From Eubacterium sp. (GTDB lineage: Bacteria; Bacillota; Clostridia; Lachnospirales; Lachnospiraceae), in contig JAGBNF010000024.1 in the NCBI GenBank assembly GCA_017634555.1, positions 1-47,081 on the forward strand: a stretch of 47,081 nucleotides of DNA, given 5' to 3'. Positions 1-47,081 of the stretch are shown piece after piece. Numbering within the stretch: position 1 is the stretch's first letter; the number at the start of each line of letters is the position of its first letter. The notes below the pieces were generated by a model, which had not been told where the DNA came from, searched no databases, and saw only the letters and a list, made by a program, of their open reading frames with translations. A program made the position numbers and the translations under genes.

Positions 1-1
1 A

Positions 2-1189
2 AGGAGAGATAACAAAAACAGAATATTGCATGATGGAGAATTTCAGCAGAGTGATGGAAGATACAGATTTTCCTATAGAGATTTACGAGGAGAGAGAAAA
101 TGTGTCTATAGCTGGAGACTTGATAAGAATGATCCTACACCGAAAGGTAAGAAAAGAGATTTGTCTCTTAGAGAAAAAGAGCGTCAGGTAGAACAGGATC
201 TTTTCGATGAGATAATACCTGAAGGCGGTCATTATACTGTCTTATCCCTATGTGAAAGGTATGTATCACTTAAGACTGGAGTGAGAAAGAGTACAAGAAC
301 CGGTTATAAAACAGTGATCAACATACTAAAGAATGATAGCATGGGCAGTAGAAGAATTGACACAGTAAAGCTTTCGGATGCAAAAGCCTGGCTGATAAAG
401 CTTCAGCAGGTGGATGGTAGAAGTTATAGTTCTATCCATACTATAAGAGGTGTACTAAGGCCTGCCTTTCGTATGGCTCTTGAGGATGATCTGATCCGTA
501 AGAATCCATTTGACTTTGAACTTTCTTCTGTAATTGTAAATGATAGTGTTACCAGAGAGGCAATTACCAGAGAGCAGGAAAGGAATCTTTTGAAATTCAT
601 AAAAGAAGACAGGCATTTTTGTAGATACTATGATGCAATTTATATCTTATTAAATACTGGTCTTCGTATTTCGGAATTCTGCGGTTTGACTAAGTCAGAT
701 ATCAATTTTAAAGATATGACAATACGAGTGGAGAGGCAGCTTCAGCGTGGCAGTGATATGCAGTATATTATCGAGAAACCTAAGACGGAATGTGGTAACA
801 GATTTGTTCCCATGACTCCTGAGGTAGCAGACTGCTTCAAGAATATCATTAAGAATAGGGAAACGCCAAAGGTTGAACCTATGATTGATGGTGTTGTCGG
901 CTTTCTTTGTCTTGATAAGAATGATATGCCGATGGTTTCACTTCACTGGGAAAAGTATATGCAGCACATCAGGGAAAAATACAACAGCATTTACAAAATT
1001 CAAATGCCTCGTGTTACCCCTCATGTTTGCAGACATACCTTCTGTAGCAAGATGGCAAAGTCAGGTATGAATCCCAAAACTCTTCAGTATATAATGGGAC
1101 ACTCAGACATCAGTGTTACGCTAAATGTCTACACTCACGTAAGTGTGGATGATGCAAAGGAAGAGATGAAGAGGGTAAGTTCTCTATAA
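2..1189 (+). CDS. int: Tyrosine recombinase/integrase, Tn916 type (5' end outside window)
   Basis: Site-specific recombinase that excises and integrates a mobile element. The reading frame is open to the left edge. Residues encoded before the first in-frame TTG (26), reading RRDNKNRIL, match the N-terminal arm-binding domain of Tn916-family integrases, so the true start lies upstream and the gene is cut by the window. The usual order is visible: N-terminal beta-rich domain (GRYRFSYRD...CVYSW), SAM-like core-binding domain, then the catalytic domain. Catalytic residues are present: Arg in GLRISE (about 664), Lys in the KTECGNR hairpin, His-x-x-Arg in PHVCRH (about 1022-1033), His in GHSDIS, and the Tyr nucleophile in NVYTHV (about 1130). 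The C-terminus is full length and intact. It is the last gene before ordinary chromosomal genes, as expected for an integrase at one end of an integrative element. Confidence 0.93.
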   Translation, partial: RRDNKNRILHDGEFQQSDGRYRFSYRDLRGERKCVYSWRLDKNDPTPKGKKRDLSLREKERQVEQDLFDEIIPEGGHYTVLSLCERYVSLKTGVRKSTRTGYKTVINILKNDSMGSRRIDTVKLSDAKAWLIKLQQVDGRSYSSIHTIRGVLRPAFRMALEDDLIRKNPFDFELSSVIVNDSVTREAITREQERNLLKFIKEDRHFCRYYDAIYILLNTGLRISEFCGLTKSDINFKDMTIRVERQLQRGSDMQYIIEKPKTECGNRFVPMTPEVADCFKNIIKNRETPKVEPMIDGVVGFLCLDKNDMPMVSLHWEKYMQHIREKYNSIYKIQMPRVTPHVCRHTFCSKMAKSGMNPKTLQYIMGHSDISVTLNVYTHVSVDDAKEEMKRVSSL

Positions 1190-1365
1190 TAGTAGTATTC
1201 TTCGAGGCGTTAAAAAGGCCTGTTGTACGGACCTCCGATTTACAACAGATTTTACAACAGATGCCGACAAAAATATGCAAAAATATGCCGATATTTGCAA
1301 AAATACGGATTTTCGGAAGGGTTGTAAAACCTAATAAATCCAAGGGATTATGAGGAAAATAGCTA
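1190..1365. other. Probable attachment-site/element junction region downstream of integrase
   Basis: A non-coding 176-bp stretch between the integrase and the first housekeeping-type gene. It holds a perfect 12-bp tandem repeat (1239-1262), an inverted partial copy GTTGTAAA at 1321-1328, and several A/T-rich ATATGCAAAAAT-like repeats at 1270-1305. Integrase arm sites and att cores usually lie here in Tn916-like elements. The exact core cannot be set without the other end of the element. The end of the stretch (GAGGAA near 1352) is the ribosome-binding site of the next gene. Confidence 0.5.
1239..1262. repeat. Perfect 12-bp tandem direct repeat (TTTACAACAGAT x2)
   Basis: Two adjacent identical 12-mers, 1239-1250 and 1251-1262, about 50 bp after the integrase stop codon. 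An inverted copy of the first eight bases lies at 1321-1328. Short directly repeated and inverted sites next to int are typical of integrase arm-binding (DR) sites; this role is inferred. Confidence 0.6.
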
Positions 1366-1869
1366 ATGATAAAAGTACTATTCGTATGCCACGGCAATAT
1401 TTGCAGATCACCCATGGCTGAGTTTGTTTTTAAGAAAATGGTCCGCGAGGCGGGACTGGATAAGCAGTTTCATATTGAGTCACGTGCGACTCATACAGAT
1501 GAGATATGGAACGGGCAGGGAAGCCCGGTATATCCGCCTGCCAAGGCAAAGCTTGCAGAGGTTGGAATATCCTGTTCGGGAAAGACTGCTCAGCTTCTTG
1601 TAAAGTCGGACTATAAGGATTATGATTATATAATCGGTATGGATACAGAGAATTCCAGATGGATGCCGCGCATTTTAGGCAGAACATCCACGAGTCAGAT
1701 GGAAGAGGATAGAGAAAGCAGAAAGATATCACTTCTGATGGATTATACAGATCGTCCGGGAAGCGTTGCAGATCCTTGGTATACAAGAGATTTCGAAGCA
1801 ACCTATAGAGATGTGGTGGAAGGCTGCACGGGATTTCTCAAGTATTTACAGGATAAAGGATTGGTATAG
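1366..1869 (+). CDS. Low-molecular-weight protein-tyrosine phosphatase
   Basis: Cytosolic phosphatase of the LMW-PTP family, 167 residues (family usually 150-165). The P-loop signature C-x5-R-S is at residues 9-16 (CHGNICRS), right after the first strand MIKVLFV. The general-acid Asp lies in the ADPWY loop near residue 138. The residue before the second Cys of the loop is Ile rather than the Thr that marks YwlE-type arginine phosphatases, so phosphotyrosine specificity is more likely. In Bacillus, ywlE sits near ywlG; here the PTP gene is also followed, after one broken gene, by a YwlG-family gene. GAGGAA lies about 8 nt before the ATG. The cellular substrate cannot be read from the sequence. 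Confidence 0.9.
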   Translation: MIKVLFVCHGNICRSPMAEFVFKKMVREAGLDKQFHIESRATHTDEIWNGQGSPVYPPAKAKLAEVGISCSGKTAQLLVKSDYKDYDYIIGMDTENSRWMPRILGRTSTSQMEEDRESRKISLLMDYTDRPGSVADPWYTRDFEATYRDVVEGCTGFLKYLQDKGLV

Positions 1870-1903
1870 GTACAGGCTTACACAGGGAAAGGTGGAATGG
1901 CTT

Positions 1904-2248
1904 ATGGAAGATTCAAAAAAATGGAGTTACAAAGAAATTCTTCCTATAGTTTTTACTGCACTCGGACTTATTGAAGTGATAGTAAGTGCAGTGATTCTTG
2001 TCAGCACATTTTATGGTCAGACAAGCCTCAGTGGGCAGCTGGTGTATCATGCAATTATAGCCGTAGTCTAGCTTGCCACAGGATTTGTGGTATATCAGAT
2101 GGATTGGGCAGGCTTTGCATACGTATTTATTGCGATACTGATGCTTCTTGCCACAGCGTTTATACTGTGCACTATTTATACGATGACAGACTATATAGTT
2201 AAGTCGGCCGAGAAGAGTGCGTATATTATAATCAATAAATTGATTTAG
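1904..2248 (+). pseudogene. Small multi-TM membrane protein gene interrupted by in-frame TAG
   Basis: Starts at ATG 1904 with AAAGGTGG 9 nt upstream and begins MEDSKKWSYKE. A first membrane segment follows (residues about 12-37). At 2069-2071 the frame meets a TAG, but the same frame continues without another stop to TAG 2246-2248 and encodes clearly membrane-like sequence on the far side (LATGFVVYQMDWAGF, then a strong TM helix and a charged tail KSAEKSAY). Read through, it would be a coherent protein of about 114 residues with three or four TM segments. The simplest reading is a recent nonsense mutation of a sense codon; a sequencing error or programmed readthrough are alternatives. No family was recognised. 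It lies between the PTP and ywlG genes in the same direction. Confidence 0.65.
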
Positions 2249-2272
2249 AATTATAAAAGGACATTAACAGTT

Positions 2273-2836
2273 ATGGATATTATTGAACAGATTGAAAAGG
2301 ATGCAGTTGAGGTTATTGCTGAAGTTGTCGAGAAGGCAAAGCTTAAGGAAGGACAGCTCTTTATCATAGGATGTTCTTCAAGTGAAACCATCGGAGAGCA
2401 TATGGGAACTGCCTCAAGTAAGGATGCGGCAGAGGCTATTTACAGAGTGATATCGAAGGAGCTGGGCGCGAGAGGCGTTAACATGGCAGTTCAGTGCTGC
2501 GAGCATCTGAATCGTGCGGTTGTTATAGAGCGTGCGGTTGCTGAGAGGTATGGGTTTGAGGAAGTAAATGTGATCCCTCAGCCACACGCAGGCGGAGCCT
2601 TCGCGGTTGAAGCCTTCAGCAAGTTCAATGACCCTATCGTTGTTGAGAGTATAGAGGCAAAGGCTGATGCGGGTATTGATATCGGTGGTGTTATGATCGG
2701 TATGCACATTCATCCTGTAGTAGTTCCTCTCAGACTTGAACATCGCAGCATCGGCAAGGCTATGATTGTTGGGGCAAGAAGAAGACCGAAGTATGTGGGC
2801 GGTGTGAGAGCCGTATATAACGACTCACTGGAGTAA
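2273..2836 (+). CDS. ywlG: YwlG/UPF0340 family protein (DUF436, TIGR01440)
   Basis: A 187-residue protein recognised as the UPF0340/YwlG family, whose biochemical function is not established. Conserved features visible are IIGCSSSETIGEHMGTASS near residues 31-50, the QCCEHLNRA segment near 80-88, PQPHAGGAFA near 104-113, and the GMHIHPVVVPLR segment near 144-155. Length matches the family. AAAGGA stands before ATG 2273. The gene is followed after 4 bp by the ABC-F gene, whose ribosome-binding site lies inside the end of this one, so the two are probably translated from one message. Confidence 0.9.
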   Translation: MDIIEQIEKDAVEVIAEVVEKAKLKEGQLFIIGCSSSETIGEHMGTASSKDAAEAIYRVISKELGARGVNMAVQCCEHLNRAVVIERAVAERYGFEEVNVIPQPHAGGAFAVEAFSKFNDPIVVESIEAKADAGIDIGGVMIGMHIHPVVVPLRLEHRSIGKAMIVGARRRPKYVGGVRAVYNDSLE

Positions 2837-2840
2837 ACTG

Positions 2841-4691
2841 ATGAATCTGTTAAATGTAGAAAATGTATCAAAAACATATATGGAGAAGACTGTACTGGAC
2901 GATGTGGTAGTCGGAATAAACGATACCGACAAGATCGGTGTTGTAGGAACCAACGGAACAGGAAAGTCTACACTTCTCGGAATTGTAGCCGGAGTGGTTT
3001 CACCGGACAGCGGTCAGGTTGTCATGGGGAATTCACTCCGGATATCTTATCTTCCGCAGAATCCGAGCTTTGATTTGAATAAAACTCTTCTGGAGAATAT
3101 TACCGATACCATTTATGCCGGTGGCGACCATTGGGATAAGATGGGCGAGATACGAGCAAATCTTCAGAAATTCGGTATAGATGATCCGGAATGTAATCCG
3201 TCCATTCTGTCGGGAGGACAGAAGAAGAGGGCGGCTCTTGTTGCGGCTATAATGACGCCATCGGATCTGCTGATTCTGGATGAGCCGACTAACCATCTTG
3301 ATTCGGAAATGATAGAGTGGCTGGAGGATTATCTGAAGAAGTTCCGCGGAGCAATCCTCATGGTAACCCATGACAGATATTTCCTGGACGAGGTGACGAA
3401 TCAGATCCTTGAGATCGATAAGGGCAAGGCCTACAGATATGAGGCAAACTACTCAGGATTTCTGGAGCTGAAGCAGCAGAGACTGGATTTTGAAATGGCT
3501 GCCGAAAGAAAGGCTGCGGCACTCTACAAGAAGGATCTGGCATGGATCCTCAGAGGCGCGAGGGCTCGTTCCACAAAGCAGAAGGCACATATCCAGAGAT
3601 TTGAAGCACTTCGTGACAGAGAACGGCCGGAGGAGGAGAGGCAGGTTGAACTTGCATCACTTCCATCCAGAATGGGCAATAAAACTATAATACTTGATAA
3701 CGTTTCGAAGAAATATGGAGAGAGAACCCTCTTCCATAATTTCTCTTACACATTTAATAAGCTGGACAGAATCGGAATCATCGGTCCGAACGGCTGCGGA
3801 AAGTCCACACTGATCAAGGTGATCGTTGGTGCACTTGAACCGGATACGGGATCGGTGGAGGTGGGTCAGACCATACAGATAGGCTACTTCAGCCAGGAAA
3901 ATGAAGCACTGGATGAGTCAGCCAGAGTCGTGGATTATATCAAGGACACAGCCGAATATATAAGGACAAAAGATGGACTGGTATCTGCTTCCGCAATGTG
4001 CGAGCGATTCCTCTTTACACCGGAAATGCAGTATGCACCGATAGGAAAGCTTTCGGGCGGAGAGAAGAGAAGACTTTATCTTCTGAAGGTGCTTATGGCT
4101 GCGCCGAATGTAATTATCCTCGATGAGCCGACCAACGATCTGGATATCCAGACTCTCAGAATACTGGAGGATTATCTGGACAGCTTTGCAGGAATAATCA
4201 TTACTGTATCCCATGACAGATATTTCCTGGATAGAGTTGTAACGAGAATCTTCGCATTTGAACCGGATGGAACGCTGTTCCAGAGTGAAGGCGGCTATTC
4301 GGATTATCTGATCCACAAGAAGGTGATTGAAGAATTAAGTGGTGCAGGCGATGCAAGTGGTTCAAAGAATTCGGGAGCCGGAAAGAATTCAAATGCTTCC
4401 GGAAATAATTCGGATGATACGGAAAAGAAGAAGGGCAAGTACCGCGCGCCACGTGAGAAGACGAAGCTTTCCTTCAACGAACAGAAGGAATATGATAACA
4501 TAGAGTCTGAGATTGAAAAGCTCGAGGAACGTAGTGCAGAGCTGGAAGAACTCATGGCAGGAGCGGCAACAGACTTCCCGAGACTCATGGAGCTGAGTAA
4601 GGAGAAGGAAGAGGTTGACGCTGAGATAGAACGTAAGATGGAACGATACATTGAGCTGCAGGAGATGGTGGATAGCTTCGCAGCTAAGTAA
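2841..4691 (+). CDS. ABC-F family ATPase (Uup-like)
   Basis: Soluble ABC-F protein, 616 residues, with two ATPase domains and no membrane segment. Domain 1: Walker A GTNGTGKST at 36-44, signature LSGGQKKR, Walker B LLILDEPTNHLD. An inter-domain linker rich in Arg/Lys (residues about 210-285) precedes domain 2: GPNGCGKST, signature LSGGEKRR, Walker B VIILDEPTNDLD. After domain 2 comes a low-complexity Gly/Ser/Asn stretch (about 500-525) and a charged C-terminal coiled coil (about 545-612), as in Uup. ABC-F proteins bind the ribosomal E-site or act on branched nucleic acid; some give ribosome protection from antibiotics. The C-terminal coiled coil favours a Uup-like housekeeping role over resistance. 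Start ATG 2841 uses GGAG in the ywlG stop region. Confidence 0.93.
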   Translation: MNLLNVENVSKTYMEKTVLDDVVVGINDTDKIGVVGTNGTGKSTLLGIVAGVVSPDSGQVVMGNSLRISYLPQNPSFDLNKTLLENITDTIYAGGDHWDKMGEIRANLQKFGIDDPECNPSILSGGQKKRAALVAAIMTPSDLLILDEPTNHLDSEMIEWLEDYLKKFRGAILMVTHDRYFLDEVTNQILEIDKGKAYRYEANYSGFLELKQQRLDFEMAAERKAAALYKKDLAWILRGARARSTKQKAHIQRFEALRDRERPEEERQVELASLPSRMGNKTIILDNVSKKYGERTLFHNFSYTFNKLDRIGIIGPNGCGKSTLIKVIVGALEPDTGSVEVGQTIQIGYFSQENEALDESARVVDYIKDTAEYIRTKDGLVSASAMCERFLFTPEMQYAPIGKLSGGEKRRLYLLKVLMAAPNVIILDEPTNDLDIQTLRILEDYLDSFAGIIITVSHDRYFLDRVVTRIFAFEPDGTLFQSEGGYSDYLIHKKVIEELSGAGDASGSKNSGAGKNSNASGNNSDDTEKKKGKYRAPREKTKLSFNEQKEYDNIESEIEKLEERSAELEELMAGAATDFPRLMELSKEKEEVDAEIERKMERYIELQEMVDSFAAK

Positions 4692-4698
4692 TTAAAAT

Positions 4699-4751
4699 TT
4701 CACGGTGCCAGGCACTGTGAATAAAATCTTCACGGTACCAGGTACTGTGAA
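4699..4751. repeat. Two tandem 23-bp REP-like palindromes
   Basis: Two near-identical imperfect palindromes at 4699-4721 and 4729-4751, starting 30 bp apart. Each has a 10-11 bp stem around a central A; the only stem flaw is one C/T mismatch (G-U in RNA) at the same place in both. The two differ from each other by a compensated base change (GTGCC/GGCAC versus GTACC/GGTAC), so the hairpin itself seems to be conserved. Neither has a clear T-run, so a classic terminator is unlikely. They resemble short mobile palindromes that occur between genes in many Firmicutes. Confidence 0.75.
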
Positions 4752-4797
4752 AAATGTGTGAATGATTTAAGTCAGACAGAATCAGAGAGGTAGATAA

Positions 4798-5910
4798 ATG
4801 AGTACAAAGATATATAGAGGCAGGGACTCAGTAGTTGAGAACAGCAGTGCATTTAAGACCCTGGGAAGCAAGGCCCTTATCGTAACAGGCAGACATTCAG
4901 CAGCAGCCAACGGTTCGTTGGATGATGTGAAGACTGCTCTTGAGAAAGAGGGAATAGGATTCACGGTATTTAATGATATTGAGGAGAATCCTTCGGTTGA
5001 AACCTGTTTTAAGGCAGCGAAAGCCGGAACCGAAGCGGGAGCGGATTTCGTTATCGGTATAGGCGGCGGATCACCGATGGATGCAGCAAAGGCTGCGGCT
5101 CTTATCATGAAGAATCCGGGAGCGGACGAGGTTACTCTTTATGACAAGTCATTAAAGCTTGAGGCACTTCCTGTTGTTGAAATTCCGACAACCTGCGGAA
5201 CCGGTTCAGAGGTAACGGGTGTTGCGGTTATTTCCGTACCGGGCAAGAGGACTAAGTGCAGTCTGCCGCACCGTATATTCCCGGAGGTGGCATTTCTCGA
5301 TGCAAAGTATCTTCTGGCAGCGCCTGCAAGCATCATAAAGTCCACAAGCATTGATGCACTGGGACACATTTATGAAAGCTATATAAATACAGCGGCTTCC
5401 GATGAAAGTAAGAAGATCGGCGTAGATGGCCTTAAGATATGGGCAGAGGCGAAGGATGATATATTCGGAGCAGATACAGTAAAGGGTGCAACTGCAGCAG
5501 ATATGGGTTACAGCTATGACGAGCTCGACAAGATGCTTCTTGCATCAAACTATGCGGGCCTTGCCATAAAGCTGGCAGGAACATCAGCTCCGCATGCACT
5601 CAGCTACAGACAGACCTTTGAGTTCGGCGTTCAGCACGGAAAGGCCATCGGACATTTCCAGCCGGGATATCTGAAGTATGCCGATGCTGCCGATAAGGAT
5701 ATACTGCTTGGATCTGCAGGCTTCAAGGATTTTGACACATTTGAAGAATTTATAGCACATGAATGTGCCATTACTGAAGCACCAAAGGATAAGGTGGATG
5801 AGCTGAAGCTTAAGTCAGTTGATGAAATGCTTGCCGATGCAGGAAGACTTGCGAGAATTCCGTACAAGGTTGACAGAGATATCATGCTCGATATCGCAGG
5901 TCTCAGATAG
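4798..5910 (+). CDS. Iron-containing alcohol dehydrogenase
   Basis: Cytosolic NAD(P)-dependent dehydrogenase of the Fe-ADH (group III) family, 370 residues. The nucleotide-binding motif GIGGGSPMDAAK is at about 87-98 and the PTTCGTGSEVT motif at about 130-140. The four metal ligands can be placed as Asp186, His190 (SIDALGH), His266 (APHALSY) and His280 (VQHGKAIGH); the 14-residue gap between the last two fits the family. Likely role is reduction or oxidation of small alcohols/aldehydes in fermentation; the substrate cannot be assigned. Start ATG 4798 has GAGAGGT 7 nt upstream. It stands alone between the tandem palindromes and the next gene. Confidence 0.92.
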   Translation: MSTKIYRGRDSVVENSSAFKTLGSKALIVTGRHSAAANGSLDDVKTALEKEGIGFTVFNDIEENPSVETCFKAAKAGTEAGADFVIGIGGGSPMDAAKAAALIMKNPGADEVTLYDKSLKLEALPVVEIPTTCGTGSEVTGVAVISVPGKRTKCSLPHRIFPEVAFLDAKYLLAAPASIIKSTSIDALGHIYESYINTAASDESKKIGVDGLKIWAEAKDDIFGADTVKGATAADMGYSYDELDKMLLASNYAGLAIKLAGTSAPHALSYRQTFEFGVQHGKAIGHFQPGYLKYADAADKDILLGSAGFKDFDTFEEFIAHECAITEAPKDKVDELKLKSVDEMLADAGRLARIPYKVDRDIMLDIAGLR

Positions 5911-5965
5911 TCTGTGAAATGTACCGCAGACTGTAAAATCCATACAGGAATAAAGGTAAGAAATA

Positions 5966-7105
5966 ATGTCAGGAAAAAAGAAACAGAGTACTCCGGGTAA
6001 GAAGATCATAAAGGCGCTCATCATCGTTCTGGTGGTTATAGTGGGATTGGCGGCAATACTGCTCGCAGATCTTACCATCAGGGAATATAAACCTGCCGAC
6101 GTCGAGGAGATAGCAGTGAGCGGTGAGGCAAAGCCGAGTGAGCTGACGGGCAGAACGACAGTCGCAGCAGGAGATACAGTAAATGTAATGAGCTGGAATG
6201 TGGGCTATGGTATATTCGGTGATAATGCAGAGTACTTCACGGAAGATGGAAAGGCAGGAAGACCGTCGAGTGAGGACCGCATAAACGAGAATATGAAGGG
6301 CATCACAGAGGGAATCAAAATGGTTCATCCGAATGTGGTATTCCTTCAGGATGTAGATACGAACAGCCATCGTTCCTACGGAATAGATGAGGGACAAAAT
6401 ATAAAGTCACTGCTCAATGATAGCGGTGATATGAATTATGTTTCAACCTTCGCAGTCGATCATAAGGTTGATCTTATCCCTTATCCCGTACCGCCTGTGG
6501 GAAAGGTTAAGAGCGGGATCATGACACTGACTGATTATGAGGTGAGTGGTTCGACAAGACATCAGCTTACTGACTCATATTCATGGCCGGCTTCAACCGT
6601 AAAGCCGAAGAGGTGCTTCATGGTCGACAGAGTTGCTGTGGTTGATGAAAGCGGTAATGCCACAGGCAAGGAGCTGGTACTTGTTAATCTTCATCTCGAA
6701 GCCTTTGACTCCGAGGAAGCGAGAGCTGCACAGACAAAGCAGCTGAAGGAATTCCTGCAGCAGGAGGCTGATAAAGGAAATTATGTGATCGCAGGAGGAG
6801 ACTTCAATCAGAGCTTTTCATCCGTGAGCAATTCATTTATTGCTTTTGATGATGCATGGAAATGCGGAACCATAGATACAACAGAGTTTGGTGATGAATT
6901 CGAGTTTATAATGGATAACTCAACACCGTCACGAAGATATCTTGATATGAGCTATGCAGATGCTCAGAAGGAGCTCTTCCAGTATTATCTGACCGACGGT
7001 TTCATTATTTCAAAGAATGTGGAAATAAATTTCTACTTTACCATAGGTCTGGAATTTAAAAATACAAATCATAATCCGGTGGTATTATCGGTAACACTGA
7101 ACTAA
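5966..7105 (+). CDS. Membrane-anchored endonuclease/exonuclease/phosphatase-family protein
   Basis: 379 residues. A Lys-rich N-terminus (MSGKKKQSTPGKK) is followed by one TM helix (about 15-37), so the catalytic domain probably faces outside. The EEP fold is shown by MSWNVGYG near 75, LQDVD near 127 (Gln in place of the usual Glu), VNLHLEAFDSEEAR near 233, GGDFNQSF near 271 and the C-terminal NHNPVVLSV, where the His is the usual catalytic SDH/NH position. Members cleave phosphodiesters in nucleic acids, lipids or inositol phosphates; substrate is unknown. The Q in place of E at the metal site is worth noting. AAGGTAAG precedes ATG 5966, and a strong terminator follows. Confidence 0.85.
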   Translation: MSGKKKQSTPGKKIIKALIIVLVVIVGLAAILLADLTIREYKPADVEEIAVSGEAKPSELTGRTTVAAGDTVNVMSWNVGYGIFGDNAEYFTEDGKAGRPSSEDRINENMKGITEGIKMVHPNVVFLQDVDTNSHRSYGIDEGQNIKSLLNDSGDMNYVSTFAVDHKVDLIPYPVPPVGKVKSGIMTLTDYEVSGSTRHQLTDSYSWPASTVKPKRCFMVDRVAVVDESGNATGKELVLVNLHLEAFDSEEARAAQTKQLKEFLQQEADKGNYVIAGGDFNQSFSSVSNSFIAFDDAWKCGTIDTTEFGDEFEFIMDNSTPSRRYLDMSYADAQKELFQYYLTDGFIISKNVEINFYFTIGLEFKNTNHNPVVLSVTLN

Positions 7106-7111
7106 AATAAT

Positions 7112-7144
7112 AAGGCCGTACACGATTAGGTGTACGGCCTTTTA
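7112..7144. terminator. Bidirectional intrinsic terminator
   Basis: A 12-bp perfect stem (AAGGCCGTACAC with GTGTACGGCCTT) around a six-base loop, followed by T-rich sequence on both strands. It separates convergent genes ending at 7105 (plus) and 7148 (minus). Confidence 0.92.
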
Positions 7145-7147
7145 TAT

Positions 7148-8776
7148 TTACAGCTCGCTGTTGAAAAGACTCTTAAGCTTGTATACGATATCGTCGGAAT
7201 CGGCATTGATAGTAGCTGCCTCGTTGATATTGGCTATCTGTCCGAGAGCGTCCTTATCGGCGTCATCACCGTATCCGATAGTGTGTACCGGAATACCGGT
7301 TTCACGTATAGCACCTTCGATATCACTCAGATTATAATTACCGTTTGCATATCCATCACTGAGAAGGATGATCATGTATTTTGCATCCGGATGATTAACC
7401 TTTTCATCTTCGATCATCTTTGCTGCAACAACGAGAGCTTCGTATGTACTGGTGCTTCCGCTTGCATAAAGATTATCGATAGCACCCTGAAAGTAAGATC
7501 TCTGGTTAAGATCCATCTGGGCTATAGGAAGTTCGATAGAAACATTATTGCTGTAGCTTACGAATCCTACATAGTTATTGTCGTTGATATAAGACATAGC
7601 GTTTGAAAGAGAATTCTTAAGCTGATTCATTGGCTCGCCGTCCATAGATCCGGAACAGTCTGCAACGAAAACAGCGATGATATCCTTACCGTTATCCTTT
7701 TCCTGCTTGTAGGTAAGAAGCCCCTGAGTAACTTCGGCACCTGAGAAGCTAAGTGTACTTGTGTAGTCTTCGTTTGCGTTGAAGCCCTTTGAAGTTGCTA
7801 TCTGCTGCATTTCAGGGCTCTTGCAGTAATCAATTACCATCCTGATGGCATCCTGCTGATCCTGAGTCTTCTCTGAAGGCTTGCAGATAAATGCAGGATT
7901 GTCATGTCTTACACCAAACGGAATAAAGTCGTATATGGATGTAAGGTTTGCGTCGTTGATATATGCCTGATACTCTGTCAGCATTCCGTCCAGTCTTCCG
8001 TTTGAAGCACTGTCACGCATCTGCTGGGTTGTATATGCAACATAAGGAATATTTGCGTTGAACTTTGTGAAGTTATCGGTTCCGTCCTTCAGAAGAGTGA
8101 GAAGCAGGTTGAGACCTGTGGCACTTGTCTGAGGATTTGTATAACCCACATTTATCTGATTATCCTGAACAGCCTTGATTACGGAATCAAAGTCGCTGTA
8201 GGTTCCCTTCTTAACGAGGATGCCGGCTGTATTTCCTACGAGACGCTCTTCGTAAAGCTCAAGGTCACCGTCGTTTGCGATGGCATATTCACCGAAGAGT
8301 GTGTTACTTGGAGTGTAGATATCAGGAAGATATTTGTTTGAAATGATATAGTCCGCAGCTGTACCGGATGGAACGGAACGTACGCTCATTGAAACGGTCT
8401 TGCCGTTAGGAAGCTTCTGTCCGCTGCCGTTAAAGCTCTCGGCTACATCGATAAGCCATGAGTCATTGCCCTTTCCGGCCTTTTCTCCTGATGTGAAGAT
8501 TTCGATATCGATATCGCCTCTGCCTTCAACTGCAAGAGGATACTTATCAATCTCAGGAAGCTCATCATAGAGATTGTTGGTGTTAAAGGATATTGTACCC
8601 TTGGTAGGTGTTTTCTTATCAACTTTTACCTTCTTCTCCAGAGTCTCGAGAGATTTTCCGTTGTTGACAACGCCTTCGCTCTTGGCTTTGGATGCAATAG
8701 AAGCAATGAGAACACCCATCATTGCAAGTACAACAAGTATTCCGATAATTACAATTGGTTTTGATTTCTTTTCCAT
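7148..8776 (-). CDS. Membrane-anchored solute-binding-like protein with C-terminal VWA domain
   Basis: About 542 residues from ATG 8776. This start is preferred over upstream ATGs at 8797 and 8791 because AAAGGA (8784-8789) lies just before it. One N-terminal TM helix (about 6-28) follows KKSKP, leaving the rest outside the cell. Residues about 85-345 resemble a periplasmic-binding-protein fold of the SBP_bac_11 type (IEIFTSGEKAGKGNDSW; NPQTSATGLNLLLTLL). Residues about 366-540 form a von Willebrand A domain with an intact MIDAS DCSGSM at 373-378 and the later SDGYANG segment. The fusion suggests metal-dependent adhesion or protein assembly at the envelope. It is the second gene of a leftward operon after the 2-TM protein at 8800-9396. 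Function unknown. Confidence 0.85.
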   Translation of the reverse strand: MEKKSKPIVIIGILVVLAMMGVLIASIASKAKSEGVVNNGKSLETLEKKVKVDKKTPTKGTISFNTNNLYDELPEIDKYPLAVEGRGDIDIEIFTSGEKAGKGNDSWLIDVAESFNGSGQKLPNGKTVSMSVRSVPSGTAADYIISNKYLPDIYTPSNTLFGEYAIANDGDLELYEERLVGNTAGILVKKGTYSDFDSVIKAVQDNQINVGYTNPQTSATGLNLLLTLLKDGTDNFTKFNANIPYVAYTTQQMRDSASNGRLDGMLTEYQAYINDANLTSIYDFIPFGVRHDNPAFICKPSEKTQDQQDAIRMVIDYCKSPEMQQIATSKGFNANEDYTSTLSFSGAEVTQGLLTYKQEKDNGKDIIAVFVADCSGSMDGEPMNQLKNSLSNAMSYINDNNYVGFVSYSNNVSIELPIAQMDLNQRSYFQGAIDNLYASGSTSTYEALVVAAKMIEDEKVNHPDAKYMIILLSDGYANGNYNLSDIEGAIRETGIPVHTIGYGDDADKDALGQIANINEAATINADSDDIVYKLKSLFNSEL

Positions 8777-8799
8777 ATCCTGTCCTTTCATAAACAATG

Positions 8800-9396
8800 T
8801 CAGGAGGTCATAACCTGACGATGTTCCTGTAATTCATCAAGAAGATCGGTTACATCATCAACATATTTCATATCAAGTGTGGTCGGATTCGTTTCGATAT
8901 CGACCATCTTTTGAATAAGTGTATTAAATCGTTCAACCAGCACGTCGCCGTCCTTGACAATACCTTTCAGATAAGCGGGATCGGGTTTTGTATAGTAATC
9001 ATAGGATTCTATATAGGCCGCGGCACTGTCTATATTTGACTCCGCCTGTTCGAGAATCTTCTGATACAGATCCTGCATACTTGAGGAAGATCGCATCATA
9101 TAATCTTCTCTGGATCTGATACTGTTATACTGTCTCAGAAGACTGGCAACTTCCTTTTTGAATAGTCCCTTACTGTCACTTTTCAGAAGTCGCTTTTCCC
9201 AGGAAATTTCCTTTTCCTCTGATGTGTCCCCTGACAGCACGTACTTATTTGCGATAACCGTATATAAAAGCCACAGTACCGAACCTGCAATTCCTATACC
9301 CAGAAAGTCGGTGAAGAAGATCAGAAGTATACACATGAAAAACATTATTAAGCTAAAAATGTTGACCGTCACAAAGAGTTTCTTTTTATCCTGCAT
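8800..9396 (-). CDS. Membrane protein with coiled cytoplasmic/extracellular tail, partner of VWA protein
   Basis: 198 residues from ATG 9396 (MQDKKKLFVT), chosen because a very strong AAAGGAGGAG (complement of 9403-9412) lies about 7 nt upstream; a longer frame to 9459 has no such signal. Two adjacent TM helices (about 7-27 and 31-48), then a long, charged, mostly helical domain (about 55-195) with Gln/Glu/Leu-rich segments. No family recognised with confidence; the two-TM-plus-helical layout is loosely like XpaC-type proteins. It ends 23 bp before the VWA gene start, so the two are co-transcribed from the promoter at 9475-9503. Confidence 0.8.
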   Translation of the reverse strand: MQDKKKLFVTVNIFSLIMFFMCILLIFFTDFLGIGIAGSVLWLLYTVIANKYVLSGDTSEEKEISWEKRLLKSDSKGLFKKEVASLLRQYNSIRSREDYMMRSSSSMQDLYQKILEQAESNIDSAAAYIESYDYYTKPDPAYLKGIVKDGDVLVERFNTLIQKMVDIETNPTTLDMKYVDDVTDLLDELQEHRQVMTS

Positions 9397-9474
9397 ACAG
9401 CATCTCCTCCTTTCTCCGCAGACTATATGAAATGCTGTCCTATATGTCAGTTTCCACAAACCATATCAAAGATA

Positions 9475-9503
9475 ATTATAGAAATTCTTGGACATTTAGT
9501 CAA
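9475..9503 (-). promoter_or_regulatory. Sigma-A promoter for the VWA operon
   Basis: On the minus strand: TTGACT (complement of 9498-9503), 17-bp spacer, TATAAT (complement of 9475-9480). Transcription would start near 9468 and reach ATG 9396 after a leader of about 70 nt. Confidence 0.75.
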
Positions 9504-9530
9504 TGATTTGCAATGGTGGTCATATTACGA

Positions 9531-9559
9531 TTGATAAAGGTCTGGGGAAGTGGTACATT
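9531..9559 (+). promoter_or_regulatory. Sigma-A promoter for the repeat/NlpC-P60 surface protein
   Basis: TTGATA at 9531-9536, 17-bp spacer, TACATT at 9554-9559; start of transcription near 9566 and ATG 9595 with AGGGGTG upstream. It is divergent from, but does not overlap, the minus-strand promoter at 9475-9503. Confidence 0.5.
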
Positions 9560-9594
9560 TGAATATATCATAAAGAAACAGGGGTGATTCTATT

Positions 9595-12003
9595 ATGAAA
9601 AGCATGAAAAATGTATTAGTGAAGCTCATAGTATTTCTTCTTATCTTCGGATACGGAGAATTTTTATTTGCGGAAAATGTGCGAGCCGACGAGAGCGGGG
9701 CGGATGACGCGATTGTTCTTGATGTCTCTACACAGACTGATGCGGAGTTTCCGGATGAGGAGTTGAAGGAACCGACGGAAATCACGGCGCCTGAACAGTC
9801 GTGGCCGGCAGATATCGCAGAGAGTGAAGAGACAGTTTCTGTGAAGGATGAGGATACTGCTGAGGCAGAGATCACAGAGCCGGAAATACCTGCAGGGGCA
9901 GAAGCAGAGACGACAGCAGATGAAGAGTCTGAGACGCCTGCGGAGACAGAGCCGGTAAAGGCTGCTGTATCAGAAGCAGTCAATGAGGAAACAGCGATCA
10001 TCGGAGGCGAGACGATAGCTGTAGCAGAGGCACCGAAAGAAGGAAAAGCCGATATCGAGACAAAGGTTGAAGAGGCAGCACCTGTCGAGATGAAGGGCGA
10101 GCAGGTTGTAACCGCGTTTGAGATCGATATTCCGGCAAATCCTATAGTGACGGTATATAACGGAATCGACTACAGCAAGGTATACAGCTACGAGTTTTAT
10201 ATAGAGCACAACCCTGATGTTTTAAAGGTATTTAACGGAGATCCGTACCTTACGCTCAAGCATTTCGTGGAATACGGAATGAGAGAAAGAAGAGTCGCTT
10301 CGGATAAATTCGATGTTCAGTCCTACTGCAACAGATATCTGGATCTCAGATCCGCATATCTGAATGATGCAGCAAAGTATTACCTGCATTATATTGCCTT
10401 CGGATGGAAGGAAGGAAGAAAAGCGACAGGTGATATAAAGCGCAAGGGAACTATAACCGCTTTAGGCGGACAGGATTACAGTGATGTATATAATTACAAC
10501 TACTATATATCAAAATATCCTGATATAAAGAAGTTCGTAAAGACAAAGCTTGCACCGGATGCAGCGGCACTCGAGCATTTTGTGACTTATGGAATGAACG
10601 AGAGACGTCAGGCAAGTAAGAAGTTCGATGTTCAGTCCTACAGCAATGAGTATCAGGATCTGAGACTTGCATACGGTCAGGATGCAAAGAAGTACTATAT
10701 GCATTACATTACATATGGTAAGAAGGAAGGACGTGTTGCTACCGGCGTCAATGAACTTAAGAAGCCTGTAAGCACAAAGAACGGCAAGGATTACAGCCGC
10801 GTTTATAACTACAAGTACTATACAGCAAAATATGCTGATATAAAGAAGTTCGTAAGTACAAAGCTTGCACCGGATGTTGCGGCCCTCGATCATTTCATAA
10901 CTTATGGAATGAGAGAGAAGCGTCAGGCAAGCAAGAAGTTTGATGTGAACTCATATTACAGAACATATCAGGATCTCAGAATTGCTTATCATAATGACTA
11001 TCCTAAGTATTATGAGCATTACATCAGATACGGCTTTAATGAGAAGAGAAAGGCAACCGGAGAGAAGAAGCTCAGAAATCCGGTTACAGAATATAGAGGT
11101 ATCGAGTTCGGAAGCATTTACAGCTACGAGTACTATACAAAGAAGTATAAGGATATCAAGAAGGCTTACGGCGATGATGATATCGAGACACTTCATCACT
11201 TCATTAAGTGGGGTATGAATGAAGGAAGAAGAGGAAAGGCTTCCTATAATCAGAAGGAATTCAACAGATTAAAGACTGAGGCTAAGTATATCGTTGCCGA
11301 GGAGAAGGCAGAGCAGTATCTGTATTCACTGGACAGACTTCTGAAAAATGCACTCCTGCCGATAGGTCAGACAATGTATGTATGGGGCGGCGGCTGGAAT
11401 GAAGAAGATACCGGAGCAGGCGTTGAGGCAGTTACCATCGGCGTCAGCCCGAGATGGAAGGAATTTGCTGATAAGCAGAACAGCAGTTACAATTACAACA
11501 ACACCAGATATCAGATCCATGACGGACTTGATTGTACGGGTTATATAGGCTGGATGGTCTATAACACATTTAATGATAAGAGCGGCGGAGAGGGCTACGT
11601 ATCAGAGACGCCTGAGAAGATATTCCTGTCAAAGGGATGGGGCACCACGGTTGATACAAATAAACCGAAGCCGGGAGATATCTGCAGTACAGACACACAT
11701 GTATGGATGTCACTGGGCTGCTGCGCAGACGGAAGTATACTGATCGCACATGCAAGTCCTCCGGGATGCTACATTTGCGGAACACTTCTTCCGGACGGTT
11801 CAAGAAGCCAGGCAGTGGTTCTTGCAGAATCCATCATGAGTTCAAAGTATCCGGAATGGTACAGAAGATATCCGGATTGCAGCAGAAGCTATTCCTATAT
11901 AACGGATGCATCGGTATTTCATTGGAACAGCTCAACGCTGGCTGATCCGAATAACCTTCAGAATATGTCGGCAAACGAGATTGTCGAATACCTGTTTCAT
12001 TAA
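9595..12003 (+). CDS. Secreted repeat protein with C-terminal NlpC/P60-like cysteine peptidase
   Basis: 802 residues. Signal peptide (about 1-27, LFA-EN cleavage), then an acidic Glu/Ala/Thr-rich linker (about 30-180). Residues about 183-545 carry three and a half copies of a roughly 100-residue repeat. Each copy has two related halves with the pattern Tyr-x-x-x-(N/Y)-x-D...HF/HYI-x-x-G-(M/W)-x-E-(G/K)-R; this Y...D...G-x-x-EGR unit is known from many bacterial surface proteins, often as 'NPDV...HYLxxGWREGR'. The C-terminal domain has an NlpC/P60-like active site: Cys647 in GLDCTGYIGW, His702 in THVWMSLG, and a later His719. It probably attaches to the cell surface and cuts peptidoglycan stem peptides or related amide bonds. 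Copies 2 and 3 are nearly identical at DNA level, so recent duplication is likely. Confidence 0.85.
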   Translation: MKSMKNVLVKLIVFLLIFGYGEFLFAENVRADESGADDAIVLDVSTQTDAEFPDEELKEPTEITAPEQSWPADIAESEETVSVKDEDTAEAEITEPEIPAGAEAETTADEESETPAETEPVKAAVSEAVNEETAIIGGETIAVAEAPKEGKADIETKVEEAAPVEMKGEQVVTAFEIDIPANPIVTVYNGIDYSKVYSYEFYIEHNPDVLKVFNGDPYLTLKHFVEYGMRERRVASDKFDVQSYCNRYLDLRSAYLNDAAKYYLHYIAFGWKEGRKATGDIKRKGTITALGGQDYSDVYNYNYYISKYPDIKKFVKTKLAPDAAALEHFVTYGMNERRQASKKFDVQSYSNEYQDLRLAYGQDAKKYYMHYITYGKKEGRVATGVNELKKPVSTKNGKDYSRVYNYKYYTAKYADIKKFVSTKLAPDVAALDHFITYGMREKRQASKKFDVNSYYRTYQDLRIAYHNDYPKYYEHYIRYGFNEKRKATGEKKLRNPVTEYRGIEFGSIYSYEYYTKKYKDIKKAYGDDDIETLHHFIKWGMNEGRRGKASYNQKEFNRLKTEAKYIVAEEKAEQYLYSLDRLLKNALLPIGQTMYVWGGGWNEEDTGAGVEAVTIGVSPRWKEFADKQNSSYNYNNTRYQIHDGLDCTGYIGWMVYNTFNDKSGGEGYVSETPEKIFLSKGWGTTVDTNKPKPGDICSTDTHVWMSLGCCADGSILIAHASPPGCYICGTLLPDGSRSQAVVLAESIMSSKYPEWYRRYPDCSRSYSYITDASVFHWNSSTLADPNNLQNMSANEIVEYLFH

Positions 12004-12023
12004 TCATACAAGGGGGGCAGAAT

Positions 12024-12569
12024 ATGGAGAGGTACGATCTGTATGATATTCACAGAAGACCAACGGGAGAATCCTTGGAAAGGGGAACCAAGGTACCGAA
12101 GGGCTATTACAGGCTGGTGGTCCACAGCTGCATTTTCGGAAGTGACGGAAGGATGCTGATCCAGAGACGGCAGCCCTTCAAGAGCGGATGGGCAGGCATG
12201 TGGGACATAACCGCAGGAGGAAGCGCACAGTCGGGTGATACAAGTAACGAGGCGGCATCCCGCGAGCTTCGTGAAGAAGTGGGCATTGATGTTGATCTTA
12301 CAAATGTGCGGCCGGCCATGACCATTTACTTTGATGGTGGATTCAATGATATTTATACCATCAACATGGATGTGGATATCGACAGTCTTAAGCTTCAGGA
12401 ATCCGAGGTGGCTGAGGTAAAATGGGCAACCGAAGAGGAAATCCTGGAAATGCTGAAGAATAAGGAATTCGTTCTTTATAAGTCTTCCTTTATATCGCTC
12501 CTGTTTTTCCTGAGAAATCATAACGGAGCCTTCACACATAAGGATCCGACAAAGAAACCTAAAGAATGA
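12024..12569 (+). CDS. Nudix hydrolase (IDI/YfcD-like)
   Basis: 181 residues. The Nudix box is clear at about 70-93 (GGSAQSGDTS-EAASRELREEVGI), matching G-x5-[E]-x7-REU-x-EE-x-GU except that the first acidic residue is Asp. N-terminal ERYDLYDIHRRPTGESLERG and the GYYRLVVHSCIF strand match the subfamily related to isopentenyl-diphosphate isomerase and YfcD, which acts on diphosphate substrates. A true isomerase is not implied. AAGGGGGGCAG lies before ATG 12024, and the gene lies 20 bp after the surface-protein gene, with a terminator downstream, so the two may share a transcript. Confidence 0.9.
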   Translation: MERYDLYDIHRRPTGESLERGTKVPKGYYRLVVHSCIFGSDGRMLIQRRQPFKSGWAGMWDITAGGSAQSGDTSNEAASRELREEVGIDVDLTNVRPAMTIYFDGGFNDIYTINMDVDIDSLKLQESEVAEVKWATEEEILEMLKNKEFVLYKSSFISLLFFLRNHNGAFTHKDPTKKPKE

Positions 12570-12577
12570 TATTAATA

Positions 12578-12615
12578 AAGTGATGATTCATCTTATGTAT
12601 GGATCATCACTTTTT
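12578..12615 (+). terminator. Intrinsic terminator after Nudix gene
   Basis: An 11-bp stem AAAGTGATGAT / ATCATCACTTT with a 14-base loop, followed by a T-run. It lies immediately before the promoter of the GntR-type regulator. Confidence 0.85.
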
Positions 12616-12616
12616 C

Positions 12617-12669
12617 TTGACATGGAGAGAAATTCGTAATATCATTTGTATTACAACAAGTAATACAAA
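12617..12669 (+). promoter_or_regulatory. Promoter plus inverted-repeat operator of the YtrA-type regulator
   Basis: TTGACA (12617-12622), 17-bp spacer, TATCAT (12640-12645). The transcription start lies inside a perfect 10-bp inverted repeat, TTTGTATTAC-AACAA-GTAATACAAA (12645-12669), whose first base overlaps the -10. A site placed this way would block transcription when bound; the natural ligand is the GntR-family protein encoded 44 bp downstream. Confidence 0.8.
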
Positions 12670-12712
12670 ACACAAAAAGATATATGATGAGAAGAAAGGA
12701 TTCTGGATAAGA

Positions 12713-13072
12713 ATGATAATAAAGATAGACGACTACTCTGATGTGCCTATTTATATGCAGATACGAAATCAGATAGTAATGGGAATATCCTCCGGCGAAC
12801 TTAAACCCGGTGAACAGCTGCCCACAGTAAGAGCCCTGGCGCTCGAAATGGGTATTAATACTATGACTGTAAGTAAGGTCTATCAGCTCCTTAAGACAGA
12901 GGGATACATACTTACAGATCGAAAGAACGGAGCCAGAGTCAGGGACAACATCGCGAAGAGCGGTATGGTCAGTGAAGAGAATAAGGCTGAGCTCCGGCGT
13001 ATAGTTTCGGAATCCCGACTGTCGGGTGTTCCGAAGAAGGAACTGCAGAAGCTCATTGATGAGTTTTATTAA
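12713..13072 (+). CDS. GntR-family transcriptional regulator, YtrA subfamily
   Basis: 119 residues from ATG 12713 (MIIKIDDYSDVPIYMQI). An upstream in-frame codon at 12599 would place translation through the terminator and promoter, so it is rejected. The N-terminal winged helix-turn-helix of GntR is typical: PIYMQIRNQIVMGISSGELKPGEQLPTVRALA, then MGINTMTVSKVYQLL (recognition helix). The C-terminal part is only about 50 residues, as in YtrA proteins, which dimerise without a large ligand domain and usually repress ABC or membrane-protein genes. A perfect dyad in its own promoter suggests autoregulation. AAAGGA is 12 nt from the start, rather far. The next gene starts 12 bp after the stop. Confidence 0.9.
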   Translation: MIIKIDDYSDVPIYMQIRNQIVMGISSGELKPGEQLPTVRALALEMGINTMTVSKVYQLLKTEGYILTDRKNGARVRDNIAKSGMVSEENKAELRRIVSESRLSGVPKKELQKLIDEFY

Positions 13073-13084
13073 ATGGAGACGATT

Positions 13085-14494
13085 ATGAATAATCATTTAT
13101 TTGATATAACGATGCTGGCTATCATGGTTCCGATGGCCGTCATACTGTATTTTTATTATTATCCGAAGAAATGGGCAGACAGAAAGCTTATCTTCGGCGT
13201 AAGGAACCGTGAAGAATTTAAGAATCTTGATGTGGTACCGAAGGTCGATGAGATAGTAGACCGCAATCGTAAGATAGCAAAGATCATACTGATATGCTCG
13301 CTTGTTATCATGGCACTGTTATGGTTTATTCCGGATTTTACACTGAGGATGATGCTTTGGTCCTTCTTTGTAATGCTTGATATTGTATTTATCATTATCC
13401 CTTTCGTACGCGGAAACGGAGAGATGAAGACTCTGAAGAAGGAAATCGGACTTAACTCAAAGGGCGTATCCTATACCGATTTTACAAATGCGGGAGCGGT
13501 TCATGCGCTCAAGCTTTCCAATATCATCATTCCGAATATTGTAGGCGCAATGATAATAATTGCATCACTTCTTTTTGACGCGGGTGTGATAAGGATCGGA
13601 GGTAAGGCTCCGACAGGCGATTATGCAAATACATTTATGCTTGCATCATTTCTTTTTATAGGTTTAATGATGATACCTATCGCAATACTTATAGACAGAA
13701 TGAGAAATGAGGTTATCTCGGATGACAGTGATATCAATGCCAACTTTAACAGGGCAAAGAAGAAGAACTGGGCTGATACAAATACAAGCATGACATGGGT
13801 CAATACGATATTCATTGCAATCTGCTTTGTAGCGATCACATTTTTCATTAACAGCGATATGGTTTATCTGGGATCAATGATCGTCTATATGGTCATTCTG
13901 ATGGTATGTATCGGAGTATATGCAAAGAGGAATCTTGCAATCGATGCGAGATACAGAAGAGAGACCTCTATAGAGGTTGATGATGATGACCTTTGGATCC
14001 TGGGTTCAATTTACTATAATCCTGATGATAAGAGGCTGAATGTTGAGAAGCGTATGGGTATGGGTGCTACAGTCAACATGGCACATCCTGTCGGAAAGCT
14101 GATAGGTATTATCGGGGTGCTTGCAATAATCTATACCTTCGCAGTTTTGATCTGGGCGGGGGCACTGAGCAAGTCGGCAATTTCCGTACGTGTTGAGAAC
14201 GGTAATATTATCTGCCATCATTCGAAGGATGAATATGTGATCCCGATTGGTTCCATAGAAGATCTTACCTTCGGCGAAGGCGCAAAGGATCTGAACATAC
14301 GCAGGACCAGCGGATATGAAATGCCTCCTGTAATTAAAGGAAAATGTACCGTAGAGGGTGAGAGAGGCTGTATAGTTTTCATCAATTATGATGCGGATAA
14401 ATACCTGAAATTCACCTATGACGGAACCACATATTATATAAGCGGCGGAACTGCTGAGGAGACCGAAAATGTCTATCAGCAGCTGATAAAATAA
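13085..14494 (+). CDS. Polytopic membrane protein, DUF1648/DUF5808-like
   Basis: 469 residues from ATG 13085, which has GGAG 6 nt upstream; an ATG at 13073 directly abutting the previous stop is less likely. About ten TM segments are visible: one at the N-terminus, pairs near 70-110, 155-215 and 245-285, and one near 335-355. A soluble loop YYPKKWADRKLIFGVRN lies after the first segment. The C-terminal ~100 residues (VRVENGNIICHHSKDEYVIPIGSIEDL...) look like a small PH-like beta domain on the cytoplasmic face. Membrane proteins of this type commonly follow YtrA-type regulators in Firmicutes; the same pairing is seen here. Transported substrate, if any, is unknown. Confidence 0.75.
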   Translation: MNNHLFDITMLAIMVPMAVILYFYYYPKKWADRKLIFGVRNREEFKNLDVVPKVDEIVDRNRKIAKIILICSLVIMALLWFIPDFTLRMMLWSFFVMLDIVFIIIPFVRGNGEMKTLKKEIGLNSKGVSYTDFTNAGAVHALKLSNIIIPNIVGAMIIIASLLFDAGVIRIGGKAPTGDYANTFMLASFLFIGLMMIPIAILIDRMRNEVISDDSDINANFNRAKKKNWADTNTSMTWVNTIFIAICFVAITFFINSDMVYLGSMIVYMVILMVCIGVYAKRNLAIDARYRRETSIEVDDDDLWILGSIYYNPDDKRLNVEKRMGMGATVNMAHPVGKLIGIIGVLAIIYTFAVLIWAGALSKSAISVRVENGNIICHHSKDEYVIPIGSIEDLTFGEGAKDLNIRRTSGYEMPPVIKGKCTVEGERGCIVFINYDADKYLKFTYDGTTYYISGGTAEETENVYQQLIK

Positions 14495-14530
14495 AAAAAT
14501 TAAAAAATATAAATTTTTTCCATAAATTTT

Positions 14531-14598
14531 CCCTCCTAAAAAGTATATATAGTATCAACGGTAAGGAACACCGAGTGCTATATGAGAGATTAGGAGGG
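14531..14598 (+). promoter_or_regulatory. Leader with exact anti-Shine-Dalgarno inverted repeat
   Basis: CCCTCCTAA (14531-14539) is the exact complement of TTAGGAGGG (14590-14598), the ribosome-binding site of the VWA lipoprotein. If transcription starts upstream of 14531, the two could pair and hide the site. An A/T-rich stretch TATATA at 14544-14549 between them may instead be a -10, in which case the first arm is not transcribed. Confidence 0.35.
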
Positions 14599-14605
14599 TT
14601 TTTAT

Positions 14606-16372
14606 ATGAGAAAGAATAATATTCGGCGAACAATGACTGCAGTCCTTGCAGCAACAATGATAATGAGTTCGGCTGCATGTGGCAGCAATGAAACTTCATC
14701 AACTGTAACTTCATCAACTCAGGCATGTACAGAAGACGGATCAAGAAACGATTCGAGCAATAATACGAGACAGGAAAGTACAACAACAGCACAGGTAGCT
14801 GAGTCGACACAGGCACCTATGTATGAATATGAAGCATGTGATGAAGATGCGAGTATAAACCAGCTTTCAGGCGCTTCAAATTACAAGGCAGGTGCCAGAG
14901 ATATTAATAACTGTGTAGAAGTAGATATCGATTACGAACAGGAGCAGGATTTTTATACAAACGAGTATAACGATCTTGCAGAAAATCCATGGCAGACAGT
15001 AAAGACAGCACCTCTTTCAACCTTTGCGGCTGATGTTGATACAGCAGCATATTCACAGATCCGAAGCGGAATCCTGAACGGATACGGAGTTGATCCGGGA
15101 CAGGTAAGAATCGAAGAGATGATCAACTATTTCAATTATGATTATGAAACACCTAAGAAGGGTGATAAATTTGCAGTACATACAGAGTTTACAGATTGTC
15201 CATGGAACGAGGATACACAGCTTGCACTGGTTTCACTCAATACAGAGCAGATCGATTTCAGCGAAGCTCCGGAGTCAAACATAGTATTCCTTATTGATAC
15301 ATCAGGATCGATGTTCGATGAGAACAAGCTTCCTCTGGTTCAGAAGTCAATGTGCATGCTGGCTGAGAACCTTACAGAGAAGGACAGAGTATCTATAGTA
15401 ACTTATGCAGGAAGTGATGAAGTAGTTCTCGAGGGAGCTACAGGAGCTGATTATTACGAGATCTGTTCCAAGATAGAAGGACTTGAGGCATACGGTTCTA
15501 CAAATGGAGCAGCAGGTATCGAAACAGCTTATAAGCTTGCAGAAAAGTATTTCATAAAGGGCGGAAACAACAGAGTCATCCTTGCAACAGACGGTGACCT
15601 GAATGTTGGAGTTACAAGCGAGACAGAGCTTGAGAAGCTTATAACAGAGAAGAAGGAAACAGGTGTATTCCTCAGTGTTATCGGTGTAGGATACGGAAAT
15701 TATAAGGACAACAAGCTTGAGACACTTGCAGACAAGGGTAACGGAAACTACGCATACATCGATTCTATCTTCGAGGCAAAGAAAGCACTCGTTACAGACC
15801 TCGGTGCAAATATGGTTACAGTAGCAAAGGACGTTAAGCTTCAGGTTGAATTCAATCCTGCACTTGTAAAGGGCTACAGACTTATAGGTTATGAAAACAG
15901 AACAATGGCAGCAGAGGATTTCAATAATGACAAGAAGGACGGCGGAGAAATGGGTGCCGGCCACAGCGTAACAGCAATCTATGAGATCGTAAGAGCAGAT
16001 TCAGATATGGATATGCCCGGAGTAGATCTTAAGTATTCAGAAAACAAAGAAGAGAACGAAATCTACGGTGAGGGTGAATACAATGATGAGCTTTTCACAC
16101 TCAGAGTAAGATATAAGGAGCCTGATGCAGATAAGAGTGAACTTCTCGACTTCGTATGCAAGACAGATAACTACTCAAAGACAGGTAGTGATAACCTCAG
16201 ATGGGCAGCAGCAGTTGCAGCATTCGGAATGCAGATGAAGGACAGCGAGTACAAGGGTACAACAAATAAGAAGCTTATCCTCTCACTTGCTGAATCAGTA
16301 AAGGGTTCCGATGATGATTATAAGAAAGAATTCATAGACCTGGTAGAAGAGTACTATGATCAGATCGGATAA
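14606..16372 (+). CDS. YfbK-like von Willebrand A domain lipoprotein (VWA + DUF3520)
   Basis: 588 residues. Lipoprotein signal with lipobox ...SSAAC, lipidated Cys25, then a Ser/Thr/Gln-rich linker (about 28-70). Residues about 128-205 hold the YfbK-type N-terminal segment (PLSTFAADVDTAAYS...VRIEEMINYFNY). The VWA domain follows with intact MIDAS DTSGSM at 231-236, plus the later ATDGDLNVGV. The C-terminal part (about 400-588; LQVEFNPALVKGYRLIGYENR...) matches DUF3520. It is exported and membrane-anchored; molecular role unknown. Codon use is strikingly Thr/Ala-ACA/GCA rich, typical of strongly expressed genes in this group. An excellent TTAGGAGGG lies 7 nt before the ATG. Confidence 0.92.
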   Translation: MRKNNIRRTMTAVLAATMIMSSAACGSNETSSTVTSSTQACTEDGSRNDSSNNTRQESTTTAQVAESTQAPMYEYEACDEDASINQLSGASNYKAGARDINNCVEVDIDYEQEQDFYTNEYNDLAENPWQTVKTAPLSTFAADVDTAAYSQIRSGILNGYGVDPGQVRIEEMINYFNYDYETPKKGDKFAVHTEFTDCPWNEDTQLALVSLNTEQIDFSEAPESNIVFLIDTSGSMFDENKLPLVQKSMCMLAENLTEKDRVSIVTYAGSDEVVLEGATGADYYEICSKIEGLEAYGSTNGAAGIETAYKLAEKYFIKGGNNRVILATDGDLNVGVTSETELEKLITEKKETGVFLSVIGVGYGNYKDNKLETLADKGNGNYAYIDSIFEAKKALVTDLGANMVTVAKDVKLQVEFNPALVKGYRLIGYENRTMAAEDFNNDKKDGGEMGAGHSVTAIYEIVRADSDMDMPGVDLKYSENKEENEIYGEGEYNDELFTLRVRYKEPDADKSELLDFVCKTDNYSKTGSDNLRWAAAVAAFGMQMKDSEYKGTTNKKLILSLAESVKGSDDDYKKEFIDLVEEYYDQIG

Positions 16373-16442
16373 TCTTCATGAGGATGAATATAGGATATAA
16401 ATTAGCGATTATCACGAGCCATAAAACCTAATATAAATGAAA

Positions 16443-16487
16443 AGTCCCATCTGTGAGTGATTGATTCATTCGCAGATGGGATTTTTC
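16443..16487. terminator. Bidirectional intrinsic terminator
   Basis: Stem TCCCATCTG / CAGATGGGA extended by three more pairs with one mismatch, T-run on the plus strand and A-run (T-run on minus) upstream. Serves the lipoprotein gene and the convergent 4-TM gene. Confidence 0.85.
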
Positions 16488-16504
16488 TGTTATGTATGGG
16501 TTTA

Positions 16505-16885
16505 TTACTGTCTGTTTGATCTGATATAGAAAAGGATGAGTGCTGAGTTAAGTGAAAATGTAGCAACACCGATGAAGAGTGACCAGCAGCCTGCATTCAT
16601 TACCCAGATTCCTCTGAAAGCGATGTAAAGGGCGATTGATAATACAGTTGCAATGACACTGATTATTGCAGCCTTCCTGCCGTTACGCTTCTTAATTGTT
16701 TCATCCGAATATTCAAAACCGTTTGAGAAAAGTACTGTGAAGATTACGAGATACATCCAGAAGTCTTTATCCAGACTCTTTGAAAACTGTCCTAAGATTA
16801 TCATTGCTCCGACTACTGCACCAAAGATGTGCTCGCAAAATGCTAAGATGTTCTTATTTGATATGTTCTTTACTGTTGTATTCAT
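16505..16885 (-). CDS. Small 4-TM membrane protein, unknown family
   Basis: 126 residues; GGAGG lies 8 nt before ATG 16885. Four hydrophobic helices can be drawn: about 14-31 (FCEHIFGAVVGAMIILG), 42-55, 70-92 and 98-120. A short charged loop (FEYSDETIKKRNGRK) separates helices 2 and 3. No family recognised. It is a single-gene unit reading left, ending at the shared terminator. Its promoter region closely matches the TTGAC-repeat promoter of the BcrA-type ABC operon at 39401, so it is probably controlled by the same response regulator and may help cope with a membrane-active peptide. That role is inferred from the promoter only. Confidence 0.8.
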   Translation of the reverse strand: MNTTVKNISNKNILAFCEHIFGAVVGAMIILGQFSKSLDKDFWMYLVIFTVLFSNGFEYSDETIKKRNGRKAAIISVIATVLSIALYIAFRGIWVMNAGCWSLFIGVATFSLNSALILFYIRSNRQ

Positions 16886-16949
16886 ATTGATTTCCTCCGT
16901 GGATTTGATTTGTTTTGGGAAGCCTTCGTTGTTCCCCTTGTCTGATGTA

Positions 16950-17005
16950 AGAATACAACATGATGGTCAAGAAACCGGACAAGAGAAGGTCAAGAAATCG
17001 TCAAT
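16950..17005 (-). promoter_or_regulatory. TTGAC-repeat activator-type promoter (copy B)
   Basis: Read on the minus strand from 17005: TTGAC (17004-17000), 6 bp, TTGAC (16993-16989), 6 bp, TTGTC (16982-16978), 7 bp, TTGAC (16970-16966), then TTGTA, and a -10-like TATTCT at 16955-16950. At the -35 position there is only CCGGTT. In the first 40 bases 34 match the promoter at 39311. The 11-bp phasing puts the pentamers on one DNA face, like the TTGAT 'spa-box' pairs bound by SpaR-type response regulators. Confidence 0.8.
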
Positions 17006-17094
17006 ATATTTAAATTAAGAGAATAGTAATCCGTATGTCGTATGGAATGGAAAGGCACTTATGACACTGTATTAATTGTATTGTTTAATGATAT

Positions 17095-17193
17095 AAATAT
17101 ATCGATAATAAAGTAAAATATATCGTGATTAAGATAAAATATATCGAAATACGATAAATTTATCTTGACATTCGATTTTTTCGGATTTATAAT
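17095..17193 (+). promoter_or_regulatory. Consensus promoter with 21-bp-phased triple repeat upstream
   Basis: A perfect sigma-A promoter, TTGACA (17165-17170), 17 bp, TATAAT (17188-17193). Upstream, AAATATATCG occurs exactly at 17095, 17116 and 17137, that is every 21 bp, followed by a perfect 12-bp palindrome GATAAATTTATC (17153-17164) touching the -35. This is the layout of a multi-site operator; the binding protein is not known. The remaining gap (16886-17094) holds the minus-strand promoter and otherwise nothing recognised. Confidence 0.8.
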
Positions 17194-17226
17194 CACATCA
17201 TCAAACAGAGAAACGAGGTAAGTGCC

Positions 17227-18696
17227 ATGATGCAGACGGTATCGTATGAGTTAAAATATCTGGAAACCCCTGAGGAGCTGGATTTCAGAGAGAAGATGGC
17301 GAAAAGGCTTGGAGCGGCAACGCTGATATATGCAGTATTTTCAACATTTTGTCTTTATGAGAATCTATCAGGTATAACAATGCCGTTCTTCGGTGTTGCG
17401 ACCCTTATATATATGATTTACGGACTCAGGCTGAACGGTGTTGAAATTAAAAGGATGAGCTGGTTTTACGGTACAGTGATAATGTCGCTTACGGTATCGA
17501 ATTTCCTGACAGGCAATCCCACATTTCACATTTATAATAACCTGGGAATAGTCGCGATGATATTTATATTTCTGCTTCATAATGTTTATGATGACAGCAG
17601 ATGGAATTTCGGAAAAACAGCGAAGTCAATTATTGAGTCGTTCTTTCTCTCCATAGGTGCACTTGATGATTTCAGGAAAGATATGACAGTCATGAAACAG
17701 CGCAGCGCAGTCGGTTCCATGAACGTAGGAAAGAAGAGGGTTATAAAGTATGTATTTATAGGTCTTGTGATTTCGGTACCTGTTGTCGGTATTCTTACTC
17801 TGCTTCTTGCTTCGGCAGATATTGTTTTCAATGAAATGCTTGGCAGGATACTTGAATTTGATTTTGATTTCAAAATTGGAATGGGTATTCCGATCACATT
17901 TCTCATAATCTTCTTTGCGGCTTACTGCATCATGAGATTTTTCTCCAGGAAATCCATTCAGGAGGAAGTATATACAAACAGAAATCTTGAACCGATAATT
18001 GCGATCACAGTTCTTTCGATGATTTCGGTGGTATATATAATGTTCTCGGTTATTCAGTTTGTTTATCTGTTCCACGGAGAGGGAATGCCTCCGGGAGGTT
18101 ATACATATTCACATTATGCAAGAAAGGGATTCTTCCAGCTTCTTGCAGTAAGCATCATAAACTTTTTGATGGTTCTATATGTAAATAACAGGTTCAGAGA
18201 AAGCCGCGTGCTGAAGATCCTTATGACACTCATCTCTCTTTGTACATACATTATGATCGCATCAAGCTATTTCAGAATAAAAATGTACATAGATGCGTAT
18301 CTGCTTACAGCTTTAAGAATCTGGGTTCTTTGGGGACTTGCAGTGCTGTCGCTTCTGTTTGTGGCAGTGATCATATCAATATACAAGAATGACTTCCCGC
18401 TTTTCAGATACAGCATAATAGTTGTAAGCGTGCTGTATATTATGATCGGGTATGCCCGTCCTGACTATATAATTGCGGATTATAATCTGTCACATATAAA
18501 TACCGTAGATTCACGTGTGACACTGGATGATAAATATCTGGTTACTCTTTCAACGGATGCAGCGCCTGTTATCTATCAGTATGGCGGAGATCTGGCAGAG
18601 AGATACTTTATGAATGTTCAGCATTATGATAAGGAGAGGAGTTTGAGACAGTTTAATCTATCTTCTTATATCGCACATACGCTGGCAGAGGATTAA
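17227..18696 (+). CDS. DUF4173 (DUF4153-like) polytopic membrane protein
   Basis: 489 residues with about eleven to twelve hydrophobic helices spread over the whole length. The sequence resembles DUF4173 membrane proteins: an N-terminal helix block (GAATLIYAVFSTF, GVATLIYMIYGL, WFYGTVIMSLTVSNF), a hydrophilic loop (DDFRKDMTVMKQR), then helices including HYARKGFFQLLAVSIINFLMV and a C-terminal outside segment with DYNLSHINTVDSRVTLD...YLVTLSTDAAPVIYQYGGDLAERY. The function of the family is unknown. CGAGGTAAGTGCC leads to ATG 17227. It is a single-gene unit from a perfect-consensus promoter with phased repeats and ends at a strong terminator, so it is probably tightly switched. Confidence 0.85.
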   Translation: MMQTVSYELKYLETPEELDFREKMAKRLGAATLIYAVFSTFCLYENLSGITMPFFGVATLIYMIYGLRLNGVEIKRMSWFYGTVIMSLTVSNFLTGNPTFHIYNNLGIVAMIFIFLLHNVYDDSRWNFGKTAKSIIESFFLSIGALDDFRKDMTVMKQRSAVGSMNVGKKRVIKYVFIGLVISVPVVGILTLLLASADIVFNEMLGRILEFDFDFKIGMGIPITFLIIFFAAYCIMRFFSRKSIQEEVYTNRNLEPIIAITVLSMISVVYIMFSVIQFVYLFHGEGMPPGGYTYSHYARKGFFQLLAVSIINFLMVLYVNNRFRESRVLKILMTLISLCTYIMIASSYFRIKMYIDAYLLTALRIWVLWGLAVLSLLFVAVIISIYKNDFPLFRYSIIVVSVLYIMIGYARPDYIIADYNLSHINTVDSRVTLDDKYLVTLSTDAAPVIYQYGGDLAERYFMNVQHYDKERSLRQFNLSSYIAHTLAED

Positions 18697-18743
18697 TATA
18701 TCTAAAGAAGCATAGATTTTATAAGTATAGATTCAGATAGATC

Positions 18744-18777
18744 AGTCGGAGGAAATGTTCCTCCGACTTTTTTTTAA
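18744..18777 (+). terminator. Intrinsic terminator after DUF4173 gene
   Basis: Stem AGTCGGAGGA / TCCTCCGACT with a 5-base loop and a run of at least eight T. Confidence 0.93.
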
Positions 18778-18807
18778 TCTTTTTTGATGAACGATATAAA
18801 TAAATTA

Positions 18808-18861
18808 TTTAACGATAAACGTTAAAAAATAGTTGACAAAGATTAAATTGAATGATATTAT
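18808..18861 (+). promoter_or_regulatory. Promoter and dyad of the DUF2975-YozG-CPBP operon
   Basis: TTGACA (18833-18838), 17 bp, TATTAT (18856-18861). Just upstream lies the dyad TTTAACG-ATAAA-CGTTAAA (18808-18826), a candidate operator for the YozG-like regulator encoded by the second gene of the operon. Confidence 0.7.
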
Positions 18862-18920
18862 CCGGTTAACATGAAACATTAGGGTAAGCGGTATATTTAG
18901 TATAGAAGAGGAGAATTGAA

Positions 18921-19508
18921 ATGGAAGAAAATGTAAAACTCGAAAAGATTAAAAAGAGCTGCAGTACCGGAGTGAAGGTTACGAATGTTATCTTTGTGAT
19001 TGCTGTGGTATGCAGCATTATATGTCTGATAATGATCACACTGATAGCAAAGAATGGAGAAGCATTTGAAGAATGGGTTCGGAGAGGAATCGAATCCGGA
19101 CATATAACAACCGAAAGCTCTGTAGGAGAGGTGAGTGCATTTAGTATATCTGTTATTAATCCGGAAAATATGCATTCGGATGTTCGGGCAATCAGGGAAA
19201 TGCTGCAGACACGCCCATATTCTGTGATCTTTATAGTATATTGTGCAGTCGGCTGTCTGATGCTTATAGTTCTGGCAGTGGTGATGAAGCTCATCGGAAG
19301 CGTGTTCAAGATTATAAGAGAAGAGGATAATCCATTTACGGAGAAGGCGATTCGACGCATAGTGAAGGTGATGATAGCTGTAAGTATTGTAATGTTCTTT
19401 ACTCCGGGATCGATATTCGGAATTCTGGGACTGGTTATAACATGGGTTGTTCGTACAATCCTTGATTACGGAAGGATGTTACAGATTCAGGCTGACGAGA
19501 CGCTGTAA
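18921..19508 (+). CDS. DUF2975 membrane protein
   Basis: 195 residues with four TM helices (about 20-42, 96-120, 145-160, 165-180). An outside loop of about 50 residues lies between helices 1 and 2. The ...IIREEDNPFTEKAIRRIVKV segment between helices 2 and 3 is the hallmark of DUF2975 proteins. Members are nearly always followed by a small YozG-like XRE regulator; that gene starts 12 bp downstream. Role unknown, perhaps signalling membrane state to the regulator. GAGGAGAATTGAA precedes ATG 18921. Confidence 0.88.
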   Translation: MEENVKLEKIKKSCSTGVKVTNVIFVIAVVCSIICLIMITLIAKNGEAFEEWVRRGIESGHITTESSVGEVSAFSISVINPENMHSDVRAIREMLQTRPYSVIFIVYCAVGCLMLIVLAVVMKLIGSVFKIIREEDNPFTEKAIRRIVKVMIAVSIVMFFTPGSIFGILGLVITWVVRTILDYGRMLQIQADETL

Positions 19509-19520
19509 AGGAGGACGGAT

Positions 19521-19730
19521 ATGGGACAGATTATTTTACGACTTGACCGTGTTATGGCGGATCGGAAGATGTCACTGAATGAACTGGCTGAAAAGGTTGG
19601 GGTATCAAATGTAAATCTTTCGAAGATGAAGAACGGAAAGATATCAGCGATACGTTTTTCAACACTTGTGGCGATATGTGAGGCGCTGGATTGCCAGCCC
19701 GGGGATATACTGGAATACAGTAAGGATTGA
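19521..19730 (+). CDS. YozG-like XRE-family regulator
   Basis: A 69-residue single-domain helix-turn-helix protein: MGQIILRLDRVMADRKMSLNELAEKV... then GVSNVNLSKMKNGK (recognition helix) and LVAICEALDCQPGDILEY, the typical end of YozG-type regulators. AAAGGAGG lies 7 nt before the ATG. It is the middle gene of DUF2975-YozG-CPBP and probably binds the dyad at 18808-18826, with the DUF2975 protein acting as its membrane partner (inferred). Confidence 0.93.
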   Translation: MGQIILRLDRVMADRKMSLNELAEKVGVSNVNLSKMKNGKISAIRFSTLVAICEALDCQPGDILEYSKD

Positions 19731-19742
19731 TTTGGAGGAGAG

Positions 19743-20411
19743 ATGTCTAAGAAAAAGGAATTGATAGGCCTGATAATAGGATTTGCAGGTTCGATCGCCG
19801 GATTATTGGGAATCCTATGGATTAATACGAATATACTCGGACAACTGTCTGTCGGAGGATATATGGCAGTAACCATTGCTTCGAGAATTCTGCTGATGCT
19901 GATTCCGATAGTCGTTATGATCGTAAGCAAGGATAAATTATCGGATTACGGATTTTCGAAAGAAAAAATATGGCTTCAGATCCTTCTGGGAATCCTGCTG
20001 GGAATTGCGTCATCGCTGATTTTTACACTGATCCCGCATCTTGCAGGCTATGGAGAATATGTTCAGAACGGACACCGATATAATGTTTTATGGGCTTTCA
20101 TATATGAATTTGTTTACTTTATTATCGGTGTTGGTTTATCGGAAGAGTTTGTATTCAGAGGATTTATCTATGAGAAGCTAAGAAGGATAAGCAACAGAGA
20201 CAGCATAGCGGTCATTGTTTCGTCGCTCATGTTCGGATCCATACACCTGTTTGGCGGAAATATGCTTCAGATGATCATCACAAGTTTTATAGGAGTGACG
20301 TATTGCTTCCTGAGACTGAAGATCAAGCATTGTACAACACTTTCGCTGATCATTCTTCATGGAATATATGATGCAATGATAACGGTATGGGCGTCTGTAT
20401 TTATGGCGTGA
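19743..20411 (+). CDS. CPBP-family intramembrane metalloprotease (CAAX protease-like)
   Basis: 222 residues with about eight TM helices. The three CPBP motifs are all present: SEEFVFRGFIYEKL near 138-151 (EExxxR), FGSIHLFGG near 165-172 (FxxxH), and HGIYDA near 208-213 (HxxxD-like). These bind zinc inside the membrane. Bacterial members mature or destroy peptides, including bacteriocin immunity and processing roles. It starts 12 bp after the YozG gene with TTTGGAGGAG upstream, so it belongs to that operon. A hairpin with T-run at 20496-20533 ends the unit. Confidence 0.9.
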   Translation: MSKKKELIGLIIGFAGSIAGLLGILWINTNILGQLSVGGYMAVTIASRILLMLIPIVVMIVSKDKLSDYGFSKEKIWLQILLGILLGIASSLIFTLIPHLAGYGEYVQNGHRYNVLWAFIYEFVYFIIGVGLSEEFVFRGFIYEKLRRISNRDSIAVIVSSLMFGSIHLFGGNMLQMIITSFIGVTYCFLRLKIKHCTTLSLIILHGIYDAMITVWASVFMA

Positions 20412-20434
20412 TCGGAATTTAAAAATTCACATTA

Positions 20435-20500
20435 CGGTTATGTTACGGCTTACATGCGGTTGTATAGCGGTTGAAAAACGGTTGAATAATGGTATAATGG
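20435..20500 (+). promoter_or_regulatory. Six 11-bp CGGTT repeats over a sigma-A promoter
   Basis: CGG(T/C)T starts at 20435, 20446, 20457, 20468 and 20479, with a degenerate TGGTA at 20490: a steady 11-bp step over 66 bp. Inside the array lies a promoter, TTGAAA (20471-20476), 16 bp, TATAAT (20493-20498), for the XRE-Uma2 gene at 20550. One repeat per helical turn on one DNA face is what a protein that binds cooperatively would need. Confidence 0.8.
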
Positions 20501-20533
20501 ATAGTGAAAATGTGCTTTTTACTATCCATTTTT
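20496..20533 (+). terminator. Hairpin overlapping the XRE-Uma2 promoter
   Basis: AATGGATAGT (20496-20505) pairs with ACTATCCATT (20521-20530), followed by a short T-run. It can end transcripts arriving from the CPBP operon. Its left arm overlaps the -10 of the downstream promoter, so transcripts starting there would lack that arm. Confidence 0.65.
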
Positions 20534-20549
20534 ATGTGAGGATTCAGAT

Positions 20550-21332
20550 ATGACGATAGATGATATGAAGGAAATAAAGAAAAAACAGGGCTTTTCCAAC
20601 AGGATGATAGCGGATCTTTCCGGAGTGCCATTCGGAACTGTGCAGAAAATCTTCGGAGGGGAGACATCGTCTCCGAGATATGATACCATACAGGCTTTAC
20701 AGAAGTTCTTCGAAGAAGCGATGGGAGGTTTTTCCGTTCAATCAGACAATGATGTTGTGAAGGAAGGGACATCATATAAAGTGTCATGTGATGACAGCAG
20801 AAATAAAAATATAAATGATTATCTTGCGCTTCCGGAAGGAACAAGAATTGAAATGATTGACGGTGTTTTCTATGATATGGCATCTCCGACAACAAAGCAT
20901 CAGAATATCGCCGGAGAGCTTTATGTGGAGCTTAAAATGCATGTCAGAAAAAACAGTGGCAGCTGTGTCCCATATATTTCGCCGCTTGATGTACAGCTCA
21001 ATTGTGATGATAAAACAATGGTGCAACCTGATGTGATTATTATATGTGATAAGAATAAGATTACTGAACCACGTATAGTCGGAGCTCCTGATTTTATAGC
21101 AGAAGTGCTTTCTCCAAGTAATGTATTTATGGATACGACGATTAAGCTTGGAAAATATGAGAAGGCAGGGGTAAGAGAATATTGGATAATATCTCCGGAG
21201 ATGGAGAAGGTTGTGGTCTACTTATTTGAGAATGATAATGAGCCGGTAATCTATTCGTTTGACGACGACATTCCGGTAGGGATATGGAACGGAGAATGTA
21301 CCATAAATTTTAGAAAGCTTTTGAATTACTAA
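20550..21332 (+). CDS. XRE helix-turn-helix fused to Uma2-family (PD-(D/E)XK-like) domain
   Basis: 260 residues. Residues 1-60 form an XRE-like DNA-binding domain (MKEIKKKQGFSNRMIADLSGVPFGTVQKIFGGETSSPRYDTIQALQKFF). After a linker (60-95) comes a Uma2/DUF820 domain: RIEMIDGVFYDMASPTTKHQNIAGELYVEL, then the PD-(D/E)XK-type acidic residues in VQPDVIIICD and FIAEVLSPSN, and KLGKYEKAGVREYWIISPE. Uma2 proteins have a restriction-endonuclease fold but their role is unclear. The domain pairing in one chain suggests DNA targeting by the XRE part. The promoter carries six phased repeats, so the protein may repress itself. GAGGA lies before ATG 20550. Confidence 0.88.
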   Translation: MTIDDMKEIKKKQGFSNRMIADLSGVPFGTVQKIFGGETSSPRYDTIQALQKFFEEAMGGFSVQSDNDVVKEGTSYKVSCDDSRNKNINDYLALPEGTRIEMIDGVFYDMASPTTKHQNIAGELYVELKMHVRKNSGSCVPYISPLDVQLNCDDKTMVQPDVIIICDKNKITEPRIVGAPDFIAEVLSPSNVFMDTTIKLGKYEKAGVREYWIISPEMEKVVVYLFENDNEPVIYSFDDDIPVGIWNGECTINFRKLLNY

Positions 21333-21346
21333 GGTGGATTTGAATA

Positions 21347-22354
21347 ATGAGATTATATCTGGCGCCCATGGAGGGCATAACAACATATGTTTATCGAAAT
21401 GCACTGGAGAAGCATTACGGCAACATTGATAAATACTTTACGCCGTTTTTGACAGCGAGTCATATAAAGGGACGGGAGCTTCGGGAAGTTCATCCGGACA
21501 ACAATACGGGGATAAATGTGGTTCCACAGATACTTACTAATGATTCGGAGCTTTTCGTGACTATCACCGAACAGCTTGTTCAGCTTGGATATAGTGAGGT
21601 GAATCTGAATCTCGGTTGTCCTTCGGGAACAGTAGTTTCAAAGGGAAGAGGAGCAGGATTTCTGGAGCGTACTGAGGAACTGGATAAATTTCTGTATGAG
21701 ATATACGATAAACTCGTGGGAAAGACTAAGTTGAACAGTAAGGCGGACGCGGATGCCGGACTTAAGATATCAGTAAAAACCCGTATCGGTATGGAGTTTG
21801 AATCAGAGTGGGATGATATCTTAGAGATATATAAGAAGTATCCGATCTCCGAGCTTATAATACATCCAAGACTTCGAAGTGATTTTTATTCCGGTAAGGT
21901 AAGACTGGATGCTTATAAACATGCGAAAGAAATATTAGGTGACAAAATGCCTATCTGCTATAACGGAGATATTATTGATGTAGAATCTTACCGCGATAAG
22001 CTGATCGGAATCGGACAGGCTATTGAGGAGAATGATACAGAGAGTGAAGCGATAATGATAGGTAGAGGCGTGATCATGAATCCTGAACTTCCGGGCAATA
22101 TAAAGAATGCGGGTAAGACTCTAGAGGTATTAGAACAAAAGGCGGATCGTATGCGACTTAAGGCATTTCTGAAAGATATAACCGAGGGCTATTTAGAGGA
22201 GATGTCAGGAGAGAAGCAGGTGGTCATGAAGATGAAGGAGCTTTGGAGCTATCTTTCTCTCGGACTTGGAATTGATAAAAAGCAGCTTAAAGCTATACAT
22301 AAAGCAACACGTTTGTCGGAATATAAATCCGCAGTACAGATGATACTTTACTAA
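21347..22354 (+). CDS. dus: tRNA-dihydrouridine synthase family protein
   Basis: 335 residues, FMN-dependent enzyme that reduces uridine in the tRNA D-loop. Visible motifs are the N-terminal LAPMEGITTYVYR (FMN site), VVPQILTND, and the NLGCPSGTVVSKGRGAGFL segment with catalytic Cys91. Later KTRIGME and IHPRLRSDFYSG (the Lys/His of the active site) and YNGDI, then IGRGVIMNP, follow the usual barrel order. The C-terminal helical tRNA-binding domain is present. It starts 14 bp after the XRE-Uma2 gene and is followed by a terminator, so it may be co-transcribed with it. Confidence 0.92.
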   Translation: MRLYLAPMEGITTYVYRNALEKHYGNIDKYFTPFLTASHIKGRELREVHPDNNTGINVVPQILTNDSELFVTITEQLVQLGYSEVNLNLGCPSGTVVSKGRGAGFLERTEELDKFLYEIYDKLVGKTKLNSKADADAGLKISVKTRIGMEFESEWDDILEIYKKYPISELIIHPRLRSDFYSGKVRLDAYKHAKEILGDKMPICYNGDIIDVESYRDKLIGIGQAIEENDTESEAIMIGRGVIMNPELPGNIKNAGKTLEVLEQKADRMRLKAFLKDITEGYLEEMSGEKQVVMKMKELWSYLSLGLGIDKKQLKAIHKATRLSEYKSAVQMILY

Positions 22355-22397
22355 ACATAAGAGAAATCAAAGCATAGATTGGCAATATGATAAAAAG

Positions 22398-22447
22398 GAT
22401 GCCGTACTGACCGAAATTATTCGTCGGTGGTACGGCATCTTTTTTTG
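22398..22447 (+). terminator. Intrinsic terminator after dus
   Basis: Long stem GATGCCGTAC...GTACGGCATC with an inner ACCGA/TCGGT extension, then a run of at least seven T. Convergent with the small gene at 22467-22691. Confidence 0.92.
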
Positions 22448-22466
22448 TTGATCCATATTATTTACC

Positions 22467-22691
22467 TTAACCCTTAAGAACGCTTCTGTACTTGTTGAGT
22501 ATTGTAATGTTGATAAGGTTTGCGATGATGATGCAGATCATAGCAGGAATGTATGCGTTAAATGAGAATGCAATTTCGAAAATATCTGATATAAGAAAGA
22601 AGCATCCTGTGAGAATAAGAATTACATTTACGATATATGCAGCAACAACCTTCTTTGGAACCTTCTTAAAATTCTTGAAATTAATAAACAT
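22467..22691 (-). CDS. Small 2-TM membrane protein
   Basis: 74 residues from ATG 22691 (MFINFKNFKKVPKK), chosen because GAGGT lies 8 nt upstream on the minus strand; the longer frame to 22772 crosses the promoter. A basic N-terminus precedes two TM helices (about 16-38 and 44-65). No family recognised; the size and basic start fit a small regulatory or holin-like membrane protein, without further support. Confidence 0.7.
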   Translation of the reverse strand: MFINFKNFKKVPKKVVAAYIVNVILILTGCFFLISDIFEIAFSFNAYIPAMICIIIANLINITILNKYRSVLKG

Positions 22692-22772
22692 AGTATTTAC
22701 CTCGACTTTCTTTTTAAAAAATTTATCTGTATTTGTAAGTGTTATATTTGTTTGTCTGCCGGCTATGGTCAT

Positions 22773-22801
22773 AATATATCACTCGTTTTACAGTATGTCA
22801 A
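22773..22801 (-). promoter_or_regulatory. Sigma-A promoter for the small 2-TM protein
   Basis: Minus strand TTGACA (complement of 22796-22801), 17 bp, TATATT (complement of 22773-22778). Leader of about 75 nt. Confidence 0.75.
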
Positions 22802-22863
22802 GTATATTTTACAAAATGTTTATGATATAAATACATAATGTTTTTAAAAGGATACAAAATGCA

Positions 22864-22877
22864 TGACATATATGTCA
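22864..22877. promoter_or_regulatory. Perfect 14-bp palindrome in divergent region
   Basis: TGACATATATGTCA lies between the leftward promoter at 22773-22801 and the rightward metallophosphatase gene. A candidate operator; no binding protein can be named. The rest of the 22692-22969 gap is A/T rich and I see no other gene in it. Confidence 0.4.
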
Positions 22878-22969
22878 AAAAGTATATTTAAGAAGAATTG
22901 ATGCATGAAAAATCATTTTGTTTTATAATGAAATTTGTAGCGTTATTAGTTGGGAGGGGGGCTGATGAC

Positions 22970-23731
22970 ATGGCAACATATGTAGTTTCTGATATTCACG
23001 GTATGTATGATAAATTCATAAAGCTGCTGCATAAGATAGGTCTGAATGATGATGATACGCTGTATGTTCTCGGCGATGTTCTTGACAGAGGCCCTAATCC
23101 GATAAAGGTATTGCAGAAGCTTATGGAAATGCCGAATGTTGTTCCAATCGTCGGTAATCATGAGCTTATGGCGATAGAATGTCTGGACTTTCTCTGTAAG
23201 GAGATAACGCCGGAAACTATCGAGGATATAAGCACACAGATGATAAACAATTTTGTTAATTGGGATTACAACGGTTCAGCTACGACTATTGCAGAGTTTG
23301 CAGAGCTGGATAAGGATATGAAGAAGGAAGTACTGGATTTTATCAAGGACTTTTCTTTATATGAGGAAGTTGAGGTGACCAAAACAAAAGCTCCACACGG
23401 AACTCACGGACCGAAGAAGGGAGATAAGGTTACTTATCTGCTTGTTCATGCAGGACTTGGTCACTATTCTCCGACTAAGGAAATAGATGATTATACGTTG
23501 GACGATATAATCTGGGAAAGAGCGGATTATGATATTCCGTATTATCCTGACAGGAAAAATTTCTATGTGATAAACGGGCATACGCCTACACAGCTTATCG
23601 AAACCAATCCAAAACCGGGATTTATTTACAGAGAATATAATCATATAGCTATCGACTGCGGAGCCTGCTTTAAGGAGGGACGACTTGCAGCCATTTGTCT
23701 GGAAACAGATAAGGAATACTATGTGAGCTGA
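22970..23731 (+). CDS. Serine/threonine-type metallophosphoesterase (PP family)
   Basis: 253 residues from ATG 22970 (MATYVVSDIHGMYDKF), picked because GGGAGGGGGG lies 9-15 nt upstream; the 24 extra codons from 22898 have no such site. Metal-binding motifs in order: DIHG (8-11), GDVLDRGP (about 34-41), GNHE (about 64-67), a His in LVHAGLG (about 159) and GHTPT (about 205). This is the bacterial PPP type (PrpA/ApaH-like). Substrate may be phosphoproteins or dinucleotides. Confidence 0.92.
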   Translation: MATYVVSDIHGMYDKFIKLLHKIGLNDDDTLYVLGDVLDRGPNPIKVLQKLMEMPNVVPIVGNHELMAIECLDFLCKEITPETIEDISTQMINNFVNWDYNGSATTIAEFAELDKDMKKEVLDFIKDFSLYEEVEVTKTKAPHGTHGPKKGDKVTYLLVHAGLGHYSPTKEIDDYTLDDIIWERADYDIPYYPDRKNFYVINGHTPTQLIETNPKPGFIYREYNHIAIDCGACFKEGRLAAICLETDKEYYVS

Positions 23732-23778
23732 TATAAAGATACTTTTGTTACATACATTAAATTATTAGGAGTATAAAA

Positions 23779-24861
23779 ATGAGATATCCAAAACCACTTG
23801 AAAAAGGCGGAACTATAGGATTTATAGCACCATCCTTTGCGTGTACTATAGAACCTTATAAGACAAGATTTGAGAATGCACAGAGAATATTAAAGGAAAT
23901 GGGCTATAAAATGTGGCTCGGTCCGAACTGTGATAAGGAATGCGGCCTGGGAATCAGCAACAAGCCGGAGCTCTGCGGAGCTGAGTTAAATGCGGCTATG
24001 ACGGATGATAACTCAGATGCGATCATTACCTGCGGCGGTGGAGAACTGATGTGTGAGGTTGTACCGTATATCGATTTCGAGAAGATCAAAGCGGCAGAAC
24101 CAAAGTGGTATATGGGTTATTCCGATAACAGTAATTTTACATTCCTTTCAGCAATACTTGCTGATACTGCTGCGATTTACGGACCATGTATTCCAACCTT
24201 CGGAAGAGAGCCATGGCATAAATCGGTAGACGATGCATTTAAGCTTCTTACAGGTGAGATCACGGAAGTAACGGGCTATGATCTCTGGGAGAAGCCGATA
24301 CCATCTGAGGACGGAGAGGAATGGGTAGAGGAACCGGATCCGCTTATCCCGTATGAGGTAAATGAGCCTTCGGTACATCAGTATTTTGTTCCGGGACAGA
24401 CTGAAGGAGTCGTATCGGGTAACGAGTTCTCGGGAAAGCTCGATATGCACGGACGCCTGATCGGTGGATGTCTGGATATCATAACACTTCATGTAGGAAC
24501 AAAATATGATAAGGTAAAGGAATTTGCCGAAAAATATAAGGACGATGGAATTATCTGGTTTATCGAAGCATGCGATCTCGACCCGCTTTCAACGAGACGT
24601 GCCATGTGGCAGATGAGAGAGGCCGGATGGTTTAAGTATACAAAGGGATTTTTGTTCGGACGTCCGAGACATTTCGGAGAAGAGGCACTGGGCGTTGATA
24701 TGTATAGTGCCGTTACCGATATGATCGGAGAGTTTGGGGTACCGATCATAATGGATCTCGATATCGGACATCTTCCTCCGATGATGCCGATAATCAGCGG
24801 AGCTCTCGCGGATATAGAAGCGGAAGGAAATGATATAAAGATAAAGTACATTTTTGAGTAA
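23779..24861 (+). CDS. S66 family peptidase (LD-carboxypeptidase/MccF-like)
   Basis: 360 residues, serine peptidase. The nucleophile Ser115 is in GYSDNSNFT; Glu is in WFIEACDL (about 262) and His in DLDIGHLPPMMP (about 334), giving the Ser-Glu-His triad of S66. The N-terminal KGGTIGFIAPS is typical. LD-carboxypeptidases trim the murein tetrapeptide in the cytosol; MccF members cleave imported microcin-C-like toxins. The length (360 versus about 300 for LdcA) favours the MccF side. It lies 25 bp before an ABC exporter gene. TTAGGAG precedes the ATG. Confidence 0.9.
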   Translation: MRYPKPLEKGGTIGFIAPSFACTIEPYKTRFENAQRILKEMGYKMWLGPNCDKECGLGISNKPELCGAELNAAMTDDNSDAIITCGGGELMCEVVPYIDFEKIKAAEPKWYMGYSDNSNFTFLSAILADTAAIYGPCIPTFGREPWHKSVDDAFKLLTGEITEVTGYDLWEKPIPSEDGEEWVEEPDPLIPYEVNEPSVHQYFVPGQTEGVVSGNEFSGKLDMHGRLIGGCLDIITLHVGTKYDKVKEFAEKYKDDGIIWFIEACDLDPLSTRRAMWQMREAGWFKYTKGFLFGRPRHFGEEALGVDMYSAVTDMIGEFGVPIIMDLDIGHLPPMMPIISGALADIEAEGNDIKIKYIFE

Positions 24862-24886
24862 CGAGTGTATTGGGAGGTAGAAATAT

Positions 24887-26719
24887 ATGCCGCCTGGAGG
24901 AAGAATGGGACCGGGAGGTCCCGGAGGTCATTTTTTGACAGAAGAGGAGAAGGCTGCTCAGCCTAAGGTGACGCCGGAGCTTCTGAAGAGAGTATTTTCG
25001 TATATCAAACCGTATTGGAAGCAGTTTACTCTGGTGCTTATATGCATCGCGCTTTCGTCGGTCATGAATCTTCTCCCTTCGATCTTTACAGGTAAGATAA
25101 TTGATGACGGTCTCATCGGAAGAAACATGAAGCTGCTCATTATCTATATAGTCGCATCTCTGGGCGTGACCTTCGGAGCGAATCTGATAGGCGTCGGTGA
25201 GAGCTATATAAATACCTGGATAGCACAGCATATAACATTTGATATGAGAAATCAGATGTTCCGTCATCTTCAGAAAATGTCCCAGCGGTTTTTCACAACC
25301 AGCAATCAGGGTGACATTATCACAAGAATGACGAGCGATATTGACGGAGTTGAATCGGTCATAACAAATACCTTCAAGAGTATTCTGTCGAACTCCATAA
25401 CACTGATCTTTGCGCTTATCGCCATGTTCCAGAAGAACTGGATACTGGCACTTCTCGGAATCGCAGTCATTCCGCTTTTCGTTATTCCGACTCGTAAGGC
25501 CGGAAAGACCAGATGGACTCTCACGAGAGAGGCACAGGACTGCAATGATGAAGTAAATGGAATCCTGAACGAGACGCTTTCTGTCAGCGGTCAGCTGCTG
25601 GTAAAGCTCTTCGGAAAGGAAGAGCAGGAGTATGAAAGATATGAGGAAGTAAACAGAAGGATGATCAAGCTTCATATCAAGGAGAGGATGGCCGGCCGAT
25701 GGTTCTTCGTTGTACTTACCACAGTTACGAGTATCGGACCTATGCTGCTCTATCTTGTGGGCGGAATCCTTATGATGAAGTTTGACAGCTCCATCACAGT
25801 CGGTGATATCACAGTTCTCGTTGCACTCCTGGGAAAGACCTACATGCCGGTCAACAGCCTGCTCAACATTCAGGTTGACTGGATAAGATCCATGGCAATG
25901 TTTACGAGAATCTTCGAATACTTCGATATGAAGGTTGAGATAGAGAATCCTGAAAATGCAGTGCTTCCGGTAAAGGCATCCGGAGAAGTTGAATTCTCAC
26001 ATGTTGATTTCAGCTATGATGAGGAACGTCAGATATTGAAGGACGTAAGCTTCAAGCTGGAAAGCGGCCACAGCATTGCCATAGTCGGACCTTCCGGTTC
26101 TGGAAAGAGTACGATAATCAATCTTATACCGCGACTTTACGATGTTCAGTCGGGATCTGTAACCTTCGACGGAACGGATGTAAGAAAGCTGGATCTCACA
26201 TTTCTTAGGAAAAATGTGGGAGTTGTATCTCAGGAAACCTATCTTTTCAACAGTACGATCCGTGCAAATCTGAAATATGCAAAGCAGGATGCGACGGATG
26301 AGGAACTGATAGAAGCCTGTAAGAAGGCAAACATTTATGATTTTATAGAGAAGCAGGAGAAAGGCTTTGACACAATGGTGGGTAACCGAGGACTCAAGCT
26401 GTCCGGTGGAGAGAAGCAGAGACTTTCGATTGCCAGAGTTCTTCTGAAGGACCCGGCACTGCTTATATTTGATGAAGCAACATCGGCACTCGACTCGATC
26501 TCCGAGAGCAAGATTCAGGAGGCGATAGATCCGATAATCAAGGAGAGGACGAGTATCCTTATCGCACACAGACTTTCAACCATTCTTGCTGCGGATGAGA
26601 TCCTTGTAGTAAAGGATGGAGAGATAGTCGAGAGAGGGCATCACAAGGAACTCGTGGAACTCGGAGGGGTATATACGGAGCTGTATAATACGCAGTTTAG
26701 AAAAACAGATGAGGGGTAA
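24887..26719 (+). CDS. ABC exporter half-transporter (ATP-binding and permease in one chain)
   Basis: 610 residues. A short Gly/Pro-rich N-terminus, then six TM helices (about 45-335). The nucleotide-binding domain is at about 365-600 with Walker A GPSGSGKST, Q-loop VVSQETYLF, signature LSGGEKQR, Walker B LLIFDEATSALD and the H-loop AHRLST, all intact. It should work as a homodimer exporting lipids, drugs or peptides. GGGAGG lies before ATG 24887. The next gene begins 5 bp after its stop, so S66 peptidase, exporter and esterase probably form one operon. Confidence 0.94.
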   Translation: MPPGGRMGPGGPGGHFLTEEEKAAQPKVTPELLKRVFSYIKPYWKQFTLVLICIALSSVMNLLPSIFTGKIIDDGLIGRNMKLLIIYIVASLGVTFGANLIGVGESYINTWIAQHITFDMRNQMFRHLQKMSQRFFTTSNQGDIITRMTSDIDGVESVITNTFKSILSNSITLIFALIAMFQKNWILALLGIAVIPLFVIPTRKAGKTRWTLTREAQDCNDEVNGILNETLSVSGQLLVKLFGKEEQEYERYEEVNRRMIKLHIKERMAGRWFFVVLTTVTSIGPMLLYLVGGILMMKFDSSITVGDITVLVALLGKTYMPVNSLLNIQVDWIRSMAMFTRIFEYFDMKVEIENPENAVLPVKASGEVEFSHVDFSYDEERQILKDVSFKLESGHSIAIVGPSGSGKSTIINLIPRLYDVQSGSVTFDGTDVRKLDLTFLRKNVGVVSQETYLFNSTIRANLKYAKQDATDEELIEACKKANIYDFIEKQEKGFDTMVGNRGLKLSGGEKQRLSIARVLLKDPALLIFDEATSALDSISESKIQEAIDPIIKERTSILIAHRLSTILAADEILVVKDGEIVERGHHKELVELGGVYTELYNTQFRKTDEG

Positions 26720-26724
26720 GCGAT

Positions 26725-27654
26725 ATGTCATTAGGAAGCTTTATTTTCAAGAAAATGTGCACGAAATCAGACGCAAAGAGGGACGAGGGACTTGAGATTC
26801 CTGAGAGTGTCGAATATATAAGAGATATCAGATACGGAAGAAACAGGAAATTCCACCTGCTTGATATCTGCTGGCCGAAGAACATTTCCGAGAAGAAGGG
26901 AGGGCTTTTCAACAAGTCCGAGGAGGAAAGAGCGATTGACCTTTCGAAGGATAAGCTCCCAGTGATCATCAGTGTTCACGGCGGCGGATATGTTTACGGA
27001 AGCAAGGAGGTATACCAGTTCTACTGTGCGAGCCTTGCCGAAAAGGGATTTACTGTTATCAACTTTGATTACAGACTGGCACCGAAGTACACCTTCCCTG
27101 CACCGCTGGAGGATCTGAATCTTGTAATAAAGTGGATGATGGCAAACAAGGACGATTATCCTATAGATACGGATAATGTATTTCTGGTAGGAGATTCTGC
27201 CGGAGCGCAGCTTGCATGCCAGTACGGAGTTATATATTCTGACAAGGAATACAGAAATATAATGGACTTTAAGAAGCCGAGAATCAACCTGAGAGCAGTG
27301 GGTCTCTGCTGTGGAGTATATGACCTGAAGAAGAGGCTTATGAATGAAGGTAAGCATGGCCTCATCAGGGATTACCTGACCTCGAAGCCGGATCAGTTCG
27401 GAGCAAAGCTGGATGTTCTGGAGCATATAACCGACGAGTTCCCACCGGCATATCTTTTCAGCTCAAAGGGCGACATGCTACTTGAGGAATGTGAACCTAT
27501 GGCCGAATATCTGAAGAGCCGCGGTGTTAAATGTGCATATAAGATCTACGGAACCAAGAAGACGGGACATGTATTCCATGTAAATGTGCGAGACGAATAC
27601 GGTGCTGAGGCAAACAGTGACCAGATAGAATTTTTCAGGAAATTTATCCGTTAA
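26725..27654 (+). CDS. Alpha/beta hydrolase (hormone-sensitive-lipase type esterase)
   Basis: 309 residues, cytosolic. The oxyanion-hole motif HGGG is at 85-88 and the nucleophile elbow GDSAG at 156-160 with Ser158. The acid is in SSKGDMLLEE and the His in KTGHVFHV near the C-terminus, so the triad is complete. These enzymes hydrolyse short-chain esters. Coupled to the ABC exporter by a 5-bp gap; GAGGGG sits in the exporter stop region. Confidence 0.92.
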   Translation: MSLGSFIFKKMCTKSDAKRDEGLEIPESVEYIRDIRYGRNRKFHLLDICWPKNISEKKGGLFNKSEEERAIDLSKDKLPVIISVHGGGYVYGSKEVYQFYCASLAEKGFTVINFDYRLAPKYTFPAPLEDLNLVIKWMMANKDDYPIDTDNVFLVGDSAGAQLACQYGVIYSDKEYRNIMDFKKPRINLRAVGLCCGVYDLKKRLMNEGKHGLIRDYLTSKPDQFGAKLDVLEHITDEFPPAYLFSSKGDMLLEECEPMAEYLKSRGVKCAYKIYGTKKTGHVFHVNVRDEYGAEANSDQIEFFRKFIR

Positions 27655-27662
27655 GTTGTCAG

Positions 27663-27729
27663 TTGTAATAGAAGTTTATTAATGATACAATACGTGGGCG
27701 AGGATTTATCCCGTATTTGATAGGGTAAA
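27663..27729 (+). promoter_or_regulatory. Promoter and downstream dyad of cysK
   Basis: TTGTAA (27663-27668), 17 bp, TACAAT (27686-27691). Just after the expected start point is the dyad TTTAnCC-N11-GGnTAAA (27705-27729). A second, short dyad TCCTA-GT-TAGGA (27740-27751) covers the ribosome-binding site. The first is placed for repression; a cysteine-responsive Rrf2/CymR-like protein is one possible binder, but this is a guess. Confidence 0.55.
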
Positions 27730-27758
27730 TAGAAGATTATCCTAGTTAGGAGACAGAG

Positions 27759-28688
27759 ATGATATTTGATAATATTCTTGCCGCTGTTGGCAACACACCA
27801 TTGATAAGACTTAATCATATGACCGGTCCCGATGATGCAGAGGTACTGGTTAAGTATGAAGGAATGAATATTGGAGGCTCCATTAAGACACGTACAGCAC
27901 TTCAGATGATAGAGGCTGCCGAGCGTGACGGAAAGCTTAAGCCTGATTCAGTTATTGTAGAACCTACAAGTGGAAATCAGGGAATAGGTCTTTCTCTTGT
28001 GGGAGCAGTAAAGGGATATAAGGTAATAATCATCATGCCTGATTCCGTAAGTGAGGAGAGAAGACTCCTTATTAAGCAGTACGGAGCAGAGCTTGTGCTT
28101 ATCCATGATGACAATAATATCGGAGAATGTATTGAGAGATGTATCGAAACAGCAAAGAAGATGGTTGCTGAGAATGATAACTACTTCATGCCGGATCAGT
28201 TTTCAAATAATGAAAATGTAAATGCACATCTTCTTAATACAGGACGCGAGATCCTGGCTCAGGTAGACGGTCCGATCCACGGATTCTGTTCGGGAATCGG
28301 AACAGGTGGTACGATCACAGGTATAGGCCGTGTGCTTAAGGAGAAAAATCCGGATATGCTCATCTGGGCTGCAGAGCCGGAGCATGCTGCAATCCTGTCG
28401 GGAGGATCCATAGGATCACATTTACAGATGGGAATCGGTGACGGAGTTATTCCTCCGATCCTTGATCAGGATATCATCAAGCAGATTGAGATAGTTACAG
28501 ATGAAGAAGCTATCGAAACAACAAAGACACTGACCAAGAAGGAAGGTATCCTTTGCGGTATCTCAAGCGGAACCAACGTATGTGTTGCACTTAGAATGGC
28601 AAAGCTTCTGGGCAAGGGACATACTGTTGTAACAGTTCTTCCGGATACAGGAGAGAGATATTTCAGTACAGAGCTTTTTGAAAGATAA
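27759..28688 (+). CDS. cysK: Cysteine synthase family PLP enzyme
   Basis: 309 residues. Forms L-cysteine from O-acetylserine (or a related activated serine) and sulfide. The PLP Lys is probably Lys43 in NIGGSIKTR; the phosphate-binding loop is GIGTGGTITG near 180 and the C-terminal Ser of SSG and PDTGERY motif are present. Two active-site loops differ from standard CysK: NIGGSIKTR instead of NP-G-S-K-DR, and TSGNQG (70-75) instead of TSGNTG in the substrate loop. A changed acceptor or nucleophile preference is possible. Preceded by TTAGGAG. The next gene begins at the end of this one. Confidence 0.88.
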   Translation: MIFDNILAAVGNTPLIRLNHMTGPDDAEVLVKYEGMNIGGSIKTRTALQMIEAAERDGKLKPDSVIVEPTSGNQGIGLSLVGAVKGYKVIIIMPDSVSEERRLLIKQYGAELVLIHDDNNIGECIERCIETAKKMVAENDNYFMPDQFSNNENVNAHLLNTGREILAQVDGPIHGFCSGIGTGGTITGIGRVLKEKNPDMLIWAAEPEHAAILSGGSIGSHLQMGIGDGVIPPILDQDIIKQIEIVTDEEAIETTKTLTKKEGILCGISSGTNVCVALRMAKLLGKGHTVVTVLPDTGERYFSTELFER

Positions 28689-28695
28689 GGTTGAG

Positions 28696-29259
28696 TTGAA
28701 TAAGAACGAGATCCGAAAAATAAAAATAGATGAAAGAAGTAAGCTTCAGAAGGACTTTGCTTTAAATGCGTCAAAGAAAATATGCGGCACCATCACAGCC
28801 CTTGATATATATGAGGCAGCTGATGTGATACTCGGATATTACAGTACGAGAAATGAAGTTTATCTTGATACACTTTTTAAGGACGCGATAGAGAAGGGCA
28901 AGAAGGTCTATCTTCCCAAGGTGATAAGTAAGACCGAAATGAGATTCTTCAGATATGAAAAAGCTGAGGATCTTGCACCGGGAAGTTTTGGGATAATGGA
29001 ACCCTGTACCGAAGAAAGCTTTGAGGTGACGGATAGTGAAGAACGAAATGTTCTTATGATCGTTCCGGGTGTGGCTTTCGACAGCGAGGGTAACCGCCTC
29101 GGCTACGGCGGCGGGTATTATGACAGATATATAGAGAAGCTTATAGAGAGTACTGTTAAGTACAGCACAGTTATGGCGGCTTACGGTATGCAGAAGGTGG
29201 AACATATCCCTGTCGTTGATACGGATATCAGACCTGACATGATAGTAAGTGAGATATGA
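28696..29259 (+). CDS. 5-formyltetrahydrofolate cyclo-ligase
   Basis: About 187 residues; ATP-dependent conversion of 5-formyl-THF to methenyl-THF (MTHFS, YgfA/YqgN type). The N-terminal KNEIRKIKIDERSKL helix, GYYSTRNEVY, the LPKV strand, PGVAFDSEGNRLGYGGGYYDRY loop and the final PDMIVSE fit the family. There is no ATG. TTG 28696 is preferred because AAGG lies just before it and the N-terminus then aligns with the family; TTG 28678, inside the cysK end, is an alternative. Co-transcription with cysK is likely. A strong terminator follows. Confidence 0.88.
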   Translation: MNKNEIRKIKIDERSKLQKDFALNASKKICGTITALDIYEAADVILGYYSTRNEVYLDTLFKDAIEKGKKVYLPKVISKTEMRFFRYEKAEDLAPGSFGIMEPCTEESFEVTDSEERNVLMIVPGVAFDSEGNRLGYGGGYYDRYIEKLIESTVKYSTVMAAYGMQKVEHIPVVDTDIRPDMIVSEI

Positions 29260-29298
29260 TCTTGTGACCAGAAAACAGAATAGATACATTTTACAAAC

Positions 29299-29338
29299 AA
29301 TATGCCGGCTGAGAGAGATTCTTTGCCGGCATATTTTA
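29299..29338 (+). terminator. Intrinsic terminator after cyclo-ligase gene
   Basis: Stem AATATGCCGGC / GCCGGCATATT with a 15-base loop and following T-run. Confidence 0.88.
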
Positions 29339-29419
29339 ATGAACCATTTGGAGAGTCATGAAAATATAAAGATGAAGGGCGGAAATTCGAACCCTGACAA
29401 CGTTGGACGGGAGAGTGAC

Positions 29420-29935
29420 ATGGACTCTGGCAGATTTGAAAAGTACATAGAGGATTACGGCCGTGATATATATTCCTTCTGTATGTATATGACGAGGAGT
29501 AAGGATGACGCTGATGATCTATATCAGCAGACATTTCTTGTTGCATTCGAAAAAGATGAGATTGAAGAAGGAAGGAATCCTAAGTCTTATCTGATAACGA
29601 TAGCTGCGAATATCTGGAATAACACGAAGCGGAAGAGGCTCTGGAGGGCTAAAAGCGCAAATGTGGTCTATCTGGAGGATGAGAATCTGGAGCAGCTGCC
29701 GGATGGCAATCAATCAGTCGAAGACTCGGTGATCCATAATGAGGAAGAAGATAAGCTGAGGATGCTTGTGGATCGACTTCCTGAAAAGATGAAGGTCGTG
29801 ATAGTGATGTTCTATATGGAGGATATGTCCATAGAAGAAATCGCTCTGGCTCTTGGGATTCCTGCGGGAACTGTTAAAAGCAGGATGAACAAGGCAAGAA
29901 AAATATTGAAGGAGGGGATGGAAGATGGAAGATAA
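29420..29935 (+). CDS. ECF-type RNA polymerase sigma factor
   Basis: 171 residues from ATG 29420, which has GGGAGAG 6 nt upstream; in-frame ATGs at 29339 and 29372 would read through the terminator or lack a good site. Region 2 is clear (FCMYMTRSKDDADDLYQQTFLVAF, residues about 20-43), then a linker, then region 4 (RLPEKMKVVIVMFYMEDMSIEEIALALGIPAGTVKSRMNKARKIL, about 117-161). It directs RNA polymerase to a stress or envelope regulon, probably including its own operon. Its stop overlaps the start of the anti-sigma gene by 11 nt. Confidence 0.93.
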   Translation: MDSGRFEKYIEDYGRDIYSFCMYMTRSKDDADDLYQQTFLVAFEKDEIEEGRNPKSYLITIAANIWNNTKRKRLWRAKSANVVYLEDENLEQLPDGNQSVEDSVIHNEEEDKLRMLVDRLPEKMKVVIVMFYMEDMSIEEIALALGIPAGTVKSRMNKARKILKEGMEDGR

Positions 29936-30914
29936 AGAATTAGATATAATGCTTTCAAATGTACTGAAACCCTCATTTTCACCTGATGAAAGTTTGAACA
30001 TGAAGCTTAAGGAAATGCTTCGAGGTAAGGATAATGACGGAACCGGCGGAACAGGCAGTCAAAACAGCAATATGAAGGTTGTAAAGACGGCTGCGAAGAA
30101 GACTTTAAAGAAAAACACGAGTCCGGTAAAAGCATTTATAAGAGCGGCCATCGTAATTCTTGCAATTGCAAGTATCGGAACGGTTGGAGTATATGCCGCA
30201 AACTATTTTCTCAAGAAGACAACGGTTTATGATCACGGTATTTCGGTTGGAAATCAGGAATATGTTAATGATGAAGAACTGGCAGAGCCGTGGGAGGATG
30301 TATCTGTGACAAAGGAAGGGACCTTCGAAGGCGGACCGGATGATCTGTGGGATACCAAAGAGGTTGTGATAACCGGAGGAGCATATCAGAATTCCTATTA
30401 CACATACTCAACCTATGAAAAAGCTATAGAGGATACATGTCTTGATAATATCTTCATGGAGCCAATAGGCGAACCATACAGTATATGTTATGTTGAAACC
30501 GAGGAACTTCCGGGAGAGGCTGCAGGACAGATACTGTATAAGGATTATGAGCTGGACAGTACGTTTAACTGCAACGGAAAGGAGGTTTTCGTTGCACAGT
30601 CGAAGACAGATGGAGTTTCATCAGACTCAGCCTACAGCGTGATCCTTAATAAGACCGGTAATGAAAGAACATATATTTCCAAATCGGGAATAGAGTTTAC
30701 ACTGGTTGATGATGTCGAAGCGAAGCAGGAAGGCGGAACACCAGATGGAATCAGAACCTATGTCATGCTGGCATATGATGATGCCAAGGGTTATATAGCC
30801 TTCGATGATATGAAAGATAGTGAGATTCATGAGATACTGGATAAGGTGGTAATTCCGGTAACGGAAGGCAGTGATGTAACGTCAGAAGAAGCATCGGAAG
30901 AGGCTTCAGAATAG
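29925..30914 (+). CDS. Membrane-spanning anti-sigma factor-like protein
   Basis: 329 residues. A cytoplasmic N-terminal part of about 75 residues (MEDKELDIMLSNVLKPSFSPDESL), which should hold the sigma, then one TM helix (about 68-88, AAIVILAIASIGTVGVYAANYFL) and a 240-residue outside domain of unknown fold. The acidic tail (SEEASEEASE) is low complexity. The GGAGGGGATGG ribosome-binding site lies inside the sigma gene, so the pair is translationally coupled. No zinc-binding HxxxCxxC motif is seen. Confidence 0.8.
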   Translation: MEDKELDIMLSNVLKPSFSPDESLNMKLKEMLRGKDNDGTGGTGSQNSNMKVVKTAAKKTLKKNTSPVKAFIRAAIVILAIASIGTVGVYAANYFLKKTTVYDHGISVGNQEYVNDEELAEPWEDVSVTKEGTFEGGPDDLWDTKEVVITGGAYQNSYYTYSTYEKAIEDTCLDNIFMEPIGEPYSICYVETEELPGEAAGQILYKDYELDSTFNCNGKEVFVAQSKTDGVSSDSAYSVILNKTGNERTYISKSGIEFTLVDDVEAKQEGGTPDGIRTYVMLAYDDAKGYIAFDDMKDSEIHEILDKVVIPVTEGSDVTSEEASEEASE

Positions 30915-30935
30915 TGAATGGTTTTTAAATAAGAG

Positions 30936-30966
30936 AATCCCCTGTGCCGGGCACAGGGGATTTTTG
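30936..30966. terminator. Bidirectional intrinsic terminator
   Basis: Stem TCCCCTGTGCC / GGCACAGGGGA with T-run downstream and A-rich upstream sequence; separates the anti-sigma gene from the leftward surface-protein gene ending at 31001. Confidence 0.92.
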
Positions 30967-31000
30967 CATTACGCCTGACGGCGCAAGTTTATTGAATTAA

Positions 31001-33079
31001 TTATTCGGTGTAATCGTGGAAGGATATTGAATAGCTTCCCTGTTCCAGATTGTTTATCTTGATATCCTGTGTGAAGGTTCCGTTAGTTGTGGTATTTGTT
31101 ACATATACCGCAGAGTTTGCTATAGGTGAACCTGACTTTGTTACTGTGAAGCCTATTCCGGCAGTACGTCTTGCAGTACGCTCATAGGTCTTTGTTCCCG
31201 AAACATGTATAGTCAGATCATATCTGTGGTTATCCTTCTCAATATAATCGAAGGTGATGCTGGTTACATTTACCATTGCATTTATAGAATTACTCTTATC
31301 AACTGTCCTTACGTTGATCGGATAACCCTGAGTTCTCGAGAGCTTCAGAGCACCGGTCCACTGTGCATAAACATATACAGTAGCTCCGTCCTTAACCGAA
31401 AGGTTCTTGAAGTTCTGACCGAGAAGGCTTGCGCCGTTAACGCTGCTCAGGCTCCAGCCCTGGAAAATGCTCTTGGTCTTTGTGAAACCGTTTGCAGGGT
31501 ACTTATAAACCTGATCGTAGGTGCAGTTCATAGCTGCTACGCTGCCGCCTGTAGCACCGTTGCCCATGAATACTACCTTATAGCTTATAGGAACCATCTT
31601 TGCATATAAGTGAAGATTCTTATATGAACCCTTTTCTACGCTGTATAAAGCCTTTCCTGTGTAATTGCTGTTCTTGTACCATCCGCAGAACTTATAACCT
31701 GTAAGGGTAGGAGTCGGAAGAGTAAATGTATCCGTCTCAACTGTATATGACTGAGGAGCTATTCCGTAGAGGGTTCCCTCATATTTGTAGCTGATGGAAT
31801 AGGTTCTTATGGACCACTTCGCATACAGTGTCTTCTTACCGGTAGATCCCTTAGGGATTGTAGTTATCTTGTTCTTATACTTACTGTCGCTGTACCATCC
31901 TTCAAAGATATATCCAGGTCTGGATGCATCCTTCAGTGTGATGGTATTGGATGTGATAGTATAGGTTGCAGGGTTCTTGGAATTGTTAGTTCCGCCGCTT
32001 ATATTATAAACAATCTTATACTTTGTCTTTTCCCATTGCGGATATAAGTAAAGAGTGTTTCCGTCAACAGAAGTAAGATCCTTTATTTTTGCCCGATCAC
32101 CAAAGGCTCTTCCCGATCCGTCAGCCTTTGTGTTCCAGCCGGTAAATGTATAGCCGGTTCTCTTAAATGCATTTGCAGGAAGCTTATATGTTTCACCGTA
32201 AAGATATGTCTTGGATTCCATAGTTCCGCTTGATGCACGGTAAGGCTTGAACTCGATATTATATGATATCGGATCCCACTGAGCATACAGAGTTACCTCA
32301 GCATCCTGTCCCGAACGAAGATTTGTGACTAAGTCCTGATCAGGATAGCTCTTTCCGCTTCCGTCCGGCTTGGTATTCCAGCAAGAGAAGAAGTAGCCCT
32401 TGCGATAAAAGTTGGTTGATCTTAAGAAATATTCCTCACCATATCTGCATACCATGTGCTTCATGGTTCCGGAGGTTGCACCGTTTCCGTCAAATTCTAT
32501 GGTATATTTGTTGGCATCCCACTTAGCATAGAAGGTTAAGTTGCCTGAGGTATTGGCAGCAATCTTATAAACTCTGTTTGTATAATCGGCATCGCTGTAC
32601 CAGCCCTTAAAGGTGTAGCCCTTCCATGAAGGGGCGTTCAGAGCGATGTCCTCTCCGGACTTGGCATACTGTGCAGGATTGTCCGGATTTGTCTTTCCGT
32701 TAACATATGTGATGGTGTAACGTACAGGAGCACTGTCCTCTGCAATCATAATATCGCTGTCAGGGATGAGTGCATCCTCGGATATTTCCTCTTCGGATAA
32801 TTTTTCCTCGGATTCTGTTGTATCAGCTGCAGGCAATGTGACTGCAGGTTCTTCAGCAGGGGACTCCTTAGGCTCATCCGTATCAGGTGCAGCCTCTGTG
32901 GTTTCCGATGCTTCGGAATCAGTCGGTGTTGCATCATTAAGCTCAGACTCTGTATAGCCCGTGCTTTCAGTTGTGGTTTCGACGTTCGTATCTTCTGCGG
33001 CAAAAACTCTGGCAGGAGCATTACTGAATGCCATCATCGCAGCGAGTGCGAAGGTAACGACTTTTCTCTTTACTCTCAA
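31001..33079 (-). CDS. Secreted protein with six InlB/Flg_new (Listeria-Bacteroides) repeats
   Basis: 692 residues. The start codon is TTG 33079, set by the excellent AAGGAGGG (complement of 33087-33094) 7 nt away. A signal peptide (about 1-28, RVFA-AED) is followed by an acidic Thr/Glu/Ser-rich linker (30-110). Six InlB-type B repeats of about 70-80 residues follow (about 113-575), each with (K/S)Y-x-I-x-(F/Y)...GYxFxGW(Y/N)...LYAxW. A beta-rich C-terminal domain of about 115 residues has no known name here. No LPxTG anchor is seen, so it is secreted or held otherwise. Such repeats usually serve adhesion or cell-wall association. Confidence 0.9.
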   Translation of the reverse strand: MRVKRKVVTFALAAMMAFSNAPARVFAAEDTNVETTTESTGYTESELNDATPTDSEASETTEAAPDTDEPKESPAEEPAVTLPAADTTESEEKLSEEEISEDALIPDSDIMIAEDSAPVRYTITYVNGKTNPDNPAQYAKSGEDIALNAPSWKGYTFKGWYSDADYTNRVYKIAANTSGNLTFYAKWDANKYTIEFDGNGATSGTMKHMVCRYGEEYFLRSTNFYRKGYFFSCWNTKPDGSGKSYPDQDLVTNLRSGQDAEVTLYAQWDPISYNIEFKPYRASSGTMESKTYLYGETYKLPANAFKRTGYTFTGWNTKADGSGRAFGDRAKIKDLTSVDGNTLYLYPQWEKTKYKIVYNISGGTNNSKNPATYTITSNTITLKDASRPGYIFEGWYSDSKYKNKITTIPKGSTGKKTLYAKWSIRTYSISYKYEGTLYGIAPQSYTVETDTFTLPTPTLTGYKFCGWYKNSNYTGKALYSVEKGSYKNLHLYAKMVPISYKVVFMGNGATGGSVAAMNCTYDQVYKYPANGFTKTKSIFQGWSLSSVNGASLLGQNFKNLSVKDGATVYVYAQWTGALKLSRTQGYPINVRTVDKSNSINAMVNVTSITFDYIEKDNHRYDLTIHVSGTKTYERTARRTAGIGFTVTKSGSPIANSAVYVTNTTTNGTFTQDIKINNLEQGSYSISFHDYTE

Positions 33080-33136
33080 CTGTAATCCCTCCTTTATACT
33101 TTGCGCGCCCGTATATGGGGCAGCTTAAAGACGGAT

Positions 33137-33745
33137 CTACTCATCCTTATCAACATGATCGATCTTCATCTTCGTGACCTTCTTAGATAATATATATGTT
33201 ATAACAAGTATACATATAGATACAAGTATAAACCAAGGATTTTGTATAGCATTCACCGCACTTTGTCCGACTGCGGCAAGAAGACTGATCATTATAAGCT
33301 TTGCTACATATAAAGTAAGGAGATATTTCCTTCTGGAAAACTCGGATACACCGAAGGCAAAGTTAACGAAAGCTGACGGTGTGAAGGGAAAGAGAGCTAC
33401 CATGAAAAGTGTCGCGGTATTGGTCTGTTCCACCCATTTACGTGCTTTCAGTACCCGCGGATGTCTGTCCGAAAACCTGAGGAATCTGTCTCTGAATAAA
33501 TGCCTGAAGGCCATAAATACTATAGTACAGCCGATACATGTGCCTACCCAGCTGTAGAGAAAGCCGAGGAAGATACCGTGGGCGGCTACATTTACCAGGA
33601 CAATGGCAACCAGCGGCAGAGGCGGAATTATGGACTCGATGGCGGCAAGGATTATGGGTGCCAGCGGACCGAGATGCCTGAAGCTGTTCAGCAGGTTAAG
33701 CCAGAAGTCTATGGATGTTAAGTTGTGCCAGATTTCCTGAATCAT
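33137..33745 (-). CDS. TVP38/TMEM64 family membrane protein
   Basis: 202 residues from ATG 33745 (MIQEIWHNL), with AAAGGA 8 nt upstream; the longer start at 33775 lacks a good site. About five TM helices. The VTT-domain features are seen: GPLAPIILAAIESIIPPLPL, then SWVGTCIGCTIVFMAFR and FPFTPSAFVNFAFGVSEF. Family members are thought to affect membrane lipid movement; function here is unknown. It lies upstream of the InlB-type gene and shares its direction, with 57 bp between. Confidence 0.88.
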   Translation of the reverse strand: MIQEIWHNLTSIDFWLNLLNSFRHLGPLAPIILAAIESIIPPLPLVAIVLVNVAAHGIFLGFLYSWVGTCIGCTIVFMAFRHLFRDRFLRFSDRHPRVLKARKWVEQTNTATLFMVALFPFTPSAFVNFAFGVSEFSRRKYLLTLYVAKLIMISLLAAVGQSAVNAIQNPWFILVSICILVITYILSKKVTKMKIDHVDKDE

Positions 33746-33792
33746 TTTATTGTCCTTTAGATTGTTTTTTGTCATAAATCTCAGACCAACAT

Positions 33793-33820
33793 ATTATAGC
33801 ATTATAGGGCTTTTTTACAA
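33793..33820 (-). promoter_or_regulatory. Sigma-A promoter for the TVP38-family gene
   Basis: Minus strand TTGTAA (complement of 33815-33820), 16 bp, TATAAT (complement of 33793-33798). Confidence 0.6.
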
Positions 33821-33841
33821 CAAACAGAGATTTATAATTTA

Positions 33842-33870
33842 TTGTAAAATCCTTTAAATTGAATTAAAAT
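33842..33870 (+). promoter_or_regulatory. Sigma-A promoter for the diguanylate cyclase gene
   Basis: TTGTAA (33842-33847), 17 bp, TAAAAT (33865-33870); ATG 33929 lies about 50 nt after the expected start point. Confidence 0.6.
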
Positions 33871-33928
33871 AGAGGCATATCACTGAAAAAGTTTCCATGA
33901 AAAATGTATCCCTTACGGGAGGTAGCCT

Positions 33929-34960
33929 ATGAATATTGCCGGTATTAAAAAACTTACATATACGGTCAATACTGCCATACTCCTTATGGTTATAGGACTC
34001 ATGGGCTTTTTTGTATTCTGCAGGGCAACATTTCTCGTATATTTCAGCATTCCGACGCTGCTGGTATATATTATCGGTTATGTGCTTATCAGCAGGGAGC
34101 TGCTTTATCCTTATGTGGTCATGGTTTACTGCTGGATCACAATCTATATGGGAATCTGTACGGTATGTCTCGGATATGATTACGGATTCCATCTGTACGG
34201 AATGTCCATGATTCCGATCACATTCTATTCAGATTATCTGGGTTATAAGATAAACAGCAGAAAGGTAAATCCTTTCCTGTTCAGTGGCTTCATAGTGCTG
34301 TGTTATCTTGTATGTACTATGTCACCTTTTATCTGGGGACCTATATATCAGGCAGATAAAAATATAGCGAGGGCTTTTTGGATATTAAATTCGCTTCTCG
34401 TATTCGGGTTCCTCATATTTTATACGTGGATTATGATAAAGACCATCATTGGTTCCGAAGAAACGCTTAAGAATATCGCGCTGATAGATAATCTGACGGG
34501 GCTTCATAACAGACATTATATTATGAAATACCTTGAGGAAGCGGAAGATCTGAAGAAGGACGCATATGTTTCAATGATCGATATCGACAGCTTCAAGAAG
34601 ATAAACGATGTATACGGTCATAATGCGGGAGATTATGTTCTGAAGACACTGGCAGGGATAATGGAAGAGAACTGTAAGGACTTTTCAGTATCCAGATGGG
34701 GCGGTGAAGAGTTCCTGATACTTATGACTTCGGAGTCGGGTAAAGCATTATCGGATGAATTCATAAAGGAACGAATGGAGAGTCTCAGAAAAACTGTAGA
34801 GAGTTCGAAATTCGTTTATGAAGATAAGGAGATCAAAGTAACCGTAACCATAGGCGTTGCCGAAAGAGGTCAGTGGCAGACTGTAGAAAGATGGGTTGAT
34901 GCGGCAGATGATAAGCTGTATCAGGGAAAGAACAGCGGTAAGAATAAAGTAGTTATGTAG
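33929..34960 (+). CDS. Membrane-bound diguanylate cyclase (GGDEF domain)
   Basis: 343 residues. Six TM helices (about 12-175) form the sensor part, then a GGDEF domain (about 185-343) that makes cyclic di-GMP from two GTP. Active-site motif GGEEF is at 258-262; DNLTGLHNR (187-195) and MIDIDSFKKIND are intact, so the enzyme is probably active. No RxxD inhibitory I-site is seen before the motif (ENCKDFSVSRW instead), so product feedback may be missing. GGGAGGTAGCCT precedes the ATG. Single-gene unit with its own promoter and terminator. Confidence 0.93.
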   Translation: MNIAGIKKLTYTVNTAILLMVIGLMGFFVFCRATFLVYFSIPTLLVYIIGYVLISRELLYPYVVMVYCWITIYMGICTVCLGYDYGFHLYGMSMIPITFYSDYLGYKINSRKVNPFLFSGFIVLCYLVCTMSPFIWGPIYQADKNIARAFWILNSLLVFGFLIFYTWIMIKTIIGSEETLKNIALIDNLTGLHNRHYIMKYLEEAEDLKKDAYVSMIDIDSFKKINDVYGHNAGDYVLKTLAGIMEENCKDFSVSRWGGEEFLILMTSESGKALSDEFIKERMESLRKTVESSKFVYEDKEIKVTVTIGVAERGQWQTVERWVDAADDKLYQGKNSGKNKVVM

Positions 34961-35004
34961 ATCAAGAAAAGTAGTACTGTAAAATAGTTATACTGTAAAT
35001 ACGA

Positions 35005-35038
35005 AGAGGGTGCCTCGTTTGAGACACCCTCTGTTTTA
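35005..35038. terminator. Intrinsic terminator after diguanylate cyclase
   Basis: Stem AGAGGGTG-CTC / GAG-CACCCTCT with GTTT loop and T-rich tail; convergent with the PEBP lipoprotein gene. Confidence 0.88.
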
Positions 35039-35082
35039 TTGTTATCTTATGTTTTGTTGGGTTTGAGATTTATATCTAAGGA

Positions 35083-36405
35083 TTATGGTTCGAAGCCTCC
35101 CTTGATAACTCCGTAAGCGAGTACATTTCCGATGCTTCCGTCAGCTGCGGTATTAAGATCCGTCAGCTTTGAATGGATATCTTCGCCGATCGCATCAACC
35201 TTGAAGGATGATTTTGCAGGTTCATTTGCAAGTGCGATAACGTAAACATCATATTCATGTAAGTCTTCAGGATATGGTCCTACGTAGCCCTGATCAAGGC
35301 CGGAGAACTTACCTTCATCGAAATGTGTTTCTTCGGATGCATCTACAAGCTCACACCAGTGGAGCCAGTTAAATGCTGTCTTATCTATCATGAGGATCAT
35401 GTACTTTGAAGCACCCTCATAGCCTTCCCATGTAAGTTCAGGTGAAATGTTATCGTAACGGGAACCTGTTGCCTGTCTCCAGTTTGCACCGTCCATACTT
35501 GTTGAAGTAACTTCAAATACAGGAAGTGCCTCGATATATACCTTGCCTTCTTCAACTTCGAGGCCGAGAGCTATATCGTATTCATACTCGGATATAGGAA
35601 GCACGTCCTTTCCGAAGTTCATTGATACGCTGTCAACATCAGTCTTAAGAGTGATGTTTGTATCACCGGCATCAGTTACAGATCCGTCTACTACGTTAAA
35701 GCTCTTCTCTACAGTACCGGCTTCGCCTACCCAGGTAAACTTTCCTGTTCCGTTGGATGTGAAGAAACGTTCTTCGGAAGTATTCTTCTCATTCTTCATG
35801 TTAAATGCGAAGAGTCCAACCTTCTTATTGAAGTGGATGTAAAGCGCGCCTGTATCACCTGCAGGAACCTCATCGCCGAAAAGCTTCGAGAGAGTATCTG
35901 CATTAGTAGTGGATGCCTTCCAGTTGCTGCCAGGAAGGGCTTCATTGTTTACATCACATGCAGTTAAGGTTTCGTTCAGGGCTTCCCATGAACCTGAATC
36001 TTTATTGAAATAGAATTCGTAATCCTTGGTAACTGTCTGAGGAAGAAGACCTGTAGGATTTGGAGCAGTATATGTAATGCTTACTGTATCGCGGCCGATA
36101 TACTGATCTCCGAATTCCGAACCGGAGACATCTTCAACATTATGACCGTTGACGGTTATATCGCTTGCACCTTCTGCCGTAACAGCACCTGCAGCATCGT
36201 CATCGCTTATACCGGCTGAAAAGTCCGGGGCTTCCGCAACAGCTTCCTCGGTTGCCTCTGTGGTATTACTTTCCTTTGCAGGGGCTTCGGTCGCTGCTAC
36301 AGTAGAAGCCGCTTCCTCCTTACCGGAGCAGCCTGTCGTGCCGAGGGCTAGTGCAAGAGCCAGACAAACCGAAGCCGTGATTTTTTTAATATTTCTTTTT
36401 CTCAT
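35083..36405 (-). CDS. Lipoprotein with unknown N-terminal domain and C-terminal PEBP (YbhB/YbcL) domain
   Basis: 440 residues. Lipobox GTTGC with Cys26, then an Ala/Glu/Thr-rich linker (30-75). Residues about 75-270 form a beta-rich domain I do not recognise (starting VNGHNVEDVSGSEFGDQYIGRDTVSITYT). Residues about 280-440 match phosphatidylethanolamine-binding protein: FEVTSTSMDGANW, NISPELTWEG, MIDKTAFNWLHWCELVD, GYVGPYPEDLHEYDVYVIAL. Bacterial PEBPs are often small free proteins, so an anchored extracellular version with an extra domain is unusual. It lies 31 bp downstream of the esterase gene and is probably co-transcribed with it. GAGAGGA lies before the ATG. Confidence 0.88.
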   Translation of the reverse strand: MRKRNIKKITASVCLALALALGTTGCSGKEEAASTVAATEAPAKESNTTEATEEAVAEAPDFSAGISDDDAAGAVTAEGASDITVNGHNVEDVSGSEFGDQYIGRDTVSITYTAPNPTGLLPQTVTKDYEFYFNKDSGSWEALNETLTACDVNNEALPGSNWKASTTNADTLSKLFGDEVPAGDTGALYIHFNKKVGLFAFNMKNEKNTSEERFFTSNGTGKFTWVGEAGTVEKSFNVVDGSVTDAGDTNITLKTDVDSVSMNFGKDVLPISEYEYDIALGLEVEEGKVYIEALPVFEVTSTSMDGANWRQATGSRYDNISPELTWEGYEGASKYMILMIDKTAFNWLHWCELVDASEETHFDEGKFSGLDQGYVGPYPEDLHEYDVYVIALANEPAKSSFKVDAIGEDIHSKLTDLNTAADGSIGNVLAYGVIKGGFEP

Positions 36406-36436
36406 ATTATTTCCTCTCAGGTATCAAATTTCTCGA

Positions 36437-37363
36437 TCATCTCCAGTTTTCAAAGAATTCCAGAATGAGTTCATTCACACTGAAGCTGTTAAGCTCCTCA
36501 GTAGGCCATCCGTGCTTACCATCCTTCACAACGACGCTCCACACAATGTCTTTATCCGAGTCTGCTCCGTACTTGCGGATGATAGAACCGTCTCCTATCT
36601 CTCCTTCGGACTGCATTTCGAGTCCGTTTGAAGAAACCATGTAATCAAGGACGTCCTCAATAGCGGGATCAAGAGCTGTCTTTGCGCTGCCATCCAAATT
36701 CTTCGGAACGGCTTCGTCAATCTCTCCGTAGACTACAAGCATTCCAACGTCATTCTTTTCGGGACGCTTGTCCCAGAGTGTCTTACATAGATCACCACCG
36801 ACACTTGTGCAGGCAAGGAATGTATCCTGAGCTTCAAGCGCGAGTCTGAAGTTCATGTATCCGCCGTTTGAGAAACCGGCGCAGAACACATGATCCTTGT
36901 CGAGCGAGTACTCATCAATAAGATAGTTTACGAGAGCTTTAATGAATCCGACATCGTTGTAATCATTCTCGATCCTTCCGTAGTTCCAGCTTTTAAGGTT
37001 TCTTCCGGCCTTCGCGTTGTTAGTTCCTCCAACATAGCAGACAGCGTAGCCCTTCGGAAGCGCAACATCATCTAAACCGCTGGTGCGGCGGAAGTTTTCG
37101 GCTGAATCACCGGATCCGTGAAGCATCACGATGAGAGGTGCGTTCTTACTCTCCTGTGGAAGACTGATGACAAATTCGTGCTTTACATCTTCAAAAGTAC
37201 AAGTGTACTTGTTGTCCTCTTCAAGCACTACATTCTCAAGTTTTGGACCCGATGCAGGCTTGGAATCCGATGCAGATTCGGAACCCGATGACGAGCATCC
37301 CGTAAGGATGCAGGCGGCCGTAAGCCCGATCAACATAATTGTTAAATAAATTATCTTCTTCAT
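36437..37363 (-). CDS. Lipoprotein esterase of the PHB-depolymerase/feruloyl-esterase type
   Basis: 308 residues from ATG 37363 (MKKIIYLTIM), set by AAGAGGA just upstream; the longer frame from 37396 lacks one. Lipobox LTGC with Cys23 and a Ser-rich spacer. The alpha/beta-hydrolase domain shows PLIVMLHGSGDSAENF (oxyanion), AGFSNGGYM (nucleophile Ser), YGEIDEAVP (Asp) and DGKHGWP (His), in the LpqC/PHB-depolymerase arrangement. Outside-facing, it may remove feruloyl or acetyl groups from plant polysaccharides, which fits a gut or rumen bacterium; substrate unproven. Confidence 0.9.
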   Translation of the reverse strand: MKKIIYLTIMLIGLTAACILTGCSSSGSESASDSKPASGPKLENVVLEEDNKYTCTFEDVKHEFVISLPQESKNAPLIVMLHGSGDSAENFRRTSGLDDVALPKGYAVCYVGGTNNAKAGRNLKSWNYGRIENDYNDVGFIKALVNYLIDEYSLDKDHVFCAGFSNGGYMNFRLALEAQDTFLACTSVGGDLCKTLWDKRPEKNDVGMLVVYGEIDEAVPKNLDGSAKTALDPAIEDVLDYMVSSNGLEMQSEGEIGDGSIIRKYGADSDKDIVWSVVVKDGKHGWPTEELNSFSVNELILEFFENWR

Positions 37364-37461
37364 TCTTTTCCTCTTTATTTTTTCTGCAGCGTCCATTATT
37401 TTGTAAGCTATTTATTGTCGATTCGTGATATAATTCTACATCTATGAGAGGAAGTAAAAGT

Positions 37462-37496
37462 AGTAATATCAGCACGGATTATAGTAATATCTGCAC
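37462..37496 (-). promoter_or_regulatory. 14-bp direct repeats spaced 21 bp, candidate AraC-type operator
   Basis: On the plus strand AGTAATATCAGCAC (37462-37475) and AGTAATATCTGCAC (37483-37496) differ at one base and start 21 bp apart. They lie between the AraC-family gene and the esterase gene it precedes. Two head-to-tail sites two helical turns apart are the normal target of AraC-family activators. A weaker AATATCA copy follows near 37498-37513. Confidence 0.6.
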
Positions 37497-37512
37497 AATA
37501 TCAAAAATAATA

Positions 37513-38412
37513 TCAGGAATATCTGAACTTTTTCGGATTGACCCCCACATTTTTCTTAAATACCTTTGCAAAATAGTTTGCATCCGGATAGCCCACACGG
37601 ATACTTACCTCGCCGATAGGTATTTCGGTCTTGGTAAGCAGGATCTTTGCAAGATCCATTCTTAGGTTGAGCAGATAATTGAGACAGGTCATGGAGGAAT
37701 GCTGCATGAAAATATCGTTCAGCTTATTTCTGTTGATCATGAATTCCTTCGTTACGGTCTCAAGAGTTATCTGTTCCTCTATATGTTCATTCAGATAAGC
37801 GGTGATCTGAGAGAATAATGACTTATCTTCCGATTCATGCGTTGTACCGAAATGAGCTTCGATCAAGCACGAATATATGATATAGAAAAGCAGTTCCATA
37901 AAGTAGGATCTGCTGCGGCATGGCCAGAAGCCGTCGCGCTGTCCCTTCAGCTCTACCTCGGTGGAGGTAAAAAGCTCCTTTATTCTTTCCAGTCCGTTCA
38001 TTGAAAGAGCGAGGGACTTTTCGGCCAGGGATTCAAAATCCGTAAATCCTCTGATAAGGGTGAAATCCTGATAAATGTTCTGGCCATACATATTCGAAAA
38101 TTCACCGGAGTTGATCCTGTCAAAGGTAAACTCATCACGGATTGCGGAAGGCTTGAAGAATAAAATATATGCTTTAATTTTCTGCATTATACGGAAACTG
38201 AGCTTGTCCTTTTCGGAGAGCATGATAAAAGCAGGTGCCTTGACTTCAAAGTCGGAACCCTTATCATTGATTCGGAGAATGCCCTTTTCAAGTATTATCA
38301 GCTTATAAGTGGTATTGTCGTTTATATAGTCCGGGATGGTGTCACATCGTTCGGTGTAGATATCCACGACCCTGTGCCATTCTCCCCAGAAACATTCGGT
38401 GTAAAGCTTCAT
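37513..38412 (-). CDS. AraC-family transcriptional regulator
   Basis: 299 residues. The N-terminal half (about 1-130) is a cupin-like effector domain (FWGEWHRVVDIYTERC...DNTTYKLIILEKGILRINDKG). The C-terminal about 100 residues have two helix-turn-helix motifs, ending in the signature PIGEVSIRVGYPDANYFAKVFKKNVGVNPKKFR. The neighbouring esterase/PEBP genes follow in the same direction and carry matching direct repeats, so it probably activates them in response to a sugar or aromatic signal. The start ATG 38412 lies about 13 nt from an AAAGGA. Confidence 0.93.
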   Translation of the reverse strand: MKLYTECFWGEWHRVVDIYTERCDTIPDYINDNTTYKLIILEKGILRINDKGSDFEVKAPAFIMLSEKDKLSFRIMQKIKAYILFFKPSAIRDEFTFDRINSGEFSNMYGQNIYQDFTLIRGFTDFESLAEKSLALSMNGLERIKELFTSTEVELKGQRDGFWPCRSRSYFMELLFYIIYSCLIEAHFGTTHESEDKSLFSQITAYLNEHIEEQITLETVTKEFMINRNKLNDIFMQHSSMTCLNYLLNLRMDLAKILLTKTEIPIGEVSIRVGYPDANYFAKVFKKNVGVNPKKFRYS

Positions 38413-38436
38413 TTTACTGTCCTTTCCTTATCTGAA

Positions 38437-38487
38437 TAACAAACTGATTTGTTACATTTGACGAGTTGAGTAATCAGTATATATATT
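38437..38487. promoter_or_regulatory. Divergent regulatory region with perfect 18-bp dyad and promoter
   Basis: TAACAAA-CTGA-TTTGTTA (38437-38454) is a perfect dyad between the divergent AraC and response-regulator genes. Next to it lies a plus-strand promoter, TTGACG (38458-38463), 18 bp, TATATT (38482-38487), for the response regulator at 38544. The dyad could serve either gene. Confidence 0.6.
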
Positions 38488-38543
38488 ATAAGATATGTTT
38501 TGTGTGATTGTCTATTCACAGTCTGAAATAAAGGAGAACTTCA

Positions 38544-39272
38544 ATGAAAAATATAATGATCGTTGATGATGATATGCATATAGGTAACATGCTTGAGGAA
38601 ACTCTCAGGCTTGAGGGTTATGAAGTGACGAGAGCGTACTCGGGAACGGAAGCACTTATGGTGCTGAAAAATGTGCGGCCGGATCTCATACTTCTCGATC
38701 TGATGCTTCCGGGTCTTACGGGAGAGGAAATACTTCCGATGATAGAGGGAATCCCGGTCATCATTGTCAGTGCAAAGCTGGATATGACAAATAAGGTTAA
38801 GCTTCTTCTCGACGGAGCAGCTGATTATGTGACAAAGCCTTTCAATATGGATGAGCTGCTGGCAAGGATAGTGGTTCAGCTGAGACAGGCGGAGCTGCTG
38901 AAGGCGGGAGCGGCTGCTGCAGGCAGTGCGTCAGCCGAAGGTGAAGCAGATAAAGAAGAATACCATTCAGATACAGAAATCACAGCAAGCGGTATAACCC
39001 TTGACTGGGAGCTTCATACAGTAAAGATTGACGGTGAGGAGGTTCCGCTTACAAGAACCGAATGCGCCATACTCCGAATCCTTATGACGGATGCGGGAAG
39101 ACCGATAGGCAGAAATACCATTCTCGATAAGATAAGCTATGATACTCCGGATTGTACGGAGCGTTCGCTGAAGCAGCATATAAGCAATATGCGTAAGAAG
39201 CTTCAGGCGGTTAACGGAGTGGATTATATAGAGGCTGTTTATGGGATTGGGTTTAAATTTATTAAACTATAA
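38544..39272 (+). CDS. OmpR-family response regulator of the peptide-resistance module
   Basis: 242 residues. Receiver domain 1-115 with acidic pocket Asp8-10, phospho-acceptor Asp52 (LLDLMLPG) and Lys in VTKPFN. A long Ala/Gly/Glu linker (about 118-148) is unusual. The C-terminal winged helix (about 150-242) has LTRTECAILRILM and RSLKQHISNMRKKL. It lies just upstream of ABC, two permeases and a histidine kinase, the arrangement of bacitracin/lantibiotic resistance modules. The TTGAC-repeat promoter between it and the ABC gene is its likely target. AAAGGAG lies before ATG 38544. Confidence 0.93.
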   Translation: MKNIMIVDDDMHIGNMLEETLRLEGYEVTRAYSGTEALMVLKNVRPDLILLDLMLPGLTGEEILPMIEGIPVIIVSAKLDMTNKVKLLLDGAADYVTKPFNMDELLARIVVQLRQAELLKAGAAAAGSASAEGEADKEEYHSDTEITASGITLDWELHTVKIDGEEVPLTRTECAILRILMTDAGRPIGRNTILDKISYDTPDCTERSLKQHISNMRKKLQAVNGVDYIEAVYGIGFKFIKL

Positions 39273-39310
39273 CTACTCATTCAACCCTGCTCCGCAGGGC
39301 TCATGAGAAT

Positions 39311-39366
39311 ATTGACGATATCTTGACACTTCCTTGGCCGGTTTCTTGACTATTACTTGGTAATAT
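39311..39366 (+). promoter_or_regulatory. TTGAC-repeat activator-type promoter (copy A)
   Basis: TTGAC at 39312 and 39323, TTGGC at 39334, TTGAC at 39346 and TTGGT at 39357: spacings 11, 11, 12, 11. The -10 is TAATAT (39361-39366) and the -35 position holds only CCGGTT, so the promoter should need an activator. A GC hairpin (39285-39299) without T-run lies upstream. Compare copy B at 16950-17005. Confidence 0.82.
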
Positions 39367-39400
39367 AAGCACATCGAAAGAAACATAGGAGTACAAAATT

Positions 39401-40315
39401 ATGGAATACATTGTAAGAACTAATGAAATTTGCAAATATTATAAGAACTTCAAAGCACTTAACGGTGTTACGATGAATATCCCGAAGGGTTCGATCTACG
39501 GTTTCGTAGGTAAAAACGGAGCAGGTAAGACAACTATGATAAGAATCCTTACAGGACTTCAGCTTGCAACCAAGGGAAGCTTTGAGCTTTGCGGAAAGAA
39601 AAGTGATTCCGCAGATATATATAAGGCAAGACGCCGCATGGGTGCGGTAGTTGAGTCACCTGCACTTTTCCAGGATATGACAGCAAGGGATAACCTGAAG
39701 CAGCAGTACATCAACCTCGGTCTTCCGAGCTATGAAGGAATAGATGAACTGCTTGAGCTGGTAGGTCTTTCAGATACAGGAAAGAAGAAGGTTAAGAACT
39801 TCTCTCTCGGAATGCGCCAGAGACTGGGAATTGCAGTTGCACTTTGCGGAAATCCGGATTTCATAATTCTTGATGAGCCGGTTAACGGACTTGATCCTCA
39901 GGGAATCATCGAGATCAGAGAGCTGATCCTTAAGCTCAACAGAGAGCAGGGTATCACAGTTCTTATTTCAAGCCACATTCTTGACGAGCTTGCAAAGCTT
40001 GCTACACATTACGGATTTATAGATAAGGGCGTTATCATTAAGGAAATGAGCGCCGAAGAGCTTGAAGCAGCATGCCGCAAGAGCATCAGAATGAAGGTCA
40101 GCGATACAGGAAAGCTTGCAAGGATCATGGAGAAGATGGGAGTTGAATACACTATTATCAGTGATGATTCTGCAGACGTTTATTCAACAATGAAGTTCTC
40201 CGATATTGCTTCAATATTTGCAAAGGAGGGCTGCGACATCATTTCCATGGAGGAGCATGATGAGAGCCTTGAAGGCTTCTATCTCTCACTTCTGGGAGGT
40301 GAGGCAAATGTATAG
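39401..40315 (+). CDS. ABC transporter ATP-binding protein, BcrA/lantibiotic-immunity type
   Basis: 304 residues. Walker A GKNGAGKTT (about 36-44), Q-loop VVESPALFQ, signature FSLGMRQR, Walker B FIILDEPVNGLD, H-loop SSHIL. The extra C-terminal domain (about 225-304) is typical of BcrA/MutF/NukF-type ATPases that export lantibiotics or bacitracin. Works with the two permeases that follow. TAGGAG lies 10 nt before the ATG. Its stop overlaps the next start by 8 nt. Confidence 0.93.
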   Translation: MEYIVRTNEICKYYKNFKALNGVTMNIPKGSIYGFVGKNGAGKTTMIRILTGLQLATKGSFELCGKKSDSADIYKARRRMGAVVESPALFQDMTARDNLKQQYINLGLPSYEGIDELLELVGLSDTGKKKVKNFSLGMRQRLGIAVALCGNPDFIILDEPVNGLDPQGIIEIRELILKLNREQGITVLISSHILDELAKLATHYGFIDKGVIIKEMSAEELEAACRKSIRMKVSDTGKLARIMEKMGVEYTIISDDSADVYSTMKFSDIASIFAKEGCDIISMEEHDESLEGFYLSLLGGEANV

Positions 40316-41075
40316 AATGCTTTGCAGCGATCTTCGCAGACTTTTTTCATCGAAATTGTTTTATCTTGGACTCATATTTTATGCGTTCCTTTATACCGGA
40401 ATTAATCCTTTTATCATGTGGATAATACATCTCTTTACACATGATTCACCGGGAGCTGCAGATATTGAGCTTGCTGGTCAGGCAGGAACTGCAGCGATCG
40501 CCATTGCAATTTTCGTTACGTCATTCGTGATGAAGGAGTTTACCGATGGAGCCATCAGAAACAAGCTTTCATCGGGAGCAAAAAGAAGCGATATTTACTT
40601 ATCATCAGTGATAACAATGATCGTTGCCACTATAGCATTTCAGGCAGTATCGCTTGTATCGATTCTTATATTCGGAAATGTGTTTATGGCCGGATTTGAA
40701 TCACCGATGACATATATACTTCAGATAAATGTTATATATCTTATCGCAGCGGTTTCAATCACCATATTTGATGTGACACTCATGTTCATATTTGCAGGAA
40801 ATAATATAAGCCTTTTTGCAGCACCGTTTATAGCTGTTGCAATCAAGTTTTTGGCAATGATGGTATTGGAGGATCTTTATCCTGAAACGGGAGAGCTTCT
40901 CATTTCGGGAACAAGACTTGCAGTTTTCACTTTTATAGATAAATATATTCCTTTTATGCACCTTATAAATTTCCCGAGATTTGGCTGGGATGCATATATA
41001 ATAGGAGGTGCTGTTCTCTCAGCAGTATCATTAATCCTTGGAATGGTTATATTTGAGAAGAAAGATTTAAAGTAG
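40308..41075 (+). CDS. ABC-2 type permease, first subunit
   Basis: 255 residues from ATG 40308 (MYRMLCSDLRRLFSSKLFYLGLIF), which overlaps the ATPase stop; GGGAGGTGAGG lies upstream. Six TM helices, with the first after a basic N-terminus and a conserved FVMKEFTDGAIRNKL segment between helices 2 and 3, as in MutE/BcrB-type permeases. Partner of the ATPase and the next permease. Confidence 0.88.
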   Translation: MYRMLCSDLRRLFSSKLFYLGLIFYAFLYTGINPFIMWIIHLFTHDSPGAADIELAGQAGTAAIAIAIFVTSFVMKEFTDGAIRNKLSSGAKRSDIYLSSVITMIVATIAFQAVSLVSILIFGNVFMAGFESPMTYILQINVIYLIAAVSITIFDVTLMFIFAGNNISLFAAPFIAVAIKFLAMMVLEDLYPETGELLISGTRLAVFTFIDKYIPFMHLINFPRFGWDAYIIGGAVLSAVSLILGMVIFEKKDLK

Positions 41076-41084
41076 GTAATTGAA

Positions 41085-41825
41085 ATGTTAAATGTACTTA
41101 AGGCAAATTTAAACAGACTTTTTAAGAATAAATTTTTTATCGGCGGATGCATTCTTGCCGCAGCTATCACAGTATTTTTCATCCATAATGCAGAGACTGT
41201 ACTTGATGTACATTTCAGATCTGATGACATGGCACTTGAGCTTATCAGTATCGGAGTTATCGCATTTATTTCAATCTTTGCACCGATCTTCCAGAGTGCC
41301 GAGTATTCAAGCGGTACCATCAGAAATAAGGTTGCAATGGGAATTACACAGAATAAGATTTATGCAGCACATTTCTTAACAATGGTTGTTGCTTCCATCG
41401 TTATCATACTGTGCTGGCTTATCGGAGGAGTTATCGCAGGTGTTTCGATAAGCTCATGGCTTATTGCCTACAGTGTAATACTTATCTTCAGTATGATCGC
41501 ATATTCATCCTTTATGACATTTATCGGAATGAGATTCAGAAAGGTTGTTACATCAGCTACCATCGGAGTACTTGCATTTCAGGGAGCTTTTACGGCAGTT
41601 ATCATCATCTTCATGCTGATATCACAGCACTTCGGAACAACACTTGGAACGATTCTTACATATATCGGAAACAGCATTGCAATGGGACGCTGGTTTGCTA
41701 ATTCACAGCTCAGCGATCCTAATCTGAATCCGGGAGTGATCGTTTCAATCATCCTGTCACTTGTAATGGCAGCAATCTACTATATGATCGGTACATTTAA
41801 GATCAATAAGAGAGACCTTCAGTAA
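41085..41825 (+). CDS. ABC-2 type permease, second subunit
   Basis: 246 residues, six TM helices, beginning MLNVLKANLNRLFKNKFFIGGCIL. The FQSAEYSSGTIRNKVAMGITQNKIY loop matches the equivalent loop of the first permease, so the two genes are distant duplicates (MutE/MutG-like pair). Starts 9 bp after the first permease. Ends 17 bp before the kinase gene. Confidence 0.88.
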   Translation: MLNVLKANLNRLFKNKFFIGGCILAAAITVFFIHNAETVLDVHFRSDDMALELISIGVIAFISIFAPIFQSAEYSSGTIRNKVAMGITQNKIYAAHFLTMVVASIVIILCWLIGGVIAGVSISSWLIAYSVILIFSMIAYSSFMTFIGMRFRKVVTSATIGVLAFQGAFTAVIIIFMLISQHFGTTLGTILTYIGNSIAMGRWFANSQLSDPNLNPGVIVSIILSLVMAAIYYMIGTFKINKRDLQ

Positions 41826-41842
41826 AAATCGGGAGGTGCGAT

Positions 41843-42724
41843 ATGGGAATTGCACTGGGGATATGTATAGTTATCATATGCATATTGTTACTTAAAATTT
41901 ATATGATGAAGAAGTCAGTCCGGGAGATCCGGACTGATTTTGGTGATAGAGGAAAGCTGGATTCCAATTCTCTGATCGGCGTTTCATCCAGAGATAAGGA
42001 CATCAGGGCGCTCACGAATGATATGAATCATGTGATAGTCGATCTGAGGAAGGCTTTCCATAAATATAAAGAGGGTGACAGGGAGGTTCGTACCGCCATA
42101 ACCAATATCTCTCATGACATCAGAACTCCGCTTACGGCAATCTGCGGATACCTGGCACTTATGAAGAAGCAGGACAAATCGCCGGAAATGGAACGCTACC
42201 TCGATATTATCGACGAGCGTGCGGAGCATATGAAGGCGCTTACAGAAGGACTCTTCAGTTATTCGCTTATTCTCAATTCCGAGGAACAGGTTGAGCTTGA
42301 GGACGTGAGTCTTAACAAGGTTCTTGAGGACTGTATCATGGAGTATTACGGTGCACTCAGCGAGAGAGGAATTGAGCCGACAATCGATATCACTGAGAAT
42401 AAGATCGTGAGGAAGCTTGATAAGACACATATCGACAGGGCTATATCAAATGTAATAAGCAACGCGATAAAGTACAGTGACGGCGACTTTGATATAAAGC
42501 TTAAGGATGACGGAACGATGATCTTTTCAAACAAGGCATCGGGTATTACATCGGTTGAGGCGGCGCGTCTTTTCGACAGATTCTATACGGTGGAGACAGG
42601 CAGAAATTCCACGGGACTGGGTCTTTCAATCGCTAGAACCTTCGTTGAACAGATGGGCGGAGAGATAGGAGCCGAATATAAGAACGGAAGACTTGCGATA
42701 AGGATCTCATTTCCGGAAAGATAG
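41843..42724 (+). CDS. Sensor histidine kinase of the peptide-resistance module
   Basis: 293 residues with a single N-terminal TM helix (about 2-20) and no large outside domain, so the signal is probably sensed in the membrane or through the ABC transporter, as in BceS-type kinases. DHp domain with phospho-acceptor His91 (NISHDIRTPLTAI), N-box ISNAIKYS, FDRFYTV F-box, and TGLGLSIA G2-box. The G1 box is degenerate (MIFSNKASG in place of DxGxG), which could change ATP binding. Likely partner of the response regulator at 38544. GGGAGGTGCGAT precedes the ATG, and a strong terminator follows. Confidence 0.92.
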   Translation: MGIALGICIVIICILLLKIYMMKKSVREIRTDFGDRGKLDSNSLIGVSSRDKDIRALTNDMNHVIVDLRKAFHKYKEGDREVRTAITNISHDIRTPLTAICGYLALMKKQDKSPEMERYLDIIDERAEHMKALTEGLFSYSLILNSEEQVELEDVSLNKVLEDCIMEYYGALSERGIEPTIDITENKIVRKLDKTHIDRAISNVISNAIKYSDGDFDIKLKDDGTMIFSNKASGITSVEAARLFDRFYTVETGRNSTGLGLSIARTFVEQMGGEIGAEYKNGRLAIRISFPER

Positions 42725-42732
42725 GAATAATG

Positions 42733-42774
42733 AAGAATGACAGTTGGGATTGTCCCGACGGTCATTCTTTTTTT
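42733..42774 (+). terminator. Intrinsic terminator after kinase gene
   Basis: Two-part stem GAATGAC + GTTGGGA / TCCCGAC + GTCATTC with small bulges, then a run of seven T or more. Confidence 0.92.
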
Positions 42775-42804
42775 GTGGGATTTTGTATGATTTCGTGGAT
42801 TTTT

Positions 42805-42858
42805 TACCGTTCATATTTCCCGGAATACCGTTCATGTCAAATCTGTTTTCTTTAAATA
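42805..42858 (+). promoter_or_regulatory. LytTR double binding site and promoter of second ABC operon
   Basis: TACCGTTCAT occurs at 42805-42814 and 42826-42835, exactly 21 bp apart. ACCGTTCAT fits the published LytTR half-site pattern [TA][AC][CA]GTTN[AG][TG], and the 21-bp step is the usual one. The second copy overlaps the -35 position of a weak promoter with -10 near 42853-42858. The LytTR protein encoded at 44562 in the same cluster is the likely binder. Confidence 0.8.
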
Positions 42859-42921
42859 ATGGAAAATGTAAGATGCAGACATCAGATAGAAAATGAGTTA
42901 CAGATTTTCGGGAGGTGGATT

Positions 42922-43662
42922 ATGAAAGGTAACGCAGCAATCAGAATAAACGGACTTACAAAGGAATATTCGGGAGTTAAGGCAGTCAAGGGACTGAACC
43001 TTGAAATATATGAGGGTGAGCTTTTCGCACTGCTGGGAGTTAACGGTGCGGGAAAGACAACAACCATCAGAATGCTTACAGGGCTTTCGGTACCGACGGG
43101 CGGAAGCGCAGAGATATTCGGAAAGGATATCAGAAAAGATATAGATGATGTAAAGAGGCTTGTGGGAATATCTACACAGGATACGGCAGTTGCCGATAAC
43201 CTTACGGTTGAAGAGAACCTGAGATTTATGGCAGGCATTTACTTCCCAGATGAGGGAAAAGCTAAAGCTGCTAAGAGAGTTGAAGATGTAATCGGTACAT
43301 TTAAGCTGGATGAGGTAAGAAATAAGAAAGCTAAGACCTTATCGGGAGGCTGGCAGAGAAAGCTGTCCATCGCAATGGCAGTCATCGGAGAGCCGAAAGT
43401 TATCTTCCTTGATGAGCCGACACTGGGACTGGATGTTCTCGCGAGAAGAGAGCTCTGGAAAGCGGTTGAAGCATTGAAGAAGAACACAACAATAATTCTT
43501 ACGACACATTACATGGAAGAGGCCGAAGCACTGGCTGACAGAATAGGTATCATGATAAAGGGAAATCTGGTAAAGCTCGGAACACTTGAAGAGCTTGAGA
43601 AGGATACAGGCAAGAAGGGACTTGAGGAAATCTTTGTTACCGTTGCCGAAGGAGAGGAGTAA
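42922..43662 (+). CDS. ABC transporter ATP-binding protein (drug/peptide export type)
   Basis: 246 residues from ATG 42922 (MKGNAAIRING), set by CGGGAGGTG 7 nt upstream; the frame from 42859 begins inside the promoter. Walker A GVNGAGKTT, Q-loop STQDTAVA, signature SGGWQRKL, Walker B VIFLDEPTLGLD, H-loop THYMEEAEAL. The 'GGWQRKL' signature differs from the usual GGMRRRL. Gap of 3 bp to the permease gene. Confidence 0.93.
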   Translation: MKGNAAIRINGLTKEYSGVKAVKGLNLEIYEGELFALLGVNGAGKTTTIRMLTGLSVPTGGSAEIFGKDIRKDIDDVKRLVGISTQDTAVADNLTVEENLRFMAGIYFPDEGKAKAAKRVEDVIGTFKLDEVRNKKAKTLSGGWQRKLSIAMAVIGEPKVIFLDEPTLGLDVLARRELWKAVEALKKNTTIILTTHYMEEAEALADRIGIMIKGNLVKLGTLEELEKDTGKKGLEEIFVTVAEGEE

Positions 43663-43665
43663 ACC

Positions 43666-44436
43666 ATGAACAGAACACTTAATTTTGCAAAAAGAAATCT
43701 GATGGAGATTTCAAGAGATGTACTTAGCTATATATTCTGCGCAGCATTTCCTATCGTTATGCTGATCATTATGACACTTGTAAATTCGAGCATTCCGAAG
43801 GAGGCAGGAATGACCATCTTCAGGATCGATAACCTGGAGGGTGGAATCATCATATTCGGACAGACTTTCGTTATGCTTTTTACAGCCATTAATCTTGCCA
43901 AGGACAGGGGCGGCTCATTCCTGATCAGGCTTTTCGCAACACCGATGAAGAGCAGTGATTTTACAAACGGATATATACTTCCTATGATACTTGTTGCGGT
44001 TGTTCAGGCAGTGATCTCACTTATCGTTGCAGTTCTGATCGCACTTATTGTCGGAGTAGAGATCAAGCTTCTCGGCTTCCTGCTTGTACTTGCAGCAATG
44101 CTTCCATCGGCATTAATGTTTATTGCAATCGGAATCATTTTCGGAACACTCTTCAATGAGAAGGCAGCTCCGGGACTTTGCTCGATCATCATTTCCCTCG
44201 GATCCTTCATCGGAGGTATCTGGTTTGATGTAGAGGGAGCCGGAGGAGTTATATGCAAGATCAGCAAATGTCTGCCGTTCTTCTACTGCACAAAGACTGT
44301 GAGATCAGCCATTAAGCTTGACCTTACATGGGAGACCTTCGGACTTCCGATCATTATAGTAAGTGCTTCTGCTATAGTTCTTTCGATACTTGCAGTATTC
44401 TGCTTCAAGAAAAGAATGAAGGCAGATCTGGCATAG
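43666..44436 (+). CDS. ABC-2 type permease
   Basis: 256 residues with six TM helices and the ABC-2 layout (N-terminal MNRTLNFAKRNLMEISRDVLSYIF; loop DRGGSFLIRLFATPMKSSDF between helices 2 and 3). Partner of the preceding ATPase. GGAGG lies in the ATPase stop region, so translation is coupled. Confidence 0.9.
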   Translation: MNRTLNFAKRNLMEISRDVLSYIFCAAFPIVMLIIMTLVNSSIPKEAGMTIFRIDNLEGGIIIFGQTFVMLFTAINLAKDRGGSFLIRLFATPMKSSDFTNGYILPMILVAVVQAVISLIVAVLIALIVGVEIKLLGFLLVLAAMLPSALMFIAIGIIFGTLFNEKAAPGLCSIIISLGSFIGGIWFDVEGAGGVICKISKCLPFFYCTKTVRSAIKLDLTWETFGLPIIIVSASAIVLSILAVFCFKKRMKADLA

Positions 44437-44463
44437 GACAGAGCTTTTAAGATAAGTCATCGC

Positions 44464-44492
44464 TTGAAATAGAAGAGCGAATTAACTATACT
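44464..44492 (+). promoter_or_regulatory. Sigma-A promoter for LytTR-DUF3021
   Basis: TTGAAA (44464-44469), 17 bp, TATACT (44487-44492). Gives the regulator pair a promoter of its own, separate from the LytTR-site promoter at 42805. Confidence 0.6.
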
Positions 44493-44561
44493 GAATCAGG
44501 AAGGGACACGCAGAAAAATGTGGTTCGGGACAGATGTATTCCCGGCAGCGTGCTTAGACTG

Positions 44562-45035
44562 ATGCAGATAAAGACCATTATCGACAAGAAATATAAGGAG
44601 ACCGAAATCCATGTCCTGAAGGACAGTCTCGATGATGAGGTGAGAAATGTGGTGCGTGAACTGCACGGCATTTTCGATGAGACGCTTACAGGTACGGACG
44701 AGAGAGGTAACAAATGTGTGCTGAGACCCCTTGATATAGTAAGCTTTTATGCTGAAGGTCAGAGGGTTTTTGCCATTGATGATTCCGGAAGATACAGTGT
44801 TTCCAGCAAGCTTTATGAGCTTGAGGAAAAGTATGGTAAATCGGGATTTGTCAGAATTTCGAAGTCAGAGGTCGTGAATTTTAAAAAGATAAAGAGTCTT
44901 GATATGAGTTTCACGGGAACTATCAAGGTAATAATGAAGAATGGTTATGAAACCTATACTTCAAGAAGAAATGTAGCGAAGATCAAGGAGATTTTGATGA
45001 AGAATCGAGGTGAGGGCAGTGAAAGAGATACTTAA
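44562..45035 (+). CDS. LytTR-domain DNA-binding regulator
   Basis: 157 residues from ATG 44562 (MQIKTIIDKKYKETEIHV). Its ribosome-binding site is weak, and GTG 44550 is an alternative. Residues about 50-150 form the LytTR domain (LRPLDIVSFYAEGQRVFAIDD..., FVRISKSEVVNFKKIKSLD, and the C-terminal SRRNVAKIKEIL). There is no receiver domain, as is normal for LytTR proteins paired with DUF3021. Binds the 21-bp-spaced site at 42805, by inference. The next gene overlaps its end by 17 nt. Confidence 0.9.
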   Translation: MQIKTIIDKKYKETEIHVLKDSLDDEVRNVVRELHGIFDETLTGTDERGNKCVLRPLDIVSFYAEGQRVFAIDDSGRYSVSSKLYELEEKYGKSGFVRISKSEVVNFKKIKSLDMSFTGTIKVIMKNGYETYTSRRNVAKIKEILMKNRGEGSERDT

Positions 45036-45471
45036 AAGGGGATTTATCGGATTTGCTATGTCGGCCCTTATCGGTACTGCGGTTAACTTGATAATCGATA
45101 TAATAGCAAATGCGGTGGGAGCTGAGAATTTTATTTCCATGTCTCCGGAATTCAGGAGCCTTTTTCCGACCCCTGTGATAGCGGCATATGTAAATGTATT
45201 TTTGTATGGAATAATAGGGGCTACATTTTCTGTGATGAGCTTTATTTACGATGTGAATAAGCTGGGCGTGGTGCTTCAGAATATCATATACTTTTTGGTT
45301 ACGGCTCCGGTTGCCGTAGGGATAGCGATTCTGATATGGCAGCTTCATCATTATCCGGAAGCGATAATCTCAACGATTGCGGGCTACGGATTATGTTATT
45401 TGATAATAGGAATATTGCAGTACAGGAAGCTTAAGGATGATATAAGACAGATCAATGAAGAACTGGAGTAG
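45019..45471 (+). CDS. DUF3021 membrane protein
   Basis: 150 residues from GTG 45019 (GAGGTGA 5 nt upstream; GTG 45010 is possible). Four TM helices (about 8-27, 55-75, 90-108, 118-135), starting KEILKRGFIGFAMSALIGTAVN, a typical DUF3021 start. The family is the usual partner of stand-alone LytTR regulators, probably holding them at the membrane until a signal arrives. The stop is 4 bp before the next response-regulator gene. Confidence 0.9.
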   Translation: MKEILKRGFIGFAMSALIGTAVNLIIDIIANAVGAENFISMSPEFRSLFPTPVIAAYVNVFLYGIIGATFSVMSFIYDVNKLGVVLQNIIYFLVTAPVAVGIAILIWQLHHYPEAIISTIAGYGLCYLIIGILQYRKLKDDIRQINEELE

Positions 45472-45475
45472 GCGG

Positions 45476-46216
45476 ATGGATAGTAAATACTGCATCCTTC
45501 TTGTGGAGGATGATTATGCTCTGGCAATGGGAACTGAATATACGCTGAAGGCCGAAGGCTACGGAATCCGTCATGCGAAGAATCTTCAGGAGGCAAGACA
45601 GGCAGTGGAAGCAGCAGGAGACGGAGAGATAAATCTGATACTCCTTGACGTTATGCTTCCTGACGGAAGCGGCTTCGACTATCTGGAGCAGCTGAGGGAT
45701 GAACAGGTGGAGATACCGGTGATCTTTCTTACGGCAGTGGGGGATGAGGCAAATATAGTAAGAGGACTCGATCTCGGAGCGGACGACTATGTGACGAAGC
45801 CATACCGTGTGAAGGAGCTGCTGTCGAGAATTTCCGCAGTACTTAGACGCGAGGAGCGTTTAAGAAGAATGGCGGCAGATCAAAGAAATAGTGATAATCA
45901 GGTCAGTGAGTCTATAGGAGATGAATATACCTTCGGTTCACATGTACTTAACGTTTCACAGTTCAGATTATATAATAACGGGGATATGGTTGAGTGTACG
46001 CCTTCAGAGATAAGACTGCTCAGGGAGTTTCTCAGGAACAGCGGGATAGCTCTCACCAGAAATCAGCTGATCGAAAAGCTGTATGATACGGAGAACAGCT
46101 ATATAGATGACAATACGCTTTCGGTATATATAAAGCGTCTTCGCGATAAGCTCGGGGAGGATGCGGGATATATAAAGACTATAAAGGGAATCGGCTACAG
46201 ATTCTCGGAGGATTGA
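45476..46216 (+). CDS. OmpR-family response regulator
   Basis: 246 residues from ATG 45476 (MDSKYCILLVEDD). Receiver with acidic Glu11-Asp12-Asp13, phospho-acceptor Asp58 (LLDVMLPDG) and Lys in VTKPYRV; then a winged helix (about 150-246) with ECTPSEIRLLREFL and DDNTLSVYIKRLRDKL. It differs from the regulator at 38544. GGAG lies in the DUF3021 stop region. Its TGA shares one base with the kinase ATG. Confidence 0.94.
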   Translation: MDSKYCILLVEDDYALAMGTEYTLKAEGYGIRHAKNLQEARQAVEAAGDGEINLILLDVMLPDGSGFDYLEQLRDEQVEIPVIFLTAVGDEANIVRGLDLGADDYVTKPYRVKELLSRISAVLRREERLRRMAADQRNSDNQVSESIGDEYTFGSHVLNVSQFRLYNNGDMVECTPSEIRLLREFLRNSGIALTRNQLIEKLYDTENSYIDDNTLSVYIKRLRDKLGEDAGYIKTIKGIGYRFSED

Positions 46217-47081
46217 TGACAAGCGATTATGAGAGAAAGAAATTCAGAAGAAATTATCTTATAGTGGCAGCGATATTTCTCGCTGTCAGTTTTTGCGTGC
46301 TTAAGATAGCCTATGCTCTGGGAATTTATGATGATAATGAGTATCTGCTTTTTATTCTTGTGGGAGTGATTGAGGGTATAGCCCTTGCTGTGATATATTA
46401 TCTATGCTCCTGCGAGGTAGGGCGTGCTTATAAGGCAGTTGAAAGAACAGCCGGAATGATGGATGAGCTGATGCAGGATTCGGACAAGACTCTGACTACG
46501 GAGCTGGAAGAGGGAAGTATCGGAATACTTAATTCGAATTTCGAGAAGCTGGTAAATATGTTCAGAGAGGGTAAGAGGAAGGAAGCCGAGGAGAAGGAAT
46601 TCCTGAAGGATGTGATGTCGGACATTTCACATCAGCTGAAAACACCCCTTGCATCGCTGAACGTTTTTATAGATCTTCTGCTGAATGATAAGCTTGAGAC
46701 GGAAGAAGAGAAAAAGAAGATCCTTAAAGAGGCGGAAAATCAGATGTCGAGAATGGAGTGGATGGTCCTCTCCATGCTGAAGCTTGCACGTATCGAGGCA
46801 AGGGTTATCGACTTTGATATAAAGAAAGCTTCGGTGAGTGCGATACTCGATGAAGTAAGAGGAGCCATCAGCTATCTGACGGACAAAAAGAATCAGAAGA
46901 TTATTCTAGATGAGGTGAGTGAGGATGCAGCTGTTTCGGCAGATCCGCAGTGGCTCACCGAAGCCTTGATAAATATAGTAAAAAATGCATCAGACTACTC
47001 CGATGACGGAAAAGATATAGAAATACATGTTGAAGCAAACAATGTATTCACCAGAATATTTATCCGCGACCATGGAATAGG
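46216..47081 (+). CDS. Sensor histidine kinase (3' end outside window)
   Basis: At least 288 residues; the frame is open to the right edge. ATG 46216 overlaps the response-regulator stop (TGATG arrangement), so the pair is translationally coupled. Two TM helices (about 13-33 and 42-64) with a short outside loop, a coiled linker, DHp domain with phospho-acceptor His139 (DISHQLKTPLASL), N-box IVKNASDYS and the start of the G1 box (DHGIG) at the edge. The short sensor part is typical of BceS/VanS-like kinases next to peptide transporters, which may follow outside the window. Confidence 0.93.
   Translation, partial: MTSDYERKKFRRNYLIVAAIFLAVSFCVLKIAYALGIYDDNEYLLFILVGVIEGIALAVIYYLCSCEVGRAYKAVERTAGMMDELMQDSDKTLTTELEEGSIGILNSNFEKLVNMFREGKRKEAEEKEFLKDVMSDISHQLKTPLASLNVFIDLLLNDKLETEEEKKKILKEAENQMSRMEWMVLSMLKLARIEARVIDFDIKKASVSAILDEVRGAISYLTDKKNQKIILDEVSEDAAVSADPQWLTEALINIVKNASDYSDDGKDIEIHVEANNVFTRIFIRDHGI

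Follow-up and report, generated by a model that had tools for sequence, protein, structure and literature searches.

The two matched arrays of TTGAC-type boxes found 22 kb apart in the window (the whole stretch of 47,081 nucleotides analyzed here) serve, with high probability, as operators for an OmpR-type response regulator, the product of the plus-strand gene at 38544..39272. When phosphorylated, most simply by the short kinase of its operon, the regulator would activate an ABC transporter operon and an orphan gene for a small membrane protein together. The array is conserved beside orthologues of this regulator, and the letters of the boxes covary with its recognition helix. One activator for both promoters, as the earlier note had proposed, is thus the best reading, and we infer it with strong support. 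Across related bacteria, the switch sequence and the DNA-reading residues of the regulator change together.

The operon array is located at 39312..39350 on the plus strand and consists of the boxes TTGAC-TTGAC-TTGGC-TTGAC. The remote array is located at 16966..17004 on the minus strand and reads TTGAC-TTGAC-TTGTC-TTGAC. In both arrays the boxes follow one another at steps of 11, 11, and 12 bp, and box 3 is degenerate (TTGGC and TTGTC, respectively). The -10 elements are TAATAT (39361..39366, plus strand) and TATTCT (16955-16950, minus strand), each 10 bp after box 4. In each promoter the hexamer CCGGTT, a weak -35 element inside the array, precedes the -10 by 17 bp, and box 4 sits in the spacer between the two elements. 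When the reverse complement of 16950-17005 was compared with 39311-39366, identical bases were found at 34 of the first 40 positions and at 43 of 56 overall. The recount agrees with the 34 of 40 reported in the earlier note, which had also correctly placed CCGGTT at the -35 and a TA-type -10 at the same distance in each promoter. Its TTGAC units on an 11-bp step were confirmed as four TTGAC-type boxes, but the steps are not uniform and the third box is degenerate. The possibility that the boxes are simply a row of ordinary -35 elements was rejected, given that the -35 is CCGGTT, that box 4 lies in the spacer, and that the box letters change with the helix of the regulator.

The match between the two sites is not a product of chance, in agreement with the earlier note. 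The second-best 40-bp match to the 39-kb array within the window is 23/40. A two-box sub-pattern with one mismatch allowed was matched five times versus a mean of 0.52 after shuffling, and five matches were reached in none of 100 shuffles. The genome (2.33 Mb in 47 contigs, 72% complete) was scanned with the long array pattern at three mismatches, and exactly the two sites of the window were returned, with no matches for the reversed-pattern controls. The exact pattern TTGAC-N6-TTGAC-N6-TTGAC gave no match in the pattern scan because box 3 is degenerate. A sequence-only model, R1, which spans the -10 and was trained on 27 sites (including the window pair and two sites of genome G064), detected the two arrays with E values of 5.6e-17 and 2.8e-16; the next match in the genome has an E value of 0.46. 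No third copy was found by the pattern (three mismatches) or by R1 in this genome and, since the assembly is 72% complete, a third copy could lie in the missing part.

The operon array belongs to a module, encoded entirely on the plus strand, with the order OmpR-type regulator, array, ABC ATPase, two permeases, and short kinase. The regulator consists of a receiver domain (PF00072, 6.4e-24) and a winged helix (Trans_reg_C, PF00486, 1.4e-16), both over cutoff, and its recognition helix, RSLKQHISNMR, comprises residues 207-217. Between the receiver and the DNA-binding domain it carries about 20 more residues, rich in A, G, and E, than the Ruminococcus proteins (218 codons matched versus 239 residues). 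The best NCBIfam model for the ATPase (39401..40315) is the lantibiotic protection ATPase, under the cutoff of that model. Permease 1 (40308..41075, about 255 aa, with a start picked by eye within the open reading frame 40206-41075) and permease 2 (41085..41825, about 246 aa) each have six hydrophobic segments, as counted by a simple hydropathy scan. The histidine kinase (41843..42724, 293 aa) has one N-terminal hydrophobic segment and a HisKA domain that starts at residue 83, a predicted layout that leaves no room for an extracellular domain. Directly behind the kinase, positions 42859-46213 encode the ATPase and permease of another ABC transporter, a LytTR-domain protein, and another OmpR-type regulator, whose recognition helix is different.

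Among 61 genomes of the same genus, the TTGAC array was found in 11 and a regulator orthologue (E ≤ 1e-55) in 11, with both in 10 genomes and one genome having each alone (Fisher p 1.3e-9, uncorrected for shared descent). The genome with the array and no orthologue at the threshold is G012, where the array (L114, 7297-7335) precedes a TetR-like reading frame, named by eye. The regulator-bearing genome without a TTGAC array is G001, whose regulator has D207 and M211 instead of R and Q and is separated from the ATPase by about 20 bases. The TTGAC pattern is blind to TTTAC or TTAAC arrays, and the pattern scan of G001 covered the TTGAC type. Another genome, G020, has a regulator with R207 and Q211 at a contig end (L122, G020:C206) and a TTGAC array on another contig (L121, G020:C119), where it precedes a small membrane protein of 72 aa.

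The same association was found in other samples. The array pattern occurs in 12 genomes among 146 relatives, and the reversed controls in none; this tally and that of the 61 genus genomes both include a match inside a low-complexity TTGGC stretch (L019, G007:C52) in a genome that has another site. When 80 regulator-related loci of named genomes were collected, the array was present with at most three mismatches in all 11 loci whose regulators are 60-64% identical, and the remaining 69 had no array at up to five mismatches. The 11 loci are all labeled Ruminococcus, including R. albus 8, and in them the array lies within about 150 bases of the end of the regulator gene, with the exception of L029, where it is found 1.6 kb further on, just before the ATPase. 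One outcome that the earlier note had set against its own reading was a lack of conservation; the array is instead conserved in relatives, beside orthologues of the 38544 regulator.

R1 was used to search 397 genomes of the family, a sample that spans 334 genera. Matches were obtained in 81 genomes versus about 4 expected at an E value of 0.01 per genome. After removal of the two window sites and one overlapping match in G270 from the 95 matches, 61 of the 92 remaining places were found to lie between a regulator and an ATPase, and 38 of the 47 that score at least 24 bits do so. The fractions are 10/12 at 40 bits or more, 13/14 at 30-40, 15/21 at 24-30, 17/21 at 20-24, and 6/24 at 17-20 bits. 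The matches of 17-20 bits are mostly due to chance, since 18 of these 24 are without either neighbor. In a search that started from the regulator in the same genomes and scored at most seven candidates per genome, 12 of the 15 orthologues from genomes other than our own had an R1 match directly downstream, including that of G064, which was itself used in the training of R1. The exceptions are G089 and G410, with no adjoining R1 match, and G432, with a match 1.3 kb away; some orthologues, such as that of G474, fall outside this search. A five-unit TTGAC repeat of different layout was seen in G270 (L157, around 1501); roughly 1 kb downstream of it lies the gene for a regulator that is less closely related (45% identity across the available part).

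The geometry of the array was compared in 81 loci. This table omits loci with no regulator match above 150 bits or no ATPase within 2 kb downstream, and L113, L122, L137 (the same place as L128), L157, L186, and L240 were removed by hand. The steps between boxes, from a parse of the boxes alone in which steps of 11 or 12 were permitted, are 11,12,12 in 55 loci, 11,11,12 in 23, and 11,12,11 in 3. In 77 of the 81 loci, a TANNNT hexamer begins precisely 10 bp beyond box 4. Elsewhere in the range of offsets 4 to 16, the same hexamer was found 15 times at offset 5, 5 times at 12, 4 times at 13, and never at the remaining nine. Because 60 of the 81 loci stem from the R1 search, the table is enriched for arrays, and R1 includes the -10 in its span; a distance of 10 bp is nevertheless present in 20 of the 21 loci that came from the pattern or the regulator, and in all 11 named loci, for which the regulator was the sole query. 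This combination of a poor -35 with a short, constant gap between the last box and the -10 would suit an activator acting in place of the -35.

The gene behind the remote array (16505..16885, minus strand) encodes an orphan membrane protein of 126 aa with three strong hydrophobic segments by hydropathy scan. Its neighbors are a YfbK-like gene in convergent and a DUF4153 gene in divergent orientation. The protein gave no match over a cutoff in Pfam or NCBIfam. A structural model predicted from 12 sequences has four helices with a mean pLDDT of 78.4, and a Foldseek comparison of this model with solved structures returned no match at E ≤ 0.001 among 156. The gene was found in 4 of the 61 genus genomes, all four of which have the regulator, an array of the gene's own, and the adjoining YfbK-like gene. 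In the three relatives the protein is 52-55% identical to that of the window, and the arrays have been kept. The regulators of the four genomes form one clade, so the arrangement would have arisen in a single event and been kept since. A DUF4153 gene close to the remote gene is shared by the window, G006, and G044; none was seen in G026, where the contig is 12.5 kb long. In the interval that separates the remote array from the DUF4153 gene at 17227, three copies of AAATATATCGW were found at a step of 21 bases (17095-17147). They have the look of an operator of its own for the DUF4153 gene, which is on the plus strand. On present evidence, the gene for the 126-aa protein appears to belong to the regulon.

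Other genes of the membrane or envelope are also associated with the array. In 8 of the 11 named Ruminococcus loci, the array is followed first by the gene for a protein of similar size that shares a G..I.N stretch with the 126-aa protein. A profile comparison of the remote gene product with this first-gene protein gave a probability of 93%, an E value of 3.7e-7, and 20% identity. This single comparison, of a kind in which hydrophobic proteins can inflate the scores, is suggestive, and the two proteins may be distant homologues. Such gene traffic is seen repeatedly. A membrane protein resembling erythromycin esterase is encoded inside the operon in G032, G042, G007, and G048. Two such proteins have arrays of their own in G064 (L128, 7148-7212, and L129, 7389-7454), and one of these genes is divergent from the regulator. 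In G447 (L188, 938-1761), the gene for a PAP2-family protein is preceded by a second array, in which the order of boxes is that of the operon array. This membrane and envelope theme among the predicted targets would fit a response to envelope-active peptides.

The boxes read TTGAC, TTTAC, TTAAC, or TCAAC, depending on the locus. For each locus the box letter was taken as the majority of boxes 1, 2, and 4, which are mixed in 3 of the 81 loci. The three boxes agree in 48 of 81 loci versus 8.2 after shuffling, and in 20 of 52 versus 7.9 when the loci with R207 are left out; neither value was reached in any of 2000 shuffles. When the 152 variable columns of the regulator were ranked by the information they hold about the box letter, column 211 was first (1.15 bits), column 207 second (0.99 bits), and column 199 third (0.89 bits), a ranking that controls in part for descent, as all columns share one tree. 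R207 is paired with a G box in 29 of 29 loci, and without R207 a G majority is found in 2 of 52 (L141 and L143). M211 is paired with a T box in nine of nine loci, and Q211 in the absence of R207 with a T box in four of five. The relationship between helix and box is not clean at every residue: the 22 loci with V211 have an A box in 14 and a T box in 7, and T211 is paired with CA in four of six. In an HMMER alignment, residues 207 and 211 correspond to Asn212 and Ser216 of PhoP, in the numbering of the structure paper. PMC4832192 places these two residues of the PhoP–DNA complex in the middle of the groove, at the central bases.

Shared descent is the weak point of this covariation. On the tree, R207 changes at least four times and G boxes at least five times. 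The supported independent pairs for R207 and G number two, with concordance in 1.8 of 2 on average, which is not significant; those for Q211, M211, and T211 are equally few, and none is significant. We consider it possible, with the odds somewhat against it, that residues 207 and 211 set the middle of every box and that all boxes, including those of the remote targets, are rewritten together when the helix changes. The code would then assign TTGAC to R/Q, TTTAC to M211, mostly TTAAC or TTTAC to V or I at 211, and TCAAC to T211 (four of six loci). If true, this reading code would be portable among OmpR-type regulators, whose regulons could then be predicted from sequence.

Several alternatives to joint activation by the 38544 regulator were considered. 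A different OmpR-family protein might bind the arrays, such as the one encoded at 45455-46213 or a PhoP-like regulator, with the 38544 regulator merely a neighbor. According to PMC4415409 and PMC4832192, direct repeats spaced by about one turn are common binding sites of OmpR-family regulators, and the window does contain a second regulator with a DNA-binding domain. However, the helix of this second protein is different, the array and the 38544-type regulator co-occur across genomes, and the box letter tracks the 38544-type recognition helix above any other column. Binding by another family member is thus unlikely.

It is also conceivable that the 38544 regulator uses the arrays as repressor or dual-use sites, as the boxes extend over the -35 region and the spacer, and a protein bound there could also block the polymerase. 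Against this, CCGGTT is a poor -35, so the promoter would need help, and in 77 of 81 loci box 4 and the -10 are exactly 10 bp apart, which is what contact with the polymerase would lead one to expect; we regard repression or dual use as quite improbable. Least probable of all, and by our estimate very remote, is a recent duplication in which the second site was carried along with its DNA and has no regulatory link to the first. The sites do match at 43 of 56 bases, but the similarity fades beyond the promoter, three relatives, with proteins 52-55% identical to that of the window, retain the remote array, and elsewhere unrelated genes carry remote copies (those for the erythromycin-esterase-like proteins of G064 and the PAP2-like protein of G447).

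Under the preferred reading, activation of both promoters by the 38544 regulator, phosphorylation would most simply be carried out by the short kinase encoded at 41843-42724. Two dimers of the regulator, bound head to tail, would fill the four boxes. With the last box ending 10 bp before the -10, the bound regulator would substitute for the missing -35 and recruit RNA polymerase, which is class II activation as in PhoB. The array at 39 kb would switch on the transporter operon and with it the kinase itself, and the array at 16.9 kb would switch on the orphan small membrane protein in step; the latter probably acts at the membrane with or beside the transporter. The signal may be a peptide antibiotic (bacitracin or a lantibiotic), a proposal whose sole basis is the resemblance of the transporter.

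What began as a coincidence of two sites would become a defined regulon with a syntenic remote member. For the otherwise anonymous 126-aa membrane protein, the peptide-type transporter encoded 22 kb away becomes a candidate partner that can be tested. With so many naturally occurring helix-box pairs, a long-standing question can be addressed directly in vitro, namely the choice of DNA by OmpR-family regulators and the rewriting of operators without breakage of the regulon.

No description of this array was found in searches of an open-access library that leaves out most papers in subscription journals. The operators of SpaR and NisR are short direct repeats of TTGA type upstream of the -10 in several co-switched promoters, with two boxes that read TTGAT, whereas the arrays described here have four boxes of TTGAC. 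The likeness to SpaR boxes drawn in the earlier note holds for the general architecture of the OmpR family and goes no further, since the letters and the number of the units differ. The PHO box, as presented in PMC4415409, is built from direct repeat units with a pitch of 11 nt, to which a response regulator of the winged-helix type binds in head-to-tail fashion. The arrays described here are likewise head-to-tail repeats about one helical turn apart, with putative binding by the 38544 regulator. In systems of the PhoB/PhoP type the activator replaces the -35, and the core sites of PhoP in Bacillus subtilis have four repeats. The box letters differ from those of the PHO box, however, the predicted targets of the arrays comprise a transporter along with proteins of the membrane or envelope, and the regulator scores 144.2 bits versus a cutoff of 296.2 for the PhoB model.

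The transporter resembles those of the CprABC-CprK/CprR and LanFEG systems, which PMC5786555 describes as an ATPase with two permeases of six transmembrane segments each and a controlling two-component system. The likeness consists of the two permeases with six hydrophobic segments each and of an ATPase whose best NCBIfam model is the lantibiotic protection ATPase, at 228.3 bits versus a cutoff of 309.75 for TIGR03740. The kinases of the four systems tabled in that source have extracellular loops of 112-117 residues, whereas the kinase here has none; in addition, the regulator gene here precedes the operon and the kinase gene is at its end. In the lack of an extracellular sensor domain, and in its position beside a peptide-type ABC transporter, the kinase resembles that of BceRS-BceAB, as outlined in PMC5786555. 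The Bce permease, however, is given there as one protein of 626-651 residues with 10 transmembrane helices, in contrast to the two proteins of about 250 residues found here; BceAB is defined by one large permease that has an extracellular domain. Membership in the Pho, LanFEG/Cpr, or Bce families as defined was rejected, as a model cutoff or a defining feature failed in each. The system appears to combine an operator of the PHO-box kind with a transporter of the LanFEG/Cpr kind, and it would work like these systems by resemblance rather than by demonstrated membership.
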